Positions 1 to 64,000 of a stretch of 64,000 nt of DNA are shown in pieces. Location of the stretch: contig JAJFUV010000260.1 of the NCBI GenBank assembly GCA_021372245.1, positions 1 through 64,000 on the forward strand, given 5' to 3'. Source of the stretch: Terriglobales bacterium (lineage in GTDB: Bacteria > Acidobacteriota > Terriglobia > Bryobacterales > Bryobacteraceae). Positions within the stretch are counted from its first letter, which is position 1, and every line of letters begins with the position of its first letter. Made by a program: the position numbers and the translations under genes. Under the pieces are notes generated by a model. The model made no database searches. It worked only from the letters and a program-made list of their open reading frames with translations, and was not told the DNA's origin.

Positions 1-566
1 TCGGGATATAGACCTGCGATAATCTGGATCACCGTGAAGCCCTTCTCCAAGCGGTCCGCCAGCAGGCGGTCGAAGTCGTCGGGCCAGCCCAGTCGCTTGC
101 ATAGTCCCATCCACCACGTATCGGCCAGCCAGAAGAACGGCGCTCCGTCGATGTGTTCGAGCCAGCGCTTGGAAGCCGCCACGCGCACCGGGCCGTGGCG
201 CAGCAGCGGGTTCGATCCGTCGTAAGGCGCCGCCTCGACTACGCCTTCCACGCCGTGCAACTCGCGGTTGGATGTGTCGCTTGCAACGGTGCGGTACTGA
301 TAACGGCCGGGCTCCGGCGGAGCGAATCGCACGCGCCATTCTCCGCCGCCGACCCAATACGCCGGCACGCGGATTTCCGCGCCCGCTCCGGTGAACACGA
401 CATCGAGTTCCACCTCGTTGAACGGGTCGGCATACTTCTTGCCGCTGCTGATACTCCACTCCGTAGTGGTGCGCGCCGTGGTGAAACGGTTTGTAGAGGC
501 GGCGCGCGCACCGGAGAGCAAAACGGTTCCGGCTGCCATTCGAGATAAGTCGCGGCGTGAAAGCAT
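1..566 (-). CDS. Secreted DUF5060/DUF4038 (apiosidase-like) glycoside hydrolase, partial
   Basis: The gene starts at the ATG at 564-566 on the minus strand and runs off the left edge, so only about 188 N-terminal residues are visible. The start MLSRRDLSRMAAG followed by a short hydrophobic stretch looks like a Tat/Sec signal peptide. Next comes an immunoglobulin-like beta region (about residues 30-110, with YWVGGGEWRVRFAPPEPGRY) typical of DUF5060. It is followed by the start of a TIM-barrel region (FFWLADTWWMGL), which matches the N-terminus of DUF4038 apiosidase-like hydrolases. An AGGAGGG ribosome-binding site sits 7 nt upstream. The role is probably extracytoplasmic release of plant or microbial sugars. 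Substrate and catalytic acids cannot be judged from this fragment. Confidence 0.72.
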   Translation of the reverse strand, partial: MLSRRDLSRMAAGTVLLSGARAASTNRFTTARTTTEWSISSGKKYADPFNEVELDVVFTGAGAEIRVPAYWVGGGEWRVRFAPPEPGRYQYRTVASDTSNRELHGVEGVVEAAPYDGSNPLLRHGPVRVAASKRWLEHIDGAPFFWLADTWWMGLCKRLGWPDDFDRLLADRLEKGFTVIQIIAGLYP

Positions 567-585
567 TCGAGTGTCCCTCCTTCTG

Positions 586-1269
586 CTAAAAATGCTGAAC
601 GAGATCCGCAAAGCGCTCCAGCACGAGCATTCGTGAGCTTGGCGCGGGCACCGCTTGCCGTTCCAACGTCCAGGTGTGCGCGTGCGGAATGAAAACTGCG
701 TTCAACCCAGCCTCGAGAGCTGGGTTTACATCCGACTTGGGCGAGTTCCCGATCATCCACGTGCGCTCAGGTTCCATCCCGAGGTCCTCCGCCAGCTTGC
801 GGTACGCGGCGGCATCTTTCTCTTTCACGATGGCCGTGTGGTGGAATCGGCCGGCCAGCCCGCTCCGTTCGATCTTCATACGCTGCTCCTCCGGATGTCC
901 CTTGGTGAACAGCGTCAGGCGGTGCCGTGTGGACAACTCGGCGAGGGTTTCATCGACGCCCTCGATCAACTCCAGCGGTTGCTCGATGATCTGCCCGGCC
1001 AGCGCCATGATCCGGCCGATGTCCTCCCGGCGGATCTCGCGTTCCACCAGGTGCCGGTAGCACTGCTGCAGGTTCCGGGTGAAGTTCGCCGCACCGTAGC
1101 CGTGGATCTTGTTATTCGCCAGTTCGATCCCGTCCAGCACGGCGCGAACCTCCGTGGCATTCAACGTCGAGTGGTCCAGGAACTCGACGAACTGCTCGAA
1201 GGCCCGCTCGAAGTAGATGTTGTTCTCCCAGAGCGTGTCGTCGGCGTCGAAAACCAGGTCGTACGTCAA
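586..1269 (-). CDS. HAD-superfamily phosphatase
   Basis: This 227-residue protein opens with the HAD nucleophile motif DADDT (residues 8-12). It has an alpha-helical cap of about 90 residues, the motif II segment LTLFTKG, a lysine in AIVKEKDAAA, and motif IV GNSPKSDVNPALEAG. These mark a soluble Mg2+-dependent phosphohydrolase of the haloacid dehalogenase family, close to the YjjG/phosphoglycolate-phosphatase type. The substrate is not predictable. It lies 19 nt upstream of the partial hydrolase gene on the same strand and is divergent from aroK. The assignment to the superfamily is firm; the reaction is not. Confidence 0.85.
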   Translation of the reverse strand: MTYDLVFDADDTLWENNIYFERAFEQFVEFLDHSTLNATEVRAVLDGIELANNKIHGYGAANFTRNLQQCYRHLVEREIRREDIGRIMALAGQIIEQPLELIEGVDETLAELSTRHRLTLFTKGHPEEQRMKIERSGLAGRFHHTAIVKEKDAAAYRKLAEDLGMEPERTWMIGNSPKSDVNPALEAGLNAVFIPHAHTWTLERQAVPAPSSRMLVLERFADLVQHF

Positions 1270-1340
1270 AGCTTACTCGTTCTCCGTCTTCTAATCATTC
1301 TCTCGCCGCATGGTAACATGATGGCTGTTTCCGCCTTCGG

Positions 1341-1868
1341 ATGATCCTGAAACTCAAGCGTACTCCGGCGATTTACCTGGTCGGTTTCATGGCCTGCGGG
1401 AAAGGCACGGTGGGCCAGATTGTGGCCGCGCACCTGGGCTGGCAATTCGTTGACGTGGATCAGGAGATCGAGCAGGAACAGGGCACTACCATCGCCGAGA
1501 TCTTCCGCGACCGCGGCGAAGCGGAATTCCGCCGCCTGGAGGCGGGAGCCATTCAAACGCACGTGCGCCTGGCGGAGCGAGGCAAGCCGATGGTGCTGGC
1601 GCTTGGCGGCGGCGCGTTCGTGCAGCCGGAAAACCAGGAACTGCTTGCCGACCACGGCGTCACCGTGTGGCTGGATTGCGCTCTCGAAGTCTTGAAGGAA
1701 CGGGTCTCGGGCGATGCCACGCGTCCGCTGGCAAGCGACCCGGAAAAGTTCGAGCACCTCTACTACTCACGGCGCCCCGCTTACGAGCGAGCCGATTACC
1801 GCATTGATACGACCGGCATGGACGCCGAACAGGTTGCCGAAGCCGTGCTGACGCTGCCGATCTTCTGA
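1341..1868 (+). CDS. aroK: Shikimate kinase
   Basis: This 175-residue protein has the shikimate kinase layout. A P-loop GFMACGKGT lies at residues 15-23, the shikimate-binding DVDQEIE follows, then an FRRLE segment, the LALGGGAFV motif and a lid arginine in SGDATRPL. It phosphorylates shikimate at O3 with ATP in the chorismate pathway. The P-loop reads GKGT rather than the usual GKST; GKGT also occurs in adenylate kinases, so activity is expected. The start has no obvious Shine-Dalgarno site. The next gene begins 6 nt after the stop, so the two are probably co-transcribed. Confidence 0.93.
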   Translation: MILKLKRTPAIYLVGFMACGKGTVGQIVAAHLGWQFVDVDQEIEQEQGTTIAEIFRDRGEAEFRRLEAGAIQTHVRLAERGKPMVLALGGGAFVQPENQELLADHGVTVWLDCALEVLKERVSGDATRPLASDPEKFEHLYYSRRPAYERADYRIDTTGMDAEQVAEAVLTLPIF

Positions 1869-1874
1869 ATCCCC

Positions 1875-3200
1875 ATGCAAGCACAATTGCGCAAGCAAGC
1901 TCTCCGGATCTTCCGCGCCGCGCTCATCGCGGCTGATCCCGCCGAGGCCGTCGCGCGCCACCTGCGCGTGGAAGGAGGCAAGCTCGTCGCGGGCAAGCGC
2001 CGCTATCGCCTGGACTCCTTCGAGAAGATCTACCTGCTGGGCGCCGGCAAGGCCTCGGCCGTCATGGCCGCGGCTGTGGAACGCATCCTGGCGCGGCGTA
2101 TCACCGGCGGCCTGATCAACGTCAAGGACGGTCACCTGGCACGTGTGCGCCGCGTTGAATTGAACGAATGCGGGCACCCCGTACCGGACCAGCGGGGCGT
2201 GGATGGCGCGCGACGCATCGCCGCCATCGCGCGCCAGGCCACCGAACGCGACCTTGTGCTCTGCGTCATCTCCGGCGGAGCCTCGGCGTTGATGCCCGCT
2301 CCCGCCGCGCCCATCACCCTCGAAGAAAAGCAGGAGGTCACCAGGCTCCTGCTCGCCTGCGGCGCGGACATCCACGAAATCAACGCTGTCCGCAAACACA
2401 TCTCCGAGTTGAAAGGTGGCCAACTGGCTCGCCTTGCCGCGCCGGCCACCGTTGTGACGCTACTGCTTTCAGACGTGATTGGAGACGACCTGGACGTGAT
2501 CGGATCGGGCCCCACCGCTCCGGACCAGTCCACTTTCGCCGGAGCGCGGGAGATCCTTTCGCGATATGGCGTTTGGGAACAAACACCGGCCAGCGTGCGA
2601 GAGCGGATCGACCGCGGCGCGGCGGGCGAGATCGAGGAGACTCCCAAGCCGGGCGCGAGCGTGTTTGAACGCACACAGAACCTGGTGGTCGGCAGCAATG
2701 ACCTCGCCGTCACAGCGGCCGCAGGCGAAGCGCGGCGCCTGGGATTGCACACTGTAGTGCTCTCCACTTTCGTCGAAGGCGAGACACGCGACGTGGCCCG
2801 TGTGCACGCCGCCATCGCCAAGGAGATCCGCGCCCACGGAAGGCCCGTGAAGCCCCCCGCCTGCGTCATCTCCGGCGGGGAGACCACGGTGAAAATCCGA
2901 GGCAAGGGCTTGGGGGGACGGAACCAGGAGTTCGCGCTCGCCGCCGCCATCGACCTCGCCGGCATGGACCGCGTCGTGGTGCTCAGTGGCGGCACAGACG
3001 GCACGGACGGGCCCACAGACGCCGCCGGTGCTATTGCGGACTCGCGCACGCTCGCCCGCGCCGGACAGATGGGGCTCGATGCCGCGCGCTACCTCGACAA
3101 CAACGATTCGTATCACTTCTTCGAACCGATCGAGGGCCTACTAAAAACAGGGCCCACCAACACCAACGTGATGGACGTCCACGTGGTGCTGGTGGGCTGA
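1875..3200 (+). CDS. Glycerate 2-kinase (DUF4147/MOFRL family)
   Basis: This 441-residue protein matches the GckA/TtuD type glycerate kinase. The N-terminal DUF4147 domain carries LLGAGKASAVMA (about residue 55) and the CVISGGASAL glycine-rich loop. The C-terminal MOFRL domain contains VISGGETTVKIRGKGLGGRNQEFALA and VVLSGGTDGTDGPTDAAGA. Members phosphorylate D-glycerate to 2-phosphoglycerate, feeding glycolysis from glyoxylate, serine or tartrate breakdown. It directly follows aroK with a 6-nt gap. Its length is normal for the family. The exact product (2- versus 3-phosphoglycerate) rests on family knowledge. Confidence 0.9.
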   Translation: MQAQLRKQALRIFRAALIAADPAEAVARHLRVEGGKLVAGKRRYRLDSFEKIYLLGAGKASAVMAAAVERILARRITGGLINVKDGHLARVRRVELNECGHPVPDQRGVDGARRIAAIARQATERDLVLCVISGGASALMPAPAAPITLEEKQEVTRLLLACGADIHEINAVRKHISELKGGQLARLAAPATVVTLLLSDVIGDDLDVIGSGPTAPDQSTFAGAREILSRYGVWEQTPASVRERIDRGAAGEIEETPKPGASVFERTQNLVVGSNDLAVTAAAGEARRLGLHTVVLSTFVEGETRDVARVHAAIAKEIRAHGRPVKPPACVISGGETTVKIRGKGLGGRNQEFALAAAIDLAGMDRVVVLSGGTDGTDGPTDAAGAIADSRTLARAGQMGLDAARYLDNNDSYHFFEPIEGLLKTGPTNTNVMDVHVVLVG

Positions 3201-3221
3201 TGGAGGCTCCGCGTTCAGGAT

Positions 3222-4634
3222 CTACTGGCGCTCCGCTTGCACTTTCACGGGCGCCGATTTCTTTCCCACCTCGCCGGCGGCTTGCTCGCCGGCCTTGCGA
3301 ACTACGATGGAGCCTCGGTTCGTCGTCAGGGATATGGCCGGACCTTGCCCCACTGAACCCTTCAGTGAACCGCCCTCATGACGGCTCTCGACCGACAGCG
3401 GCGCGCCGAAATCGTTCTGCACTTCTCCTCGCCTGGTTTCCGCCGCCAGGGTGAACTTAGCGCCGGTAGGTAGGCTCAGATCGATGTCGCCCGTGTTCGT
3501 GCGGGCCGCGATCTTGCCCATGCCGGTCTTGGCCGGCCTAAGATCGATGTTCCCCCGCTCCAAACTGACGTCGGCCGTCTCTGTGAAATCCACCAGTTCG
3601 ACGTCGCGCCCCCGCGAGCGCGCATCCAGACGAACCGGGCCGGTCAGGTTGTTTCCGCGGATGTCCCCGACAGTAATGTGGAGCTGGCCCGGCACCTTGG
3701 CAACCTGGAAGTCCGTCACCGGTGAGGCAAAGCGCAGGGAGTTCGCCAGTTTGCGGAACTGCAGATCGCCGGTGAAAGTGCCGCTCACGACCGCCGGCCC
3801 CTCGATACCTTCGAGTTCGAGGTCCTCCCCGCGGCCCTTCACGCTCACCTCCACACTCTTCTTCACGTTCACCGCTCGCACAATGTCGCTGCGGCGAAGA
3901 TCCACCCGCACCTCTCCACCGATATTCTGTAGACGCACGCCGGCGTTGTCGCTGGAGACCTTGACTTCACCTGTGATATCCGAGATGTCGAAATCGCCGA
4001 AACGGCCCCGCGTCTCCACGCTTGCGCCGCGTGGTACCGTAATCTCGATGTCCATCGAGACGCGCTGCTCCCCGGTCGCACGCTCCTGATTTGTGCGTAC
4101 CGTGATGTGGTCGCCCTGCACGCTGACCTCGATCGGCGTCTGTCGATCCGCCGCGTCGGCTTCATTCTTGCTCATGGCGCGGATCGACTTGCGTCCGGTC
4201 ACTTTCACCTTGTCTTCCGCCGTGCCGACGATTCGCGCGTTGCCGCGCAGGTTCTCTACCAGGATCTGCGGCGCTTTGGAGGCCGGCTGCTCCGCGCCGA
4301 GCGGATAATCATAAGTCTCGCCGAACATCTCAATGCCGCGAATCCACGGCCGGTGGATCCACCATCGCTGGCTGACGAACAGCCCCGTGCCGATCAGCAC
4401 GATGAACACGATGGCCACCCATTCGCCGCCGGAGACGCCCCGGGCGACCGGCTTGCCCATAAACCACCAGACCAGGACCTCGATCAGGCGCAGGGTGCCC
4501 CACGCGATCAGCAGGTAAGGCCAGTACTTGGAAACCATGTCCAACCACGGCAGCTCCGGGTGAAGGTTGTTCACCAGGAACAATGCACCCATCAGGATCA
4601 GCAGCACTGGACCGATGATTGAACGCGGCCTCAT
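3222..4634 (-). CDS. Membrane protein with LiaF-like transmembrane region and DUF4097 beta-helix
   Basis: The 470-residue product begins with two or three hydrophobic segments (VLLILMGALFLVNNL, YWPYLLIAWGTLRLIEVLVW, WVAIVFIVLIGTGLF) of the DUF5668/LiaF type. A long repetitive beta-rich region follows, with recurring short turns such as GDFDISDITGEV, GEVRVDLRRSD and GNIDLRPAKTGMG, typical of DUF4097 putative adhesins. It is the last gene of an operon with an ECF sigma factor and anti-sigma factor and overlaps the preceding gene by 4 nt (ATGA). By analogy with LiaF/PspC-type proteins it may act in envelope-stress sensing. This is inference from architecture and context only. Confidence 0.82.
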   Translation of the reverse strand: MRPRSIIGPVLLILMGALFLVNNLHPELPWLDMVSKYWPYLLIAWGTLRLIEVLVWWFMGKPVARGVSGGEWVAIVFIVLIGTGLFVSQRWWIHRPWIRGIEMFGETYDYPLGAEQPASKAPQILVENLRGNARIVGTAEDKVKVTGRKSIRAMSKNEADAADRQTPIEVSVQGDHITVRTNQERATGEQRVSMDIEITVPRGASVETRGRFGDFDISDITGEVKVSSDNAGVRLQNIGGEVRVDLRRSDIVRAVNVKKSVEVSVKGRGEDLELEGIEGPAVVSGTFTGDLQFRKLANSLRFASPVTDFQVAKVPGQLHITVGDIRGNNLTGPVRLDARSRGRDVELVDFTETADVSLERGNIDLRPAKTGMGKIAARTNTGDIDLSLPTGAKFTLAAETRRGEVQNDFGAPLSVESRHEGGSLKGSVGQGPAISLTTNRGSIVVRKAGEQAAGEVGKKSAPVKVQAERQ

Positions 4635-4849
4635 AACGTACTCCCTTTCGTCTGATCCACGGCCGCCGCCGGGCTCTCGCCAGGCCGCCGTTCAGCCAGC
4701 CTAAGTATTCCGTAAACGATCAGGATCACAGGCCACGTGATCCCGATTCTGTACGGCCCGAAGTGATCGATGGCGAACAACACGCCGATCGTGATCAGCA
4801 TGATGGGGCCGCGGATGGCGGATATCAGATTGACACTATTCCCGCTCAT
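4631..4849 (-). CDS. Small LiaI/LiaF-like membrane protein
   Basis: This 72-residue protein has two hydrophobic stretches (GPIMLITIGVLFAIDHFG and ITWPVILIVYGILRLAE) and a short polar tail. The pattern of a glycine-rich helix followed by a W-P-V-I/L helix is the same as in the DUF5668 segments of its two neighbours, so the three appear to be paralogous in this region. It overlaps the upstream B-box gene by 14 nt and the downstream DUF4097 gene by 4 nt, implying translational coupling. It probably forms a membrane complex with them. No biochemical role can be assigned. Confidence 0.78.
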   Translation of the reverse strand: MSGNSVNLISAIRGPIMLITIGVLFAIDHFGPYRIGITWPVILIVYGILRLAERRPGESPAAAVDQTKGSTL

Positions 4850-5504
4850 GGTGGGCCTCCTCGCCGGCCGTCCCTGAGCCGCGCCCGCTGCTGAAGCGGC
4901 CGTAAAGCATGTAGACTCCCAGCACTATCAGGAATACAGGCCAGTACCGAAGGACTTGCTGCAACCTCAGCAGGTCCAGGTTATTCAGCAGGAACAGTAC
5001 GCCGGCGGCGATCAGGATCACCGGCGCCACCGGGAAGCCGTTGCTGCTGCCCTTTATCGGGACCAGGCTCGAAAACTCTTCGACAGGCTGCCCCAACTGC
5101 CGCTTCTTGGCCGTGTGATACGCCTCGAAAGCCATGTAAAAGAACCACACGGCGATGAGAAGTCCGAACAACGCCTCCAGTCCACCCGCCGCCCCGGAAC
5201 TGGTAATGCTGATCAGCAGCCCCAGGATGACGACGTGGATCACACCTTTGGCGTACTGTCCGTTGTAAACCGCGCCCACCCCGGGAATCAGCCCCAGTAC
5301 GAAAGCCAGGCCGGGACTCACGTCGGCACCCGGCCGGGGAGGCACCGCCGATACCGGGGGTGGACTCGCCGGCCGCGGAGCGGGAACATGCTCGGCACAA
5401 AAGACGGTTCCTTCCGCCTGCCGCTGGCATTCCGGACACAGCGCTTTTCCGCACGTCCGGCAGTATGCCGTCGCGGGAACCTCCGCATGGTTTACGCAGT
5501 TCAT
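4836..5504 (-). CDS. B-box zinc-finger membrane protein with LiaI-like helices
   Basis: The 222-residue product starts with a B-box-like zinc module (C3, H6, C15, C18, C23, C26, C36, H39), then a proline-rich linker. A TM2-like hydrophobic region (LAFVLGLIPGVGAVYNGQYAKG) follows, and finally a DUF5668 pair of helices (APVILIAAGVLFLLNNLD, YWPVFLIVLGVYMLY). The cytoplasmic zinc module probably mediates protein contacts. It sits between the anti-sigma gene (4-nt overlap) and the small membrane protein (14-nt overlap). The architecture is common in Acidobacteriota but its function is not established. Confidence 0.82.
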   Translation of the reverse strand: MNCVNHAEVPATAYCRTCGKALCPECQRQAEGTVFCAEHVPAPRPASPPPVSAVPPRPGADVSPGLAFVLGLIPGVGAVYNGQYAKGVIHVVILGLLISITSSGAAGGLEALFGLLIAVWFFYMAFEAYHTAKKRQLGQPVEEFSSLVPIKGSSNGFPVAPVILIAAGVLFLLNNLDLLRLQQVLRYWPVFLIVLGVYMLYGRFSSGRGSGTAGEEAHHERE

Positions 5505-6124
5505 TTCGCACCTCTTTCACGACGATCCGTCGACGGCCTGCCCGAGGCCCCGTCCGTCGCTGGCCCCTTGGTCGCATCATCCGCCGCGGGCTGATCGCCT
5601 TCCTCCGGCACGGTCCATTCCTGAATCCGGGTTTGGATTTCATAGACCAGCCGCAGATTTTCGTAATACTTCCTCACCGCCAGCCAACCGCGATGCACCC
5701 GGTCTTCAACGTTCATAACGATCTTGACCGGGTCCAGGTCCGCCGCGGTCAACTGCCGCACTTCAATCCCGGCAAACCGCCCCAACATGGACAGTGACAA
5801 TACGGTCATGGCCATGCCCATGGCGAACTTCGGCTGCAGCACCGGCCGCAGCCATTGGCTGAACCAGCGCCTCGCTCCAGCGGCCACCGGGGCTTCCCGC
5901 TGGACCTCACCCCGCATCTGGAACAAGATCCGGGTCAGCAGCTCCGGCGGGGGCTCCATCACTTCCGCCCGCTCGATGAACTCCACCGCCGCCTGGGCAT
6001 CCTCGGCCAGGCTCGCGCAGGAGGCGCACCCGGCAAGGTGCGCCTCTACCTCGGCTTTGCGCTCCGCGGGGAGCGCACCGTCCAGGTAGTCGCAGAGCAG
6101 GATTTCCAGTTCCGCGCAGTTCAT
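5501..6124 (-). CDS. Zinc-binding anti-sigma factor
   Basis: This 207-residue protein has an N-terminal anti-sigma zinc finger (ZAS) with H29, C33 and C36 in HLAGCASC. A helical linker, one transmembrane segment at about residues 97-119 and a predicted periplasmic tail follow. ZAS proteins hold their cognate ECF sigma factor inactive at the membrane until stress releases it. Its ATG overlaps the sigma gene stop by 4 nt, the usual sigma/anti-sigma pairing. The C-terminal tail is rich in Asp/Ala and has no recognised sensor domain. Confidence 0.87.
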   Translation of the reverse strand: MNCAELEILLCDYLDGALPAERKAEVEAHLAGCASCASLAEDAQAAVEFIERAEVMEPPPELLTRILFQMRGEVQREAPVAAGARRWFSQWLRPVLQPKFAMGMAMTVLSLSMLGRFAGIEVRQLTAADLDPVKIVMNVEDRVHRGWLAVRKYYENLRLVYEIQTRIQEWTVPEEGDQPAADDATKGPATDGASGRPSTDRRERGAK

Positions 6125-6846
6125 ACTACGACCTTGTGCCTTCGCAGCACCCGGGCCAACTCGGCCCGCCCTCTGTTCAACCGCGACTTCACCGTTCCTT
6201 CCGGTACGTTCAGCACCTGAGCGATTTCGCGGTACTCCAGTTCTTCCACGTCGCGCAGGATCACCGCTTCACGAAGTTCCGGCGACAATCTCGCCAGTCC
6301 CGCCTGGAGCACCTCACTTGCCTCCCGCCCGGCCAGCATCCCGTCCGTGCGGGTCGAAAGCGAGGCTTTCTCTTCCAGCACGCCCAGTTGATCCTCGATC
6401 GAATCCGTTACACGGTCGGTCCGGTTGCGCCGGTAGTGGTCGATGAGCAGATTCCGGGTCAGGCGCGTCAACCAGACCAGAAAGGATCCTTCTCCGGCGC
6501 GGAAACTCTTAAGCGTGCGGAATACCCGTAAAAACACCTCTTGCGTGAGATCCTGGGCCTCCGTGGGGCTGTTCGTGAACCGGTAACACATGGCATACAC
6601 ACGTCGCGTGTAGGCCTTCACGAGGCCTTCCCAGGCCTCGTCTTCACCTGCCAGACATTGCGCGATCAGTTGGGCTTCGGAATCCAAGTTTTCCGCCGGC
6701 GCCTGCCGAATTCGGCTCGCTTCACCGCCCGCCCACCTCATGGACCATTGTCGGCCCGCCGTGAGAGGCCCGTTTGCCAGACTGAGCGCAGCGGTTGCCA
6801 TGACTCGCCTCATTCTCCGAACCCAACCGGGCGGCCCATCGCTCAC
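6121..6846 (-). CDS. ECF RNA polymerase sigma factor
   Basis: The protein (241 residues from the GTG at 6846) has sigma region 2 (VKAYTRRVYAMCYRFTNSPTEAQDLTQEVFLRVFR) and region 4 (LRDVEELEYREIAQVLNVPEGTVKSRLNRGRAEL). It lacks regions 1 and 3, as expected for the extracytoplasmic-function group. It should direct RNA polymerase to stress promoters, including perhaps its own. About 45 residues before region 2 look unstructured, so a later start (ATG near 6790 or 6741) is possible. The 6846 start has an AGGCGG site just upstream. It leads a five-gene overlapping operon. Confidence 0.9.
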   Translation of the reverse strand: MSDGPPGWVRRMRRVMATAALSLANGPLTAGRQWSMRWAGGEASRIRQAPAENLDSEAQLIAQCLAGEDEAWEGLVKAYTRRVYAMCYRFTNSPTEAQDLTQEVFLRVFRTLKSFRAGEGSFLVWLTRLTRNLLIDHYRRNRTDRVTDSIEDQLGVLEEKASLSTRTDGMLAGREASEVLQAGLARLSPELREAVILRDVEELEYREIAQVLNVPEGTVKSRLNRGRAELARVLRRHKVVV

Positions 6847-6876
6847 GGCCGCCTCGTATTGGCTTCCACAATGAGA

Positions 6877-6902
6877 AACGAAGAACTATCATAAGAAGTT
6901 CA
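6877..6902 (-). promoter_or_regulatory. Candidate ECF-type promoter of the sigma/anti-sigma operon
   Basis: On the minus strand a TGAAC block (6898-6902) is followed 17 nt later by CGTT (6877-6880). AAC-N16/17-CGT is the general form of ECF-sigma promoters, and autoregulation is usual in such operons. It lies 30 nt before the proposed GTG start. This is a motif match only. Confidence 0.4.
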
Positions 6903-6967
6903 CCCGAATGTGAATGTTCGGGGCGTAACCGCGCTTCCCGGCTTGGCGCACGTAGATCTATTCTAGC

Positions 6968-8074
6968 TTGAAGGGAGCGCATTGGTGCCCGTCGCTGTCC
7001 GAAATTCTGCTGTCGGGAGGGATTTCTATCAAAGTTGACAGGCGTTTCACCTGGATCATCGTAACGGCGGCCATCGTAGCGGCTGCGGGCTTCCTGGTCT
7101 ATGGACGCTGGCATGAATCCGGGTTCCAGTGGGACCAGTTTGCCGGCGTCTTCTCGCAAATGGACTGGTTTTGGGTCCTGGTGAGTCTCCTTCTCAACCT
7201 GGCGACGTACTTCGGCCGGACTCTGCGATGGGCAGTCATGATTCGGCCCCTCCAGCCCCGCCCCAGTTACTGGAACCTGTTTTCGGCCACTGTGATCGGA
7301 TTCACCGCCATCCTCTTGTTCGGACGCCCCGGAGAATTGGTCCGGCCATACCTGATCTCCGCCAAGGAGCGCGTTTCATTCTCCTCTCAGATGGCGGCCT
7401 GGCTTCTCGAAAGAATCTACGACCTGCTCGCCGTGGCGTTCATCTTCGGCCTCGGCTTGAGCCAGGTGCGTGTGACGCATGCTCAACTCGGACCGGGTAT
7501 GAAGTGGGTATTGAGCACCGGTGGCTACGTGATGGCTGCCATAGGCGCCGCGTGCCTGCTGGCTCTCGTCGTATTCCGCAACTTCTCGGAAGTGTTACGT
7601 GCGCGCGTGGTTTCGGTATTCTCTCTGCTTCCAAAGCGGATCGAGTCGAAGGCCGTACACATGCTGGACGCCTTCCTCGACGGCACCAAGGCCACCCGGG
7701 ACTCGGCGGCTGTTCTCTCCATGGTCTTTTATACCTTCGCCGAATGGCTCGTGATCGTCCTGGGATTCCTGGCCATTTTCCGGGCGTTCTCCAGGACGGC
7801 CGGTTTTAGCTTCATGGAGGTGTTGATTCTGTTGGGCTTTGTCGCTTTCGGAGGGGTGGTCCAAATCCCCGGCGTGGGTGGCGGCATGCAGATTGCTATA
7901 ATTGTAGTACTTACTGAGATATTCCGTTTCTCGCTGGAGCCCGCTACCGGAATCGCTATTATGTTCTGGGCGCTCAACTTCCTAGGCATTGTCCCGTTGG
8001 GCCTGCTGCTGGCGTTCCACGAGGGGCTCAACTGGCATAACTTGAGGCACATTAAGGACATTGAAAACCAATGA
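6968..8074 (+). CDS. Lysylphosphatidylglycerol synthase transmembrane region / UPF0104 flippase-like protein
   Basis: The product is a polytopic membrane protein (about 350-368 residues) with eight or so hydrophobic segments. It has the family hallmarks FGRTLRWAVMIRP, LLFGRPGELVRPYLIS and GGVVQIPGVGGGMQ. This PF03706 family includes MprF N-terminal flippase domains and AglD-like lipid translocators, so a role in lipid or lipid-linked sugar movement is plausible. The start is uncertain. The in-frame TTG at 6968 lacks a ribosome-binding site, whereas a perfect GGGAGG (7015-7020) lies 7 nt before an in-frame ATC at 7028. Its stop overlaps nrdR by 4 nt. Confidence 0.8.
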   Translation: MKGAHWCPSLSEILLSGGISIKVDRRFTWIIVTAAIVAAAGFLVYGRWHESGFQWDQFAGVFSQMDWFWVLVSLLLNLATYFGRTLRWAVMIRPLQPRPSYWNLFSATVIGFTAILLFGRPGELVRPYLISAKERVSFSSQMAAWLLERIYDLLAVAFIFGLGLSQVRVTHAQLGPGMKWVLSTGGYVMAAIGAACLLALVVFRNFSEVLRARVVSVFSLLPKRIESKAVHMLDAFLDGTKATRDSAAVLSMVFYTFAEWLVIVLGFLAIFRAFSRTAGFSFMEVLILLGFVAFGGVVQIPGVGGGMQIAIIVVLTEIFRFSLEPATGIAIMFWALNFLGIVPLGLLLAFHEGLNWHNLRHIKDIENQ

Positions 8075-8532
8075 TTTGCCCATTTTGCGGCCATCGCCAG
8101 GACCGGGTTATCGACTCGCGGGAAAGCAAGGAGGGGGATTCCATCCGCCGGCGGCGCCAGTGTCTGGCCTGTGAACGCAGGTACACGACGTACGAGCGTA
8201 CCGACGAAATCCCTTACATGGTCGTCAAGAAGGACGGCCGGCGCGAGAAGTTTGACCGCCAGAAAATGCTCTCCGGGCTGCTGAAAGCCTGCGAGAAGCG
8301 TCCGATCCCCATGGCCCGGCTGGCGGAGATCGTGAATGAGGTGGAAGCCCGGCTAAACGACAGCCCCGAGCGTGAATTAAGTACTACAATCATAGGAGAA
8401 ATGGTGATGGAACGCCTGCGGGGGCTCGACAAAGTGGCGTATGTGCGTTTCGCCTCCGTCTACCGTGACTTTCAGGACGTCGAAGCGTTCCTTTCCGAAC
8501 TCAAGGTCCTGATTCGCAAGAAGCGGGGCTGA
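8071..8532 (+). CDS. nrdR: Transcriptional repressor NrdR
   Basis: The 153-residue protein has the NrdR N-terminal zinc ribbon (CPFCGHRQDRVIDSRE ... CLACERRYTTYE) and an ATP-cone domain (VVKKDGRREKFDRQKMLSGLLKACEKRPI ... VAYVRFASVYRDFQD). NrdR binds NrdR boxes and represses ribonucleotide reductase genes in response to ATP/dATP. Length and motifs are canonical. It is translationally coupled (ATGA) to the flippase-like gene upstream, an unusual partner. No ribonucleotide reductase gene is in the window. Confidence 0.96.
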   Translation: MICPFCGHRQDRVIDSRESKEGDSIRRRRQCLACERRYTTYERTDEIPYMVVKKDGRREKFDRQKMLSGLLKACEKRPIPMARLAEIVNEVEARLNDSPERELSTTIIGEMVMERLRGLDKVAYVRFASVYRDFQDVEAFLSELKVLIRKKRG

Positions 8533-8613
8533 GCCCGATCCCCCCGGCCGCAGGCGGGTCAAGGAGACTTTAGTAACCAAGGCCGCCCTCTGAACATCAA
8601 CATAAGTGGAGGC

Positions 8614-8642
8614 TTAACTTTGAACGGGAGTGATGCTATAAT
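8614..8642 (+). promoter_or_regulatory. Predicted sigma70-type promoter of rpoD
   Basis: A perfect TATAAT (8637-8642) is preceded 17 nt upstream by TTAACT (8614-8619). Transcription would start near 8649 and give a leader of about 115 nt before the rpoD GTG. That leader begins with a small hairpin (GATGCC/GGCATC arms, about 8649-8671, enclosing GCCC-TTTT-GGGC). The rest of the 232-bp gap after nrdR shows no gene. Confidence 0.6.
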
Positions 8643-8765
8643 TAGGCAGATGCCTCGCCCTTTTGGGCATCACCTCATCAGAACTCGGTGGGCGCTTCTG
8701 TGCGCTTTCGATATTTCCTTCATACCCAAAGACATAGTCTATTTACAGCGGGGAGGTAGACCCTA

Positions 8766-10295
8766 GTGGATCAATACGAAGATCACTTTTTAACCGATAG
8801 CCACGAACCCCTCGGGCTCCCCTTCGACGAGGAAGGCAGCTTCTTTCATCCTGAGGAAGTCCATGAGGATGAACTACATAGCACCCAGCAGGTCGAGGAA
8901 TCCATTTACACGGACGACCCCGTAAGGGTCTATCTCCGTGAGATGGGTTCGGTACCGCTGCTCACCCGCGAGGGCGAAGTGGACTTGGCGCGCCGCATGG
9001 AACGCGGCAAGTTGCGGATGCAGAAGGCGATAAGCCGGTCCGCCCTGGTGCAATTGATCGTCCTGGACGCCGCAGACCAGCTCAAGAAAGGCACCGAGGA
9101 GTTGGACGAACTGGTGGATCTGGGCGATGTCGAGGAAGGCAGCCCGGCCGAAGATCACCGCCGGACCGAGATCCGTCAACAGTTCGCCGATATCTCTTTG
9201 CTGCAAAAGAAATTGCAGCAACTGGACGAGAAGTACGAAAGCATTGAGGCGAGCAACAAGAAGCTGCGGCGCCGCTGGCTGGGAAAGCTGAATCGTTGCC
9301 GCGTGGAGATCTCGCGGGCGGTCCGCGCGATCCCATTCCAGTTATTGAAATGGAAGCAGTTCGCCAAGGAAATCGAGCGGGTGGTCGACGAGCTGAACCA
9401 CCTGCAGACGGAATTGCGTCGCGCCGAGGAACGGGGTGGATCGGCCGCCCAGTCTCACATCCGCGAGATCAAGCGTGAGGTTCGCAAACGGGAAACCGCG
9501 GCTCGCGCTTCGTTGCCGGAATTGAAGCATAGCCTGACAGTGATCCGACAGGGTGAACTGGAAGCCGAGCGCGCCAAGAAGGATCTGGTCGAAGCGAACC
9601 TGCGCCTGGTTGTCTCCGTAGCCAAGAAATACGTGAATCGCGGCTTGCACCTCCTGGACTTGATCCAGGAGGGCAACATCGGCCTGATGCGCGCCGCCGA
9701 CAAGTTCGAATACCGCCGGGGCTATAAATTCTCCACTTACGCCACGTGGTGGATCCGGCAGGCTATCACCCGCGCCATCGCGGACCAGTCCCGAACCATC
9801 CGCATCCCGGTGCACATGAACGAGAGCATGAACAAGTTCCTCCGCGCCACCCGGGAACTGGAGAAGGAGCTTGGCCGCGCCCCCACCAACGATGAGATCA
9901 GCCGCCGGATGGATATCCCGGTGGAAAAGGTTCAGAAACTCAAGACCATCTCTCGCGACCCGGTGTCCCTCGAAACGCCGGTCGGCCGCGACGGAGAATC
10001 CGCCCTCGGCGACCTGATCGAGGACCGCTGGGTAGGATCGCCCGTGGATGCCGTTATCGAAACCAACGTTCGCGATGAAACGGCGAACATCCTGAAGACC
10101 CTCTCTCCCAAGGAAGAAAAGGTTATCCGGCTGCGGTTCGGGATCGGCTGCGAACGCGAACACACGCTCGAAGAAATCGGGCAGGAGTTCGACGTCACGC
10201 GCGAGCGGATCCGCCAGATAGAAGCCAAGGCGCTGCGGCAACTTCGGTCGCCGGAACGCGCCCGCCACCTGCGCGCCCTGTTGGCCGCGCGTTAA
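8766..10295 (+). CDS. rpoD: RNA polymerase primary sigma factor RpoD
   Basis: The 509-residue protein starts at GTG 8766 after a strong GGGGAGGT site. It contains region 1.2 ([21 protein letters not shown]), a charged non-conserved region, and region 2 ([32 protein letters not shown] ... [15 protein letters not shown]). Region 3 and region 4 ([26 protein letters not shown]) follow. These are the features of the housekeeping sigma70 factor, which recognises -35/-10 promoters. Region 1.1 is short or absent, as in several non-proteobacterial RpoD proteins. It is preceded by its own promoter and followed 8 nt later by a JAMM peptidase gene. Confidence 0.95.
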
Positions 10296-10303
10296 CCATA
10301 CGT

Positions 10304-10729
10304 GTGCTGTGCGTCCCTGCAAGTATCTGGGAAGAAGTCGCTTCCCACGCGTTGGAAGTGTATCCCGAAGAATGCTGCGGGGCGCTGTTGGGGGCGAAGG
10401 ACCGCGTAGAGCGTCTCATCCGCCTCGCCAACAGTTCTGAAACCGACCGTCGCCGGAGGTACCGCATCGACCCGGCGGAACTGCTCGACGCCACACAGCA
10501 GGCCAGGAAGCTCGGCATGGACGTCCTGACCGTCTACCACTCCCACCCGGACTCTGAAGCATATTTTTCGCCCGAGGATGCGGCCAACGCCTGCCCCTGG
10601 TACCGCTATCTGGTCGTGGCGGTGCGCGACGGACAGATTCGCGCAGCCAAATCCTACCAATGGGACGCCGCGCGTGGCAGCTACGTCGAGTGCGAATTCA
10701 AGATCGAATCGCCCGCCTCAGCGGAATAA
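10304..10729 (+). CDS. JAB1/MPN (JAMM) metallopeptidase
   Basis: This 141-residue single-domain protein has a complete JAMM zinc site: E22, H79, H81, S89 and D92 in the pattern [14 protein letters not shown]. Bacterial stand-alone members (M67 family) remove C-terminal residues from ubiquitin-like sulfur carriers such as ThiS/MoaD/CysO. No such carrier gene is adjacent, so the substrate is unknown. The GTG start lies 8 nt after rpoD. Its last 12 bp overlap the 3' end of ftsZ on the other strand. Confidence 0.88.
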
Positions 10730-11902
10730 ACGGCGCTCGCGGCGCAGAAAGGCAGGCGTGTCCAGATCGTCTTCGGGCGCGGCGGGCTCCGGCTCGGGTT
10801 CGGGCGCGGGCTGCGGTTCCGGCGCGGCGGAAGGCTGCTCGGGCGCAACTGCTTCTGGTTCCGGCTCCGGTATCGCCGCCACTGCTGGCTCGACGGCATT
10901 TTCCAACCCCGGCATTTCGAAGCCGGTGGCGATCACGGTGACTTTCACTTTATCGCCCATCGACTCGTTCATCACCACGCCGAAGTTGATCTGCGCATCA
11001 TCGTTCTGGGCGGCCTCACGGATCAGCGAGCAGGCCTCGTTGACCTCGTGCAGCCCCAGGACACTTGAACCGGTAATGTTGATGAGAATACCGCGCGCCC
11101 CGCTCACGCCTCCTCGTTCGAGCAGCGGGCAGGCGATGGCCTGACGGGCTGCTTCGACCACCGCGTTTTCGCCGCTGGCGGTGGCGGTACCCATCATGGC
11201 GTGCCCCATCCCGAGCATGATGGTACGGATATCGGAGAAGTCGCGGTTGATCAGGCCGGGGGTGGTGATGATGTTGCTGATGCCTTCGACGGCCTGCCGG
11301 AGCACATCGTCGGCGATGCGGAAGGCTTCGAAAACGCTGGTGCCGCGCGGGACCAGTTCGATGAGCCGGTCGTTAGGGATCGAGATGACGGTGTCCACCG
11401 TGGTGGCGAGTTCCATCAGCCCCTGGTCGGCTTGCCGGCGCCGGCGCGGGCCCTCGAACTGGAATGGCTTGGTTACGACGGCCACCGCCAGCGCGCCGAG
11501 TTCCTTGGCCAGCGACGCGACCACCGGCGCGGCGCCTGTGCCGGTTCCGCCGCCCAGGCCCGCGGTGACAAAAACCATATCGGCGCCCTCGAGAATCTCG
11601 ACGATTCTTTCGGTGTCTTCGAGAGCGGCCTGACGGCCGATGGACGGGTCCGAGCCCGCGCCGAGACCGTTGGTGACTTTGGCGCCGATTGCCAGCTTGT
11701 TCGGGACAGTGGAGGCGCGGAGCGCTTGGGTATCAGTATTGAGGATGTGAAATTCGACACCTGTCAGCCCTTCGCTGATCATCCGCGCGACGGCGTTGGA
11801 GCCGCCCCCGCCCACGCCGACAACTTTGATACGCGTCCCGGGCAGCGTTTCATCCTGGATCTCGAATTTCAAATCGTCCAAGGTCCGTTCGAGTTCTTCC
11901 AT
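10718..11902 (-). CDS. ftsZ: Cell division protein FtsZ
   Basis: The 394-residue tubulin homologue carries the GTP-binding signature [13 protein letters not shown], the N-terminal [12 protein letters not shown] loop, and the T7 synergy loop [11 protein letters not shown]. It polymerises into the Z-ring at mid-cell. A proline/glutamate-rich linker of about 45 residues leads to the C-terminal peptide DTPAFLRR, the site where FtsA and other partners bind. It is the last gene of the dcw cluster, 44 nt after ftsA, with a GGAGGATTTGAGGT ribosome-binding region. The 3' end overlaps the convergent JAMM gene by 12 bp. Confidence 0.98.
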
Positions 11903-11946
11903 ACCTCAAATCCTCCACGGGGTGCCACGCCGGGCACACCCGCTCC

Positions 11947-13140
11947 TTAACCCAAGAGGTGGCCTAACAATCCCGGCGCGCCGCGGTTCGCCGCGTGACG
12001 GTACTTCAACCGCGCCGAATACATGGCCAATCCCGCCGCTGTCGTCCAGGCCGGATCGTTGATCTCATCCGGCCAATCATCGATGCCCACCGGCAGGCCA
12101 TTGCGAGCCTGACAGTTCAGGACCCGTTCGGCCATGTCGCACATTCCGTTCAATCGCGCGCCGCCGCCGGTGAGGACTACACCTTCCAGGAGGTCCTGCT
12201 CCATGCCGGCCGCCACGATTTCCTCCCGCGCGAACAGGAAGAGTTCCTCGGCCCTCGCCTCGAGCACTTCGTTCAAGTCGCGGCGCGGCGCTTCGCGCGG
12301 GGCGCGCCCGTCTGGAGTCGGCACATCGATCAGGCTGTTGTCGGCCGTCAGGCCGAGCACGGCACAACCATACTGCTGCTTGATCCGCTCGGCGTCCTCG
12401 ATCGACACCGTGAACCGCCACGCCACGTCGCGCGAAAAATGATCGCCCGCCACCGGCAGGCTGCATGCGCCCACGCAGGCTTCCCCGTCGTAGACGATCA
12501 GCTCGGTGGATTGCGCCCCAATGTCCATCACGGCCACACCCCTGGCGCGGTCCTCGGTGAGGATCGTGGCATAGGCGGATGCCATGCCTTCGAACACGGT
12601 CTCTTCTACGGCCAGGTGCGCCTGGTGTACCGCGTCCACCAGGCACTGGTGTTCCGGCGCGGTGGTGGTCATCAGACACACGTTGGCCTCCAGCCGCGAG
12701 GCGCGCACTCCAATCGGGTTGCGGTAGCCTGCCCGGCCGTCCACGGTAAAGTCCTGCGGAAGCACCTGGAAAATGTAGCGATTCGATTGCAGCTGCGCCG
12801 CCATTTCGACGGTGGCGTCCAGGTGCCCTTGCTCGACGTCGCGCGGGCGGCCGAATTCGTAAAGCCCGTTGCCGCCGGTGCTTTGCACCGCGCTTCCGCC
12901 CAGGCCCACCACGGCACCGTCGACGCTGACGCCCGCTATCGCTTCCGCATCGCGGACGGCGCGCCGTATAGACTCCGACAACGCGGTCTGATCCCGCAGC
13001 CGGCTCTTGTTCCATGCCAACGACGGAGTCTCGCCGTGCCCCAGGTAACGCAGCTCGCCATTTTCGAGGGCGCAAATCACCACGCGCGTCCACGCGCTGC
13101 CGGCGTCGAGTCCCACCACCCAACCGTTGTTACTGGACAC
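11947..13140 (-). CDS. ftsA: Cell division protein FtsA
   Basis: An actin-like ATPase of about 397 residues: phosphate-1 region VGLDAGSAWTRVVI, an SHS2-type 1C insertion, GVAVMDIGAQSTELIVY, and VVLTGGGARLNGM. FtsA tethers FtsZ filaments to the membrane and recruits later divisome proteins. The reading frame is open further upstream, but GTG 13138-13140 is the likely start. It has a GGAGG 9 nt before it and overlaps the ftsQ stop by 11 nt. The C-terminus ends in a short hydrophobic GLLGHLLG instead of a long basic amphipathic helix. Confidence 0.94.
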   Translation of the reverse strand: MSSNNGWVVGLDAGSAWTRVVICALENGELRYLGHGETPSLAWNKSRLRDQTALSESIRRAVRDAEAIAGVSVDGAVVGLGGSAVQSTGGNGLYEFGRPRDVEQGHLDATVEMAAQLQSNRYIFQVLPQDFTVDGRAGYRNPIGVRASRLEANVCLMTTTAPEHQCLVDAVHQAHLAVEETVFEGMASAYATILTEDRARGVAVMDIGAQSTELIVYDGEACVGACSLPVAGDHFSRDVAWRFTVSIEDAERIKQQYGCAVLGLTADNSLIDVPTPDGRAPREAPRRDLNEVLEARAEELFLFAREEIVAAGMEQDLLEGVVLTGGGARLNGMCDMAERVLNCQARNGLPVGIDDWPDEINDPAWTTAAGLAMYSARLKYRHAANRGAPGLLGHLLG

Positions 13141-13921
13141 TCGGGTTCGCCTCCACGGCCGTGATGCGGTCATCCAATCGCAAATCGAATGTACCGGCAT
13201 CAGGGAGCCGCTTGTGGATCTCCGGGTAGCGTTGGTGGAACCGCTCCAGCCGGGCCAGGAAATTCCGGTTGCCCAGGATCAGAACCAGGGCTTTGCCGTC
13301 GGCCTGCTCCATGATCTGCAAATTCTCGGGGTCGCTGACGTCAACTTCGGAAACCTTCTCGGCGAGCGCTCCCAATTCCTCTAGCAACCGTGACATGCGA
13401 TGGACGCGATCGCGCCGCAAAGCCTGTCCCGCGTTTGGGGCGACGCCTACCAGCACGGGCAGGGCGAAGCGCGCCGGCGTCTGCGGCCGCAGAATGACGC
13501 CATCGGCGTCGATCAGCGCAAAGGGCGCGGCCGGGTCCGCCGGAGAGGGAGTCCCCAGAAAAGCCACCGGCGTGCGCTCGACGATCTTGACCTGGATCGT
13601 GTTTGGCCAGCTCCGCGACACGCCGGCCTCTTTCACCCAGTCGATCGCGAGAAGGGCCTTCCGGCGCTCGACGAGTGAGAGCAGGTATACGCTGCGTCCG
13701 AAATCTTCGCGAAACACATTCATGACGCGCGCCCGCGAGGCGTGCTGGACCCCTTGGATCACAAGGCTGGGAGATGCGTCGCCATACTCGGGCGGCGGCG
13801 TCATGGTGAAGCGCGCATCGCCGATCAGAAACCGTTCGATACGCCAATAGGCCGCCAGGCTCCCGGCCGCCGCGAACGCCACGATGACCAGGATGCCGGC
13901 ATAGTACAGCCTACGCTTCAT
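13130..13921 (-). CDS. ftsQ: Cell division protein FtsQ (DivIB)
   Basis: This 263-residue bitopic protein has a single N-terminal transmembrane helix ([19 protein letters not shown]). A periplasmic POTRA domain ([32 protein letters not shown] ... [28 protein letters not shown]) and the FtsQ beta domain follow. FtsQ bridges early and late divisome components through FtsL/FtsB. Its position between murC and ftsA is the classic dcw order. It overlaps murC by 4 nt and ftsA by 11 nt. Confidence 0.92.
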
Positions 13922-15300
13922 GAATGCTTCTCCCGCAGCCGCTCCAGGATGCGGTCACCGGCCTGCCAAACGCTGCCGGCACCCAGCGTCATCACCAAGT
14001 CGCCGGGCTGGACCAGCTTCAGGATAGCTTCCACCCCGTTCTCGATCGAGCCCACGTAATAGGCGCCGCGATGGCCGAACTCGCGCAACCGCTCCGCGAG
14101 AGCCTCCGCGGTGACGCCCTCGATGGGTGGCTCGCTGGCCGCGTAGATATCGAGCAAATGAACGGTGTCGGCTTTCTGGAAACTGACGGCGAATTCATCC
14201 ATCAGGGCCTTCGTGCGCGTGTAGCGGTGCGGCTGGAACAATACGTGGATCTGCCTGAACCGGCACAGCCGCGCGGCATCCAGCGTGGCGCGGATCTCGG
14301 TGGGATGATGGCCGTAGTCGTCGATCACGGTTACCCCATTGGCTTCGCCGCGCCGCTGGAAGCGGCGGTCCACACCCGTGAACGCCGCCAGCGCCTGCCG
14401 CGCCGTATCCGGGGAGACATCCAGTTCGAGGGCCACGGCGACGGCGGCCGTCGCGTCCAGCACATTGTGGTAACCGGGAATCGCGAGCGAGAATTCGCCG
14501 AGATCGTCCTGTTGGAATCTCAAGTGGAAGCGCGAGGAGTACTGGTCGCAAACGGCGTCCGTGATATTCAGGTCCGCTTGGGGGCTTGCTCCGTATGTGA
14601 TCGTGCGCCGCTTGATAGTAGGCAGCGTCTGCTGCACGTTGGCATCATCCAGGCACAGGATCGAGGCGCCATAGAAGGGCACCTTGTTGGCGAAATCGCT
14701 GAAGGCCGCGCGGGTCGCTTCGATCGAAGCGTAGTGGTCCACGTGTTCGCGGTCGATGTTGGTCACGACGGCGAGGATGGGAGCCAGTTTGAGGAACGAG
14801 CCGTCGCTTTCGTCGGCCTCCACCACCAGCAGATCGCCGCTGCCCACACGCGCGTTGCTGCCGCCCATCAGTTTCACGCGCCCGCCCACCACAACTGTTG
14901 GGTCGAGGCCGGCCTCGGTCAGGATGTGCGCCGACATGCTCGTGGTGGTCGTCTTCCCGTGGCTGCCGGCAATGGCTACGCCGTACTTGAGGCGCATTAA
15001 CTCGGCGAGCAGTTCGCCGCGCGGGATGACGGGGATCTGCATCCGGCGCGCCTGGCGCACTTCGGGGTTGGATTCGTCGACGGCGCTGCTCACCACGACC
15101 ACGCGCGCGTCGTCCACGTGGGACGCGTCATGACCCTCGTAAACGGTAGCTCCCAGTGTGGCCAGGCGGTTGGTCAGCGCGGTGGCCCTCAGGTCGGATC
15201 CGCTGATCTGATAGCCGAGCTTCAACAACACCTCGGCGATCGCGCTCATCCCGATGCCGCCAATCCCTACAAAATGCAAGTGCTGGGGTTTAAAAAACAT
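13918..15300 (-). CDS. murC: UDP-N-acetylmuramate-L-alanine ligase
   Basis: The 460-residue Mur ligase opens with the UDP-binding motif [14 protein letters not shown], typical of MurC. The ATP P-loop [11 protein letters not shown] follows, then [10 protein letters not shown] and the C-terminal [14 protein letters not shown]. It adds L-Ala to UDP-MurNAc, the first amino-acid step of the peptidoglycan stem. The DYGHHP motif is specific to MurC-type enzymes. It lies 36 nt after murG and overlaps ftsQ by 4 nt. murB, often next to murC, is absent here. Confidence 0.97.
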
Positions 15301-15336
15301 TTCCCTCTTGTATTGTTCCGGCTTTACGGCTGCGTG

Positions 15337-16422
15337 TCAACCGTGAACTGGAACCATCTCCTCAAGTATTTCCGCCGCGCGGCGTGCCGCGTTGGGGTGC
15401 GCCATCGCACGCGCCGCCGCACCCATGTTCCGCAACAAGTCCGCGTCCGCGGCCAGAACGCCCACTTCGCGGAAGAACCGTTCGCCGGTCATCTCCCGGT
15501 CCGGGACCAACCGCGCGGCCCCGGCACGCTCCATCGCCTGGGCGTTTCGCAACTGGTGGTCGTCGGCGGCGAAGGGAAACGGGACGAGCAGGGAAGGTTT
15601 GCCTCCAGCGGCCAGCTCCGCCACCGCGCCGGCGCCCGAGCGGCAAACCACCAGGTCCGCTTCGGCCATCGCGGCGGGCATGTCCTGAATGAATACCGTA
15701 ACGCCCCCGTCCATGCCGGTTGCGGCGAATTCACGCGCCAAATCGTCGGCGGACGCCGCTCCGGCCTGGTGCAGGAAGCGCGCGCGGAGGCCGCTCTGCT
15801 TGAACAGCGGCCAACTCGCACGCGCCGCCTCGTTCAGCGTACGAGAGCCCTGGCTGCCACCCGTGATCAGTATGGTGAACCATTCGTCGCGCGGCTTGGG
15901 TTCGATGGCGAAGAATTCCCTGCGCACGGGGAGCCCGGTAAGCTCGGTCCGGCCCGGCAGGAAGTAGTCCGCGGCTTCGGGAAAGCTCACCAGCGCGCGA
16001 CGGATGAAGCGGCGCAGCTTGCGGCTGGTCAGACCTGGCATGGCATTGGGTTCCATCACCGCCATCGGCACGCGTTTCCAGATTGCCGCCAGCATCACCG
16101 GACCGGCCGCATAGCCGCCCATGCTGAAGACGGCTTGGGCGCCGCGGCGTCTGAGAATCCCCCCCGCGCGCCAGATACTCGCCGGAAGCTCGCAGGCGCT
16201 CTTGAGCATGCGCGCCAGTCCCACCCGGTTGAGCCCGCCGATTTCGATCCATTCGATGTCGAAGCCCGCCTCCGGCACCAGGCGCGCTTCCATGCCGCGT
16301 CGCGTCCCGATGAAGAAGGGGAGGTGGCCCCGCTCGGCCAACTCGCGGGCCACGGCCAGCGCCGGGATGATGTGGCCTCCCGTTCCTCCACCGGCCATGG
16401 CGACGACCAGCGATCCGCTCAT
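15337..16422 (-). CDS. murG: UDP-GlcNAc:lipid I N-acetylglucosaminyltransferase MurG
   Basis: The true gene begins at ATG 16420-16422 (MSGSLVVAMAGGGTGGHI) and encodes 361 residues. The open frame continues far upstream but only antisense to or out of frame with ftsW. Key motifs are the first G-loop GGGTGGHIIPALA, ITGGSQGSRTLNE, and the donor-binding CRSGAGAVAELAAGGKPSLLVPFPFAADDHQ. MurG adds GlcNAc to lipid I on the inner membrane face to make lipid II. The start overlaps the ftsW stop by 4 nt. Confidence 0.97.
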   Translation of the reverse strand: MSGSLVVAMAGGGTGGHIIPALAVARELAERGHLPFFIGTRRGMEARLVPEAGFDIEWIEIGGLNRVGLARMLKSACELPASIWRAGGILRRRGAQAVFSMGGYAAGPVMLAAIWKRVPMAVMEPNAMPGLTSRKLRRFIRRALVSFPEAADYFLPGRTELTGLPVRREFFAIEPKPRDEWFTILITGGSQGSRTLNEAARASWPLFKQSGLRARFLHQAGAASADDLAREFAATGMDGGVTVFIQDMPAAMAEADLVVCRSGAGAVAELAAGGKPSLLVPFPFAADDHQLRNAQAMERAGAARLVPDREMTGERFFREVGVLAADADLLRNMGAAARAMAHPNAARRAAEILEEMVPVHG

Positions 16423-17561
16423 CCGGCGTGCTCGTTCACGCTGAGCAACAGCCCCAACGAAGCCAGTGTGCTCAACAGCGAACTTCCTCCGTAACTGATC
16501 ATGGGCAGCGGAATGCCCTTGGTGGGCGTCATGTCCAGCACCACACTCATGTTCATGAACGCCTGTATCACGATGCTGGCCGTAACGCCCAGCGCCAGGT
16601 ACCTGCCGAAATGTTCCGGCGCCACACAGGCCAGCCGCACGCCTCGCCACAAGATCAACAGGAACATGAACAGCACGGTGGCGCAGCCAAGCAGCCCCAA
16701 CTCTTCGCCCACCACCGCGTAGATGAAGTCCGTGTGCGCCTCCGGCAGGTACAGCAACTTCTGCTGCCCCTGCATCAGGCCCATGCCGAGAAGGCCGCCC
16801 GAGCCCACCGCAATCTTCGATTGCCGTGCGTGATAGCCCGGGTCTTTGGCACCCGGCATCATCTGCATCTTGGCACGGATCGTGCCGTTGCGGTCGATGC
16901 TGTCGATAAGCGTGAAGTCGGGGTCGTAACGTCCTATGACACGCAGGGCACGGTAAGGCTTGTGCAAAATGGCGGCCGCGATCAGAAGTACCGCCGCGGC
17001 GCAGGCGATCGCCATGTGGCGCCTGTCGAGCCCCGCCACGAAGAACACCACCCCCGCCGTGGCCAGCAGCACGACCGCCGTGCCCAGGTCGGCCGCCACC
17101 ACCATCCCCACCAGCACAGTCAGGCAAAGCGTGGCCGGAACCAGCGTGTGCTTGCGGTTGTTGATGGCGGAAGCACGCAGGCTCACGAACCAGGCCAGAA
17201 AAACGATGAGCGCGGGCTTGGCGAGTTCCGAAGGCTGCAATTGAGCGGAACCGAGCCGGATCCAGCGGTGCGCCCGGGCATCGGCGAAATAAGCCACGAT
17301 TAGCAGCATTATGGCGACGCCCATGGGCGCGAAAGCCCATACCGGCTGGTTCCAGCGCCGGTAGTCCTGGTTCTTCAAGTACATCAGGATCCCAAACGCA
17401 GCTACGGCCCACGCGGCCTGGCGCACCAGGTAGTAGGTACTATGGCCGTACTTCAGGTCCGCCACCACCGAGGATGCGCTGTACATGATGACGAGACCGA
17501 AGAAGACCAGCGCCACGACGGCGGTGAACAGGACCCAGTCGGTCTTGCGCTCCATCGGCAT
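16419..17561 (-). CDS. ftsW: Peptidoglycan polymerase FtsW
   Basis: The protein starts at ATG 17559-17561 (MPMERKTDW), 1 nt after murD, with GGAGG 12 nt upstream, and has 380 residues. It is a ten-helix SEDS protein with the signatures RWIRLGSAQLQPSELAKPALI, TDFIYAVVGEELGLLG and GIPLPMISYGGSSLLSTLASLGLLL. FtsW polymerises lipid II during septation with the class B PBP FtsI, encoded upstream. Longer N-terminal extensions in the same frame are coding antisense noise. It overlaps murG by 4 nt. Confidence 0.95.
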   Translation of the reverse strand: MPMERKTDWVLFTAVVALVFFGLVIMYSASSVVADLKYGHSTYYLVRQAAWAVAAFGILMYLKNQDYRRWNQPVWAFAPMGVAIMLLIVAYFADARAHRWIRLGSAQLQPSELAKPALIVFLAWFVSLRASAINNRKHTLVPATLCLTVLVGMVVAADLGTAVVLLATAGVVFFVAGLDRRHMAIACAAAVLLIAAAILHKPYRALRVIGRYDPDFTLIDSIDRNGTIRAKMQMMPGAKDPGYHARQSKIAVGSGGLLGMGLMQGQQKLLYLPEAHTDFIYAVVGEELGLLGCATVLFMFLLILWRGVRLACVAPEHFGRYLALGVTASIVIQAFMNMSVVLDMTPTKGIPLPMISYGGSSLLSTLASLGLLLSVNEHAG

Positions 17562-17562
17562 G

Positions 17563-18903
17563 TCAGGCTTTTTCCTCCAGACGTGACACGAGGCCCTTGA
17601 AGACGCGGCCGCGTTCTTCGTAGCCCGAGAACTGATCGAAGCTGGCGCAGGCGGGCGCGAGCAGGACGGTATCGCCCGGACGAGCCTTTTCGTATGCGAT
17701 GCGCACGGCCTCGGCGATGGTGCCGCAATCCATAAGCAGCAGGGTTCCCGCGAGATGGTCCGCGATCTTCGCCGACGCCGCGCCCACCAGCAGCACGGCA
17801 TGAGCCTTGGCCGCGAGCGATGGCCGCAACGTGCGGTAATCGCTGCCCTTATCCTTGCCGCCGAGGATCAGCCACAGCCCGCCCTCGAATGCGTCGATGG
17901 CCTTCTGCGTGGCGTCCACGTTCGTGGCTTTTGAATCGTTGTAAAAGGAAACGCCGTTCACCGTGCGAACGAACTCGATGCGGTGCTCCACGCCGGGGAA
18001 GGTCCCGGCGGCCGCCGCGATCGATGCGAGCGGGGCGCCAGTCTCACGGGCCGCCAACACGGCCGTCAGGGTGTTTTCGACGTTGTGCAGGCCGCGCATC
18101 GGAATCGCCGCGGCGTCCATCAGAAAACCGCCGTCAACGTACAGCTTTCCGTCGTCGAGATAGGCGCCCTTATCCACGGGCCCCTTGAGGCTAAACAGAA
18201 GCGTTCGCGATTTCGTGCGGCGCGCGTAATCCATGCAGGTAGCGTCGTCGGCGCTGAGGATGGCAACGTCGTCCGGACCCTGATTCTCGAACAACCGCTC
18301 CTTGGCCGCGGCGTAACGGGCGAAGGTGTGGTGCCGGTCGAGGTGGTCCGGCGTAACGTTGATGACCACGCCCACGCGAGCGCGGAACTTCTCGATGGTC
18401 TCCAGTTGGAAACTGGAGAGTTCGAGCACGTTCCACTGGCCCGGCTTGGAACCGGCCACCATCGCTGCGGGCGGCCTTCCGATGTTGCCGCCCACCTGGA
18501 CCGGGACTCCGCAATGGGCGAGGATGTGCCCGACCAGAGCCGTGGTGGTGGTCTTGCCGTTGGCGCCGGTGATGCCGATGATGTCGCCCTTCAGATAGGC
18601 GCCGGCCAATTCCAGCTCCCCGATGACGCTCACGCCGCGCGCGCGCGCGGCTTCGAGTTCCGCCAAGTCCGCGGGTACGCCCGGCGAGATGACGATGCTG
18701 TCCACTCCTTCGAAGACTTCAGGCGATTGTACGGCGAACGGGACGCACAGTTCGCGAATCCTGGGCGCAATTGCGGGCAGATCATCGAGCCCTTTCCGGT
18801 CCGTGGCCCGGGGCCTTGCGCCATGCTCGAGCAGCAGCTCGATTGCAGCCAGGCCCGACTTGCCCATGCCCACCACCAGAATGTCCGCACCTTCGATTCG
18901 CAT
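17563..18903 (-). CDS. murD: UDP-N-acetylmuramoyl-L-alanine-D-glutamate ligase
   Basis: The 446-residue Mur ligase has the MurD N-terminal domain (ILVVGMGKSGLAAIELLLEHGARP; ISPGVP). The ATP P-loop GITGANGKTTTTALV, LELSSFQLE, NVTPDHLDRH and the C-terminal NDSKATNVDATQKAI follow. It adds D-Glu to UDP-MurNAc-L-Ala in the cytoplasm. It sits 7 nt downstream of mraY and 1 nt upstream of ftsW, the normal dcw arrangement. Confidence 0.97.
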   Translation of the reverse strand: MRIEGADILVVGMGKSGLAAIELLLEHGARPRATDRKGLDDLPAIAPRIRELCVPFAVQSPEVFEGVDSIVISPGVPADLAELEAARARGVSVIGELELAGAYLKGDIIGITGANGKTTTTALVGHILAHCGVPVQVGGNIGRPPAAMVAGSKPGQWNVLELSSFQLETIEKFRARVGVVINVTPDHLDRHHTFARYAAAKERLFENQGPDDVAILSADDATCMDYARRTKSRTLLFSLKGPVDKGAYLDDGKLYVDGGFLMDAAAIPMRGLHNVENTLTAVLAARETGAPLASIAAAAGTFPGVEHRIEFVRTVNGVSFYNDSKATNVDATQKAIDAFEGGLWLILGGKDKGSDYRTLRPSLAAKAHAVLLVGAASAKIADHLAGTLLLMDCGTIAEAVRIAYEKARPGDTVLLAPACASFDQFSGYEERGRVFKGLVSRLEEKA

Positions 18904-18910
18904 CTCGACG

Positions 18911-20044
18911 TTACCTCAACTTCAGTGTGGTGAGCGCCGACAGCGCCATCACGAGCCCCGCAATCCAGAACCGCACGATGATCTTCGATTCCTGCCAACC
19001 CAGCGCCTCGAAATGGTGGTGCAGCGGCGCCATCTTAAAAATGCGTTTGCCGCGCAGCTTGAAGCTCGCCACTTGCAGGATCACGGACAGCGCCTCGATC
19101 ACGAAGACGCCGCCCACGGCGAGCAGCAGGATCTCCTGCTTGATCAGTACGGCCACAACGCCCAGCCCGCCGCCCAGGGCGAGCGATCCCACGTCGCCCA
19201 TGAATATATCGGCCGGATGGGCATTGTAATAAAGAAAGCCGATCGAAGCGCCCATCATGGATCCGCAGAAGATGCTCAGTTCGGCCGCGCCGGGCAACCG
19301 TGCCAAGCCCAGGTAGTTGGCGAATGCGGCGTGGCCGCTTACGTAAGTCAGCACGGTCATGGCCGCGGCGGCGACGATCATCAGTCCGATAGCCAGCCCA
19401 TCCAGCCCGTCGGTCAGATTGACGGCGTTCGAAGACCCGACAATCACCAGCACCAGGAACGCGAAGAAGAATACGAACGCCAACGGGTACGTGAGCGGAT
19501 TGCCCAGCCAGGCGCGAACCAGCATCTCGGGCTTAAAACTCTTGAAGAACGGTACGTTCATGGCCGTCGAGTAAGCGCCGTGCGCGTGCAGCGCCAGCAG
19601 CGCCACGCCGATCAGGAACGCGACCAGGCATTGCAGCGTGAATTTACGCCGGCCGGTCAGGCCCAGGTTGCGATGCTGCTGGAGCTTGCTCGCGTCGTCC
19701 CAAAAACCGATGGCGCCGTACGACACCAGACCAAAGAGTGCGATCCACACATACTGGTTATGAAGATTCGCGAGCAGCAGCGTGGGCACCACGATGGACA
19801 CCACGATGAGCACTCCGCCCATGGTGGGCGTGCCGGCTTTCTTCTGATGGGACTGCGGGCCTTCCTCACGGATGTACTGCCCGATTTGATACTCCCTCAG
19901 GCGGCGTATGAGCCACGGCCCCAACGCGATACAGAGGAACAAGGCCAGCAGCGTAGCCGCGGCCGTGCGGAAAGTGACGTAACTGAAGACGCGAAGGGGA
20001 CTGAAGTGAGGATACAACCTTTCGAACAACAACCAATAAAGCAT
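18911..20044 (-). CDS. mraY: Phospho-MurNAc-pentapeptide transferase
   Basis: The 377-residue polytopic enzyme has ten hydrophobic helices and the MraY signatures HQKKAGTPTMGGVLI, GFWDDASKLQQ, NAVNLTDGLDGLAIG, FMGDVGSLALGGGLGV and the C-terminal HHHFEALGW. It transfers phospho-MurNAc-pentapeptide to undecaprenyl phosphate, making lipid I. The Asp-rich catalytic residues are all present. It is 3 nt downstream of murF. Confidence 0.97.
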   Translation of the reverse strand: MLYWLLFERLYPHFSPLRVFSYVTFRTAAATLLALFLCIALGPWLIRRLREYQIGQYIREEGPQSHQKKAGTPTMGGVLIVVSIVVPTLLLANLHNQYVWIALFGLVSYGAIGFWDDASKLQQHRNLGLTGRRKFTLQCLVAFLIGVALLALHAHGAYSTAMNVPFFKSFKPEMLVRAWLGNPLTYPLAFVFFFAFLVLVIVGSSNAVNLTDGLDGLAIGLMIVAAAAMTVLTYVSGHAAFANYLGLARLPGAAELSIFCGSMMGASIGFLYYNAHPADIFMGDVGSLALGGGLGVVAVLIKQEILLLAVGGVFVIEALSVILQVASFKLRGKRIFKMAPLHHHFEALGWQESKIIVRFWIAGLVMALSALTTLKLR

Positions 20045-20047
20045 GAC

Positions 20048-21400
20048 TTAGCCGTCGTTGCCGGCCAAAAACCTTTCCAGGGCGATTTCCACTCGCGTGC
20101 CGCGAGACCCTTTAAATAGTATGACGTCTCCGGGTCGTGCAATGCCACGCAGGAAGTCTCCTGCTGGCGCCGGGTCCTCGAAAAAGTACGCGGCGCTGTC
20201 CGGTAGACCAGCGTCCAACGCCCCGTGGAGCGTGTAGCGGGCCGCGCCGCGTATCCCAACAAGCACATCGACCCTGTTCGCCACCGCGCAGCGTCCGGCG
20301 TCGCGGTGCAGGGCCTCGGACCAGCGCCCGAGTTCGAGCATCTCCCCCAGCACGGCGATACGGCGCCGCGCCGGCGTGACCTGGAGCACTTCCAGCATGG
20401 CTTGGACAGCGTCCGGGTTGGAGTTGTAGCAATCGTTCAATATCGTGACACCGCGGCATTCCATGCGCTCCCCGCGCATGTGGCCGGCCGCGAGCGAGAG
20501 TGCGGCTTGCTGAAGCCGCTCCGGCGGGATTCCAAACACGCCGGCAACGGCCAGGCCCGCTAGAATGTTGAGCACCGCGTGGCGTCCCACCAGCGGACTC
20601 TTGAATTCCAGGCCTGAAACACGGAAGCTGACTCCGTCCGGCTTGTATTCGACATCGGTGGCGCGCACATCGGCGCCTTCTCCCAAACCGAAAGTGACGG
20701 TGGGGCCGGCATGGACTTCGCGGAATCGCGCCACCAGCGCGTCGTCCGCGTTCAGGACCGCGGTGCCATCGCTCGGGAGAGCTTCCACGAGTTCGCGCTT
20801 GGCCAGCGCCGTTTTTTCAAGCGAGCCGAAGTATTCGATATGGGCGTAGCCTACGTTGGTGATCACCGCCATGGTCGGCCGGGCGATCGCCGCCAGATGG
20901 CGCAGTTCTCCCTCGTGGTTCATCCCCATCTCGATCACCGCCACTTGCGAGTCCTGTCTCAGTCTCAGGATCGAGAGCGGCACGCCCAGGTGATTGTTCA
21001 GGTTGCCGACGGTCTTGCTCACATCGAGCGCGGAGGAAAGCAACTGCGCGATGGTGTCCTTGGTTGTAGTCTTCCCCGCGCTTCCGGTAACGCCGACCAC
21101 CGCGCCCGTGAAGCGCGTGCGCGCCCCGCGCGCCAGATCCTGCAGCGCGCCGAGCGAGTCCGCCACGCGCAGCAGCGGGCCCGGTGCATCCGCTTCGCGA
21201 TCCACCACCGCCGCCACCGCGCCGCGCTCGAACGCCTGCGCAAGGTGCTGGTGGCCGTCGTGGTTGGGGCCGCGCAGGGCGAAGAACAGGTCGCCGCGGG
21301 CAAGCGTGCGCGTGTCCGTGCTCCACCCCTCGACGACCGCATCCACGGCCGGCGGAGTGACGCCCAGGACGTGCGCAATTTCGGCCAGCCGCATATTCAT
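20048..21400 (-). CDS. murF: UDP-MurNAc-tripeptide-D-alanyl-D-alanine ligase
   Basis: This 450-residue Mur ligase has the N-terminal substrate domain (GWSTDTRTLARGDLFFALRGPNHDGHQ). The P-loop VTGSAGKTTTKD, the EMGMNHEGELRHL motif, NVGYAHIEYFGS and the C-terminal NDCYNSNPDAVQAML follow. It joins D-Ala-D-Ala to the tripeptide precursor. The start overlaps the murE stop by 4 nt. A distant paralogue without the N-terminal substrate domain is at 37614-38900. Confidence 0.97.
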   Translation of the reverse strand: MNMRLAEIAHVLGVTPPAVDAVVEGWSTDTRTLARGDLFFALRGPNHDGHQHLAQAFERGAVAAVVDREADAPGPLLRVADSLGALQDLARGARTRFTGAVVGVTGSAGKTTTKDTIAQLLSSALDVSKTVGNLNNHLGVPLSILRLRQDSQVAVIEMGMNHEGELRHLAAIARPTMAVITNVGYAHIEYFGSLEKTALAKRELVEALPSDGTAVLNADDALVARFREVHAGPTVTFGLGEGADVRATDVEYKPDGVSFRVSGLEFKSPLVGRHAVLNILAGLAVAGVFGIPPERLQQAALSLAAGHMRGERMECRGVTILNDCYNSNPDAVQAMLEVLQVTPARRRIAVLGEMLELGRWSEALHRDAGRCAVANRVDVLVGIRGAARYTLHGALDAGLPDSAAYFFEDPAPAGDFLRGIARPGDVILFKGSRGTRVEIALERFLAGNDG

Positions 21401-22884
21401 CGGCGCTTGCCTCCATAGCCCATCTCGCGCAGCGTCTCGCGCGCCACCACGCGGTCGTCGAACGGAATAGTGCGGTCCTTGAGCACCTGGTAAGTCTCGT
21501 GGCCCTTTCCGGCGAGAATCACGATGTCGCCGGGCTCGGCGGCCTCCAGGGCCTTGTGTATGGCGCGCGCGCGGTCCGGTTCGACGATGTGCTGAACGTC
21601 GTGCCGGCGCAAGCCCACCAGCGCGTCGTTCATGATGTCGAGCGGGTCCTCGGAACGGGGATTGTCGCTGGTGAGCACCACCAGGTCACTCAACTCCGCA
21701 GCCGCTTCGCCCATTTTGGGACGTTTGTTGCGGTCGCGGTCGCCGCCGCAGCCGAACAGGGTGATCACGCGGCGCGGATTGAGACCGCGCGCCGTGCGGA
21801 TCACGTTGCGCAGCGCGTCGTCGGTGTGCGCGTAGTCCACGACAACCATGAAAGGCTGGCCTTCCTCCACCGGTTCGAAACGGCCGGCCACCAACCGGCA
21901 GGCGGCGATGCCGCGCTGAATGTCTTCGACGCCGATTGAATAGCTCCGCGCGGTGGCGCAGGCCGCCAGAATATTGTAGACGTTTATGCGGCCGGTCATC
22001 GGAGAGACGATCTCGTACCTGTTGCCGCCTTCGTCCACATGGAATTTCAAACCGCTGAAGCCCGCGACAATGCGCGAGGCCCGCACGCGGGCATCGGAGT
22101 CGATGCCGTAGGTGAGGGCCTCGCTAGTTGGAGCAGGAGAAATCCGGCTGCCGTAAGGATCGTCCGCGTTGACCACGGCGAAACGCGGCGGAGGAGCGTC
22201 CTGTCCTTCGAACAACGCCAGCTTGGCGGCGAAGTAGCGCTCCATGGTCACGTGGTAATCCAGGTGGTCCTGCGTGAGGTTCGTGAAGACAGCCGTGTGA
22301 AAATGGATGCCGTGCACGCGGCCCAGGTCGAGGGCGTGCGACGAAACTTCCATCGTGGCGTGCGATCCGCCCATGGCTTCCAGTTCGTGAAGAATCCGGT
22401 ATAGGTCCAGGGACTCGGGCGTGGTGTTGCGGGCGGGAAGTACCCGGCCCGCCATGCGGTATTCGATGGTGCCCACCAGGGCCGTAATGTGGCCTGCTTC
22501 GCGCAGGATGGAATCCAGCAGGAAGGCGGTCGTGGTCTTGCCGTTAGTGCCGGTGATCCCGGTCAGTCCCAGGCGCTCGTCCGGCGCTCCATAGAAACGC
22601 CGTGCCGCCAGCGCCATGGCGCGGCGACCATGGGGCACCTGGATCCAGGGTCCTTCATATCCATCGGGCCGGGAATCCTCGCTCACCACTGCGAGCGCCC
22701 CACGGTCTCGGGCCTGGCAAGCGAACCGGCGGCCATCCACGTGCGCTCCCGCAAAAGCGAAAAAGAGGTAGTCTTTCTCCACCCGCCGGGAATCGTAATC
22801 GAGGCCCGCCACTTGCCGCCCGGCCGTTTCTGCGGGGAGGTCCGTCGTTTGCGCAACGCCTTTCAGGATTTCTTCGAGCGTCAT
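21397..22884 (-). CDS. murE: UDP-MurNAc-L-Ala-D-Glu-meso-diaminopimelate ligase
   Basis: The 495-residue enzyme carries SRRVEKDYLFFAFAGAHVDG, the P-loop GTNGKTTTAFL, MEVSSHALDLGRV, YAHTDDALRN, and DNPRSEDP. The DNPR motif is the family marker for enzymes adding meso-diaminopimelate rather than lysine, so a DAP-type peptidoglycan is expected. It lies 15 nt after ftsI and overlaps murF by 4 nt. Confidence 0.97.
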   Translation of the reverse strand: MTLEEILKGVAQTTDLPAETAGRQVAGLDYDSRRVEKDYLFFAFAGAHVDGRRFACQARDRGALAVVSEDSRPDGYEGPWIQVPHGRRAMALAARRFYGAPDERLGLTGITGTNGKTTTAFLLDSILREAGHITALVGTIEYRMAGRVLPARNTTPESLDLYRILHELEAMGGSHATMEVSSHALDLGRVHGIHFHTAVFTNLTQDHLDYHVTMERYFAAKLALFEGQDAPPPRFAVVNADDPYGSRISPAPTSEALTYGIDSDARVRASRIVAGFSGLKFHVDEGGNRYEIVSPMTGRINVYNILAACATARSYSIGVEDIQRGIAACRLVAGRFEPVEEGQPFMVVVDYAHTDDALRNVIRTARGLNPRRVITLFGCGGDRDRNKRPKMGEAAAELSDLVVLTSDNPRSEDPLDIMNDALVGLRRHDVQHIVEPDRARAIHKALEAAEPGDIVILAGKGHETYQVLKDRTIPFDDRVVARETLREMGYGGKRR

Positions 22885-22899
22885 CCTTTGCCGTCCAAA

Positions 22900-24936
22900 C
22901 TACCGCACGAATTGTACCCGTACGTGTTCTCCATGTGCCAGCAGGGAGCCTGCCGGCGGAGCCTGCGCACGCGCCAGGCCGCTGCCCTGCACATCGACAG
23001 CCAAACCCAGCGCGGCGGATTGTTCCAATACCGCCCTCATGGTCTTCCCCATGAAATCCGGAACTGTCGGACCCACCGCCTGCACACTCGCCGGCCTGGA
23101 GGGCGCCCTCGCGATAAGAGTGCCTCCCGCGGCGACAGCAGCCGCGGGAGGCGGAGGGGGAGGAGATGACAGGCCGGCTATGGCAAGATCGTCCACACCG
23201 GCCGGCTCATTGGTGTCTGGGGAGATTCCTTCGGGCAAATCCTTGGGAACATCGAGTAGGCGCAGCGCGGTGGCGGCCACTTCACGGAATACCGGCGCGG
23301 CCACCGCGCCGCCGAACTTCGCGGATCCATTCAGCGTAACTACAACCACCACGCGTGGATTGGCGACCGGCGCAAATCCCATGAATGAAGCGTTGTAGTG
23401 GTGCGTGTAAACCTTCTTCTCGAGATCGAATATCTGGGCGGAGCCGGTCTTTCCGCCTGCCGTATATCCATCCAGGTGCGCCTTCTTGCCCGTGCCGTGC
23501 AGCACCACGCCTTCCATCATGCGGCGCGTCAGGATGGCATTTTCGGGCTTCAAGATCTGCTTTGTCTCTTCGATCGGCTCGACTTCCGGCTTACCGCCGG
23601 GCTTGTGGTGCGCCAGGATCAGCCGCGGCCGCACCAGCAGGCCGCCGTTGGCGATCACCGAACAGGCCCGCGCCAACTGTAATGTGGTCGTGCTTACCTC
23701 GTGCCCCATGGCGATCGAACCGATCGAACTCGGCTGCCACTCGCTGACCCGCCGCAGCATGCCGCCGGATTCGGCCGGCAGCGGCACACCCGTGGCCTTG
23801 CCGAAGCCGAAGCGCCTGACGTATTCGTACATCCGAGCATCGCCCACCCGCAACCCGACCTGGATGGCGCCGATGTTGCTCGATTTCGCCAGGACATCGG
23901 CCATCGACAGCGATGCGTAAGAGTCGTGGTCACGGATGACCCGGCCGAACAGGTTGATCCGGCCGCTGCCGCAGGGGATGATGGATTCCGGTTTGAGTGG
24001 CGTGGTCTCCAGCGCCGCCGCCACGGTGATCACTTTAAAGACCGAGCCGGGCTCAAATGGCACCGACACAGCCAGGTCGAAGCGTGCCTGCTTCTCTTTC
24101 TGGCCGGGCTTCACGGGCTCGTTCGGATCGTAGGTCGGATAGTTGGCCAGTGCCAGCACGTCGCCCGTGCGCGGGTCCATCACTACGATGCTCCCCGTCT
24201 GGCAATTATTGTCCTCGACGGCGGCTTTCAACTCGCGCTCGGCGACGTATTGAATACCTTCATGTAGCGTCAGCGTAAGGTTGCGGCCCGGCTGCGGTTC
24301 GACGAACACCTCGGAGTCGTAGCCGCGCTGCTTCACGTCGGTGAGCATGCGCACGGAGCCGGGTAAGCCCTGCAACTCGTCTTCGAGCGCCATCTCGATG
24401 CCGGCGTTACCCTTCTCCTCGCTGTCCACGCCACCCAGCAGGTGCGCCGCCAGCGATCCCTTGGGATAGTAGCGCTGACTTTCCTGGCGGAACTCCACCC
24501 ACTCCAGCTTCATGCTGTGCAGCCGCTCGGATTCCTCCGGCGAGATCTTGCGCTTGATCCACAGGAAGCCGCGCCGCCCGGGGCCTTGCGACGATTCCTT
24601 CAGCTTCTCGCACAACGCCGTTTCGTCCAGGTTGAGTACGCCCGCCAGGATTCCCGCCGCCACCGCCGGATCTTTGATTTGACGTGGATCGACTGCAACC
24701 GAATCGACAGGCAGGCTCATGGCCAGCACCCGGCCGTTGCGGTCGAAGATGGTACCCCGCGGGGCCCGCACCTCCAGGTTGCGCAGATGCTGGAGGTCGG
24801 CCTGGCGACGCAATTCGCCGTGCGAAAGGACCTGCAGATCGAGAAGCCGGCCCAGGATGGCCACGGCCCAGATGAGGGCGATCCAAAGCAGCAGATTCAA
24901 TCGGCTGGCGGCCCTGTCGCTGGAAAGCGGTTCCAC
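22900..24936 (-). CDS. ftsI: Class B penicillin-binding protein (FtsI/PBP2x-like) with PASTA domain
   Basis: A 678-residue transpeptidase with one N-terminal membrane helix (LLLWIALIWAVAILGRLLDL). The dimerisation domain starts RGTIFDRNGRVLA. The catalytic triad of motifs is SVFK (S298, K301), SSN and KTG. A proline-rich linker leads to a C-terminal PASTA repeat (VPDFMGKTMRAVLEQSAALGL). It crosslinks septal peptidoglycan with FtsW. A PASTA domain makes it resemble the PBP2x form of Firmicutes rather than the E. coli FtsI form, which lacks it. Confidence 0.94.
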   Translation of the reverse strand: MEPLSSDRAASRLNLLLWIALIWAVAILGRLLDLQVLSHGELRRQADLQHLRNLEVRAPRGTIFDRNGRVLAMSLPVDSVAVDPRQIKDPAVAAGILAGVLNLDETALCEKLKESSQGPGRRGFLWIKRKISPEESERLHSMKLEWVEFRQESQRYYPKGSLAAHLLGGVDSEEKGNAGIEMALEDELQGLPGSVRMLTDVKQRGYDSEVFVEPQPGRNLTLTLHEGIQYVAERELKAAVEDNNCQTGSIVVMDPRTGDVLALANYPTYDPNEPVKPGQKEKQARFDLAVSVPFEPGSVFKVITVAAALETTPLKPESIIPCGSGRINLFGRVIRDHDSYASLSMADVLAKSSNIGAIQVGLRVGDARMYEYVRRFGFGKATGVPLPAESGGMLRRVSEWQPSSIGSIAMGHEVSTTTLQLARACSVIANGGLLVRPRLILAHHKPGGKPEVEPIEETKQILKPENAILTRRMMEGVVLHGTGKKAHLDGYTAGGKTGSAQIFDLEKKVYTHHYNASFMGFAPVANPRVVVVVTLNGSAKFGGAVAAPVFREVAATALRLLDVPKDLPEGISPDTNEPAGVDDLAIAGLSSPPPPPPAAAVAAGGTLIARAPSRPASVQAVGPTVPDFMGKTMRAVLEQSAALGLAVDVQGSGLARAQAPPAGSLLAHGEHVRVQFVR

Positions 24937-24964
24937 TATTGGTTCCCCGTCCCGGACGCCCGCG

Positions 24965-25450
24965 TTACTTGGACTTCACGTTCAGGGCCAGTTCGGCGCC
25001 CGATCCAGGGCTCAGATACAATACCCGGCCGGCCGCCGGTGGCGCCAACTCCCGCGCGCGCGCCAGTTCCTGCAGCCGTTCCGGCGAGAGCAGGCGCGCT
25101 TCCTCCAGCTCGAGCGCGCTACGTTCGTCGAGCAGCCGCTTCTGCTGCGACCTTAATTCCTCGAGATCGTAGCCCAAAAACACGCCGTACGCGCTCGGCA
25201 AGAAAAGTCCGATCAAGAGCAGCGTAATCAGGCCCCCGGTACCGAGGAATTTCCAGCATCGCTGCCGCGCGCGTGGATTCACTGCGCGCACCACGCGCGA
25301 GTTGTCAATACGCTTCACGAAGAAGTAAACGTCTTCGTTCGGGGTGGGCCGTAACCGGCTCGACCGTACGAGCGCTGCCGTGTGCGCGGAAGCATCCCCA
25401 GCCGTTCGCGCCCCGCCAAATCGATTCCAGAGTGTTGCCAGCGTCGCCAT
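24965..25450 (-). CDS. ftsL: FtsL-like septum protein
   Basis: The 161-residue protein has a basic cytoplasmic N-terminus of about 70 residues and one membrane helix (FLGTGGLITLLLIGLFLPSAYGVFLGY). A leucine/glutamate-rich coiled coil (LEELRSQQKRLLDERSALELEEARLL) follows, then a short periplasmic tail. This bitopic coiled-coil layout and the position between rsmH and ftsI identify it as FtsL by synteny; the primary sequence of FtsL is poorly conserved. It would link FtsQ to the FtsW/FtsI synthase. The gap to rsmH is 4 nt. Confidence 0.8.
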   Translation of the reverse strand: MATLATLWNRFGGARTAGDASAHTAALVRSSRLRPTPNEDVYFFVKRIDNSRVVRAVNPRARQRCWKFLGTGGLITLLLIGLFLPSAYGVFLGYDLEELRSQQKRLLDERSALELEEARLLSPERLQELARARELAPPAAGRVLYLSPGSGAELALNVKSK

Positions 25451-25454
25451 TCGT

Positions 25455-26327
25455 TTACCGTTCTTCCTCGATCACCTCCAGCGCCCGGAGCTTCGCGCTC
25501 CGCGACGCCGGATTGCTAGACACTTCTTCCTCCCGCGGTCTGATGACATGGCGGGTTAGAATGCGCGCCCGTCCCTCGCGCGCCAGCGCTTGAAAGGAGC
25601 GCTTGACTTTGCGGTCTTCGAGCGACATGAAAGTGATAATCACCACGCGCCCACCCACCGCGACAATCTTCGGAACAATCTCCAACAACCGGTCCAACTC
25701 CTCCTGTTCGCGATTCACCGCGATCCGCAGGGCCATGAAAGTTTGTGTCGCGGGATGCAGCCGACCCGTTCGCGGCACGGCCCGCTCCACAGCATGGACC
25801 AGATCCTGTGTGCTGTGAAGGGGCCGGGCGCGAACGATTGCTCTGGTAATTCTCCGCGATCTCCTTTCTTCGCCGAGGTTGTAGATCAGGTCGGCGAGCG
25901 CCTGCTCGGACATGCAGTTGACCAGATCGGACGCCGTCGGCCCCTGGCTGCGGTCCATCCGCATATCCAGAGGTGCGTCGGCGTTGAATGAAAAACCCCT
26001 TTCCGCGTCGGTCAGCTGGTAGCGGCTGGCGCCTAAGTCCGCCAGCAACCCGTCCAGCTTTCCGCCTCCCATCGACTCCAAAACCTTGTCCAGTTCCGAA
26101 AACAACGCCTTGCGGAAGTGAATCCGCCCGGCCAGTTCGCCCACGTTCGATCGAGCCATCTCGAGCGATTCCGCGTCCCGGTCGCACGCAATCAGCGTTC
26201 CGGTCTCCAGCCGCCGGGCGATCTCCGCCGTATGTCCACCCATACCGGTGGTGGCGTCCAGGTAGCGGCCGTTGGCTTTCACCGCCAGGTATTCCAAAAC
26301 CTCCGTTGGCATGACGGGTATGTGCAT
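25455..26327 (-). CDS. rsmH: 16S rRNA (cytosine-1402-N4)-methyltransferase
   Basis: The 290-residue enzyme starts MHIPVMPTEVLEYL and shows the SAM-binding motif YLDATTGMGGHTAEIA. DGLLADLGASRYQLTDAERGFSF, PLDMRMD and the C-terminal VVITFMSLEDRKVK follow. These are RsmH (MraW) signatures. It methylates C1402 in the ribosomal P site and is conserved next to mraZ in dcw clusters. Here the usual DLGVSS is DLGASR and the usual SFHSLEDR is TFMSLEDR, small deviations unlikely to abolish function. Confidence 0.95.
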   Translation of the reverse strand: MHIPVMPTEVLEYLAVKANGRYLDATTGMGGHTAEIARRLETGTLIACDRDAESLEMARSNVGELAGRIHFRKALFSELDKVLESMGGGKLDGLLADLGASRYQLTDAERGFSFNADAPLDMRMDRSQGPTASDLVNCMSEQALADLIYNLGEERRSRRITRAIVRARPLHSTQDLVHAVERAVPRTGRLHPATQTFMALRIAVNREQEELDRLLEIVPKIVAVGGRVVIITFMSLEDRKVKRSFQALAREGRARILTRHVIRPREEEVSSNPASRSAKLRALEVIEEER

Positions 26328-26336
26328 ACATGGCCG

Positions 26337-26822
26337 CTACTTCATACCCTTCTTCCGGAGTTTGGCGAGCTTCTCTTCCAGAGCCTGGCTGGCGCGCTGC
26401 ATCCTGCTCTGGTACTCAGCCTCGCTGTAAACGTCGATCGCTCCCCGCGAGAACTCCAGCCGCACGGACTGGTTCTCCAACTTCAGCGTTCGCCGCAGTT
26501 CCGGGCTCAGCAGGATACGCCCCTGGCCGTCCATCTCGACGTCCGAGCCCAGATGATTGGCGATAAACAGAACGTCGATGGCTTCGTCGGCAATTTCGCT
26601 GTCGTTCTCGTACAGATTTTCGTTGGCACGCCAGACTGCTATGGGGTAAATTCTAGCTATGGCCATGTCCAGGCTTGTGGCAAAGACCTTTTTCTCCGGC
26701 AGACTCTCCAGGTACGTCTGGAAGTTAGCCGGGAGCTTGAGACGGCCTTTGTCGTCCACACGGGCCGGGTAAGCGCCGCGGGGCGGTTCCAGTGGGACCG
26801 GCGATTGCGTATCTTCGACCAC
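26337..26822 (-). CDS. mraZ: Transcriptional regulator MraZ
   Basis: The protein (161 residues from GTG 26820-26822) has two SpoVT/AbrB-type swapped-hairpin repeats: RGAYPARVDDKGRLKLPANF and VEMDGQGRILLSPELRRTL. MraZ forms a ring and represses the dcw operon by binding short direct repeats in front of its own gene. A longer in-frame start (TTG at 26888) is excluded because those bases form a -35 hexamer. The chosen GTG leaves a leader of about 30 nt. No Shine-Dalgarno site is evident, so the start is moderately certain. rsmH follows after 9 nt. Confidence 0.88.
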   Translation of the reverse strand: MVEDTQSPVPLEPPRGAYPARVDDKGRLKLPANFQTYLESLPEKKVFATSLDMAIARIYPIAVWRANENLYENDSEIADEAIDVLFIANHLGSDVEMDGQGRILLSPELRRTLKLENQSVRLEFSRGAIDVYSEAEYQSRMQRASQALEEKLAKLRKKGMK

Positions 26823-26853
26823 TTCTAGACCACTTTTGGACCAACTTCGACCA
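26817..26853 (-). promoter_or_regulatory. Candidate MraZ operator: four TGGTC direct repeats
   Basis: On the minus strand TGGTC occurs four times, at 26849-26853, 26839-26843, 26828-26832 and 26817-26821, with periods of 10, 11 and 11 bp. One helical turn per box is the known layout of MraZ operators (TGGGN boxes in E. coli, AAAGTG boxes in Mycoplasma). The array covers the predicted transcription start and the first codons of mraZ, ideal for autorepression. Confidence 0.65.
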
Positions 26854-26859
26854 CACCAA

Positions 26860-26888
26860 ATTCTGGCATACTCATCTGGCCTTGTCAA
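26860..26888 (-). promoter_or_regulatory. Sigma70-type promoter of the dcw cluster
   Basis: On the minus strand a perfect TTGACA (26883-26888) is followed after 17 nt by CAGAAT (26860-26865). Predicted transcription begins near 26853, inside the TGGTC repeat array. No other convincing promoter is seen inside the cluster. The rest of the gap up to 27072 shows no gene or terminator. Confidence 0.7.
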
Positions 26889-27072
26889 TCAGAATTATTG
26901 GACGGAAAAACCCTTACGTTTCAGCGGGCGTAACGGCGGATTCAAAGCGGCGGAGACACGCGCTACTACATGAGTAGAGGTAAGTAAGGCGGGTATACGG
27001 AGAGATAGTACAAGGCGACTGGGGCACTAGGTTACTCGCCCGCCCAAGCCGCCTCCCGAATCGCGGGTGCGC

Positions 27073-27438
27073 TCAGAACAACTGGGCGAAGCTGCGAGCT
27101 ACGGCGCGGGCTTCCAGGTGGATCAGGCCGGCATTGCCGGAGGCGGGCGCGGCCAGCGCCAGGATGGCTTTAGTGCCAGCAGCGTAAATGTAAATCTGGG
27201 CTTCGCTGCCCGTCACGCTGATTTCGGCCATGGGGCCGGAGTTCAGGTTCTCGCCAAACTTCTTGGCCAGATTCACGGCGGCAGCGGCCATGGCCGCAAA
27301 CCGCTGTGGGTCCAGGCCATCGGATAGTGCATGCGCCACCGGCAGACCTTCCGTGGTAGCCAGCAGCACGCCACGGAGTTCGGGGACGGAGAGGCGCAGT
27401 TGACTGATTCCCTTTTGGATTTCTTCGGCTTTCGACAT
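27073..27438 (-). CDS. Roadblock/LC7 domain protein
   Basis: This 121-residue protein is a single Roadblock/LC7 fold: a helix with ISQLRLSVPELRGVLLATTEGLPVAH, a second helix AAMAAAAVNLAKKFGE, and strands EISVTGSEAQIYIYAAG and AILALAAPA. Bacterial members (the MglB type) regulate small Ras-like GTPases such as MglA or act in signalling. No GTPase gene is adjacent, so its partner is unknown. It is divergent from the membrane protein at 27640. Confidence 0.82.
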   Translation of the reverse strand: MSKAEEIQKGISQLRLSVPELRGVLLATTEGLPVAHALSDGLDPQRFAAMAAAAVNLAKKFGENLNSGPMAEISVTGSEAQIYIYAAGTKAILALAAPASGNAGLIHLEARAVARSFAQLF

Positions 27439-27639
27439 AGTATCTTTCCCGATGAACGCTCAATCTGGCGGATTCGGATTATTGGATTGCTGAGAGCACC
27501 ATCGGCCTCACGAGCGATTTGCTTTAGGGCCCGGACCTGAGAGTTCGCGGAAGTTTTACGGAAAAACACCCCACTGGTACTGCAGGAAATGCCTCATTTG
27601 GCCGATAGATACCCGAATCCCAAACAGGAGGCGGCTCGC

Positions 27640-28671
27640 ATGATACCGGAGTCGGGCATACCCATCCGCGAAAAGCGCGGTGGGAGTACGGATGCAAACG
27701 TAAGCCGGCCAGGACCGGCTCGCCCCATCCCCACGCGGGTCGGAGTGCGCAATCCGGGCGGCATGGCGCTGCCGCCGGACCTCGCGCCAGGCCGTGTGGA
27801 GTTTCACTGGAAGCTTGTTTGGGACGAAAACGTAAGGGCATTGGTCCAAGCCGCGAATAGTGGGCAATCCGCGGCGGCCGAACGGCCGCGCGAGACTGGG
27901 CCGGTGAGCGGGCCCCATTCGAAGCTGACTACTCTTGAGTGGGGTTCGGAGCCCAATGAGGCACTCCACTACGAGAGTCGAGGCATCAACGCGAGCCTGC
28001 TGGAATCGTCAACAGGCGGCCGGACGTGGTTCAAGTGGGTAGTGCTCGCAATCCTCCTCATTGCCGGTTCTCTCGGCGGGTATATGTACTTCACGTCCGG
28101 AGGCGCGGCGAAGCAGCAGAAAGTCCGCCAGGGAAGCGGGTCCGGCGCAATCCTACCGGGCGGCGCTACGATTCAGATGGCGCCTGGAGGATGGCGCAGC
28201 ACATCGGCCGGGGACGCGGCGGGCATGAGCACCGGAAGGCGGTTTTCGCTCTTCCCCAGCCTGACGCCCATGACCGATTACGTCGTGGAGTTCCGGGGCC
28301 AAGTGATCACCAACAGCCTGGGATGGGTGGTGCGGGCTGTGGATTCCAGGAACTACTACGCGATGCGCCTGGAGTTGGTGAAGGCCGGCGTGGGACAAGA
28401 GGTTGCGCTGGTCCGCTTTGCGGTGGTGGATGGCGAGCAGGGCGCCATGAAGAGAATTCCAGTCCCGCTCGTTATCAGGGACAAAGCGATGAAAGTGCGC
28501 CTGGATGTCGTTGGGCCTCGCATTACGACCTATGTCGACGGCCGCGCGGTGGATTACTGGAACGATACGCGCCTGCCAAAAGGGACATTCGGGTTCATGA
28601 ACGACAAGGAAGGACGCGCGGAGATCAAGTCCGTACGCGTTTCCAGCCCGGGAAAGACGGCCGGCAATTAG
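27640..28671 (+). CDS. Single-pass membrane protein with C-terminal LamG/DUF1080-like beta-sandwich
   Basis: The start at ATG 27640 follows AGGAGG by 8 nt; a longer frame lacks a ribosome-binding site. The 343-residue product has a low-complexity Pro/Arg-rich N-terminus and one transmembrane helix (WVVLAILLIAGSLGGYMYFTS). An extracytoplasmic beta-rich region follows, with DYVVEFRGQVITNSLGWVVRAVD, VRLDVVGPRITTYVDGR and KGTFGFMNDKEGRAEIKSVRV. The last part resembles the concanavalin-like fold of DUF1080 proteins. Function unknown. The TPR gene follows 19 nt later. Confidence 0.72.
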   Translation: MIPESGIPIREKRGGSTDANVSRPGPARPIPTRVGVRNPGGMALPPDLAPGRVEFHWKLVWDENVRALVQAANSGQSAAAERPRETGPVSGPHSKLTTLEWGSEPNEALHYESRGINASLLESSTGGRTWFKWVVLAILLIAGSLGGYMYFTSGGAAKQQKVRQGSGSGAILPGGATIQMAPGGWRSTSAGDAAGMSTGRRFSLFPSLTPMTDYVVEFRGQVITNSLGWVVRAVDSRNYYAMRLELVKAGVGQEVALVRFAVVDGEQGAMKRIPVPLVIRDKAMKVRLDVVGPRITTYVDGRAVDYWNDTRLPKGTFGFMNDKEGRAEIKSVRVSSPGKTAGN

Positions 28672-28690
28672 GCGGCGACAGGAGCCATCC

Positions 28691-30178
28691 ATGAGTAAAT
28701 CGGACGAGAAGGCCCCATTATTCATAGACGAAAGTCTGCTGGAATCGCTGTTAGGGAACCGGCCGGAGACACCGGCGGAATCTCCGGCGCCGCCGCCGGC
28801 ACCGGTCACGGCAGTCAAGGTTGCGCCCGTGCCCGTCGAGGAGCCCGCGCCGCAAATCATCAAATCTGAAGCGGCGGAGGCATCCGCGCCGGAGTACGAG
28901 CACGAACCGGAGGCTCCGGTAGCGGCGGTGCCCATCCAGGTGGTCAACCCCGCCGCGCCTGAGCCAGCCGCCGCCGTCTGCGAAGCAGGCTGCAAAGATC
29001 CGGAAGGAACACTGCGCGCATTCGAAGCCTTGCTCGCCGAAACACCGGAAGATCCGCGAGCCATGTTCGGCAAAGCCGTAATGTTGCAGTTGCTGGAGCG
29101 GGACGAGGAAGCCCTGGACATTTACGAGCGGCTTCTGGCCAAGAGCATGGAATCCCAGGCGCTGCTCGCGAATATGATTTCGCTCAGCGCGCGCCGCGGC
29201 GAATGGGAGCAGGCCGAAGTCTGCGCGCAGCGGCTGCTGGACCTGGACCCGGACTCCACGCAGGCGATCGAAGCTCTGACCAGCGCGGCTCTGGTGCGCC
29301 AGGACTGGCAAGCCGCCTCCGAATACGCCGCGGAGTTGACGCGCAAGAACCCGGACAGCTTCGAAGCCTGGTTCAATCTGGGCGTGGCCCGGCAGCACCT
29401 GAAGCTGCTGGTCGAAGCTATTAAGGCTTTCGAAGAGGCCATCCGGCTGCGGCCAGACTCGGTAGGCGCGCACACCGCCATGACGCTACTTTACGAAGCC
29501 GGCAAGGAACCGGAACGCGCGGCAGCGGAATTGAGCCGTGTGGCCGAACTCGATCCGCTGGCTCCCGCCGTGCTTTGGCGCGACGCCGTCGCGGCCGAGG
29601 ACCGTAGAGAAATTCCACGGGCCGAGGAGTGTTTCCAGAAGTTGCTCGCTGCTGAGGCCGGGGAGTCTCAGGCGTGGCTGCGCTATGGCTGCCTGCGTTT
29701 CAATCGCGCCGACTTCAAAGGCGCCCGGGAATGCTTTGAGCGCGCCCTGGCGGCCGATCCGGACTGGGTGGACGCTCAGTTGAACTATGGGTTGAGCTGC
29801 TGGAAACTGGGCGACTCCGACGCGGCGATCTCCGCGCTGGGCAAGGTATTGGCACGCGAGCCGGCCGCTGTCGACGGGCTCCGCGCGCTGGCGGCCATCC
29901 ACCTGGAACGCCGCGACTACCGCGAGGCCCTTGAACTGCAGTCGCGGCTGGCCAAACTCGGGCAACCCATCTGGGCGTTCTCCTACAATCTCGGCCTGCT
30001 GCATCAGCACGCGGGCGAGATTGAAGCAGCGGCGCAGTGCTATCAGAAGGCGCTCCAAGACAAGCCGGATTTCACCGATGCTCTCGTCAATCTCGGGCAG
30101 GCGCTGAAGGGCCTGGGCCGCGAGGAAGAAGCCCGGTTCTGCCTCGAAGAGGCCGCCAAGCCAGCCGGCGCGCGCTGA
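28691..30178 (+). CDS. Tetratricopeptide-repeat protein
   Basis: A 495-residue protein with an acidic, proline/alanine-rich N-terminal segment (about residues 20-100). About ten TPR units follow, for example EEALDIYERLLAKSMESQALLANMI, AWFNLGVARQHLKLLVEAIKAFEEAIRLRPDS and AAQCYQKALQDKPDFTDALVNLGQAL. No signal peptide is seen, so it is probably cytoplasmic. TPRs mediate protein-protein contacts. Co-orientation and close spacing with the membrane protein upstream suggest they work together. Confidence 0.85.
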   Translation: MSKSDEKAPLFIDESLLESLLGNRPETPAESPAPPPAPVTAVKVAPVPVEEPAPQIIKSEAAEASAPEYEHEPEAPVAAVPIQVVNPAAPEPAAAVCEAGCKDPEGTLRAFEALLAETPEDPRAMFGKAVMLQLLERDEEALDIYERLLAKSMESQALLANMISLSARRGEWEQAEVCAQRLLDLDPDSTQAIEALTSAALVRQDWQAASEYAAELTRKNPDSFEAWFNLGVARQHLKLLVEAIKAFEEAIRLRPDSVGAHTAMTLLYEAGKEPERAAAELSRVAELDPLAPAVLWRDAVAAEDRREIPRAEECFQKLLAAEAGESQAWLRYGCLRFNRADFKGARECFERALAADPDWVDAQLNYGLSCWKLGDSDAAISALGKVLAREPAAVDGLRALAAIHLERRDYREALELQSRLAKLGQPIWAFSYNLGLLHQHAGEIEAAAQCYQKALQDKPDFTDALVNLGQALKGLGREEEARFCLEEAAKPAGAR

Positions 30179-30239
30179 CCTGCGTCCGGCGCCACTTCCA
30201 TCTAGTTCCAGGACTTAGTAACCTAATGATTTGGGGATT

Positions 30240-30278
30240 CGCCATTTCAATGGGGAGTTAAGCGCCCCGGGAATGGCG
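30240..30278 (+). promoter_or_regulatory. Structured leader hairpin before the ECF sigma gene
   Basis: CGCCATT (30240-30246) pairs with AATGGCG (30272-30278), and GGGG (30252-30255) pairs with CCCC (30265-30268) inside it. A second small GGCC/GGCC hairpin follows just before the ATG. No free Shine-Dalgarno site is seen between this structure and the start codon at 30295. A regulatory role is inferred only from position. Confidence 0.35.
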
Positions 30279-30294
30279 GCCACAAACGGCCGGC

Positions 30295-30885
30295 ATGCTG
30301 GTTGAATTCGAACTTATCGAGCGGGCGCGTGAGGGCGATGATGCGGCCTTCAACCAAATTGTTCTGGCCTACCGAAAGCGGATTCTCGGCACCATCGCCA
30401 GACTTATCTCCCGCTCCGAGGACGTGGAAGATGTGGGGCAGGAAGTGTTTGTCCGCCTGTATTTCTCGCTCGACCAGTTGCGTTCGCCGGAGGTGTTCGA
30501 ACCATGGCTTTACCGTTTGACGGTGAACGCGGCGTACGATTATCTTCGCCGGCAGCGCCGCAGGGCGGAAGCCAGGCTGGGCGACCTGAGCGAAAAACAG
30601 GTCATGATGGCCGACGCCGCCGAAGGCGGGCGGAGGCATGAGGAAGCCGAGCGTCTCAACCGGCTGCACGACACGGTGGAGGCGCTGTTTGCAAATGTAT
30701 CGGAAGAAGATCGCATTCTGTTGACGCTGAAAGAAGTAGAAGGTTTGTCGCTGAAGGAACTTGAAAAGATTTACCGAGTCAACGAGAATGCTTTGAAGGT
30801 AAGGTTGTTCCGGGCGCGGCAGCGTGTTTTGAAGGCGTACGCGGCCAGCAACCAGACTGTGGAGCGTGAAGCCACCGGGCAGTAG
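30295..30885 (+). CDS. ECF RNA polymerase sigma factor
   Basis: The 196-residue protein has region 2 (FNQIVLAYRKRILGTIARLISRSEDVEDVGQEVFVRLY ... EPWLYRLTVNAAYDYLRRQRR) and region 4 (LTLKEVEGLSLKELEKIYRVNENALKVRLFRARQRVLKA). It belongs to the extracytoplasmic-function group. The next two genes encode a membrane protein in the anti-sigma position and a Spy/CpxP-like periplasmic protein, so the module is likely to respond to envelope or metal stress. Confidence 0.9.
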   Translation: MLVEFELIERAREGDDAAFNQIVLAYRKRILGTIARLISRSEDVEDVGQEVFVRLYFSLDQLRSPEVFEPWLYRLTVNAAYDYLRRQRRRAEARLGDLSEKQVMMADAAEGGRRHEEAERLNRLHDTVEALFANVSEEDRILLTLKEVEGLSLKELEKIYRVNENALKVRLFRARQRVLKAYAASNQTVEREATGQ

Positions 30886-30893
30886 GTAAGAAC

Positions 30894-31262
30894 ATGCGTC
30901 ATCTTGAGAATCACGAGTCTCCAGATCGAGCGGAAGCGGAACTGGACAGTCTTTTCGCGGCATACCGGAGCGCGGTCCCAGATCCTGAACCTAGCGCGGA
31001 TTTCATGCCGCGGGTGTGGCAAAGAATCGAAGCGCGGCGTTCGGTCGGTATGTCCCTGCGCCATCTCGCGCAGAGCTTCATCACAGCGGCGGCGGCGATC
31101 TGCCTACTCCTGTCCACGCTGTTGCTTCGTCCGGCCGCCCCGCCATCCGTATTCACCACGGCCAGTTACGTAGAGGTGCTGGCCGGCGACCCCGAACCGG
31201 AACGCATGGCCTACGCCGACATCTCCCATGAGGATGTCAGTACCGAGGAGTCCCAACGATGA
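30894..31262 (+). CDS. Probable anti-sigma factor, membrane-anchored
   Basis: A 122-residue protein with an acidic N-terminus (ESPDRAEAELDSLFAAYRSAVPDPEPSADFMPRVWQRIEARR) and one transmembrane segment (FITAAAAICLLLSTLLL). It ends in a short outside tail. The helical FMPRVWQRIEARR segment before the membrane is common in acidobacterial proteins that follow ECF sigma genes. There is no HxxxCxxC zinc motif. The anti-sigma role is inferred from position. It overlaps the next gene by 4 nt. Confidence 0.6.
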   Translation: MRHLENHESPDRAEAELDSLFAAYRSAVPDPEPSADFMPRVWQRIEARRSVGMSLRHLAQSFITAAAAICLLLSTLLLRPAAPPSVFTTASYVEVLAGDPEPERMAYADISHEDVSTEESQR

Positions 31263-31663
31263 GACGTTCGAAGCTGATTCTCGCGGCGTACATGCTGGGG
31301 GTGTTCCTGAGCGGCGGCGTGGTGGGCTTCTTCGTCCACCAGCTTTACAGCATCCATTTGGTGAGTGCGAAAGCCGCGCCGTGCGACCCCAACGAGTACC
31401 GGCGTAAATATGTGGAGGAAATGCGCTCGCGGTTGAACTTGCAGGAAGACCAAGTCCAGCAGTTGAATGCCATTCTCGACAGTACCCGGCTGCGCTTCCG
31501 CGAATTTAGGGCACAGCATCGCCCGGAGATCAACGCCATTCAGGAGGAACAGGTCTCTAAGATCCGTTCCATGTTGAGCGAACCGCAAAAGGTGGAGTAC
31601 GAGAGGATGCGGGCCGAGCGCGAACAACGTAGCCGCACAGCCGGTTCACCACAGCGCTGGTAA
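31259..31663 (+). CDS. Periplasmic Spy/CpxP/ZraP-like (heavy-metal sensor family) protein
   Basis: This 134-residue protein has an N-terminal signal anchor (LILAAYMLGVFLSGGVVGFFV) and a long helical region. That region contains RSRLNLQEDQVQQLNAILDSTRLRFREFRAQHRPEINAIQEEQVSKIRSMLSEPQKVEYERM. The L-x-L-x-x-x-Q-x-x-x-L pattern is that of LTXXQ/Spy-type periplasmic chaperones and CnrR/ZraP sensors. It is the third gene of the ECF module, overlapping the anti-sigma-like gene by 4 nt, and is probably the sensor or co-regulator. Confidence 0.72.
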   Translation: MRRSKLILAAYMLGVFLSGGVVGFFVHQLYSIHLVSAKAAPCDPNEYRRKYVEEMRSRLNLQEDQVQQLNAILDSTRLRFREFRAQHRPEINAIQEEQVSKIRSMLSEPQKVEYERMRAEREQRSRTAGSPQRW

Positions 31664-31681
31664 GCAGTTCAGCGGATTCTC

Positions 31682-31936
31682 TTAGGCGGTAGGTTGTCCG
31701 GCCGGAGCGCTTGCCTGGCCGCCGAAGTTGAACTTGCCCCGTTTGTATTTCTTCTGGAAGCGATCCACACGGCCCTCGGTGTCAATCAACTTCTGACGGC
31801 CCGTGAAGAACGGGTGGCACTTGGAGCAAATTTCCACTCGGATGTCGCCCTTGTGGGCCGAACGAGTGCGGAACGTGGAGCCGCAAGCACAAATCACGTT
31901 AACTTCTTCGTACGGGGGATGGATCCCTGCCTTCAT
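31682..31936 (-). CDS. rpmE: 50S ribosomal protein L31
   Basis: The 84-residue protein starts at ATG 31934-31936 ([20 protein letters not shown]). It has the L31 signature [28 protein letters not shown]. The CAC ... CSKC cysteines are those of the zinc-binding form of L31. A further in-frame extension upstream runs through a promoter and terminator and is rejected. A TATACT -10 element lies at 31974-31979, giving a short leader. The C-terminal [12 protein letters not shown] tail is low-complexity. It is convergent with the Spy-like gene, 18 nt apart. Confidence 0.96.
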
Positions 31937-32005
31937 GGGGTGAAACGATTCCTTTCGTCGAGTGAACGCTACCAGTATAGCACCCGGTACGGCGCAATAG
32001 CAGAA

Positions 32006-32038
32006 CCCCCGCCGCGATTCCAACAATCGCGGCGGGGG
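32006..32038 (-). terminator. Strong terminator hairpin between the small RNA unit and rpmE
   Basis: A perfect 14-bp GC-rich stem (arms 32006-32019 and 32025-32038) with a 5-nt loop. On the minus strand it is followed by TTCTGCTATT, a weak U-tract. It ends the transcript that starts near 32226. Its strength rests on the stem; the U-tract is not classical. Confidence 0.6.
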
Positions 32039-32152
32039 CAAGGTAGCCCAGGGAATTATTCCTGAGGCTCAAGGAATCTCGCCAGGAGAGGCCGTTCCAC
32101 GGGAGCAGCGGCCCGGTCACTGCACGAGGCCTGAACGTTTAGAGCGGTCGAC

Positions 32153-32197
32153 TTAGCTGTCGGCCACCTCCTGGGGGTATTTACTGCCAGAAACCAT
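32153..32197 (-). CDS. 14-codon ORF with exceptional ribosome-binding site
   Basis: ATG 32195-32197 to TAA 32153-32155 encodes MVSGSKYPQEVADS. The AAAGGAGG core ends 12 nt before the ATG and the extended complementarity to 16S rRNA ends 6 nt before it. Within the ORF the codons for Q-E-V-A include AGGAGGTGG, ending 11 nt before the stop codon. The +1 frame continues open for 31 codons past the stop (beginning S-T-A-L-N-V-Q-A-S-C). An internal Shine-Dalgarno match near a stop with an open +1 frame resembles programmed frameshift sites such as prfB, though here the spacing is longer. Translation is inferred. Confidence 0.45.
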   Translation of the reverse strand: MVSGSKYPQEVADS

Positions 32198-32232
32198 TGT
32201 GCTGGACCACCTCCTTTCTCAGTGATGCCTCC

Positions 32233-32261
32233 ATGCTATGCGGAGATCGGTTGGCTGTCAA
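32233..32261 (-). promoter_or_regulatory. Sigma70-type promoter of the small transcript
   Basis: On the minus strand a perfect TTGACA (32256-32261) is followed after 17 nt by TAGCAT (32233-32238). Transcription would begin near 32226, about 30 nt upstream of the short ORF. It is among the strongest matches in the window. Confidence 0.65.
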
Positions 32262-32310
32262 TAGAAAAATCGCGCACGCCGTAGACCATATGGGGGTCGG
32301 ATTACGGATC

Positions 32311-33327
32311 CTACAAGTTCTTGTATAGGTGTCGACACATGGCCAGCCCGTCTATGTATTTGAACGGCGCTTGCCCGAGGGTGTAGTGGCCGCACGGCAG
32401 GCACAGGACACGGTGGGGAAGCTTGAGGCGCCAGAACGCATCCACAACCTGGCGCGAGTAAACGGGCGGAAAAGTAGTGTCGTAGCGTGTCCAGACCAGC
32501 AGGCAGTTCACATCCCTCCCAACCATCCGTTCCATGTAAGAAGCAGGGCTAATCACAGCCCAGTAATCACGCAGTTGCTCCTGCGTCAGATGGCCATCCA
32601 GGCCCTGGCGGACGTGCTGTGTGGAAAGGCCAGCCCATACGACATCCCCGAAATACATGGAGACATGGTTGAGAACGGCTGCCCGAACGCGCTCATCGTG
32701 GGCCGCGACGATGAAGGCGATGCAGGAGCCCAGGCTCGTCCCTAGAACTCCCAACCGGTCGTATCCCTGTGCGGCGAGCCAGTCGAGCCCACACCGCGTG
32801 TCGATCACGGCTTGGCGGCAGGCATGGATCGTTCGTCCTATGTTGCTGGAAACGATGTAGTCGGCCCGCTGCAACTCCGGAGGCATGCGGTTGTCGTGGT
32901 AGGGCATGCTCATCCGAAGCGCCGTAATGCCGAATTTATTCAATAACTTGCAGACGCTGACGTGGCCTTCGGAATCCGCGTTCCACTGCGGCAGGACCAC
33001 CACCGCGCGGCGGAGCTTGTTGTCGGCGGGGAAGAACTCGTTGTGAACCGTGTTATTGTCGGCGTAGCGGCTGGCCAGTGGACTTGAAAAAGTGAGGTGG
33101 CTCCCGTGGAGTTCGTAATCCTCTGGCATGCGGTAGGAGAAGAAATCGTCCGAGTCGGCTATGGAGTACCGGACATAAGCTTCAACCGCAGCCCGGTGGT
33201 CGCCGTTCAGGGTTACACCATCCAGCCAATCGAGTCCCCAGTCGAAGGGGCGGACTACTCTATTTGTATCGCGTGTTGCGAGGTCATTTTCCCACCGGTT
33301 CATCCAGCGGGCATACAGATTGAGCAT
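32311..33327 (-). CDS. Alpha/beta hydrolase, ABHD18-like
   Basis: A 338-residue cytoplasmic protein with an alpha/beta-hydrolase core: strand RAVVVLPQWNADSEGH, the nucleophile elbow GTSLGS (serine in LGVLGTSLGSCIAF), the acid region LLVWTRYDTTFPP, and a late histidine in CGHYTLG. The general layout matches the ABHD18/DUF2048 family. The reaction is unknown. It has no signal peptide. It lies upstream of the small RNA unit on the same strand but is separated from it by that unit's own promoter. Confidence 0.75.
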   Translation of the reverse strand: MLNLYARWMNRWENDLATRDTNRVVRPFDWGLDWLDGVTLNGDHRAAVEAYVRYSIADSDDFFSYRMPEDYELHGSHLTFSSPLASRYADNNTVHNEFFPADNKLRRAVVVLPQWNADSEGHVSVCKLLNKFGITALRMSMPYHDNRMPPELQRADYIVSSNIGRTIHACRQAVIDTRCGLDWLAAQGYDRLGVLGTSLGSCIAFIVAAHDERVRAAVLNHVSMYFGDVVWAGLSTQHVRQGLDGHLTQEQLRDYWAVISPASYMERMVGRDVNCLLVWTRYDTTFPPVYSRQVVDAFWRLKLPHRVLCLPCGHYTLGQAPFKYIDGLAMCRHLYKNL

Positions 33328-33370
33328 TGTTTAACAGCAGAGGTACCAGTGTAGCAAACGGCGGGTGGGC

Positions 33371-33399
33371 AAAAGAAAAGCCCCGCTCAAAGGCGGGGC
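33371..33399 (-). terminator. Intrinsic terminator on the minus strand
   Basis: GCCCCGC (33380-33386) and GCGGGGC (33393-33399) form a 7-bp stem with a 6-nt loop. On the minus strand it is directly followed by TTTTCTTTT, a classical intrinsic terminator. No protein-coding gene on that strand ends here, which implies a non-coding transcript upstream. Confidence 0.75.
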
Positions 33400-33565
33400 G
33401 TGGAGAACCTTGCGGGTGAGGCAATCCCCCAAAGCACTTAAAACCTCGCTAGACCCACTTCCCTTCGTAGCAATCCACGGGCCAGGCCATAACTCATTGA
33501 AAACAAAGAACGGCTTGTGAGACTTTCCGGAATTTAGAAGGATCTGATACCCGCAGGCTACATCT
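33371..33565 (-). ncRNA. Candidate rod-shaped structured RNA (6S-like topology)
   Basis: Between the divergent ABHD18-like and MFS genes the minus strand carries about 190 nt ending in an intrinsic terminator. CCTGCGGGT at the 5' side can pair with ACCCGC-A-AGG just before the terminator. Inside this, GATCC pairs with GGATT and AAAGTCTC pairs with GAGGTTTT; a terminal CGTGG/CTACG hairpin is also possible. Nested stems separated by internal loops give a rod like 6S RNA. No 6S consensus sequence was confirmed. A weak promoter (TATTGT) lies near 33610. Confidence 0.4.
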
Positions 33566-33616
33566 TTTCGTATCGCACAGGACGCGAGGGAAGGACAGAA
33601 GCGATACAATACTCAG

Positions 33617-34855
33617 GTGCATGAGCGTCCAAAAGGAGCCACCAGTCCGCAATTGACAACGGAGGGAGTGGCCCACGCCCGAATTGCGCGCAGGGCGATC
33701 GCCGGCTTCTTCCTGTCCGGCATCCTGTACGCGTTTCTCGGTGCCATGCTCCCGGCCTGGCGCCATCACCTGTCCGGAGATTACATACAGGTCGGCAACT
33801 ACTTCCTCGCCGTCACGGTAGGCATCTTCCTTGGAGACTTTGTCGCACCTCGTCTGGTGGTCCGGAAGGGGATAGCATTTACCTTAACGTTGTCGTGCGC
33901 GGTCGCCTGCGGTGCTGTTCTGGGCTTGGCTTTCGCCTCCCCGCCCCAGCCCGCGTGGATCAGGGCGTTGATCCTGTGGCCGCTCGGCCTCGGCATCGGG
34001 ATGGGAAACGCGGCGCTTTTCCATGCTGTTTCATCGGCTTACAGGCTCAACCCGGCAGCCACGGCGAATTTGGCCGGGGTGACCTTCGGACTGGGATGCT
34101 TCATGGTCACGCTCCTGGTGGCCGGCACGTTTTACGCTTACACAGTTCCTAGTATTTTGATTTTCATCGCCTTGGTGCCTGGCTTCTTTGCAGTCTCATA
34201 CGCCAAGTCCTCGATGAGGGGCGAAAAGCCGCCAGCCCCACAACCATCCTGGCGCGAGGCGCTGCAGGATTTTCGCAGCTTGGGAGCTATCCTGTTCACC
34301 CTTCTGCTGTTCTTCCAATTTGGAAACGAGGGCGCGCTGGCCGGATGGCTGGCTCTGTTTCTCACGGTGCGGCTCGGGGTCAGTCCGGAGTCGGCGCTGT
34401 TCACGCTGGCGATCTATTGGCTGGCTCTACTGGTGGGGCGGGTGGCAACACAGGCTGTGCTGCCGCATGTAAACCACGGCAAACTCTTGTTCGGCAGTGT
34501 GCTGGGGGCGATGTTCGGGTGCACAATCCTGAGTTCCACCAACAACATGTTTGGGGCGGTGACGGCTGTATTATTGGTGGGATTCAGCTTCAGCGCTATT
34601 CTGCCCCTGGTCATTGAAAGCATCGGAGCCAAGTTCCCGTATTTTCATCCCGCCTTCTTCAGCGGCGTGTTTTCGATCGGCCTGGCAGGCGGGCTTCTGG
34701 CCCCTGCCACCCTGGGTTACGCCGCGCAGTCCATGGGCATCCGCGTGGTGATAGGTCTGCCGCTTCTTGGCTCCTGGCTGGTTGTGCTTCTGACGCTGCT
34801 CATCTGGCTGGTATCGCGGTTGACAACCCCACGACGACCGGAAGCCGGAACCTGA
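33617..34855 (+). CDS. Major facilitator superfamily transporter
   Basis: A 412-residue polytopic protein with about twelve hydrophobic segments in two halves separated by a polar loop (SSMRGEKPPAPQPSWREALQDFRS). Motifs such as LGLGIGMGNAALFHAVSSAYRLNPAATANLAG in the first half, and GFSFSAILPLVIESIGAKFP in the second, fit sugar or drug transporters of the MFS. The start is uncertain: GTG 33617 gives the full length, but GTG at 33668 with a nearby GGAGGG is an alternative. The substrate is unknown. dacB follows 4 nt later. Confidence 0.85.
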   Translation: MHERPKGATSPQLTTEGVAHARIARRAIAGFFLSGILYAFLGAMLPAWRHHLSGDYIQVGNYFLAVTVGIFLGDFVAPRLVVRKGIAFTLTLSCAVACGAVLGLAFASPPQPAWIRALILWPLGLGIGMGNAALFHAVSSAYRLNPAATANLAGVTFGLGCFMVTLLVAGTFYAYTVPSILIFIALVPGFFAVSYAKSSMRGEKPPAPQPSWREALQDFRSLGAILFTLLLFFQFGNEGALAGWLALFLTVRLGVSPESALFTLAIYWLALLVGRVATQAVLPHVNHGKLLFGSVLGAMFGCTILSSTNNMFGAVTAVLLVGFSFSAILPLVIESIGAKFPYFHPAFFSGVFSIGLAGGLLAPATLGYAAQSMGIRVVIGLPLLGSWLVVLLTLLIWLVSRLTTPRRPEAGT

Positions 34856-34859
34856 TCCT

Positions 34860-36323
34860 ATGACATTACGATGCTGGCTCTTCCTGCTGCCGGTTGCAGT
34901 CTGGGCCGCGAGCCTGGGAGATCGAATCGACCTGATCCTGTCCAAGAGTGCCGCCGCCCGGCGCGCGCAATGGGGCATTCACATCGTGGATGCACGTACG
35001 GGCGAAGCACTTTACGCGCGTGCAAGCGACCACTACTTTGTGCCCGCGTCGAACACCAAGCTGTTTTCGACCGCTCTGGCGCTCAGCCGCCTGGGGCCCG
35101 ACCACCGATTCCGGACGCGGGTCCTTGCTCGGAATGCGCCCGACGCCGCGGGCCGGGTGCGCGGCGATCTGATCCTTCTTGGCGGGAGCGATCCGACACT
35201 TTCGGCGCGGGCGGTCCCTTACAAGAAGGGTCCCATCCAGGGTGATCCGCTGGCGGCCATTGAAGAACTGGCGCGGAGTTGCTTTGAGCGCGGTCTGCGC
35301 GTGGTGGAGGGCGACATCACCGGCGACGATAGCACCTACGCCTGGGAACCGGCGCCGGATGGATGGACCCAAGATGACGCCACGTGGGAGTACGGCGCCC
35401 CGGTGAGCGCGCTCACGTTGAACGACAACGCGTTTTCGCTCATTTTGCGGCCGGGGGCGCACGCAGGCGACCCTGCTCGCGTGCGTCTGAATCCTGAGAT
35501 CGAGTACTACTACATCGACAACCGTGTCCGCACGGAAGCCGGCGTCGAACCGCGTGTGGAAATCGAGCGCCGTCCGGGATCCAAGGAACTGCGATTAACT
35601 GGCGCCGTGACCCCCGGCTGGAAGGGAGTAACCGAGATCCTGGCCGTGGACGACCCGGCATTGTTCGCCGCCGCCGCGTTCCGCCAGGCGCTGGCACGGT
35701 TGGGTGTACGCATAACGGGACAGTCCGCGGCGCGGCATCGCTTCGCCGGCGATGCCGTCGAGCGGAAGTACGACGGATACGTTGAGCTGGCGAGCCGTAC
35801 TTCCCCGCCCCTGGTCGAAGTCCTGCGCATCATAAATAAGGTCAGCCAGAACCTGCACGCGGAACTCGTGCTGCGCGAAGTGGGGCGCGCGCGCCGCGGC
35901 GACGGGGCGGGACGGGAAGCCGGCCTGAAGGAACTCGAGGCGTTTCTCACCGAAGCCGGCGTCGACAAGAACGAGTACCGCTTCGAAGACGGTTCGGGAC
36001 TTTCGCGGCTGACGCTGGTGACGCCCGAAACGGTGGTGAAGCTGCTGCTGCACATGTATCGGGATCCGCAGCGCAACGCCTGGGTCTCCCTGATGCCGGT
36101 GGGAGGCGAAGACGGCACGCTGGCCAAGCGGTTCTCGGGAAATCCCGCCGGCAGCCGGGTGCACGCCAAGACGGGCTCGCTGAGCCACGTGAGCGGTCTT
36201 TCGGGTTATTTGGATACGCCTTCGGGCGTGCGCATCTTCAGCATCCTGGTGAACAATTACCGGGGGACCGCCGACGAGATACGCGCCGCGATTGATAAAA
36301 TCTGTATAGAAGCACTCCAGTAG
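34860..36323 (+). CDS. dacB: D-alanyl-D-alanine carboxypeptidase/endopeptidase (PBP4 type)
   Basis: The 487-residue secreted protein has a signal peptide (MTLRCWLFLLPVAVWA) and the class C PBP motifs SNTK (S64, K67), SQN in NKVSQNLHAELVL, and KTG in HAKTGSLSHVSGLSGY. The long insert between SxxK and SxN is typical for PBP4/DacB. It trims or cleaves peptidoglycan crosslinks in the periplasm. It follows the MFS gene by 4 nt, and the FmdB gene comes 13 nt after it. Confidence 0.93.
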   Translation: MTLRCWLFLLPVAVWAASLGDRIDLILSKSAAARRAQWGIHIVDARTGEALYARASDHYFVPASNTKLFSTALALSRLGPDHRFRTRVLARNAPDAAGRVRGDLILLGGSDPTLSARAVPYKKGPIQGDPLAAIEELARSCFERGLRVVEGDITGDDSTYAWEPAPDGWTQDDATWEYGAPVSALTLNDNAFSLILRPGAHAGDPARVRLNPEIEYYYIDNRVRTEAGVEPRVEIERRPGSKELRLTGAVTPGWKGVTEILAVDDPALFAAAAFRQALARLGVRITGQSAARHRFAGDAVERKYDGYVELASRTSPPLVEVLRIINKVSQNLHAELVLREVGRARRGDGAGREAGLKELEAFLTEAGVDKNEYRFEDGSGLSRLTLVTPETVVKLLLHMYRDPQRNAWVSLMPVGGEDGTLAKRFSGNPAGSRVHAKTGSLSHVSGLSGYLDTPSGVRIFSILVNNYRGTADEIRAAIDKICIEALQ

Positions 36324-36336
36324 GGAGACCATCCGC

Positions 36337-36567
36337 ATGCCGATTTACGAATACGTTTGTGAAGACTGTGGCACGAAGTTCGAAAAGCTCGTGCTGCGCG
36401 CATCCGACAAGGAGGGTCTGGCCTGTCCGAAATGCGGCAAGAGCCGGCTGGCGCCACAGCTCTCCACGTTCGCGGCTCACGCGGGCGCAGACAACTCGCA
36501 GGCGGCCATGCCGCAGTGCCCGTCGGCCGGATGCTGCCCTCACGGCGGCACGTGCGGCATGAACTAG
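36337..36567 (+). CDS. FmdB-family zinc-ribbon protein
   Basis: This 76-residue protein starts MPIYEYVCEDCGTKFEKLV and has a CEDC ... CPKC zinc ribbon, the FmdB/CxxC_CxxC_SSSS family signature. An extra Cys cluster at the C-terminus (CPSAGCCPHGGTC) may bind another metal. FmdB proteins are proposed regulators, but the mechanism is not known. It has a GGGAGACC upstream and sits between dacB and the URO-D gene on the same strand. Confidence 0.85.
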   Translation: MPIYEYVCEDCGTKFEKLVLRASDKEGLACPKCGKSRLAPQLSTFAAHAGADNSQAAMPQCPSAGCCPHGGTCGMN

Positions 36568-36579
36568 CCCGGCTTTCCT

Positions 36580-37614
36580 ATGCTGCCACGCGAACGCGTT
36601 CTGCGCGCGCTCGAATTCCGGGCGCCGGACGTCGTACCGGTGGAGTATCACGCCTCGCCGGCGGGATCCTACGAGCACGGCGGGAAGTTGCACGAACTCT
36701 GGGCGCGCTATCCCGAAGACTTCGGTGATTCGCGGCGATTCCCGCACGCGGCGCCCGAAGCCCGTTGGATCGACGCGGCGGGCCGTTACGAAGAAGTGCG
36801 GCGCGACGAGTGGGGCGTGGTGTGGAAATACCTGATCTATGGCGTAGCAGGCCATCCCCTCGAACGGCCGCTCGACGACTGGGCGAATCTTGACGGTTAT
36901 ACGCTGCCCGCGCCTCTTGCGCGCGCGGGGGAAGCTTTCGAGCGGGAACGGGCCCGCGCGGCGGCGCACCAGCAACGGTGGTTCCTGAAGAGCGGCTGGG
37001 TGAGCATCTTCGAAGTTCTTTGCGCTGTGCGCCGGTTCGAAGACGTGCTGATGGAAATCAGGACCGGCGAGCCCGAAATCAACCGCCTGGCCGACAAGAT
37101 CGCCGAATACCACGAAGGGCGCATTGCTTACCTGCTCGCTCGCGGCGTGGATGCGGTGCAGTTCGGGGACGATTTCGGCACGCAGTGGGCGCTGATGATG
37201 TCGCCGGACACCTGGCGGCGGTTCTTCCGGCCGCGCTTCGAGCGCCTGATGGCACCGGTTTTGAAAGCGGGCAAGAAAGTCTTTTTTCATCTCTGCGGCC
37301 AGAACGCGGGCATCCTGGACGACCTGGCGGAGTTGGGCGTACATGCCATCTGGCCCCAACTGAACGCCTATCCGCCGGGGTGGCTGGCCAAGTGGAGCCG
37401 GCACGCCAAGGTCGCTGTGGCCGTGCATCCGGACCGTGGCGACTTGATGGCGCGAGGAACGCCGGACGAAGTGCGGGAGGCGTTGCGGCGACTGGCGGAC
37501 GAATTCCGGATGGCCGAGGGCGGCGGCTGGTTTTACCTCGAGATCGACAGCGGCTTCCCATGGGAGAACGTGAAAGCGCTCATCGAGGAAGTGGGCCGGC
37601 TGCGGGGCCATTGA
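36580..37614 (+). CDS. Uroporphyrinogen-decarboxylase-family (URO-D/MtaA-like) protein
   Basis: The 344-residue protein begins LPRERVLRALEFRAPDVVPVE, the usual start of the MtaA/CmuA-like branch of the URO-D family. It has the YLLARGVDAVQFGDDFGTQ segment, MSPDTWRRFFRPRFERLM, and HLCGQN, where His and Cys are the zinc ligands in methyltransferase members. This branch includes corrinoid methyltransferases rather than haem enzymes. A methyl-transfer or degradative role is therefore likelier than haem synthesis. Its stop codon shares a base with the ATG of the Mur-ligase-like gene. Confidence 0.83.
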   Translation: MLPRERVLRALEFRAPDVVPVEYHASPAGSYEHGGKLHELWARYPEDFGDSRRFPHAAPEARWIDAAGRYEEVRRDEWGVVWKYLIYGVAGHPLERPLDDWANLDGYTLPAPLARAGEAFERERARAAAHQQRWFLKSGWVSIFEVLCAVRRFEDVLMEIRTGEPEINRLADKIAEYHEGRIAYLLARGVDAVQFGDDFGTQWALMMSPDTWRRFFRPRFERLMAPVLKAGKKVFFHLCGQNAGILDDLAELGVHAIWPQLNAYPPGWLAKWSRHAKVAVAVHPDRGDLMARGTPDEVREALRRLADEFRMAEGGGWFYLEIDSGFPWENVKALIEEVGRLRGH

Positions 37615-38900
37615 TGAAGCGCTTCGAACTGTGGATGAGGCAGGTGCTGGTGGGCCGCGTCCTGAGAAGTTGCGTTCCCCTCGTCTTCGCGCTGGCATGG
37701 CTGTGGCGCCGCCTGCTTTGGCGAACCACGTTCATTGCGGTGACCGGTAGCCTGGGCAAGACTACGACGACGAGGCTTCTGGCCGGCATCCTGTCTACCC
37801 GTGGCCGCACGTTTCACACTGTGGGCAACCAGAACGGCGGGGTACTGATGCCCCTGAATATCCTGCGCGTGCGGCCGTGGCATCGTTACGCCGTGATCGA
37901 ACTGGGCATCGACAGGCCCGGCGCCATGCTTCACCCGGCCATGACGGTGCGGCCCGACGTCGCCGTCATCCTGGACGTCGCGGAAGTGCACACTACCGGC
38001 TTCGAGGACCTCGAACAGTACACCGCCGAGAAAGCCAAGCTGCTCGACGCGCTGGCTCCCGGCGGCTTGGCCGTGCTGAACGGAGACGACCCGCGCGTGG
38101 CAGGCATGGCCGGCCGGAGACACCATCGGATCTGCCTGTTCGGCCGCTCGCCGGAGTTCGATGTCTGGGTTGAACAAGGATGCAGCCGCTGGCCCGAGAG
38201 GCTGCGCCTATTGGCGCACGCCGGCTCGCGAAGCTTCCCGATTCAGACAAGGCTGCTCGGCGAACATTGGATGGGACCGATCAGCGCGGCGCTGGCCGTC
38301 ACGACGCGATTGGGCGTTGATCTGCAGGAAGCCGCCCGCGCCATTGAACGCGTCCAGCCGTACACGGCGCGCATGGATCCGATCGAGCTGCCGAACGGAG
38401 CCGTCATCGTCCGCGACGATTACAACGGCACGGTCGCCACCTCGGAGGCTTCGCTCAAGTTCCTGCGTGAGGTGCGCGCGGGCCGGCGGCTATTGATTGT
38501 CACCGACATCTCCGATTCGGGAACCAACCGCAACTCCAGGCTTCGCTGGCTGGCGCAGGCCGTATCCGGATGGCTGGACCTGCTCGTGATCGTCGGCAAG
38601 AGCCAAGCCTACGGCGTTCGCAAGGCAATAGAGCAAGGCATGCGGCCCGATCACGTCCAAGGCTTTGACGATCTGTGCGCTGCCGCCGAATTCATTGCCG
38701 GCCAATTGCGCTCCGGCGACCTGGCGCTGCTCAAAGGCCGCACGACCGATCACGCCGCGCGACTGCTCTTCGCCCAGTTCGGAACCGTGAAATGCTGGGA
38801 TCAGCACTGCGGCAAAACGATGCTTTGCGACAATTGCTGGGAGTTGGGATTCCAGCCTGCTGGGGAGTATGTTCCACTTTCGCTCGGCGCGGATGTATAG
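37614..38900 (+). CDS. Membrane-tethered Mur-ligase-like protein with Cys-rich tail
   Basis: The ATG at 37614 overlaps the preceding stop (TGATG), giving 428 residues. A hydrophobic helix (about 20-36) precedes a MurF-like ATPase: P-loop TGSLGKTTTT, ELGIDRPGAMLHP, EVHTTGFEDLEQYTAEKAK, NGDDP. A MurF-like C-terminal domain (RDDYNGTVATSEASL, LLKGRTTDHAARLL) follows. The N-terminal UDP-MurNAc domain is missing. The tail holds four Cys and one His (CWDQHCGKTMLCDNCWELGF), a possible metal site. It is not the murF of the dcw cluster. It may ligate an amino acid or peptide to a membrane substrate; no substrate is known. Confidence 0.8.
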   Translation: MKRFELWMRQVLVGRVLRSCVPLVFALAWLWRRLLWRTTFIAVTGSLGKTTTTRLLAGILSTRGRTFHTVGNQNGGVLMPLNILRVRPWHRYAVIELGIDRPGAMLHPAMTVRPDVAVILDVAEVHTTGFEDLEQYTAEKAKLLDALAPGGLAVLNGDDPRVAGMAGRRHHRICLFGRSPEFDVWVEQGCSRWPERLRLLAHAGSRSFPIQTRLLGEHWMGPISAALAVTTRLGVDLQEAARAIERVQPYTARMDPIELPNGAVIVRDDYNGTVATSEASLKFLREVRAGRRLLIVTDISDSGTNRNSRLRWLAQAVSGWLDLLVIVGKSQAYGVRKAIEQGMRPDHVQGFDDLCAAAEFIAGQLRSGDLALLKGRTTDHAARLLFAQFGTVKCWDQHCGKTMLCDNCWELGFQPAGEYVPLSLGADV

Positions 38901-38910
38901 CGAGATACAT
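38893..38910 (+). promoter_or_regulatory. Dyad ATGTAT-N6-ATACAT upstream of lexA, candidate LexA box
   Basis: A perfect inverted repeat, ATGTAT (38893-38898) and ATACAT (38905-38910), lies 11 bp upstream of the lexA -35 element and overlaps the stop of the Mur-ligase-like gene. LexA usually represses its own gene through a dyad at its promoter. The motif shares TGTAT/ATACA with the E. coli SOS box but has wider spacing. Binding is inferred from symmetry and position. Confidence 0.45.
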
Positions 38911-38921
38911 GCGATCAGGGC

Positions 38922-38950
38922 TTGACTTTCCCTTTTTGTTCGCCAAGAAT
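38922..38950 (+). promoter_or_regulatory. Sigma70-type promoter of lexA
   Basis: TTGACT (38922-38927) and AAGAAT (38945-38950) are separated by 17 nt. Transcription would start near 38957, which excludes the earlier in-frame starts at 38922, 38949 and 38955 and leaves ATG 38970. Confidence 0.62.
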
Positions 38951-38969
38951 GTCTATGAGGGATCAGCGC

Positions 38970-39602
38970 ATGGCTCTTACGAGGCGGCAGAAGCAGGTTC
39001 TGGATTTCATTGCGGATTTCATTGACCGGCAAGGTTACAGCCCGAGCTACGAGGAAATCGCGGAAGGTCTGGATCTGGCGAGCCTGGCCACGGTGCACAA
39101 GCACATCTCCACATTGGAAGGTAAACATTATCTGAGGCGCGGATACAATCAAAGCCGTTCCGTGGAAATGGCGCCGCGCTATTTCGAGGAACTGCGCAGA
39201 GAACCGGGCGGCGCCGCGCCTACCGGGTGCGTGCCGCTTGCCGGACGCATCGCCGCCGGCTCGCCCGTGGAGGCGGTGGAGGGCAAGGACACGCTGGCAT
39301 TCGCGGATTTTGTGGGGCAGGAAGGCACATTCGCGCTCCAGGTACGCGGCGACTCCATGATCGAGGATCACATCTGCGACGGCGACTACGTGCTGGTGGA
39401 GCGCACGAACGCAGCCCTCAACGGAGACATCGTGGTGGCTTTAGTTGGCGAAAGCGAGACGACGCTGAAACGATACTACCGGGAATCCGAGGACACAATC
39501 CGCCTTCAGCCGGCTAATTCGGCCATGCCCCCGATCCTGGTTCCCGCCTCCCAGGTCGCCATTCAAGGCCGGCTGGTGGCGGTGATGCGCAAGTATTCCT
39601 GA
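38970..39602 (+). CDS. lexA: SOS response repressor LexA
   Basis: The 210-residue protein starts at ATG 38970 with GAGGG 8 nt upstream. The N-terminal winged helix (LTRRQKQVLDFIADFIDRQGYSPSYEEIAEGLDLASLATVHKHISTLE) binds DNA. The C-terminal S24 peptidase domain has the Ala96-Gly97 cleavage site in GRIAAGSP and the catalytic dyad S129 (RGDSM) and K167 (TLKRYY). RecA filaments trigger self-cleavage and SOS induction. A dyad and a promoter lie just upstream. Confidence 0.96.
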   Translation: MALTRRQKQVLDFIADFIDRQGYSPSYEEIAEGLDLASLATVHKHISTLEGKHYLRRGYNQSRSVEMAPRYFEELRREPGGAAPTGCVPLAGRIAAGSPVEAVEGKDTLAFADFVGQEGTFALQVRGDSMIEDHICDGDYVLVERTNAALNGDIVVALVGESETTLKRYYRESEDTIRLQPANSAMPPILVPASQVAIQGRLVAVMRKYS

Positions 39603-39626
39603 CGTTGCTGCGCGCTGAGATTCCGG

Positions 39627-39947
39627 CTACTCGCCGGAGCCCCGGCTGCGCAACTCGCTCTCAGCGCGGAACCAGTCCTCATCGGGCGAACCGCCCTGGC
39701 AACCGCGCTCTTTCCAGAAGGCATACGCCAGATGGGCGATGTCCTCACGCGTTACTTGTTCTGAATCACGCCCGTGATCGTGGTTTTCTGACGCAGTCGT
39801 CTTGATTCGAGCAGACGATTTTCGCGGACGGGCCGCACTCTTGGCGCGTTTGGTTCTGACCTCCAGGGCGGGCTTTGCTCCGACGGCGGAGCCGTCTGTG
39901 GTGCCGTTCGTTGGAGATGGGGATTTGGCTGTTGACTTCCTTGCCAT
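39627..39947 (-). CDS. DUF2934 domain protein
   Basis: The 106-residue protein has a basic, Ser/Lys/Ala-rich N-terminal half (KRAKSAARPRKSSARIK). The C-terminal half is a DUF2934 motif (REDIAHLAYAFWKERGCQGGSPDEDWFRAESEL). DUF2934 is widespread in Acidobacteriota and proteobacteria and of unknown function. The basic half suggests nucleic-acid contact, an inference. A GGAGGAG ribosome-binding site precedes the ATG. It is transcribed away from topA's 3' end. Confidence 0.82.
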   Translation of the reverse strand: MARKSTAKSPSPTNGTTDGSAVGAKPALEVRTKRAKSAARPRKSSARIKTTASENHDHGRDSEQVTREDIAHLAYAFWKERGCQGGSPDEDWFRAESELRSRGSGE

Positions 39948-40038
39948 GGAAAGAACACTCCTCCTCTGAGAAAATGTGCCAGTACTCAGCCCATTTTATC
40001 AAACAAGGACGGACCCTTTATGACTCGTACGTTAATTC

Positions 40039-40059
40039 CCTATCAATATTATTTATAGG
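40039..40059. repeat. AT-rich imperfect inverted repeat
   Basis: CCTATCAATA and TATTTATAGG arms (9 of 10 pairs) flank a central T in an AT-rich patch between the topA 3' end and the DUF2934 gene. It could be an operator or promoter element for the DUF2934 gene. No known site matches. The surrounding 173 bp contain no gene. Confidence 0.35.
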
Positions 40060-40120
40060 CCCCAAAACAGAGGTAGTTCCTGGACACAGCAGATCAAGAG
40101 AGACCTTGGAGCCGGGCGAC

Positions 40121-42559
40121 TCAAGACGCCGACAGCGCCGGTTCGGGTTTCACGCCGGGGCGCTTGTACTTGCACTTGTCGTTCGGGCACTGGATGACCG
40201 GGCCGCTCTTGAGCCATTTCTCGACCAGGTATGGGTTGCCGCAGTTTGGGCAGGCTTCGGCGATCGGCTTGGCCCAGGCGACGAAGTCGCACTTGGGGTA
40301 GCGGTCGCATCCGTAAAAAGTCTTGCCGCGCTTGGAACGGCGCTCAACGATCTCGCCTTCGGCGCATTTCGGGCAACGGACGCCGATGGTTTTCTGTTTA
40401 ACGAACTTACATTTGGGGTAGTTGCTGCAGGCGGTGAATTCACCGTAACGTCCGCTCTTGAGCACCAGATTGTTGCCGCAGCGGGGACATTTCTCATCCA
40501 GCGGAACGTCGGGCTTGCGAACCTCTTGGGAGTCCAGACGGCGGGTGGTCTTGCAGTCCGGATAGCCTGAACAGGCCAGGAACTGGCCGAAGCGTCCCTT
40601 CTTGAGGACCATGGGGCGGCCGCAATTCGGACAGTATTCTTCGTTTTCCTGCTCGGAAAGGTCCACTTTGTCGACGTCGGGAAGATCGACGCTCAACTCG
40701 CGCGTGTTGGTGCACTCGGGGTAGCCGGTGCAGGCGATGAAACTGCCGTGGCGTCCCCACTTGATGACCATGGGCTTGCCGCACTTGTCGCACACCAGGT
40801 CGGTGGGCTTTTCCATGCGCTTGATGTCGGTCATCTCGGTTTCGGCGCGTTCGAGGTCGACGCGAAACTTCTCATAGAACTCGTTGAGCGCCAGGCGCCA
40901 GTCGATCTTGCCTTCCTCGATCTCGTCGAGGGCCTCTTCCATGTTGGCGGTATATTGGACCTCGAAGATGTCGTCGAAACTCTCGACGAGCAAATCGGTG
41001 ACGACCATGCCCAATTCGGTGGGCACAAAGCGGCCGCCTTCCTTCTTGACATACTCTCGTTCCTGAATGGTGGAGAGGATGGAAGCGTACGTGGAGGGGC
41101 GGCCGACGCCGTCGGATTCGAGTTCCTTTACGAGGGTAGCTTCGCTGAAGCGGGGTGGAGGCTCGGTAAAGTGCTGCTCGGGCGAGAGCGAGCGGAACTT
41201 CAGGACTTCGCCTTCGGCCACGGCCGGAAGCTTGTGCTTGAGTTCCTCGTCCTCTTCGTCGCGTTGGTCCTTACCTTCCTCGTAGACCTTAATGAAGCCG
41301 TCGAACTTGGGCACGGTGCCGGTGGCGCGGAACAAGTACTCGGACTGGTCGGCGCCTTTGGCGGTGATCTCGATGGTGGTTTGATCGAAGACGGCGGGAT
41401 TCATCTGGGAGGCGACGAAACGCATCCAGATGAGACGGTAGAGTTTGAATTCATCCTCGCCGAGGTATTTCTGAACTTCCTCGGGCGTGCGTAGCACCGA
41501 GGTGGGGCGGATGGCTTCGTGGGCGTCCTGCGCTCCCTTCCGGCTGCGGTAGAAATTCGGCGTGTCGGGCAGGTATTCCTTGCCGAAGCGGCTGGTGATG
41601 AGCGAACGAACCTCTTCGAGGGCCTCGGCCGATATGCGCGTGGAATCCGTGCGCATGTACGTGATCAGACCGGTGAGGCCTTCCTTGCCCAGCTCGATAC
41701 CCTCATACAGGCGCTGGGCAAGCATCATGGTGCGCTTGACGCTGAAACGGAGCTTTCGGGCGGACTCCTGCTGGAGGGTAGAGGTAATGAACGGCGGAGC
41801 TGAATTGCGGCGTTTCTCGCGTGTCGCAACCGAACGCACAAGGTAGGACGCGCCAGTGAGTTGCGTGACGATGTTCGCGGCCGCCGCTTCGTCCGGAATC
41901 TCGACGGTTTCCTCATTGCGCTTTGCCAGGCGCGCAGTGAGGACGGGAGGCTTCTTGGCGCCCAGGTGGGCGTCGATGGTCCAGTACTCTCTCTTCTCGA
42001 AGGCGCGGATCTCGCGCTCGCGGTCCACGATGAGCCGCAGCGCGACGGTCTGAACACGACCGGCCGAAAGACCGCGCCGGACCTTGTCCCAAAGCAGGGG
42101 TGAAATCTGGTAACCCACCAGGCGGTCCAACACGCGGCGTGCCTGCTGCGCGTCCACGCGATGCAGATCGACTGCGCCCGGGTGTTGGAAGGCCTTTCGG
42201 ATGGCGTTGGCGGTGATTTCGTTGAACGTCACGCGGAAGACCTTGGCACCGTTGCGTTTGCCGGTCAGCTCTTCCTGCAGGTGGTAGCAGATAGCCTCGC
42301 CCTCGCGGTCCGGGTCGGCCGCCAGGTACACGGTTTCGGCCTTACCGGCTTCCTTGCGAAGCTCCTGGATGAGTTTGTTCTTGCCTTCTATGACAACGTA
42401 GGTAGGCTCGAAGCCATTCTCGATGTCGACGGCGAGATCGTTCTTAGGCAGGTCCTTCACGTGGCCCAGCGAGGCCTTGACCACAAAGTCCTTGCCGAGG
42501 TACTTGCCGATAGTTTTCGCCTTCGCCGGCGACTCGACGATGACGAGAGATTTTCCCAT
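40121..42559 (-). CDS. topA: DNA topoisomerase I
   Basis: The start is ATG 42557-42559 (MGKSLVIVESPAKAKTIGKYLG), giving 812 residues; the frame extends upstream without a plausible start. The Toprim domain (VIVESPAKAKT, AADPDREGEAICYHL) and the active-site tyrosine region GLITYMRTDSTRIS identify a type IA topoisomerase that relaxes negative supercoils. The C-terminus carries five Cys4 zinc ribbons (for example CDKCGKPMVIKWGRHGSFIACTGYPEC), more than the three of E. coli. dprA ends 62 nt upstream, the common topA-dprA pairing. Confidence 0.96.
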   Translation of the reverse strand: MGKSLVIVESPAKAKTIGKYLGKDFVVKASLGHVKDLPKNDLAVDIENGFEPTYVVIEGKNKLIQELRKEAGKAETVYLAADPDREGEAICYHLQEELTGKRNGAKVFRVTFNEITANAIRKAFQHPGAVDLHRVDAQQARRVLDRLVGYQISPLLWDKVRRGLSAGRVQTVALRLIVDREREIRAFEKREYWTIDAHLGAKKPPVLTARLAKRNEETVEIPDEAAAANIVTQLTGASYLVRSVATREKRRNSAPPFITSTLQQESARKLRFSVKRTMMLAQRLYEGIELGKEGLTGLITYMRTDSTRISAEALEEVRSLITSRFGKEYLPDTPNFYRSRKGAQDAHEAIRPTSVLRTPEEVQKYLGEDEFKLYRLIWMRFVASQMNPAVFDQTTIEITAKGADQSEYLFRATGTVPKFDGFIKVYEEGKDQRDEEDEELKHKLPAVAEGEVLKFRSLSPEQHFTEPPPRFSEATLVKELESDGVGRPSTYASILSTIQEREYVKKEGGRFVPTELGMVVTDLLVESFDDIFEVQYTANMEEALDEIEEGKIDWRLALNEFYEKFRVDLERAETEMTDIKRMEKPTDLVCDKCGKPMVIKWGRHGSFIACTGYPECTNTRELSVDLPDVDKVDLSEQENEEYCPNCGRPMVLKKGRFGQFLACSGYPDCKTTRRLDSQEVRKPDVPLDEKCPRCGNNLVLKSGRYGEFTACSNYPKCKFVKQKTIGVRCPKCAEGEIVERRSKRGKTFYGCDRYPKCDFVAWAKPIAEACPNCGNPYLVEKWLKSGPVIQCPNDKCKYKRPGVKPEPALSAS

Positions 42560-42621
42560 ATATGTTCTTGATGATGCGGATGAAGCTTTTTTAAGAGGAA
42601 GCGTCCGGGTGGAACTGCTTC

Positions 42622-43776
42622 TCACCACACTTTAACAAAGTTCTTGCCTGGAAGTTGCTTCACCAGTCCCAGCATCTCGAGTTCGAACAGGACGGAGATC
42701 AATTCGGAGGCGGAACATCCCTCGAGTTTTTCGAGTACGGCATCCAGGTGCATCGCTTGATCCACGCGCAGCAGATCGAGCACAGCGCGGGCGGTGGCGC
42801 TTGTCGGGCCGAGCGGCAAATCGCCCTGGACAGGCGTTCCCTCGGCGCCGTCGCCGAGACGGGCGCGCCCTTTTTCGATTAATCGCCGGCGGACTTCGGG
42901 AGCGAGTTCCACGATTACGTCGTTGTAGTCTTGAGCGAGTTTTGCGCCCTGTTTGATAAGCAGGTTGGGACCCCAGCTCATCTTCGATGTGACGTTGCCG
43001 GGCACGGCGAACACCTCGCGGCCCTGATCGAGCGCCAGGCGCGCGGTGATGGAAGAGCCGCTATACTGGGCGCCTTCCACTACCAGCACGCCCAGGCTCA
43101 TCCCGCTAATAATACGGTTGCGGATGGGGAAGTTCTGCGGATAGGCGGGCGCACCCATGGGGAACTCGCTCACTAGCAGGCCCTTTTCGGCGAGTTGAGC
43201 GGCGAGCTTGCGGTTCTCACTGGGATAGACAAGGTCGACGCCGCAGCCGAAAACAGCCACGGTATCTCCGCCGGCATCCAGCGCACCCCGGTGCGCGGCG
43301 GTATCGATGCCGCGCGCCATGCCGCTGGCCACGACCAAACCGGCGCGCGCCAGGTCCCCGGCGATACGTTCGGCCACGGCGGTGCCATAAGGCGTGGGGC
43401 GGCGCGTACCGACCACACCGAGCATAAGCTCGGAAAGCAGCTCGATGCGTCCCCGGGCGAAGAGTACGATGGGTGGGTCGAAAATCTCGGCAAGGCGCGG
43501 CGGGTAGCGTTCATCGGCGCGGGTGATGAGAGCCGCCTCCGCATGGAGCATCTTCTGCTGCATGGTGGAGGCGTCTTCAAACGAGCAGCCGCTCGCAATG
43601 CTCTGCGCCACGCTGCCGGCCAGGCCCGCCGCCTCCAACTCCGAGCGCGAGGCGTGGAAGATGGCCTGCGGCGTGTGGTAGCTGTCGAGCAGTTGACCCG
43701 CTTTCCGTGCGCCGAGGCCGGGGACCAGGCGCAAGGCGAGCCAGTAGAGTTCATCCTCTTTGGTCAGTTGCGGCAT
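42622..43776 (-). CDS. dprA: DNA processing protein DprA (Smf)
   Basis: The 384-residue protein has an N-terminal SAM-like domain (ALRLVPGLGARKAGQLLDSY) and the Rossmann-fold core (VVGTRRPTPYGTAVAERIAGDLARAGLVVASGMARGID; VFGCGVDLVYPSENRKL). It ends in a winged-helix DprA domain (DAVLEKLEGCSASELISVLFELEMLGLVKQLPG). DprA loads RecA on incoming single-stranded DNA in natural transformation. It precedes topA on the same strand, a frequent arrangement. Confidence 0.94.
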   Translation of the reverse strand: MPQLTKEDELYWLALRLVPGLGARKAGQLLDSYHTPQAIFHASRSELEAAGLAGSVAQSIASGCSFEDASTMQQKMLHAEAALITRADERYPPRLAEIFDPPIVLFARGRIELLSELMLGVVGTRRPTPYGTAVAERIAGDLARAGLVVASGMARGIDTAAHRGALDAGGDTVAVFGCGVDLVYPSENRKLAAQLAEKGLLVSEFPMGAPAYPQNFPIRNRIISGMSLGVLVVEGAQYSGSSITARLALDQGREVFAVPGNVTSKMSWGPNLLIKQGAKLAQDYNDVIVELAPEVRRRLIEKGRARLGDGAEGTPVQGDLPLGPTSATARAVLDLLRVDQAMHLDAVLEKLEGCSASELISVLFELEMLGLVKQLPGKNFVKVW

Positions 43777-43861
43777 GAGAGGTTCAAAGTAAAAGGTGCG
43801 GCCTCGGACGCCGGATTCTCACGCGGGATGCGCTACCCTGGAAGAATCACAAGGAGGCTGT

Positions 43862-44299
43862 ATGGAACAACAATCAACTTACGATGACGTAAACCTCATC
43901 TTGCGATTGTATGAACTGCGGCGCGAAGCCAAACTGCGCCACGCGCGCGAGTGGATGGCCAAGAACTTCAAGGCTTCGACCATGGAGCAGTTCCAGGAGC
44001 TGTGCCCGCTGGGATCGGACAACAACGCTTACTTCCGCATGGTGGTGAGCTACTGGGAAATGGTGGCCAGCTTCATCACGGCAGGGGTGCTGAATCAGGA
44101 ACTATTCTTCCAAAGCGGCGGTGAGCTGTTGTTCACCTACGAAAAGGTGCGAGACCTCCTGCCCCATGCGCGGCAGGCCTTCCAGAGTCCCTTCTACCTG
44201 AAGAACCTGGAGACCGTGGCGGAAGGCTTCGCAAAGTGGACGGACAAGCGATCTCCGGGCAGCTTCGCCGCGTTCCAGGCCAGAGTGCGCGGGAACTAG
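43862..44299 (+). CDS. Conserved hypothetical protein (DUF4760-like)
   Basis: The start ATG 43862 follows AAGGAGG by 4 nt; the open frame upstream lacks a ribosome-binding site. The 145-residue product is soluble and mostly helical (DVNLILRLYELRREAKLRHAREWMAKNFKASTMEQFQELCPLG; YFRMVVSYWEMVASFITAGVLNQELFFQSGGELLFTYEKVRDLL). The pattern resembles DUF4760 helical proteins. No function is known. A small protein gene begins 5 nt after it. Confidence 0.72.
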   Translation: MEQQSTYDDVNLILRLYELRREAKLRHAREWMAKNFKASTMEQFQELCPLGSDNNAYFRMVVSYWEMVASFITAGVLNQELFFQSGGELLFTYEKVRDLLPHARQAFQSPFYLKNLETVAEGFAKWTDKRSPGSFAAFQARVRGN

Positions 44300-44304
44300 C
44301 GGGC

Positions 44305-44559
44305 ATGCGCCAGGACGCCGCATTCTTCGACGACCGGGAGCCCGTGCTGGTGTACATCGCCAAGCGGCTGAAGGAAGCGCTCAAGCTGGAAGACGCTTTC
44401 ACGAAGGCGGGGATCGACTACGCCGTGGAGGCGGATCTGTACACGGGCGGGATCATCTTCCGGAGCCAGCGGACGGGCGCGTTCTTCTATGTGGCCGAGG
44501 AGAGTGCGGAAGCGGCGCGCAACATCATGCGCGAGAACGGATACAAGACGCTCGCATAG
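44305..44559 (+). CDS. Small DUF2007-like protein
   Basis: This 84-residue protein (ATG 44305) has a compact alpha/beta pattern: LVYIAKRLKEALKLEDAFTKAGIDYAVE, then GGIIFRSQRTGAFFYVAEESAEAARNIMREN. The layout (strand, helix, strand, strand, helix) is like the DUF2007 putative signal-transducing fold. It is likely co-transcribed with the preceding gene. Assignment is tentative. Confidence 0.65.
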   Translation: MRQDAAFFDDREPVLVYIAKRLKEALKLEDAFTKAGIDYAVEADLYTGGIIFRSQRTGAFFYVAEESAEAARNIMRENGYKTLA

Positions 44560-44586
44560 GGCCGGCGCCTGAATTCCTGGCGGACG

Positions 44587-45531
44587 CTAGCGCCTCACTG
44601 GAACCTTGACCGCCCGGCTAATCTTCAACGGTGGGCAAAATGCCCCTGCGCCGTAACAGGAACTGTTATCCGTGGTGGCGTTCAGTGTAGCGTCTCCATC
44701 GGGAGTGTCATCCGGCACCCTGAAGTTCATCTGGAACAAGCCCACGGACCCTGGACTCAATCCCGCATAGAAAACCTCAGCAGGCTTGGTGTTCACCTTC
44801 GGGATGGCAAAACTCGTCAGTACACTCCGAGTCGGGCTCAGCCATGGAAGCGGATCAGCTTGGGCCGGATCACCGATGAGGGGCGCATCCATTACATCGG
44901 CGTAAGCGGCGAGGTTCGAGCAATACGCCATTATCACTTCACCGGGCTGAGCCGGATGATCGTGTGTGACAAGGCTATAGTCGGCGTGCTGGAAGGCGCC
45001 ATAGCCGGCAGCGTCCTCGAAGAATACACCCCAGGCCCCCGCCCCAACGGCGTGCGAGGAGTAGAAGTCGACATCCAACTGTCCGACCTGGCCTGACTGC
45101 GATACGACGATTGTCTGAGGCGACTGGTAGCGATATGCCGGGACCTGAATGTTGATCTGTTGGTAGACACCCAAATCCGCGACTGCAAGTATGGGGGCAA
45201 GGGTCCCATCCACGGTGACTGTGACTCCCGCCAATTGATACGGCAGCGGATATCCCGCAGCTGATTGGATTCCTTGGATACCCGTCAAACCAGTGAGTCC
45301 GATTGAGGCAAGACTTCCAACGAACGGTACCCCCGGAGTGAATCCGGCGCTGGATACAACCGCAAGAACTCTTATTTCCGCGGAGGCGTATTGAGCGGCG
45401 ACCGCAATCATCAGGGCCAAGATTGAAGCACATTTCAATCCACGCACGATTGCACCTCGGATAGGCCGGTTGGACGGGGAGGTCCCAGCAGCATTCATAA
45501 TAGCCATGGCCGTGCGGGGCAGCAAACTCAA
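44587..45531 (-). CDS. Secreted TIGR03437-type protein
   Basis: A 314-residue protein with a signal peptide (LKCASILALMIAVAAQYASA). A TIGR03437-like beta-rich domain follows: VSSAGFTPGVPFVGSLASIGLTGLTG, LPYQLAGVTVTVDGTLAPILAVADLGVYQQINIQVP, HPAQPGEVIMAYCSNLA, and AEVFYAGLSPGSVGLFQMNFRVPD. This domain occurs in many Solibacter secreted proteins and its function is unknown. Several extra residues before the signal peptide suggest the ATG could be a later one. It lies 43 nt after the NHL-repeat gene on the same strand. Confidence 0.8.
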   Translation of the reverse strand: MSLLPRTAMAIMNAAGTSPSNRPIRGAIVRGLKCASILALMIAVAAQYASAEIRVLAVVSSAGFTPGVPFVGSLASIGLTGLTGIQGIQSAAGYPLPYQLAGVTVTVDGTLAPILAVADLGVYQQINIQVPAYRYQSPQTIVVSQSGQVGQLDVDFYSSHAVGAGAWGVFFEDAAGYGAFQHADYSLVTHDHPAQPGEVIMAYCSNLAAYADVMDAPLIGDPAQADPLPWLSPTRSVLTSFAIPKVNTKPAEVFYAGLSPGSVGLFQMNFRVPDDTPDGDATLNATTDNSSCYGAGAFCPPLKISRAVKVPVRR

Positions 45532-45574
45532 GTGACAGCCGAATGCCGCGCTCGCCGCCGGCGTCGACAGCTTC

Positions 45575-48283
45575 TTAGTTGGCCGGTTTCGGGTTCACTA
45601 CCGGGAACGAAATAATGTTGCTCACGTAAACGTCCTGCGCGATGGTGAGCTGTGTGCTCGGGTTGGTGGGAATATCCGAGTTCAACTCGAGTTGGACCTC
45701 GTAGATGCCGATGGTGCCCGGCTTCAGCCCGGCATACAGCACGTTGGCCGTCTTGCCTCCGGCCAGGGAGGACACGAATTCAATCGGCTCGTTGTACACG
45801 GGGCCCGCGTATTGGACCCCGTCGATCAACGTCGAATTGATCTCTTCGGGCTTGACCAAGCCCAAACCCGTCGCGTAGACGATGATAGTTTCGCCCGGCA
45901 GCGCCGGATTTTCGGCCGTCACGCGGCTATAGGCTTTGCTGGCGCAACACAACTCGGAGGTGGTGGCGGTGAGAATGACGCTGCCGCTATCGGCGCCACT
46001 GGCTGAATACTTGATGCTGTTGCCTTCCGGGCCAGGCACGCGGGCGCGGAGGCGGATGCGCGTGAACACGCCGGCCTTGTACGCTACCACCCGGGGATCG
46101 AAACTGAGCAGGCGGATGTAAGCGTCGCGGAGCTTCTCCAGCGTGTCACCGGCCTGCGCCACATAAGAATAAGTGCGGTCTTCGATCGTGATGGAGCCGG
46201 ATTCACCCGGCGTAACGGAGCCATCGACGGAAACCGTGCCCGTGGCGTAACTGCTGCCGTGCAGCACAACTCCAGGACGGGGGTCCTCGCCTTCATCGGC
46301 GTAGACACCGGGATTCTGAGCGATGATGGGCACTCCAGTGGGAGTGGTCACGGTAACGCGGCCATCCTTACGCTCGGTGCGGACATAGACGCTGACACTG
46401 GTCGTTTCGTAGCTGGTTTCCCAGGGAATCTGGGCATTGATCTGCCCCGGGGAAACATACAGCAGCGGCGCCTCCATGCCGTCCACGTACACACGCACGC
46501 CAGCAAGGTTGTAAGGCAAAGAAGTAGCCCCGTAAGGCACGGCGGCGGTCTCATCGCTCATGTTATTGCCGAGAATGGAGACCAGGGTCCCCGGGGCGAT
46601 CTTGGCGGCATCCATACCGCCGGTGAGCGTGGAACCGCTGGTGGTGACGGCGATGGTTGCGCTAGTGTTCGTCTTGGTCGTAAGTTCAACATTGTTGCCC
46701 GGCTCGTTTGGCTCGCGCGCCGTCAGCACCACTTGCAACAGGACTTTGTTGGGCGTGGCGAACACCAGAGGATTGCCGTCGCCGGCGTTGATCAGACTGA
46801 CAATGTCGTCGACGATCTTCTCCAGATCGTCGGCTTCCTTCACCTTGTATTCGTACTTGTTCTCAACAGTATCGCGTTTGATCGTGAGGGTGATCTTGTC
46901 GTCTTTGGTGATGGTTCCGGCCAGAGTGATGGTGCCGACTGCGTGCACCTCGCGGCTGGCCGAATTGCGGACCGCGCTGTAAGGCAGCACCAGATCGCCA
47001 ACGGAGAACACCATGACGCGGCGGTTGAACGTGTCGGTCACGTAAAGGTTCGTGCTGCCGTCCCAAGCCAGCGACATCGGTGTGCGGATGACATCGGTGG
47101 CGGCGCGAAACAGTGCATTCGCGCTATCGGAAACCTGGTCCCCCTCGGGATCAAACTGGCCGAGGATGACATCGGGTGTTGGCGCGTTGGTCGTCGGAAC
47201 GCTGTTGAAGATCAAAACGCGGTCGTTCCCACCGTCGGCGACAAACAGGCGCTTGCCGTCACTCAGCGCGTAGCGGGGGAAGTCCAGCGTGCGGGCACAG
47301 CGCGCCGGGTACGTGGGATCGCCGGTGGTCGAATCGGTGCCGTTGGATTCGCACAACTTTGACGAATTATTGGCCACCGCCGTGGTGAAATCCGGTTGGC
47401 CGATTACCACATCGGCGGCAGCTCCGTTGGTGGTTGGAATACTATTCCAGATCAGCGCACGGTTGTGCCCCAGGTCGGCCACGTACAACCTGGTACCGTC
47501 GCTGGTGACCGAAACAGGATTGAGCAGCGTGCTCGCCGAGGGGGCGACGGGCTGCCTGGTGAGATCCTGGTCAATGGCTGTGGTGAAGTTGGGCTGCCCG
47601 ACGACCACGTCGGCCGCGGCGCCATTGCTGGTAGGAATGCTATTCCAGATCAGGACCCGGTGCGCCTGGGTGTCTGCCACGAACAGTTTGCCGTTCTGGA
47701 TCCAAACCCCCTGCGGCCCTCGCAGGCTCTTATTTGTGGGCACACGGCTGATGCCGTTGGTAATGAAGTTATCCTGGCCCACAACGACATCGGCAGGCTG
47801 GCCGTTGGACGTGGGGATGGAGTTCCAGATGAGGATGCGGTTGTTGTCGGTATCGGCGACCGCGACGATCCGGCCGTCGCTCGCGACAGCGGTGGGGAGG
47901 CGGAAACGGTTGTTCTTCAGATCCAGTTCAACGCCCTGGAAATCGTCCTGGCCCAGCACGACGTTGGCAGTGCCCTTGCACACGTTACAGCGCTCGCCCT
48001 GGGTCAGAAGATCCGTGGGGACGGGCAACTGCTGGGACATGTTCTTGAAGACGAGTACGCGGTGGTTCAAGGGCGTGGCGCCAACGCGGTTGGCGTCAGT
48101 CACGAACAGCGTATCGTTGGCAAATGCCAAGCCGCCGACGGCACCGAGTAGTTTGGCGCTCGCGCCATCGTCCTGAGCCACGAAGGTAGGCTGTCCGATA
48201 ACGAGACGGGCGGCTTGTCCGGTATAGAAATCGCCGGCCGAGGCGGCCATAGCCGCAAGAAGAAGAACTACGAAAGGCCTCAT
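45575..48283 (-). CDS. Secreted NHL-repeat protein with TIGR03437 C-terminal domain
   Basis: The 902-residue product has a signal peptide (MRPFVVLLLAAMAASAG) and an N-terminal propeller with recurring units such as NRVLIWNSIPTSNG followed by ADVVVGQPNF. A TIGR03437 domain follows (KIAPGTLVSILGNNMSD; LYVSPGQINAQIPWE; LPGETIIVYATGLG; NVLYAGLKPGTIGIYEVQ). Two similar beta-rich inserts of about 90 residues (GTITKDDKITLTIKRDTVENKYEY and GESGSITIEDRTYSYVAQAGD) interrupt it. The protein is extracellular and probably ligand-binding; its role is unknown. Confidence 0.85.
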   Translation of the reverse strand: MRPFVVLLLAAMAASAGDFYTGQAARLVIGQPTFVAQDDGASAKLLGAVGGLAFANDTLFVTDANRVGATPLNHRVLVFKNMSQQLPVPTDLLTQGERCNVCKGTANVVLGQDDFQGVELDLKNNRFRLPTAVASDGRIVAVADTDNNRILIWNSIPTSNGQPADVVVGQDNFITNGISRVPTNKSLRGPQGVWIQNGKLFVADTQAHRVLIWNSIPTSNGAAADVVVGQPNFTTAIDQDLTRQPVAPSASTLLNPVSVTSDGTRLYVADLGHNRALIWNSIPTTNGAAADVVIGQPDFTTAVANNSSKLCESNGTDSTTGDPTYPARCARTLDFPRYALSDGKRLFVADGGNDRVLIFNSVPTTNAPTPDVILGQFDPEGDQVSDSANALFRAATDVIRTPMSLAWDGSTNLYVTDTFNRRVMVFSVGDLVLPYSAVRNSASREVHAVGTITLAGTITKDDKITLTIKRDTVENKYEYKVKEADDLEKIVDDIVSLINAGDGNPLVFATPNKVLLQVVLTAREPNEPGNNVELTTKTNTSATIAVTTSGSTLTGGMDAAKIAPGTLVSILGNNMSDETAAVPYGATSLPYNLAGVRVYVDGMEAPLLYVSPGQINAQIPWETSYETTSVSVYVRTERKDGRVTVTTPTGVPIIAQNPGVYADEGEDPRPGVVLHGSSYATGTVSVDGSVTPGESGSITIEDRTYSYVAQAGDTLEKLRDAYIRLLSFDPRVVAYKAGVFTRIRLRARVPGPEGNSIKYSASGADSGSVILTATTSELCCASKAYSRVTAENPALPGETIIVYATGLGLVKPEEINSTLIDGVQYAGPVYNEPIEFVSSLAGGKTANVLYAGLKPGTIGIYEVQLELNSDIPTNPSTQLTIAQDVYVSNIISFPVVNPKPAN
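47166..47843 (-). repeat. NHL-blade coding repeats
   Basis: Related DNA units of about 55-60 bp, each encoding an LIWNSIP- or LIFNSVP-type strand plus the following ADVVVGQ-type strand, recur at about 47167, 47408, 47604 and 47784. They mark successive propeller blades of the secreted protein and have diverged at third codon positions. This indicates old internal duplication, not a recent tandem repeat. Confidence 0.7.
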
Positions 48284-48347
48284 GTCTAGATTCGGTTAAG
48301 AATTACGATCCTCTAGTATAGCAAGCTCGCAAACGCGCGATGGTAGA

Positions 48348-49499
48348 ATGAAAAGTCCGTTGGACGCCCACTTGATGTACGCTCCAGCATTCACTTTGAA
48401 GGACATCTCATTGCTTCAACCGAACTCCTTTCTGCGCCGCGCCGGACAATGGCTGCTGGATTCAGGGATCCAGGCACCAGGCGGCGGGGTCGCACGCTAT
48501 TATCGTTCGGACGTTGAAACCAACCGCCGGGTTTCCACTGAGATTACCGGCTATGCACTGAGCGCGTTCACGTTTCTACATAGGGTCACCGGTGAGGCAC
48601 GGCATCTGGAGGCTGCCGGGCGCGCGGCGCGGTTCCTCGTGTCTACCGCCTGGAACCGGGGGCTGGAGATCTTCCCGTTCGAGCCCACCGAAAACGGGGA
48701 CCGGGCGCCCGCGCCTGCTTATTTTTTCGACAGTGGGATCATCGCGAGGGGCCTGCTGGCGGCGTGGCGTACGACAAATGCCTCCGAATGGCTTGCCGCC
48801 GCTGGGCGCACAGCCGATTCGATGGCGCGGGATTTCGGAGGAGTAAGTGCTCCGCATCCGATCCTGCTTTTGCCGGACAAATCCCCCGCCCCGGCGGAGG
48901 GGACCTGGTCGCAGCAGCCGGGCTGCTACCAGTTGAAATCCGCGCTGGCCTGGTACGACGTCTATGAGGCGACCGGCAAAGAGCGCTACCGGCAGCATTA
49001 CGAAGAGACGTTGGCATACACCCTGGGAACGCACCGGAGCTTCCTGCCGGGCGATACCGATCCACATCGTGTTATGGATCGCCTGCACGCCTACTGCTAT
49101 TTCCTGGAGGGCCTTCTGCCATGCCTGGACCGGCCGGAATGCGCCGAGGCGGCCCGGTGGGGCATCGGCAAGGTGGGGCAACTGCTGCGTGAAATCGCGC
49201 CCGGTTTCGAGCGCTCCGATGTTTGTGCGCAGCTATTGCGGGCGCGCTTGTTTGCGGATGCGCTGGGCGCAGTCCCGCTGGACCGGGAAGCGGCCGAGGA
49301 AGAGGCCCGGCGCGCCGCGTCCTATCAGGTCCAAAGCGAAGATCCTCGCATGGACGGAGGATTCCTTTTCGGACGGCGGGATGGAGAACTAATCCCGCAC
49401 GTCAACCCTGTTTCGACGGCATTCTGCCTCCAGGCACTGGTGATGTGGCACCAATACCTGGACGGAGCGTTCAAACCCGAACGCCGGGAACTGATCTAA
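48348..49499 (+). CDS. Uncharacterised alpha/alpha-barrel protein (six-hairpin glycosidase/terpenoid-cyclase-like)
   Basis: The 383-residue protein shows repeated helical hairpins: FLRRAGQWLLDSGIQAPGGGVARYY, EITGYALSAFTFLHRVTGEARHLEAAGRAARFLV, FDSGIIARGLLAAWRTT, YQLKSALAWYDVYEATGKERYRQHYEETL and HAYCYFLEGLLPCL. This is the (alpha/alpha)6 pattern of glycosidases and related enzymes. It lacks a signal peptide. The start may be ATG 48348 or 48375; a TAGAAT overlaps the first. The reaction is unknown. Confidence 0.75.
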   Translation: MKSPLDAHLMYAPAFTLKDISLLQPNSFLRRAGQWLLDSGIQAPGGGVARYYRSDVETNRRVSTEITGYALSAFTFLHRVTGEARHLEAAGRAARFLVSTAWNRGLEIFPFEPTENGDRAPAPAYFFDSGIIARGLLAAWRTTNASEWLAAAGRTADSMARDFGGVSAPHPILLLPDKSPAPAEGTWSQQPGCYQLKSALAWYDVYEATGKERYRQHYEETLAYTLGTHRSFLPGDTDPHRVMDRLHAYCYFLEGLLPCLDRPECAEAARWGIGKVGQLLREIAPGFERSDVCAQLLRARLFADALGAVPLDREAAEEEARRAASYQVQSEDPRMDGGFLFGRRDGELIPHVNPVSTAFCLQALVMWHQYLDGAFKPERRELI

Positions 49500-49524
49500 G
49501 CAGACCACCCCACGGACGGACGCT

Positions 49525-50991
49525 TCAAGACACTTTGCGCGCCAAAGCAGCGTAATCCATTTCGCCGAAGAAGGCGTCGCGGAACGCCGCCGGCAGTTCC
49601 TTCAAGGCCTCAAACGACTCCATTGCGGGCGCGAGCTTGCGGACCTCCAGACGGCCGAAGCCCGCTTCAACCATGTAAAAGGTGAGCAGCGCTGGCGGAA
49701 TGGGCCGCGTGTGCGTGGGATCCAGGTAAAAATGCGTGGCGAAGATGGCCAGGCACCCCGGATTGGGAGTCTCGATGACCAGCACGCCCCCGCGCCGGAG
49801 CTTGGCCGCGGCCATGCGAATGAACTCAGGGAGGCGCTCCGGTGGAAGATGTTCGACGACCTGAGCTGAGAAGATGCCGTCCAGGGAAGCGTCGGCGAGC
49901 GCGTCGAGATAGACGAACAGGTCGGCCGCTTCAGCGTCGAGCGACTTGGTGCGGCACAGGGCCACGGCTTCCTCGCACAGGTCGATGCCGCGCGCGGCGA
50001 TGCCGGCTTCCTTCATCACTTCCAGGAACTCACCGCGGCCGCAGCCGATGTCGAGCACCTCGTGGCAGTCCTTGAAATCGGAAACGTAGGCGCGCTGGCG
50101 CTCTCGCACGTACTGTTCGGGGCCGCGGAATTTGTCGGCGAATTGAAGCCAGTCGAGTGCGGGCGGAGGCGCAACCGGAGCGGGCGCGGGAACGGCGGAC
50201 GACGCGGCGGCGCGCTGGCGCACGATGCGCAGCTCGTTGTGGATGACGTTCTCGTATTCGAGGCGGACCTTTTCGAGATCGGCCCAGAGTTTCTTCTGAA
50301 TCTCGTCCGCGGAGCGGTTCAGGGCGTGTTCGAAATCGGCGTGCTGCGTTTTGGCCAGTTCGCGCAGATTACCCTCCATCATCGTGACGCGATGCTGGAA
50401 GCCAGTCTGCAGGTCGGCGGCGCTGCGCAGGAACTGAACCTCATTGATGGAGAGCTTCCGCTCCCATTCGACGCGCCATTCGGCCCAGTGCTTGCGAATG
50501 TCTTTGAGTTCGCGCGCCTCTTCATTGAGCGCGGAGGCCTGGGCGGCAAGGTCGTTCATGGCCTTGCGAGTTCCGGCAAGTTCCGCGCGGCCGGAGTCGA
50601 TGCGGTTGGCGCACTCGCCGGCCAAGGCCGAGAGGGTGCGGTTGTTCTCGTCCAGGGCGGCCAGAATCGCTTCGACGCACGCCATCACCCCACGGTTGAA
50701 CTCCACCTGGTCGCGCACGTGCCAATCGAGGGCGCGAGCGATCAGGCGCTTGACTCGCTGCACGAGCGAGTTGACCAACCCTGAGGGCCGCGGGTTCACG
50801 CCGCCGATAGCAGCCACTTTGGACAGCGCGGCGTCGCGCGTGTGCACCACGTCCATGAGGTCTGGCAAGGCGATATCGAAAGGTCCGGCAGCGGAACCGG
50901 GATGGCGGGCGCGCACGCGCTCCTGAATGGCGCGAATGACCGCGGTCAGCTCCTCGGCTTCGCGGTCAGGGGCGGAATCAGCGGTGGCCAC
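49525..50991 (-). CDS. Coiled-coil SAM-dependent methyltransferase
   Basis: Starting at GTG 50989-50991 (GGAG 8 nt upstream), the 488-residue protein has about 280 residues of charged helix. These include long coiled coils such as ALNEEARELKDIRKHWAEWRVEWERKL. A class I methyltransferase follows (VLDIGCGRGEFLEVMKEAGIAARGIDLCEEAV; GIFSAQVVEHLPPERLPEFI; GGVLVIETPNP). This layout resembles O-antigen chain-length/capping methyltransferases of the WbdD type, but the substrate is unproven. It overlaps queF by 14 nt and ends the operon. Confidence 0.82.
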   Translation of the reverse strand: MATADSAPDREAEELTAVIRAIQERVRARHPGSAAGPFDIALPDLMDVVHTRDAALSKVAAIGGVNPRPSGLVNSLVQRVKRLIARALDWHVRDQVEFNRGVMACVEAILAALDENNRTLSALAGECANRIDSGRAELAGTRKAMNDLAAQASALNEEARELKDIRKHWAEWRVEWERKLSINEVQFLRSAADLQTGFQHRVTMMEGNLRELAKTQHADFEHALNRSADEIQKKLWADLEKVRLEYENVIHNELRIVRQRAAASSAVPAPAPVAPPPALDWLQFADKFRGPEQYVRERQRAYVSDFKDCHEVLDIGCGRGEFLEVMKEAGIAARGIDLCEEAVALCRTKSLDAEAADLFVYLDALADASLDGIFSAQVVEHLPPERLPEFIRMAAAKLRRGGVLVIETPNPGCLAIFATHFYLDPTHTRPIPPALLTFYMVEAGFGRLEVRKLAPAMESFEALKELPAAFRDAFFGEMDYAALARKVS

Positions 50992-51382
50992 GTTTCTTGC
51001 TCCAACTCGCGGTGATGCGCGTGAACACGCCTCCGCGCGGCGCAAATTCGCCGGTAACGGTGGCCGAAACGGGCTTGGCCGCGGCGACGATGTCGCGCAG
51101 GAACCGGTTCACCGCGTTTTCCTGGAAGATGCCCAGGCTGCGGTAGGCGATCATGTACATCTTGAGCGACTTGAGTTCCAGGCACCACTTATCCGGCATG
51201 TAAGAGATCCGGATGGTTCCGTGATCGGGCAGGCCGGTTTTGGGGCAGACCGAGGTAAATTCGGGCATTTCTATCTCGATCTCGTAGCCCGGATATTGAT
51301 TCTCCCAAACGTCGATCGATGGCAGATCGGCATCGACGCCGGCGCGCGCGTGCTGCTCGGTATAAGTTCTTTTCCCGTTCAT
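50978..51382 (-). CDS. queF: NADPH-dependent 7-cyano-7-deazaguanine reductase QueF
   Basis: This 134-residue protein is the short (unimodular, YkvM-type) QueF. The catalytic Cys46 in EFTSVCPKTGLPD and Asp53 in LPDHGT are present, as are CLELKSLKMYMIAYRS and the glutamate in FQENAVN. It reduces preQ0 to preQ1 in queuosine synthesis. Its ATG overlaps the stop of the ornithine-cyclodeaminase-type gene by 4 nt, an unusual partner. No other queuosine gene is in the window. Confidence 0.95.
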   Translation of the reverse strand: MNGKRTYTEQHARAGVDADLPSIDVWENQYPGYEIEIEMPEFTSVCPKTGLPDHGTIRISYMPDKWCLELKSLKMYMIAYRSLGIFQENAVNRFLRDIVAAAKPVSATVTGEFAPRGGVFTRITASWSKKRGHR

Positions 51383-52620
51383 GCTTCAACCAGTGTTTTC
51401 GCCAGCAAATCGAGAAACAAACCCACGTCGGTGACCACGCCCACGGCCTGTCCGGTGCCGCGGTCGCTTACCTTGGTGGCCACCGCCGGATTGATGTCCA
51501 CGCAGACGATTCTCACCCAACTCGGCAGCATATTGCCGACGGCGATGGAGTGTAGCATGGAACCCAGGCACAATACCAGGCCGGCATCCTTGAGTTGGGC
51601 GGCGTACAGGGTCTGGGCCTTGCACATGTCGGTGACGGTTTCGGGCAGAGGACCGTCGTCGCGGAGGCTTCCCGCGAGGACAAACGGCACCTTGTTTCGC
51701 ACGCACTCATAGAGAATGCCGCTCGTGAGCTTGCCGGAGGCAACGGCCTGGGCCACGCCGCCCGCATTGTAGATGGCGTTGATGGCGCGCATGTGATTGC
51801 GGTGTCCGTGTTCCTGTTGGCGGCCATCCGCCAGGCGGACCCCAAGCGAGGTGCCGAACATAGAAGCTTCGATGTCGTGCACACCGAGCGCGTTGCCGCT
51901 CAGCACGGCGTTGACGAAGTGCTTGCGGATCAGCGTGGCCAGTGCCGCGGCGCCGCCCGTGTGGACCACTACGGGTCCAGCCACTACGATCACCCGCTTC
52001 CCGGCGGCGCGCACATCGCGGACCAGGGCGGCGGTCTGCCGCACGGCGGTATCCACCTGGCGCTCGCTGGAAATGCCGCTGCTCATGAAGGAGAACGCGT
52101 GCGAGAGCCGGTCGCGCTCCTTGGCTTCGGGAACGACGCGGATGCCGCGCATATTCACGACGACCATGTCGCCCGCTCGGATGTCGCGCAGCAACCGGCA
52201 GTACGCATGGCCGTCGGCGACCACAACGAGCGAGTCCATGCGCTGGTTTTCGACGGGGATCCAGCGGTCGCCGTGGCGTATCTCAGTGCGTTGGTTGGTG
52301 GTGGAGTAAAAGTTCTCCGGGGCGCAACGGTCGCGCTCTACCTGGTAGAGTTCGGCGTTGCTGGAATCCACCGGAACGCAGCCCAAACCAAGCAGGTGCG
52401 AGAGCATCTCCTGCATCTTCGGGGCCGAGGGGGCCTCCACTTTCAGACGCAGGTGAGAGGGGTCTTCATTGGTACGGCCGATTTTGAAGCGTTCAACCTC
52501 GAAGCGGCCGTTCGAGGCCACCACGGCATCGAAGATCTTCTCCATGATGTGGGAGTCGATCAGATGCCCCTTGGCCTCTACGGTCTCCTGGAAGGGAAGG
52601 GCTTGGGTTTCAGTAGTCAT
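51379..52620 (-). CDS. TIGR00300/LOR-SDH family protein (ornithine cyclodeaminase type)
   Basis: The 413-residue protein has an N-terminal LOR/SDH-type domain (ETVEAKGHLIDSHIMEKIFDAVVASNGRFEVERFKIGRT). A C-terminal dinucleotide-binding half follows, with VIVVAGPVVVHTGGAAAL, LSGNALGVHDIEASMFGTSLG and IVCVDINPAVATKVSDRG. It matches TIGR00300 proteins, of which archaeal and cyanobacterial (AgrE C-terminal) members convert ornithine to proline with NAD. The activity here is inferred from the family. It overlaps queF by 4 nt and follows a methyltransferase gene by 48 nt. Confidence 0.8.
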   Translation of the reverse strand: MTTETQALPFQETVEAKGHLIDSHIMEKIFDAVVASNGRFEVERFKIGRTNEDPSHLRLKVEAPSAPKMQEMLSHLLGLGCVPVDSSNAELYQVERDRCAPENFYSTTNQRTEIRHGDRWIPVENQRMDSLVVVADGHAYCRLLRDIRAGDMVVVNMRGIRVVPEAKERDRLSHAFSFMSSGISSERQVDTAVRQTAALVRDVRAAGKRVIVVAGPVVVHTGGAAALATLIRKHFVNAVLSGNALGVHDIEASMFGTSLGVRLADGRQQEHGHRNHMRAINAIYNAGGVAQAVASGKLTSGILYECVRNKVPFVLAGSLRDDGPLPETVTDMCKAQTLYAAQLKDAGLVLCLGSMLHSIAVGNMLPSWVRIVCVDINPAVATKVSDRGTGQAVGVVTDVGLFLDLLAKTLVEA

Positions 52621-52668
52621 GAGCTTACCTTGATTCGGGGCAGGCGCCCCGCTCTTCTTTCAGCTTAC

Positions 52669-53325
52669 CTACTTGACGGCCAGCCACGCCAGAAAAAGGC
52701 CGTCCGGCTCGACATCTTCCCAGTAGGAAATGAAGCGGCTGGACACCTGGCGGCAGTGGCGCCGGAGGAGTTTTTCGAGTTCGCGGCGGCCGAACCATTT
52801 CTCCCAGTGCGGTGTTTCCAGACGTCCCCATTGGCGGGCGTTCTTATCGATGACGAAAACGCGCCCGCCGGGCTTGACCACGCGGCACAACTCGGCGACG
52901 GCAGTTTCGATGTCGACGGCGTGCTCGAGCGATTCGATGGCGTAGGCGGCATCGAAGGCGGCGTCCCGGAATGGGAGGGCGATCAGAGAACCAGCGGCGC
53001 GCTCCATTCCCGCAGGGACCGCGCGCAACATGGCTTCGGCAATGTCCATGCAGCAGACGGAAACCGGCGGATGGCGCTCCTTCAGAATGCGCGCGAAGCG
53101 TCCTTTGCCGCATCCGGCATCCAACACGCGCTTTTGATCGAGGTCGCCAAGGAACTCCGCCAGCAGCTTGACGTGATAGATGCGCGGGTCGATGGTGGAG
53201 GGGAAATGCTCCTCGTCTCGCGCGGCCTCGTTAAACGAACGGCGGATCTCCTGCTGGAGATCCGCCGCCACGGCCCGGGGTTGGGCCGTCTTTCGTGATT
53301 TGAAAAGTCCGCCGAACCGGAACAC
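52669..53325 (-). CDS. Class I SAM-dependent methyltransferase
   Basis: The 218-residue protein has the SAM motif I VLDAGCGKGRFARIL, motif II-like VCCMDIAEAML, a motif PFRDAAFDAAYAIESLEHAVDIETAV, and VVKPGGRVFVID. It resembles the methyltransferase-11 (UbiE/Coq5-like) group. No substrate is apparent. Its ATG directly follows the phosphofructokinase stop, so it is translationally coupled. Confidence 0.86.
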   Translation of the reverse strand: MFRFGGLFKSRKTAQPRAVAADLQQEIRRSFNEAARDEEHFPSTIDPRIYHVKLLAEFLGDLDQKRVLDAGCGKGRFARILKERHPPVSVCCMDIAEAMLRAVPAGMERAAGSLIALPFRDAAFDAAYAIESLEHAVDIETAVAELCRVVKPGGRVFVIDKNARQWGRLETPHWEKWFGRRELEKLLRRHCRQVSSRFISYWEDVEPDGLFLAWLAVK

Positions 53326-54516
53326 CTATTTCTGGACTCGCGTTAGGAAAATGGGCATGCCGAACTTGTTGGAGTAATTCGGACGGCATTCGGCCGTATC
53401 GTACATCGCGGCGACATCCACGTTGCGCGGCCCGCGCTTCGGGTCCGGGATCGGCATCATTTCGAAGCAGCCGCCGACGATGGCGGTCATCATATTGCTC
53501 CGGTTTGCCAGAATGCTCTCGAACGCCATGTTGCCAAAGGTGCCGGCGACCAGTTTGTCGACGAAGTCCGGCGCGCCGCTGCGCAACTCGTAGGTCAAGT
53601 CGCTGATGACGGTCTCTTCCTTGGTGCGGTGCTTGACTTCTTCGCCCAGGTCCTCGGCGACGCTGGCTTTCTTGCGGTGACCGTACGCGTCCGCCTCTCC
53701 GTACTCACGCACCTGGTAGCCTTCCCACTCGGCGCCCTCGCTGAGCACGACGATCGAATAGTTGCTGGGATTCTCCCTCTTATCCTTGATCAGCAGTTCG
53801 ATCATCCGTTCGAGGTTGAACTTGTACTCGGGGATGGCGCAGCGGATGCCGGTGATGTACGCGGTGTAGAGAGCGGTGTGACCGGCGTCGCGGCCGAAGA
53901 CGCGAAAGATGCCGACGCGTTCGTGCGAACCGACGGTGGTGCGCTGGCGCTGGATGGCGTCCGCGGCGCGGGTAATGGCGGTCGAGAACCCGATGCAGTA
54001 CTCGGTGTTCTGGACGTCGTTATCCATGGTCTTGGGGACGGCAACGACCCGAAAGCCTTCCCTGTCGAGCCGCGAGGCATAGCTCAGCGTGTCGTCGCCG
54101 CCGATGGCGACCAGATAGTCGATGCCGAGTTTCTCCAGATTCTTGAGCACCTCCGAAGTAACGTCGAAAACGGTCGAAGTAACGCCCTTCTTGGTGCTTT
54201 CCTTCTGCGGAAAGGTCTGTCCTGCCAGGTGCTCGGGCAGACTCTTCATCTTCTGCGGGTTGGTGCGGCTGGTGTGGAGGAAGGTGCCGCCGGTGCGGTC
54301 GATGGTGCGTGTAACTTCCTTGGTCAGCGGCAGGATGTAGTGGGCCTTGCTGGCGGGGTCCTCCAGGTTGACGTGGGTGAGTCCTTCCCATCCGCGCCGG
54401 ATGCCCACGACTTCGAAGCCGTGCTCGATTCCGCGATAGGTTACGTTCTGGATAACGGTATTCAGACCCGGGACGTCGCCGCCGCCGGTAAGGATACCGA
54501 TGCGTCTAGTTGCCAT
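53326..54516 (-). CDS. 6-phosphofructokinase, PPi-dependent type
   Basis: The 396-residue protein has the PFK fold: ILTGGGDVPGLNTVI at the N-terminus, IGGDDTLSYA (GGDD, residues 139-142), PKTMDNDV (161-167) and GRDAGHTALYTA. An Asp after GGD, and Lys in PKTxDND, are the residue states associated with pyrophosphate use; ATP-dependent enzymes have GGDG and PGTxDND. It phosphorylates fructose 6-phosphate reversibly with PPi in glycolysis/gluconeogenesis. It heads a five-gene operon. Confidence 0.86.
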   Translation of the reverse strand: MATRRIGILTGGGDVPGLNTVIQNVTYRGIEHGFEVVGIRRGWEGLTHVNLEDPASKAHYILPLTKEVTRTIDRTGGTFLHTSRTNPQKMKSLPEHLAGQTFPQKESTKKGVTSTVFDVTSEVLKNLEKLGIDYLVAIGGDDTLSYASRLDREGFRVVAVPKTMDNDVQNTEYCIGFSTAITRAADAIQRQRTTVGSHERVGIFRVFGRDAGHTALYTAYITGIRCAIPEYKFNLERMIELLIKDKRENPSNYSIVVLSEGAEWEGYQVREYGEADAYGHRKKASVAEDLGEEVKHRTKEETVISDLTYELRSGAPDFVDKLVAGTFGNMAFESILANRSNMMTAIVGGCFEMMPIPDPKRGPRNVDVAAMYDTAECRPNYSNKFGMPIFLTRVQK

Positions 54517-54561
54517 GCATGCTCCTGATAGATTGTGAATGAATCCTCTTAATTATAGCTT

Positions 54562-55863
54562 TTACGCCACGGCGAACGTAGGTTTGCGCGTGCGCCAGCG
54601 TCCGCGGGTGAAATCCGGGCACTCCACCGGAGCGCCGCCGCGAGCGATGGACTGTCCGCTCAGGGCCACCACCGACGTCATCGTGACGGAGTCGTAAACA
54701 TCGATGGGCGTTTCGGTTTTGGCGCGCACGGCATCGATGAATTTCACCAGTTCCAGATAATCGGTTCCACTGTGCGAATGCTTGGAGGCTTCGGCGAGAA
54801 ACGCTTTCCACCACGGGTGCTCGTACTTTTCCTGGTAAGGGGCGAACGGTTCCCACTCGTGGTACTTGGGGCTGCGGCCCGTGATATAAAGCACCGCGCG
54901 GTCCTCTTCGTACAGGCCGAGGGTGCCCTGAACCATCCAGCGGTTGTCGTACGGCCGCGGCAACTGCATGTCGTAGTTGATGACGATCGACTTGCCCTTG
55001 TGCGTGCGCACCACCGACGTAACGATATCGCCCTGCTTGTACTTCTTGACGGCGAGCGGGTGGTTGGGGCCGAATTTGCGGGCGAACATGGCGTTGATGC
55101 CGCGCGAATCGGTGGCGGTAGAAGCGATCGTCGCGAAGGCGTCGCCGCAGTTGATGTCCAGCCAGCTCAGCACGGGGCCGAGGCTGTGGGTGGGATATTG
55201 ATCGCGATTGTAGTTCACGAGGTACTTGGCGGGCCAGCGCTCGTTGCCGTCCTTATCCCAGAACCAGTGGTCGATGCAGTCGTGCGAATGCGCGCAGTGG
55301 CAGTGCACCATTTCGCCGAACAGCTCCTGGCGGATCATGTTGAGGACCGCCAGGTTGTCGCGCCGGAAGCTCCAGTTTTCGAGCATCATGCACGGCACGC
55401 CGGTCTTCTCGCGGGTGTCCACCAGTTGCCAGCACTCTTCGAGGGAGAGCGCGCAGGGCACCTCGATGGCGGCATACTTGCCGGCCTTCATGGCGTCGAC
55501 GGCCATGGGCGTGTGCCACTCCCATGGTGCCGCGATGACTACCGCGTCGAGATCCGGGCGTTCGAGGAGGCGCCGGTAATCGCGCTCGTTGCGGCCGTAA
55601 GGCTCGGGCCGCTTGCCGCTCCGCTTTTCGGCCAACGCCTGCGCGCGGGTGAGGTTCTTCTCATTGACGTCGCAGACGGCGGGCACCTCCACGCCGGGGA
55701 TGGTCAGCAGCACGCCGAGCAATCCCGTACCGCGGCCGCCGGTACCGATCGCGCCGACGCGTACCGGTTTTTCCCCGGCGCGCAACGCGTCTGGAGCAAG
55801 GACAGCCGCCGAAGCGGCCTGCAGGAAACCTCTTCGAGGCAGGACAGTAGGATGGTGCATCAT
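54562..55863 (-). CDS. Gfo/Idh/MocA-fold glycoside hydrolase, GH109-like
   Basis: The 433-residue protein has a Tat-type signal (PRRGFLQAASAAVLA), an NAD-binding Rossmann domain (VRVGAIGTGGRGTGLLGVLL), and the long conserved stretch ENWSFRRDNLAVLNMIRQ, HCHCAHSHDCIDHWFWD, YNRDQYPTHSLGPVLSW. These match GH109 enzymes, alpha-N-acetylgalactosaminidases that use NAD in an elimination mechanism. The family fit is by recalled motif; substrate could differ. A perfect 22-bp palindrome covers its start codon. It ends 45 nt before the phosphofructokinase gene. Confidence 0.82.
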   Translation of the reverse strand: MMHHPTVLPRRGFLQAASAAVLAPDALRAGEKPVRVGAIGTGGRGTGLLGVLLTIPGVEVPAVCDVNEKNLTRAQALAEKRSGKRPEPYGRNERDYRRLLERPDLDAVVIAAPWEWHTPMAVDAMKAGKYAAIEVPCALSLEECWQLVDTREKTGVPCMMLENWSFRRDNLAVLNMIRQELFGEMVHCHCAHSHDCIDHWFWDKDGNERWPAKYLVNYNRDQYPTHSLGPVLSWLDINCGDAFATIASTATDSRGINAMFARKFGPNHPLAVKKYKQGDIVTSVVRTHKGKSIVINYDMQLPRPYDNRWMVQGTLGLYEEDRAVLYITGRSPKYHEWEPFAPYQEKYEHPWWKAFLAEASKHSHSGTDYLELVKFIDAVRAKTETPIDVYDSVTMTSVVALSGQSIARGGAPVECPDFTRGRWRTRKPTFAVA

Positions 55864-55873
55864 GATGCACCAT
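55852..55873. promoter_or_regulatory. Perfect 22-bp palindrome over the GH109 start codon
   Basis: ATGGTGCATCA (55852-55862) is followed immediately by its exact reverse complement TGATGCACCAT (55863-55873). It covers the GH109 start codon at 55861-55863. A perfect 11-bp half-site is long enough to be a dimeric repressor operator; TGGT/ACCA ends occur in GntR- and LacI-type sites. The regulator is not identified. Confidence 0.5.
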
Positions 55874-55899
55874 TGTATAGCCGCTCAAAGCGGCGGTGA

Positions 55900-56424
55900 T
55901 CAGCCCCAGAGGTCCACGGTATTAACTGGCTTGCCCTGAAGCTTGAGGTAGTAGAACAATTGCGCCTTGTGCAGATTCAAGTGGCGGACCATCTGCAGCA
56001 GGTGGCGGCCGAGGGGGTACTTCTCCTCAGGCGCCCAAGGGGCGGCCATCTGCTTGATGGCGAGGTTGAGTTCGCCAGCCTGGTCTACCATCTGGAGAGC
56101 CAGCGCCTTGTCCTGGGCCACCATCTCCTTGGCTTCCGCGACGCTGCCGATCGCGGGCAGTTTTTCGGCTGGCGGCAGCATTTCCTCCGGGGGCAGGTCT
56201 TCTACCTTCATGCCCTCCGGCATCCCCCAGTCGCCGGTGACAAAGCCTTTGCAGCCGGCGCCGCAGGAATTTGTGAGGTGCATCAGCAACTGGCCGACGG
56301 TCATCCAGTTGCTACCTGTGGCGGGTTTCCAATCGAGGCCATCGGGATCGACTTTGTCGATCAGCTTGGCCGTAGTAGAGTACGTAACCTCAATTTCCGC
56401 TTTCAGGAGTTGGGTCCAATTCAT
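55900..56424 (-). CDS. DinB-family protein
   Basis: From ATG 56422-56424 (GAGGGGAG 7 nt upstream) the 174-residue product is a four-helix DinB/DfsB-type protein: LLKAEIEVTYSTTAKLIDKVDPDGLDWKPATGSNWMTVGQLLMHLTNS near the N-terminus and GRHLLQMVRHLNLHKAQLFYYLKLQGK near the C-terminus. The His residues of the helices are a probable metal site. DinB-like enzymes are metal-dependent thiol transferases or hydrolases in some species. The reaction is unknown. Confidence 0.82.
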   Translation of the reverse strand: MNWTQLLKAEIEVTYSTTAKLIDKVDPDGLDWKPATGSNWMTVGQLLMHLTNSCGAGCKGFVTGDWGMPEGMKVEDLPPEEMLPPAEKLPAIGSVAEAKEMVAQDKALALQMVDQAGELNLAIKQMAAPWAPEEKYPLGRHLLQMVRHLNLHKAQLFYYLKLQGKPVNTVDLWG

Positions 56425-56627
56425 GAGCAGGCTCCCCTCGCAAGAAATGGCACGGCGAAACAAGTGTACGTCCGGCTTCGGTGGAAGGCAAGCGGCGTGG
56501 TGGTTTTAGGCCACCAGAAGCGAAGCCGTGCGGCGGCGTCAGGCCTGCATTATCAACGGGTTCGCTTCTGGCACGGCAAGTGCACGTAAAGGAAGCGAGT
56601 CCAGTTGGGACGGAACGGAGGCCGGAA

Positions 56628-56930
56628 ATGAAGAGATACTTCGGGATCGGGGTTGTGGCTCTCGCGCTCGCCACCACAGCGGGGTGCGCGGCACGCGGAT
56701 ACAGCCGTTTTGGTCCGCCTCCGCCTCCACCGCCGCCGAGGGAAGCGATGATGTATCGCCATGATGGGGGACGCGTCTGGGTTCCCGGCTATCGCCGGTG
56801 GACCGGACACCATTACAGGTGGGTGGAGGGACGCTGGATGAGGCCGCCGCGTCTGGACATGGTTTGGGTGCCGGGCTACCGGGAACACCGGGGTGGCGGC
56901 TACGTGTGGATCGAGGGGTACTGGCGGTAA
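56628..56930 (+). CDS. Small lipoprotein with WxxGxW/YxW repeats
   Basis: Starting at ATG 56628 (GGAG 7 nt upstream), the 100-residue protein has a lipobox (LATTAGC), a poly-proline stretch, and repeats of the form RVWVPGYRRWTGHHYRWVEGRW and MVWVPGYREHRGGGYVWIEGYW. Such YxW/WxxGxW repeats occur in outer-membrane lipoproteins of unknown function. The chain is aromatic, Gly- and Arg-rich and probably lies at the cell surface. Confidence 0.8.
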   Translation: MKRYFGIGVVALALATTAGCAARGYSRFGPPPPPPPPREAMMYRHDGGRVWVPGYRRWTGHHYRWVEGRWMRPPRLDMVWVPGYREHRGGGYVWIEGYWR

Positions 56931-56993
56931 GTCGCGGCTATAGTTGGTGTGGACGGGGCTCCCCGGAGTTGGGGAGCCCGCTGTGTTTGTAGG

Positions 56994-58361
56994 TTACGGT
57001 GTGGCCGCGAGGGCGGCGTCGGCTGTGACGAGGCCGGCGCCTGTGGCGTCTGCGCCCCAGCAGACGCTGGACGACGCGCCGGACGAGTCATACACTGTCC
57101 GGCAGCCGGCCGACAGCGGAATCGCAGTGCTCTCCAGGATAGTTTCCGCCTGGGCTGCACTTAGCGCCGGGTTCTTCTGGGCCATGAGCGCAACAATGCC
57201 CGCCACGTGCGGACTGGCCATCGAGGTTCCGCCGAGGAAGAAGTAGCTGGTTTGTCCGCTGTTCTCCTGGTAAGGTCCGACGATCCACGAACCAGGCGCG
57301 GCGACGTCCAGGTCTTGGCCCGCTAATGCACGGCTGGAGAAATCGGCGATGTAGTAGTCGGCAGGGTTCGTGGGATCGGGAACGTTGCCGGCATACCACC
57401 ACGTGTTGCTCATCCATTCACCGATCCACCCTGACGCCGCTACGGAGATCACCGGGGCATATGCTCCCGGATAGCTCATGCCGGCGGCTCCCCGGTTCCC
57501 CGCCGAGGCTACGATAATGACGCCTTTGCCAATCGCGTAGTCAATCGCCGCCTGTTCCATCGGGTCCAGCGCCGTACCGCCCAGGCTCATGTTAATCACG
57601 ACTGGTACACCTGCCAGTGGACCAGCCTTTAGGCCCGCGACATACATGATTCCGCGGGCGATGACCGAGGACCAGCCGTGGCCATTCTGATTCAAAACCT
57701 TCACGGGGATCACAGATGCCATCGGCGCCACTCCGTTGATGTGCGTTCCCCTCATGCTGTACCCGAGGATCGTACTCGTCACGTGCGTGCCGTGGGAATC
57801 CTGATCGTGCTCCCACTTGTTGGGCTGGGAGGAGACAAAGCCAATGTTGCCGCCACCCCCGCCAAAACACCTGGCGTAGTCCACAGAAACCCGCTCCTGC
57901 GGAAAATACTGGCGCCAGGAATCCAGCAGCCCCGTGTCCAGCACCGCAACGTACACGCCGGAGCCGTCGTAGGTGACGGTACGAACTGAGGTCGAATCAG
58001 GATCTGTTACATTGATGGCATCCAGGTTCCAGGTGCTGATGCCGCCGGCGAAATTCGTTGCCGTAACTGTGTCGACGGGTGCACCGGTCCGTTCGGCATC
58101 CGGGTTGGCCGCAGCCACATAGGGCAGAGCCTGAATGGCCGCGAGCAGTCTCACGGGTGCCTGCAGGGTCACCGCTTGAATCTCCGGGACGACGTCCCGC
58201 ACTTTGCCGAACCTGCCCAAGTCCGCGAGCACCGCTGGATCCGTCGGTACCTTAAGGACGATGTTGATCCCGATCTGCTTATTGCTTTGTTGGGCAACAC
58301 CTGTCAAGGCAAATCCGGTCAATAACAGGGCGCACAAAACCGCCCACAGCACTTTGCGCAT
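56994..58361 (-). CDS. Secreted subtilisin-like serine protease (S8)
   Basis: The 455-residue protein has a signal peptide (VLWAVLCALLLTGFALTGVAQ) and an I9-like prodomain of about 80 residues. The subtilase catalytic triad follows: Asp in VAVLDTGL, His in DSHGTHVTSTILG, Ser in GGTSMASPHVAGIVALMAQ, and the oxyanion Asn in ASAGNRGA. It is a secreted endopeptidase that matures by prodomain cleavage. Ends and length are normal. Substrates are unknown. It runs convergently to the small lipoprotein gene. Confidence 0.95.
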   Translation of the reverse strand: MRKVLWAVLCALLLTGFALTGVAQQSNKQIGINIVLKVPTDPAVLADLGRFGKVRDVVPEIQAVTLQAPVRLLAAIQALPYVAAANPDAERTGAPVDTVTATNFAGGISTWNLDAINVTDPDSTSVRTVTYDGSGVYVAVLDTGLLDSWRQYFPQERVSVDYARCFGGGGGNIGFVSSQPNKWEHDQDSHGTHVTSTILGYSMRGTHINGVAPMASVIPVKVLNQNGHGWSSVIARGIMYVAGLKAGPLAGVPVVINMSLGGTALDPMEQAAIDYAIGKGVIIVASAGNRGAAGMSYPGAYAPVISVAASGWIGEWMSNTWWYAGNVPDPTNPADYYIADFSSRALAGQDLDVAAPGSWIVGPYQENSGQTSYFFLGGTSMASPHVAGIVALMAQKNPALSAAQAETILESTAIPLSAGCRTVYDSSGASSSVCWGADATGAGLVTADAALAATP

Positions 58362-58498
58362 GTATACACTCCCTCCTCCGCGCGATTATATGCTGAGCCA
58401 GCCGCGAACGTCCAGAAACCCGAGCCAAATGAGTACTGGGAGTCCTACTTGAACGCGAGCGCTCTGGCGGCGACGTCGTCAGCCAGCAGTGAGTGCCA

Positions 58499-60673
58499 TC
58501 AGTAACTTCCCTCGACAATCAAAGTAGATGACAGGATCGGCAGCCGCACGACCTCCAGTTTCGGGTCGAAGTCCATCCAGGGCTTCCCGTTCAGCTTGAC
58601 GCTCTTCAGCGCCGCCCGGTCGGGGTGGCGGAGGTGCAGGATGACGGCTTTCGGTACCTTTCGCGTAGAAGGCGTCACTTCGGCTCTTACCACGCCCTTC
58701 TGGATATCGGAGGTGATCCTGTACGTTACATCGCCGAAATGGGTAGGGGCTCCGGCAATACCCACGGTCTTGCCTTGTTCGAGCCAGCTTCTGGCGGTGC
58801 CGGCTGCCAGATGGAGTGTGCCTCCCTGCTCGAACACCAGCGCGTCGCGGATGTAGCGTGCGACCGCAAGCGGGGTCCACAGGTGCTGGCGGTCGCCGCT
58901 GGTCTTCTTCGTGCCGGCCTCCTGGCCGCGCTCCTCGCACCAACTGTAGAGCGGGGTACCGTGGTTCAGGGTCGAATAGAGATAGGCGGCTGCACGGTCG
59001 GCTTCGCCCCGCAGCAGCAGCGCTTCCGCCAGATTGTCGAGCGTGATGGCGACCCAAGCGCCGTCGCGCATCCAACCGGTGTTGATGGGCTGCCCACCGG
59101 CGCTGATGGATTGCTCCAGTTTGCGAATCGTCCCGGTGATGAGCGGATGGTCCGGCGGCAGCAGCCCAGCGGGGAACAGCGCGTAAAGGCCGCCCCAGCG
59201 GCTGCCCGCGGTGTCGCGCGGCGAGCCGGGGATCCAGCGGAACCCGTTCTCCTCGATGGCTCCAGCATCCAGAGAGGCACGCAAGTCGGCGAGGCCGGTT
59301 TCGTAAATCCGCCGCAACTCGGCGACGTCCTCATTCCGGCCCAATATTGTGGCCGCCTCCAATGACAGTTTGTCGGCGAAGACGGCGAGGTTGTTGTGCG
59401 GGTAGAAGACGCCGAAGTAGTCGTCGCCGTGCATCAGACCGCCGTCTCCCATGCCGCGCGGCATCAGTCCGTACTCGGGCGTGCGCGCGCCGTTCACCAG
59501 TACACGCGTCTTGCGGCGCTGCAGTTCCTGCCAGCGGGAACTGGCGCGCATGTGGGGATAGAGGGCTTCCAGGTACGCGCGATCGCCCGTCAGCCGGTAG
59601 TGTTCCATCGCGGTCCAGGCCTTCATCCCAGAGAGTCCCCACATGTGATGGCCCCAGGCTCTTGGGTCGGCCCAGTTGCCGTCCGGTTCCTGCATGTCGA
59701 TGTGGACGCGCAAGCCGCCGGCGGCCTCGGTGTGGAATCCGGCTTGATCGAGGGCGGTGGCGGCAAGCGCCCCCTCGAATGCGCCCAGGGAACGATACCC
59801 TTCGGTTCCGGGGATACCGCCCATGTAGCCGCCGGCCTGCGGTTCGCGCATGATGAACAGGTCGCCGAGACCGGCGTAGTAAGCGTCGCGAACGCACTCG
59901 TCGGGCAGGTCGATGCGCGCGGCGCGCCCCAGCAGATCGCCCCACTCCTTGACGGCGGCGGCGAACTCGCCCGGCCAACTGCGCTGACGCCACGCAGCGA
60001 GATCCTCCTGATAGGCCTCATAGGGGCGCACAATCCAGCCAGTGCGCGTCTCGCCGGGAGCGAGCGTCCACGTAGGCGTGATCTTCATGCGCTCTGTCGG
60101 ATAGGATCCGGCGCCCACGCTGAACATAAGCACGCGGTCGGCCCGATCGCCCTGGCAGGCGAGCAGCGCATCGGGATCGCGCCCCGCTTCGATCCAGGAT
60201 GGATTGTGCGCCACCCAACCGCTGCGCACTTCGCCTTCGACCGCCACCTTGTGCGGGCGCGCGTCCGCGTTGCGCACAGTGACTCTGATGATGGCAGCCT
60301 TCGCGCCGCCGATCACTTCCAGGCGCACGCTCGCCGCCTGCTGCTCGTAAAGATTGTCGAGCATGGGCAGGAACCGCTCACCGCGCGTCCACTTGCTTGA
60401 TTTGAAGGGTTGCCCATCGAGAAGCGGACGTAAACGGATGCGCCACTCGGTGCGCGGCGGCTTCAGGATGCCGAGGGGCAGGCGGCGCAAATCATCGTAG
60501 GTCCAGCCCGCCGTAAGGGTGCCTGGCTCGAGATCGAGCAGCGTCTTTTCGCTGGCCGAAGGACGGGCCACCGCGATGCGGTGCGGCGGGGCGAAGGCAT
60601 AGCTGAAGTCGACCTTTTCCGCGGCGAAACAGCCGGCGCACAACAGCGTAATCCAGATGAATCTGGGCATCAT
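58499..60673 (-). CDS. Secreted six-hairpin glycosidase-like protein
   Basis: The 724-residue product has a signal peptide (FIWITLLCAGCFAAE), possibly a lipoprotein signal though the site CAGC is imperfect. An N-terminal beta-sandwich leads to a large (alpha/alpha)6 catalytic-type domain (GYRSLGAFEGALAATALDQAGFHTEAAGGLRVHIDMQEPDGNWADPRAWGHHMWGL) and a C-terminal beta domain. The acid pair could be in the QEPDGNW and PGTEGYRSLGAFEG segments. Probably a polysaccharide hydrolase. Its start overlaps the sulfatase stop by 4 nt. Confidence 0.75.
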   Translation of the reverse strand: MMPRFIWITLLCAGCFAAEKVDFSYAFAPPHRIAVARPSASEKTLLDLEPGTLTAGWTYDDLRRLPLGILKPPRTEWRIRLRPLLDGQPFKSSKWTRGERFLPMLDNLYEQQAASVRLEVIGGAKAAIIRVTVRNADARPHKVAVEGEVRSGWVAHNPSWIEAGRDPDALLACQGDRADRVLMFSVGAGSYPTERMKITPTWTLAPGETRTGWIVRPYEAYQEDLAAWRQRSWPGEFAAAVKEWGDLLGRAARIDLPDECVRDAYYAGLGDLFIMREPQAGGYMGGIPGTEGYRSLGAFEGALAATALDQAGFHTEAAGGLRVHIDMQEPDGNWADPRAWGHHMWGLSGMKAWTAMEHYRLTGDRAYLEALYPHMRASSRWQELQRRKTRVLVNGARTPEYGLMPRGMGDGGLMHGDDYFGVFYPHNNLAVFADKLSLEAATILGRNEDVAELRRIYETGLADLRASLDAGAIEENGFRWIPGSPRDTAGSRWGGLYALFPAGLLPPDHPLITGTIRKLEQSISAGGQPINTGWMRDGAWVAITLDNLAEALLLRGEADRAAAYLYSTLNHGTPLYSWCEERGQEAGTKKTSGDRQHLWTPLAVARYIRDALVFEQGGTLHLAAGTARSWLEQGKTVGIAGAPTHFGDVTYRITSDIQKGVVRAEVTPSTRKVPKAVILHLRHPDRAALKSVKLNGKPWMDFDPKLEVVRLPILSSTLIVEGSY

Positions 60674-62250
60674 GAGTTTCCTTTCACGACATCCTGCGGG
60701 CGTTTGGGAAAACCGGTCACGCCGCGGGAACGGTCGAACTGATAGATCCTTTGTAGGCGGCGCGCGGCGAAGGGGAAGGCGCGCAGGCCGTTCGCGTCCA
60801 GGGCATCCCGAAGTCCCGTACGATCACACGCCTTCGTCGCCAGCGCGCGCAGTTCGCTTACGACGGCGGAGCGCGTCAAGGCAAGGTTCGCAAGCTCGTT
60901 CGGGTCTTCATCGAGATCGAACAGTTGCTCGCGACCGCCGTTCGCCATGTAGATGTACTTGTATCGATCGCGGCGCACCATGATCTTGAACTGCGGCGAG
61001 CCCGGCCTCGCATAGTAGCCATAAGATTGCCTGCGCGCCGGCGCGCTGCCATCGAGCAGGCCGAGGAGATCCGTGCCCTCTCGCAGTTGCTGTTTGCCGG
61101 CAGCGCTGGTCGCGATGCCGAACAGGTCGGTGAGCGACGCCAGTTCGTCGCGCCGCTTGCCGGCCGGCAGTCGCGCGGGCCAGCTCACCAGGAACGGGAT
61201 GTGGCAGGAGGCCTCGAAGTAGCTCTCCTTCTGCCATGCGTGATGGTCGCCGAGGTGATCGCCGTGATCGGCAAAGAAGCAGATGAGGGTATTCTCCGCG
61301 TCGCCGCGGGCTTCGACGGCGTCCAGGATGCGTCCGATGCAATCGTCGATGTAGCTGATCTCGCCGTAGTAGCGCGCCTTGAGGACGCGGGCGTGCGAAT
61401 CGTTGATGTCCTCGGCCCAGATGGCGTGATTCATCCAGGGAATCTGCTCGTCCATGTGATCGGTCGAGAGCGTGCCGCGCACGGGGTTCGGCATGCGGTC
61501 CGGATCGTACATGCGGTTGAAGGGGATGGGCGGGGCGAAGGGCGGGTGCGGTCCAATGAAGGAGACGAAGCCGAAGTAGGGCTTCCCGTCCGAGGCGCGG
61601 ATCTGCTCGATGGCCCGCCCGGCGGCCCAGCGTTCGACGGTCGCCTCGGCGGGCATGGGGCTCATCTGCGGCATGTAGTACATCTCCGTGCGCTCGCCCA
61701 TCAGCCCTTCGACGAAATCGTAGGCGGGGTGGTGAGTGCGTATCCACGCGGCGTAAGCGTCGCGGCGGCGCTGCTCCGGCATGCCGTAAAGTTCTTCGCT
61801 GTGCAGATGAACGTCGTAGCCGATGTTCTCATCCCAGGGTTGCGTGTGAAACTTGCCGATGCCGAAGGTGCGGTACCCAAGGCTGCGCATCGTCTCGGCC
61901 AGATAGGGACCGCAGCGGCCGGTCGTGGTTTCGGCCTGCCCCGCGACAGGCTGCGGACGCGCGTTCGAAAAGACGGCGGTCGTAGGCGGCCCGCAGCCGG
62001 TGCGGACGGTGTAGCGCGCGGGTACGCACACCGGGCAAGGTGAATACGCGTTAGTGAAAGTCACGCCGCGCGCGGCGAGGCGGTCGAGGTTCGGCGTGTA
62101 AATGTGCGGGTTGCCCAGCGCGGCGATGGTGTCGAACCGCTGCTGATCGGTCATCAGGAACAGAACGTTCGGCCGCCGGGCGGACGCCCGTGCGACGGAG
62201 CGCGCCGCCAATTGTGCCGGAACGAGACGCAACAGATCGCGCCGATTCAT
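60670..62250 (-). CDS. Secreted sulfatase
   Basis: The 526-residue protein has a Tat-like N-terminus (NRRDLLRLVPAQ). The sulfatase signature is PNVLFLMTDQQRFDT with the formylglycine site C75-V-P-A-R79 (CxPxR). Metal-binding residues in FFADHGDHLGDH are also present. It hydrolyses sulfate esters, most likely on a sugar or polysaccharide given the neighbours. The Cys type of site requires the FGE maturation enzyme, which is not in the window. It lies 3 nt after the DUF2891 gene and overlaps the next gene by 4 nt. Confidence 0.92.
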   Translation of the reverse strand: MNRRDLLRLVPAQLAARSVARASARRPNVLFLMTDQQRFDTIAALGNPHIYTPNLDRLAARGVTFTNAYSPCPVCVPARYTVRTGCGPPTTAVFSNARPQPVAGQAETTTGRCGPYLAETMRSLGYRTFGIGKFHTQPWDENIGYDVHLHSEELYGMPEQRRRDAYAAWIRTHHPAYDFVEGLMGERTEMYYMPQMSPMPAEATVERWAAGRAIEQIRASDGKPYFGFVSFIGPHPPFAPPIPFNRMYDPDRMPNPVRGTLSTDHMDEQIPWMNHAIWAEDINDSHARVLKARYYGEISYIDDCIGRILDAVEARGDAENTLICFFADHGDHLGDHHAWQKESYFEASCHIPFLVSWPARLPAGKRRDELASLTDLFGIATSAAGKQQLREGTDLLGLLDGSAPARRQSYGYYARPGSPQFKIMVRRDRYKYIYMANGGREQLFDLDEDPNELANLALTRSAVVSELRALATKACDRTGLRDALDANGLRAFPFAARRLQRIYQFDRSRGVTGFPKRPQDVVKGNS

Positions 62251-62253
62251 GGG

Positions 62254-63318
62254 TCACCTCTTTTCGGCTTGCCAGGAATGTGTAACCAGGTAGACGGCAA
62301 AGCTGCCCAGCCAATGGCTACCCTCGTAATGCTCGCCGGTAACCGCCTTCAACCCTGTTTCGCGGTGCCGGGCAGCGAGACGCGCGATGGCGGCGTGCCG
62401 CGGATGCTTCGCACCGAGCGCCGCGGCAGTGCCTTCGAGCATCCAGGCGCGGCTCAAGTTCAATCCGTCAAGATGCGCCAGCTTCCCGTCGCTCCGGTCG
62501 GTGACGACGGCAGGCTCCAACTGGATGCGAGGGAGGAACGCGTCAAACCAGCGGGCGAATTCGGCCTGGGGCAGCACACGGCGCGCAGCGTCGGCCTCGG
62601 CAAGGCATGGGGAAAGGAAATCCTCGCCCGAGGGCTCGTAATTCACGGGGCACGCGCGGTCGGCCAGGTAGTAGGCCCGGATGCGCTGTTCGACAAGGCG
62701 CTCGAACTCACGGTCGCCGGCGGCACGTGCGTAATCCAAGGTCAAACCAAGCGCGAACGCGGTCTGCGAGTGCTCGCCCGCGCGAACAGGGTGCGAGAGC
62801 TTGGGCAGCCATGCACTCAGGCGCCCGACCGCGGCACTCTCCAGGGGACGCAGCGCCCCGCTCCATCGCTGGGCGTCAGGGTCGCGCCAGGTGCGCAACT
62901 CGGCGGCAAGCTTCAGCAGCCAGGCAAGGCCGTAAGGGCGTTCGAAGCTCTCACGGCCTTTGCCGCCCATGTATTCGGCCTCGCGTGCAAGGTTTTCCGG
63001 CGTGAGGCTGCGGTTCAGCGCGGCGCGCGCCGGTGCGGCGAAGTCCGCCTCCGGCCAGGTGCGGATGGCGCGAACGAGCAGCCAATGGCCGTGGACGGAG
63101 GAGTGCCAGTCGAAGCACCCACAAAAGGCCAGCGTGAGATCACGCGGCGGGCGCGCGTCGGCATCCGAATTCATCACGTGCGCGATCTTGTTGGGATACT
63201 CGCGCCCCACGCAATCGAGCGCAAGCCTCACGAAGCGCGAGGCGGAGGCGGCGTCAAAGACCGCCTGCGCCTCGATAGCGGCGACGCTTAGCGCCGCCAG
63301 CAGGGCGAACCGGAGCAT
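62254..63318 (-). CDS. Secreted DUF2891 protein
   Basis: This 354-residue protein has a signal peptide (LRFALLAALSVAAIEAQA). DUF2891 follows, an alpha-helical toroid-like domain with FCGCFDWHSSVHGHWLLVRA, RPYGLAWLLKLAAEL, GEHSQTAFALGLTLDYA, SGEDFLSPCLAEADAARRVL and GSHWLGSFAVYLV. Function is unknown; helical hairpins suggest an (alpha/alpha)n barrel. Its place between a glycosidase-like gene and the sulfatase in one operon points to a role in carbohydrate use. Confidence 0.85.
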   Translation of the reverse strand: MLRFALLAALSVAAIEAQAVFDAASASRFVRLALDCVGREYPNKIAHVMNSDADARPPRDLTLAFCGCFDWHSSVHGHWLLVRAIRTWPEADFAAPARAALNRSLTPENLAREAEYMGGKGRESFERPYGLAWLLKLAAELRTWRDPDAQRWSGALRPLESAAVGRLSAWLPKLSHPVRAGEHSQTAFALGLTLDYARAAGDREFERLVEQRIRAYYLADRACPVNYEPSGEDFLSPCLAEADAARRVLPQAEFARWFDAFLPRIQLEPAVVTDRSDGKLAHLDGLNLSRAWMLEGTAAALGAKHPRHAAIARLAARHRETGLKAVTGEHYEGSHWLGSFAVYLVTHSWQAEKR

Positions 63319-63366
63319 GTGTCCATGCTAACAGCAGATAGGCGAAACCGCCTGTCCCACGCCGGC

Positions 63367-64000
63367 CTAACGGACCGAAGCGCGTGTGGCGACCTGGAAA
63401 TTCTCCATCAGGCCATAGGCTTCGAGGTCATAGCTCGCGCCGGCGGGTGTGGTTTCCGGCGCGTTGCGGAAACTGCCCGGGCCGGTGAGGCCGCGGTTGA
63501 TCTTGCCGTGATGGGGTCCGAGCAGGTTCTTCAGCGAGCCATACACCACCACGTCGATGCGGTTCGAGCCAGGGCGGACAAACTTCGTCACATCCAGCTC
63601 ATAGGGCTGCCAGCCGATCACTCCGGCGCTCTTTCCGTTCACGCGCACTTCGGCGGCCGTGCCGTTCCATTTGCCGAGCTGCACCAGAACCTGTGCGGGA
63701 ACCTTGGCGAAGCTGAAATTGGCGCCGTAAGAAACCGTGTGGGAATAGAACGGCAGGCGCTGCTCCTTCCAGACGCCGGTCTTGAGCGGGGCCGCGGGCA
63801 CCAGGCGCCAGCCGGAGGCCTGCGCTTCGACGCCGAAATCGCCGGTGAGATAAATCGGCTCGATCTCGTTGTGCACGGACATGGGCGAGGCCTCGATGGT
63901 AATAGAGTTGGCCCCCTCGACCACCAGCGCGCCGATGTCGTAAACGCCGAAATCGCGGTCCAGCCACCACTCGCCGGGACGCGCCGAGACGGGCTTCCCG
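63367..64000 (-). CDS. Secreted glycoside-hydrolase-like protein, C-terminal part (partial)
   Basis: Only the last 210 residues or so are visible; the gene enters from the right edge. The visible part is beta-rich, with RPGEWWLDRDFGVYDIGA, LVQLGKWNGTAAEVRVNGKSAGVIGWQPYELDVTKFVRPGSNRIDVVVYGSLKNLLGPHHG. This is like the galactose-binding-type domains of GH2/GH106-like hydrolases. It is probably an accessory part of a glycosidase. It heads, with a 48-nt gap to DUF2891, the visible hydrolase operon. Confidence 0.7.
   Translation of the reverse strand, partial: GKPVSARPGEWWLDRDFGVYDIGALVVEGANSITIEASPMSVHNEIEPIYLTGDFGVEAQASGWRLVPAAPLKTGVWKEQRLPFYSHTVSYGANFSFAKVPAQVLVQLGKWNGTAAEVRVNGKSAGVIGWQPYELDVTKFVRPGSNRIDVVVYGSLKNLLGPHHGKINRGLTGPGSFRNAPETTPAGASYDLEAYGLMENFQVATRASVR

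What the first reader, a model, noticed from the sequence alone, without database searches (positions are those of the whole stretch)
32006..32261. Orphan transcription unit with a giant Shine-Dalgarno match, 14-codon ORF and open +1 frame
Seen: consensus promoter (TTGACA-17-TAGCAT), GAAAGGAGGTGGTCC complementary to about 14 nt of the 16S 3' end, ATG, 14 codons, stop, then 31 open codons in the +1 frame, then a 14-bp terminator stem. A second AGGAGGTGG lies inside the ORF just upstream of its stop. Known: RF2 frameshifting uses an internal Shine-Dalgarno site near a stop, though with shorter spacing. Inference: either a programmed +1 frameshift micro-protein, a regulatory leader peptide, or an RNA that binds the 30S subunit through two anti-16S segments. 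No family was recognised.
Basis: partly seen in the sequence, partly recalled or inferred. Interest (0 to 1): 0.8.

Follow-up and report, generated by a model that had tools for sequence, protein, structure and literature searches.

The report
Translated micro-ORF in a structured small RNA
A stand-alone small RNA gene carries a near-perfect copy of the ribosome-docking sequence and a 14-codon reading frame that ends beside a second docking site; the same arrangement, always in frame, recurs across Actinobacteria, Acidobacteriota and several other phyla, so a little-studied 'non-coding' RNA is almost certainly translated, probably because the ribosome's passage switches the RNA's shape.

Summary
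In detail: promoter, anti-16S Shine-Dalgarno (SD1), 14-codon ORF, internal SD2, stop and terminator stem on the minus strand, 32261-32006. It is conserved far beyond chance: a covariance model finds it, mostly single-copy, in 114 of 120 genomes of the order. In 142 distinct loci the stop lies exactly 15 nt after SD2 in all 142, an in-frame start follows SD1 in 140, and in-frame stops between are zero (106 and 71 of 138 loci have stops in the other frames). The amino acids are only weakly conserved. SD2 sits in covarying helices. Actinobacterial members are Rfam RF02471 (Ms_IGR-5), of unknown function, reported with ribosome footprints in mycobacteria; the window's copy is a rewired branch below Rfam's cut-off. 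The +1-frameshift idea fails, and rpmE is not a fixed neighbour. Best reading: a ribosome-gated small RNA in which initiation, short translation and termination at SD2 open a helix; the peptide is probably secondary. The regulatory output is unproven.

The parts
32233..32261 (-). sigma-70-like promoter TTGACA-17-TAGCAT
   Evidence: TTGAC and TAnnnT upstream of CATCACTG are visible in nearly all homologues of the order
32006..32227 (-). predicted small RNA (start near 32227 inferred from the -10; end at the terminator stem)
   Evidence: homologue search; covariance model 114 of 120 genomes; fold z = -3.5; the transcript itself is not shown
32219..32224 (-). 5' strand CACTGA, predicted to pair with CAGTG 32122-32118 (pseudoknot)
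   Evidence: in order-level homologues CACTG-A goes with T-CAGT (29) and CACTG-G with C-CAGT (4 of 4)
32201..32219 (-). SD1, AGAAAGGAGGTGGTCCAGC, near-perfect complement of the 16S rRNA 3' end
   Evidence: AGGAGGTG and TCCA invariant in 40 homologues
32153..32197 (-). micro-ORF, 14 codons + TAA, MVSGSKYPQEVADS
   Evidence: frame, start and stop position conserved in >=140 of 142 loci; no in-frame stops
32164..32172 (-). SD2, AGGAGGTGG, inside the ORF; its GAG codon starts 15 nt before the stop
   Evidence: 142 of 142 distinct loci have the stop at GAG+15
32162..32174 (-). 5' strand of the SD2 helix (CCAGGAGGTGGCC)
   Evidence: covariation: own partner -27.6 versus swapped partners -23.5 kcal/mol, 0 of 2000 permutations
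32082..32093 (-). 3' strand of the SD2 helix (GGCCTCTCCTGG)
32110..32131 (-). hairpin with CAGTG in its loop
   Evidence: covariation test, 0 of 2000 permutations
32042..32048 (-). GGCTACC, anti-SD-like element before the terminator; pairs with SD1 in the minimum-energy fold
   Evidence: present in many but not all order-level homologues; pairing inferred
32006..32038 (-). terminator stem (14 bp) with a weak T tract
   Evidence: not called by the pattern scan
31682..31936 (-). rpmE (ribosomal protein L31), next gene downstream; neighbour, not part of the unit
   Evidence: ORF and L31-type motif; preceded by an extended -10-like TGCTATACT

Best explanation
A stand-alone, usually single-copy, structured small RNA that must be translated to work. 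A 30S subunit binds SD1, which is nearly a full complement of the 16S tail. The ribosome reads a short ORF and stops at a fixed place, 15 nt after the start of SD2, where SD2 is at an initiation-like distance from the last sense codon and can hold or slow the terminating ribosome. In free RNA the SD2 segment is locked in a long-range helix; a ribosome at the stop must open it. The ribosome's passage and stop, not the peptide, therefore probably switch the RNA between a closed state and an open one that exposes downstream, partly anti-SD-like sequence. Shown here: conservation, reading frame, fixed stop position, covarying helices, lack of a fixed downstream gene, weak amino-acid conservation. 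Inferred: that the RNA is transcribed in this genome, that the ribosome pauses at SD2, that refolding is the functional event, and any effect in trans. This is a diverged branch of the RNAs modelled by Rfam RF02471 (Ms_IGR-5).
For: Translation: stop at GAG+15 in 142/142 distinct loci; in-frame start 140/142; SD1-SD2 gap spread over all residues mod 3 (59/44/39) while ATGs are in the SD2 frame 78:6; zero in-frame stops in 138 loci, against 106 and 71 loci with stops in the other frames. The scan pattern asked for neither start, stop nor frame. Published: homologues of MS_IGR-5 carry ribosome footprints in M. abscessus and M. smegmatis (PMC4974804). Structure: SD2 helix and hairpin in the order, SD2:pre-terminator helix and 5'-end:pre-SD2 helix elsewhere, all 0/2000 permutations; GGUGCCUG with CAGGcCACC where SD2 itself changed. 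Act of translation more than peptide: synonymous share of single changes 0.37 and 0.33 versus 0.23 expected at random; codons 4 and 5 from GAG vary freely and stop identity is free. Stand-alone: own promoter; different downstream genes. Kinship: RF02471 above cut-off in actinobacterial loci, a Zixibacterium (55.9 bits) and Acidobacteria (47.7-50.6 bits) with the same ORF.
Against: No transcript or footprint is known for this organism. Ribosome pausing, refolding and a target are not shown. The footprints in mycobacteria were reported by authors who left open whether such RNAs are truly translated. The window copy does not reach any Rfam threshold and lacks the 5'-end:pre-SD2 helix of the other branch, so the two branches could work differently. 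Some purifying selection on the peptide is not excluded. Permutation tests ignore shared ancestry.
Confidence: 0.5

Rival explanations
1. Dual-function RNA or tiny mRNA whose product, a 9-22-residue hydrophilic peptide ending EVAxx, is the functional molecule.
For: Reading frame perfectly kept; EV(A/V/P) shared across phyla; recurring Ser/Cys positions.
Against: Conserved residues coincide with RNA elements: GAGGUGG of SD2, and in Actinobacteria GGAC and CGUG strands that can pair with the 5' region. Remaining residues vary almost freely; synonymous share 0.33-0.37 versus 0.23. Length varies widely.
Confidence: 0.2
2. 30S sponge or ribosome reservoir: the RNA holds 30S subunits by two anti-16S segments, the ORF being a by-product.
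For: SD1 nearly complementary to the whole 16S tail; SD2 is a second site.
Against: A sponge needs no start codon, frame or fixed stop, yet these are among the best conserved features. SD2 is locked in a helix. Needs high abundance, not tested.
Confidence: 0.15
3. Transcription-attenuation leader of the downstream gene (rpmE in the window).
For: rpmE follows in 27 of 46 order-level loci; a terminator stem lies between.
Against: Other genes follow elsewhere; in mycobacteria the next gene is convergent; rpmE has its own promoter-like TGCTATACT; no conserved antiterminator seen.
Confidence: 0.07
4. Programmed +1 frameshift micro-protein.
For: Internal SD near a stop; +1 frame open for 32 codons in the window.
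Against: +1 frame 6-68 codons and not conserved in homologues; stop identity free; spacing not strained as in RF2.
Confidence: 0.01

Closest known systems
Rfam RF02471, Ms_IGR-5 (Actinobacteria sRNA)
   Same: Stand-alone sRNA; 5' near-complete anti-16S SD, short gap, GAGGUGGYYG, stop in a structured segment, terminator. Actinobacterial loci carry the same in-frame micro-ORF. L019, a close relative of the window element, matches the model end to end.
   Different: The window copy is below the gathering score; its 5' CACUG pairs downstream instead of with the pre-SD2 strand, and SD2 pairs with GGCCGCCUC-type sequence rather than the pre-terminator CAGUCACC element.
prfB (RF2) programmed +1 frameshift site
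   Same: An SD-like sequence inside an ORF just before a stop codon.
   Different: Stop may be UAG, UGA or UAA; spacing is initiation-like; +1 frame not conserved.
Leader peptides of attenuators (trp, erm or cysteine type)
   Same: A short ORF whose translation can change RNA folding.
   Different: No fixed downstream gene, no regulatory codon run, independent transcription unit.
Dual-function sRNAs (SgrS/SgrT, RNAIII)
   Same: Structured RNA with a small ORF.
   Different: Here the ORF fills the 5' end and its conserved residues coincide with RNA elements; no base-pairing target known.
Ms1 / 6S RNA
   Same: Small structured RNAs of similar length in Actinobacteria.
   Different: No match to any such Rfam family; Ms1 is a different locus (PMC9130861).

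Membership tests
RF02471 Ms_IGR-5 | Covariance-model score at or above 45 bits | tested here: not met
   Window 0 matches; relative L019 22.3 bits, E 0.11-0.32; other Acidobacteria 47.7-50.6 bits
RF02471 Ms_IGR-5 | 5' anti-16S SD followed by GAGGUGG with the stop 15 nt after GAG, in frame | tested here: met
   the feature was defined here, it is not Rfam's criterion
RF02471 Ms_IGR-5 | 5'-end strand pairs with the strand just before SD2 | tested here: not met
   covaries in loci outside the order (0/2000), not in the order (396/2000)
RF02471 Ms_IGR-5 | SD2 sequestered by a downstream strand | tested here: met
   the partner strand differs between branches
RF02471 Ms_IGR-5 | Expressed as a small RNA | not testable with these tools
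   Reported for mycobacteria and Streptomyces in papers, not for this organism
RF2-type programmed frameshift | Conserved downstream +1 frame | tested here: not met
RF2-type programmed frameshift | UGA stop with a strained SD spacing of about 3 nt | tested here: not met
   TAG 82, TGA 42, TAA 18; fixed spacing of 8 nt after the AGGAGG-equivalent
Attenuator leader | Conserved downstream regulated gene | tested here: not met
tmRNA | tRNA-like domain and Rfam RF00023 match | tested here: not met
   No tmRNA match at this locus; the genome's tmRNA lies on another contig

The most novel reading that the evidence does not exclude
A widespread class of ribosome-gated small RNAs: a trans-acting RNA whose activity is set by whether a ribosome initiates at a maximal SD and terminates over a second SD, making it a direct sensor of free ribosomes or of termination and recycling, with no downstream gene.
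Probability: 0.3. Interest if true: 0.9.

Novelty: new variant of a known kind. Interest (0 to 1): 0.7.

Why it matters
An RNA family filed as a non-coding actinobacterial sRNA of unknown function turns out to be a translated, frame-conserved micro-ORF RNA found in about seven phylum-level groups, mycobacteria and Streptomyces included. The fixed SD2-to-stop geometry gives a simple testable hypothesis in tractable laboratory species, and it suggests that termination over an internal SD can itself be a conserved regulatory event.

Tried and rejected
Programmed +1 frameshift: rejected by the unconserved +1 frame, free stop identity and spacing. rpmE leader: rejected by variable synteny. tmRNA, 6S, Ms1 and other Rfam families: no match. 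A column-based RNAalifold consensus recovered only 10 pairs, because helices shift by single-base indels; replaced by own-versus-swapped duplex energies. An RF02471 hit elsewhere in the genome (C11, 18.8 bits) lacks SD1/SD2 and is taken as chance. Literature searches for the motif, the peptides and RF02471 found no description of the ORF; Str11 and Ms1 of Streptomyces were considered and set aside. Taking the Actinobacteria census from a locus handle failed and was redone from a genome handle (24 of 198 genomes by the exact pattern, at least two of them, G593 and G707, look like chance).

Full report
What is there. On the minus strand between 32261 and 32006 lies a compact unit: promoter TTGACA-17-TAGCAT, then CATCACTGAGAAAGGAGGTGGTCCAGCACA-ATG, fourteen codons (MVSGSKYPQEVADS), TAA, a structured stretch of about 110 nt and a 14-bp GC stem. 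The 16S 3' end of this genome was not found in the assembly. The RNA folds better than shuffles (z -3.5). The exact core motif occurs once in the genome.

Conservation in the order. A nucleotide search found the element in 36 of 61 genomes searched, the window's own included. A covariance model built from 40 homologues finds it in 114 of 120 genomes of the order, nearly always as a single match, including a family that the nucleotide search missed. Titles of related records call this group Bryobacterales.

A wider family. Rfam at the gathering score gives nothing in the window. At a permissive threshold the actinobacterial sRNA RF02471 (Ms_IGR-5) matches the homologue L019 end to end on the right strand, with only 22 bits. 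The shared core is AAGGAGGUGGUCC, a gap, then GAGGUGGYYG. Of 20 such loci scanned, 11 reach RF02471's cut-off, including one Zixibacterium and one Acidobacterium. In the phylum, RF02471 also finds Acidobacteria of other families, two above the cut-off, whose loci carry the same ORF, some with the variant ending EVPVT. The exact pattern is sparse in the phylum (7 of 396 genomes, reversed-pattern control 1) and commoner in Actinomycetota (24 of 198, control 0).

The ORF is translated. The scan pattern contained neither start nor stop nor frame. Yet in 142 distinct loci the stop is exactly 15 nt after the GAG of SD2 in all 142, and an in-frame ATG, GTG, TTG or CTG follows SD1 in 140 (L007, one of the two exceptions, has an in-frame ATG just outside the search range). 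The SD1-SD2 distance takes all three residues mod 3, so the start codon tracks the frame. No in-frame stop occurs between SD1 and SD2 in 138 loci, while 106 and 71 loci have stops in the other two frames. In the order, length differences inside the ORF are whole codons. Independent published support: MS_IGR-5 homologues carry ribosome footprints in M. abscessus and M. smegmatis (PMC4974804), though those authors left coding status open.

The peptide is probably secondary. The invariant residues coincide with RNA elements: EV(A) is SD2, and in Actinobacteria RTR/WTC is the GGAC-CGUG stretch, whose CGUG part pairs with the 5' end. The fourth and fifth codons from GAG range over many amino acids and the stop codon is free.

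Structure. Because helices slip by single bases between homologues, I tested pairing by comparing each sequence's own two strands with strands swapped between species. In the order: the SD2 helix (-27.6 versus -23.5 kcal/mol), its flank alone (-7.6 versus -5.4) and the CAGUG hairpin (-12.6 versus -9.4), each 0 of 2000 permutations. Outside the order: the SD2 flank with the strand before the terminator (-10.3 versus -7.6; 0 of 2000; 74 of 111 loci in which that strand could be located by rule) and the 5' end with the strand before SD2 (-4.5 versus -2.8; 0 of 2000), the last absent in the order. Where SD2 reads GGUGC instead of GGUGG, the partner reads CAGGcCACC. In the order the 5' CACUG may pair with the hairpin loop: CACUG-A goes with U-CAGU in 29 sequences, CACUG-G with C-CAGU in all 4. 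These tests ignore shared ancestry, but the pairs recur across phyla. Hence SD2 is locked in a helix in both branches, with differently placed partners: the window's branch is rewired.

Not a leader, not a frameshift. rpmE follows at 210-344 nt in 27 of 46 order-level loci; other genes follow in others (absence of rpmE was judged by a motif and could be missed in some). In mycobacteria the RNA lies between homologues of Rv0812 and a convergent Rv0813c (these gene names rest on my own knowledge of the proteins). The +1 frame after the stop runs 6 to 68 codons in homologues and is not conserved.

Mechanism. Shown: a structured, independent unit with a micro-ORF under selection for translation and fixed termination over a second SD. 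Inferred: a terminating ribosome is held or slowed by SD2, opens the SD2 helix and so sets the RNA's state; the output may be in trans through the exposed 3' part. I give the anatomy (translated micro-ORF in a conserved structured RNA related to Ms_IGR-5) about 0.93 and the ribosome-gating mechanism about 0.4; the single score of 0.5 covers the whole statement.

Novelty. The actinobacterial relatives are a named Rfam family of unknown function, so this is not a new kind from nothing. The micro-ORF, the double-SD geometry, the spread over several phyla and the rewired Bryobacterales branch were not found in the literature available here; subscription journals are largely missing from that library.

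Noticed in passing
window 32200-32219 (+ strand): Read on the plus strand the element (TGCTGGACCACCTCCTTTCT) resembles the 16S rRNA 3' end at 18 of 20 positions; a naive search for 16S 3' ends will hit it.
   Followed up: partly
window 31974-31982 (- strand): Extended -10-like TGCTATACT just upstream of rpmE recurs at a similar place in many order-level loci, so rpmE seems to have its own promoter.
   Followed up: partly
L032: A homologue with a long insertion between SD1 and a degenerate SD2 (GAGGTGACC); its SD1 start runs into a different short frame. Possibly a decaying copy or an assembly problem.
   Followed up: no
L037, L038: Two order-level homologues keep SD1, ATG and terminator but have a changed SD2 (GAGAGGTG, GGAGGGTG): natural variants for testing what SD2 needs.
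   Followed up: no
L169-L178: Acidobacteria of other families end the ORF in EV(P/A/V)(V/A/G)(T/P) and keep a GGAATACC-like segment before the anti-SD2 strand, similar to GCGAATCC in Actinobacteria; a conserved, apparently unpaired motif of unknown role.
   Followed up: no
G509, G502, G001: A few genomes of the order show two model matches; not checked whether these are true duplicates, contig-end repeats or contamination.
   Followed up: no
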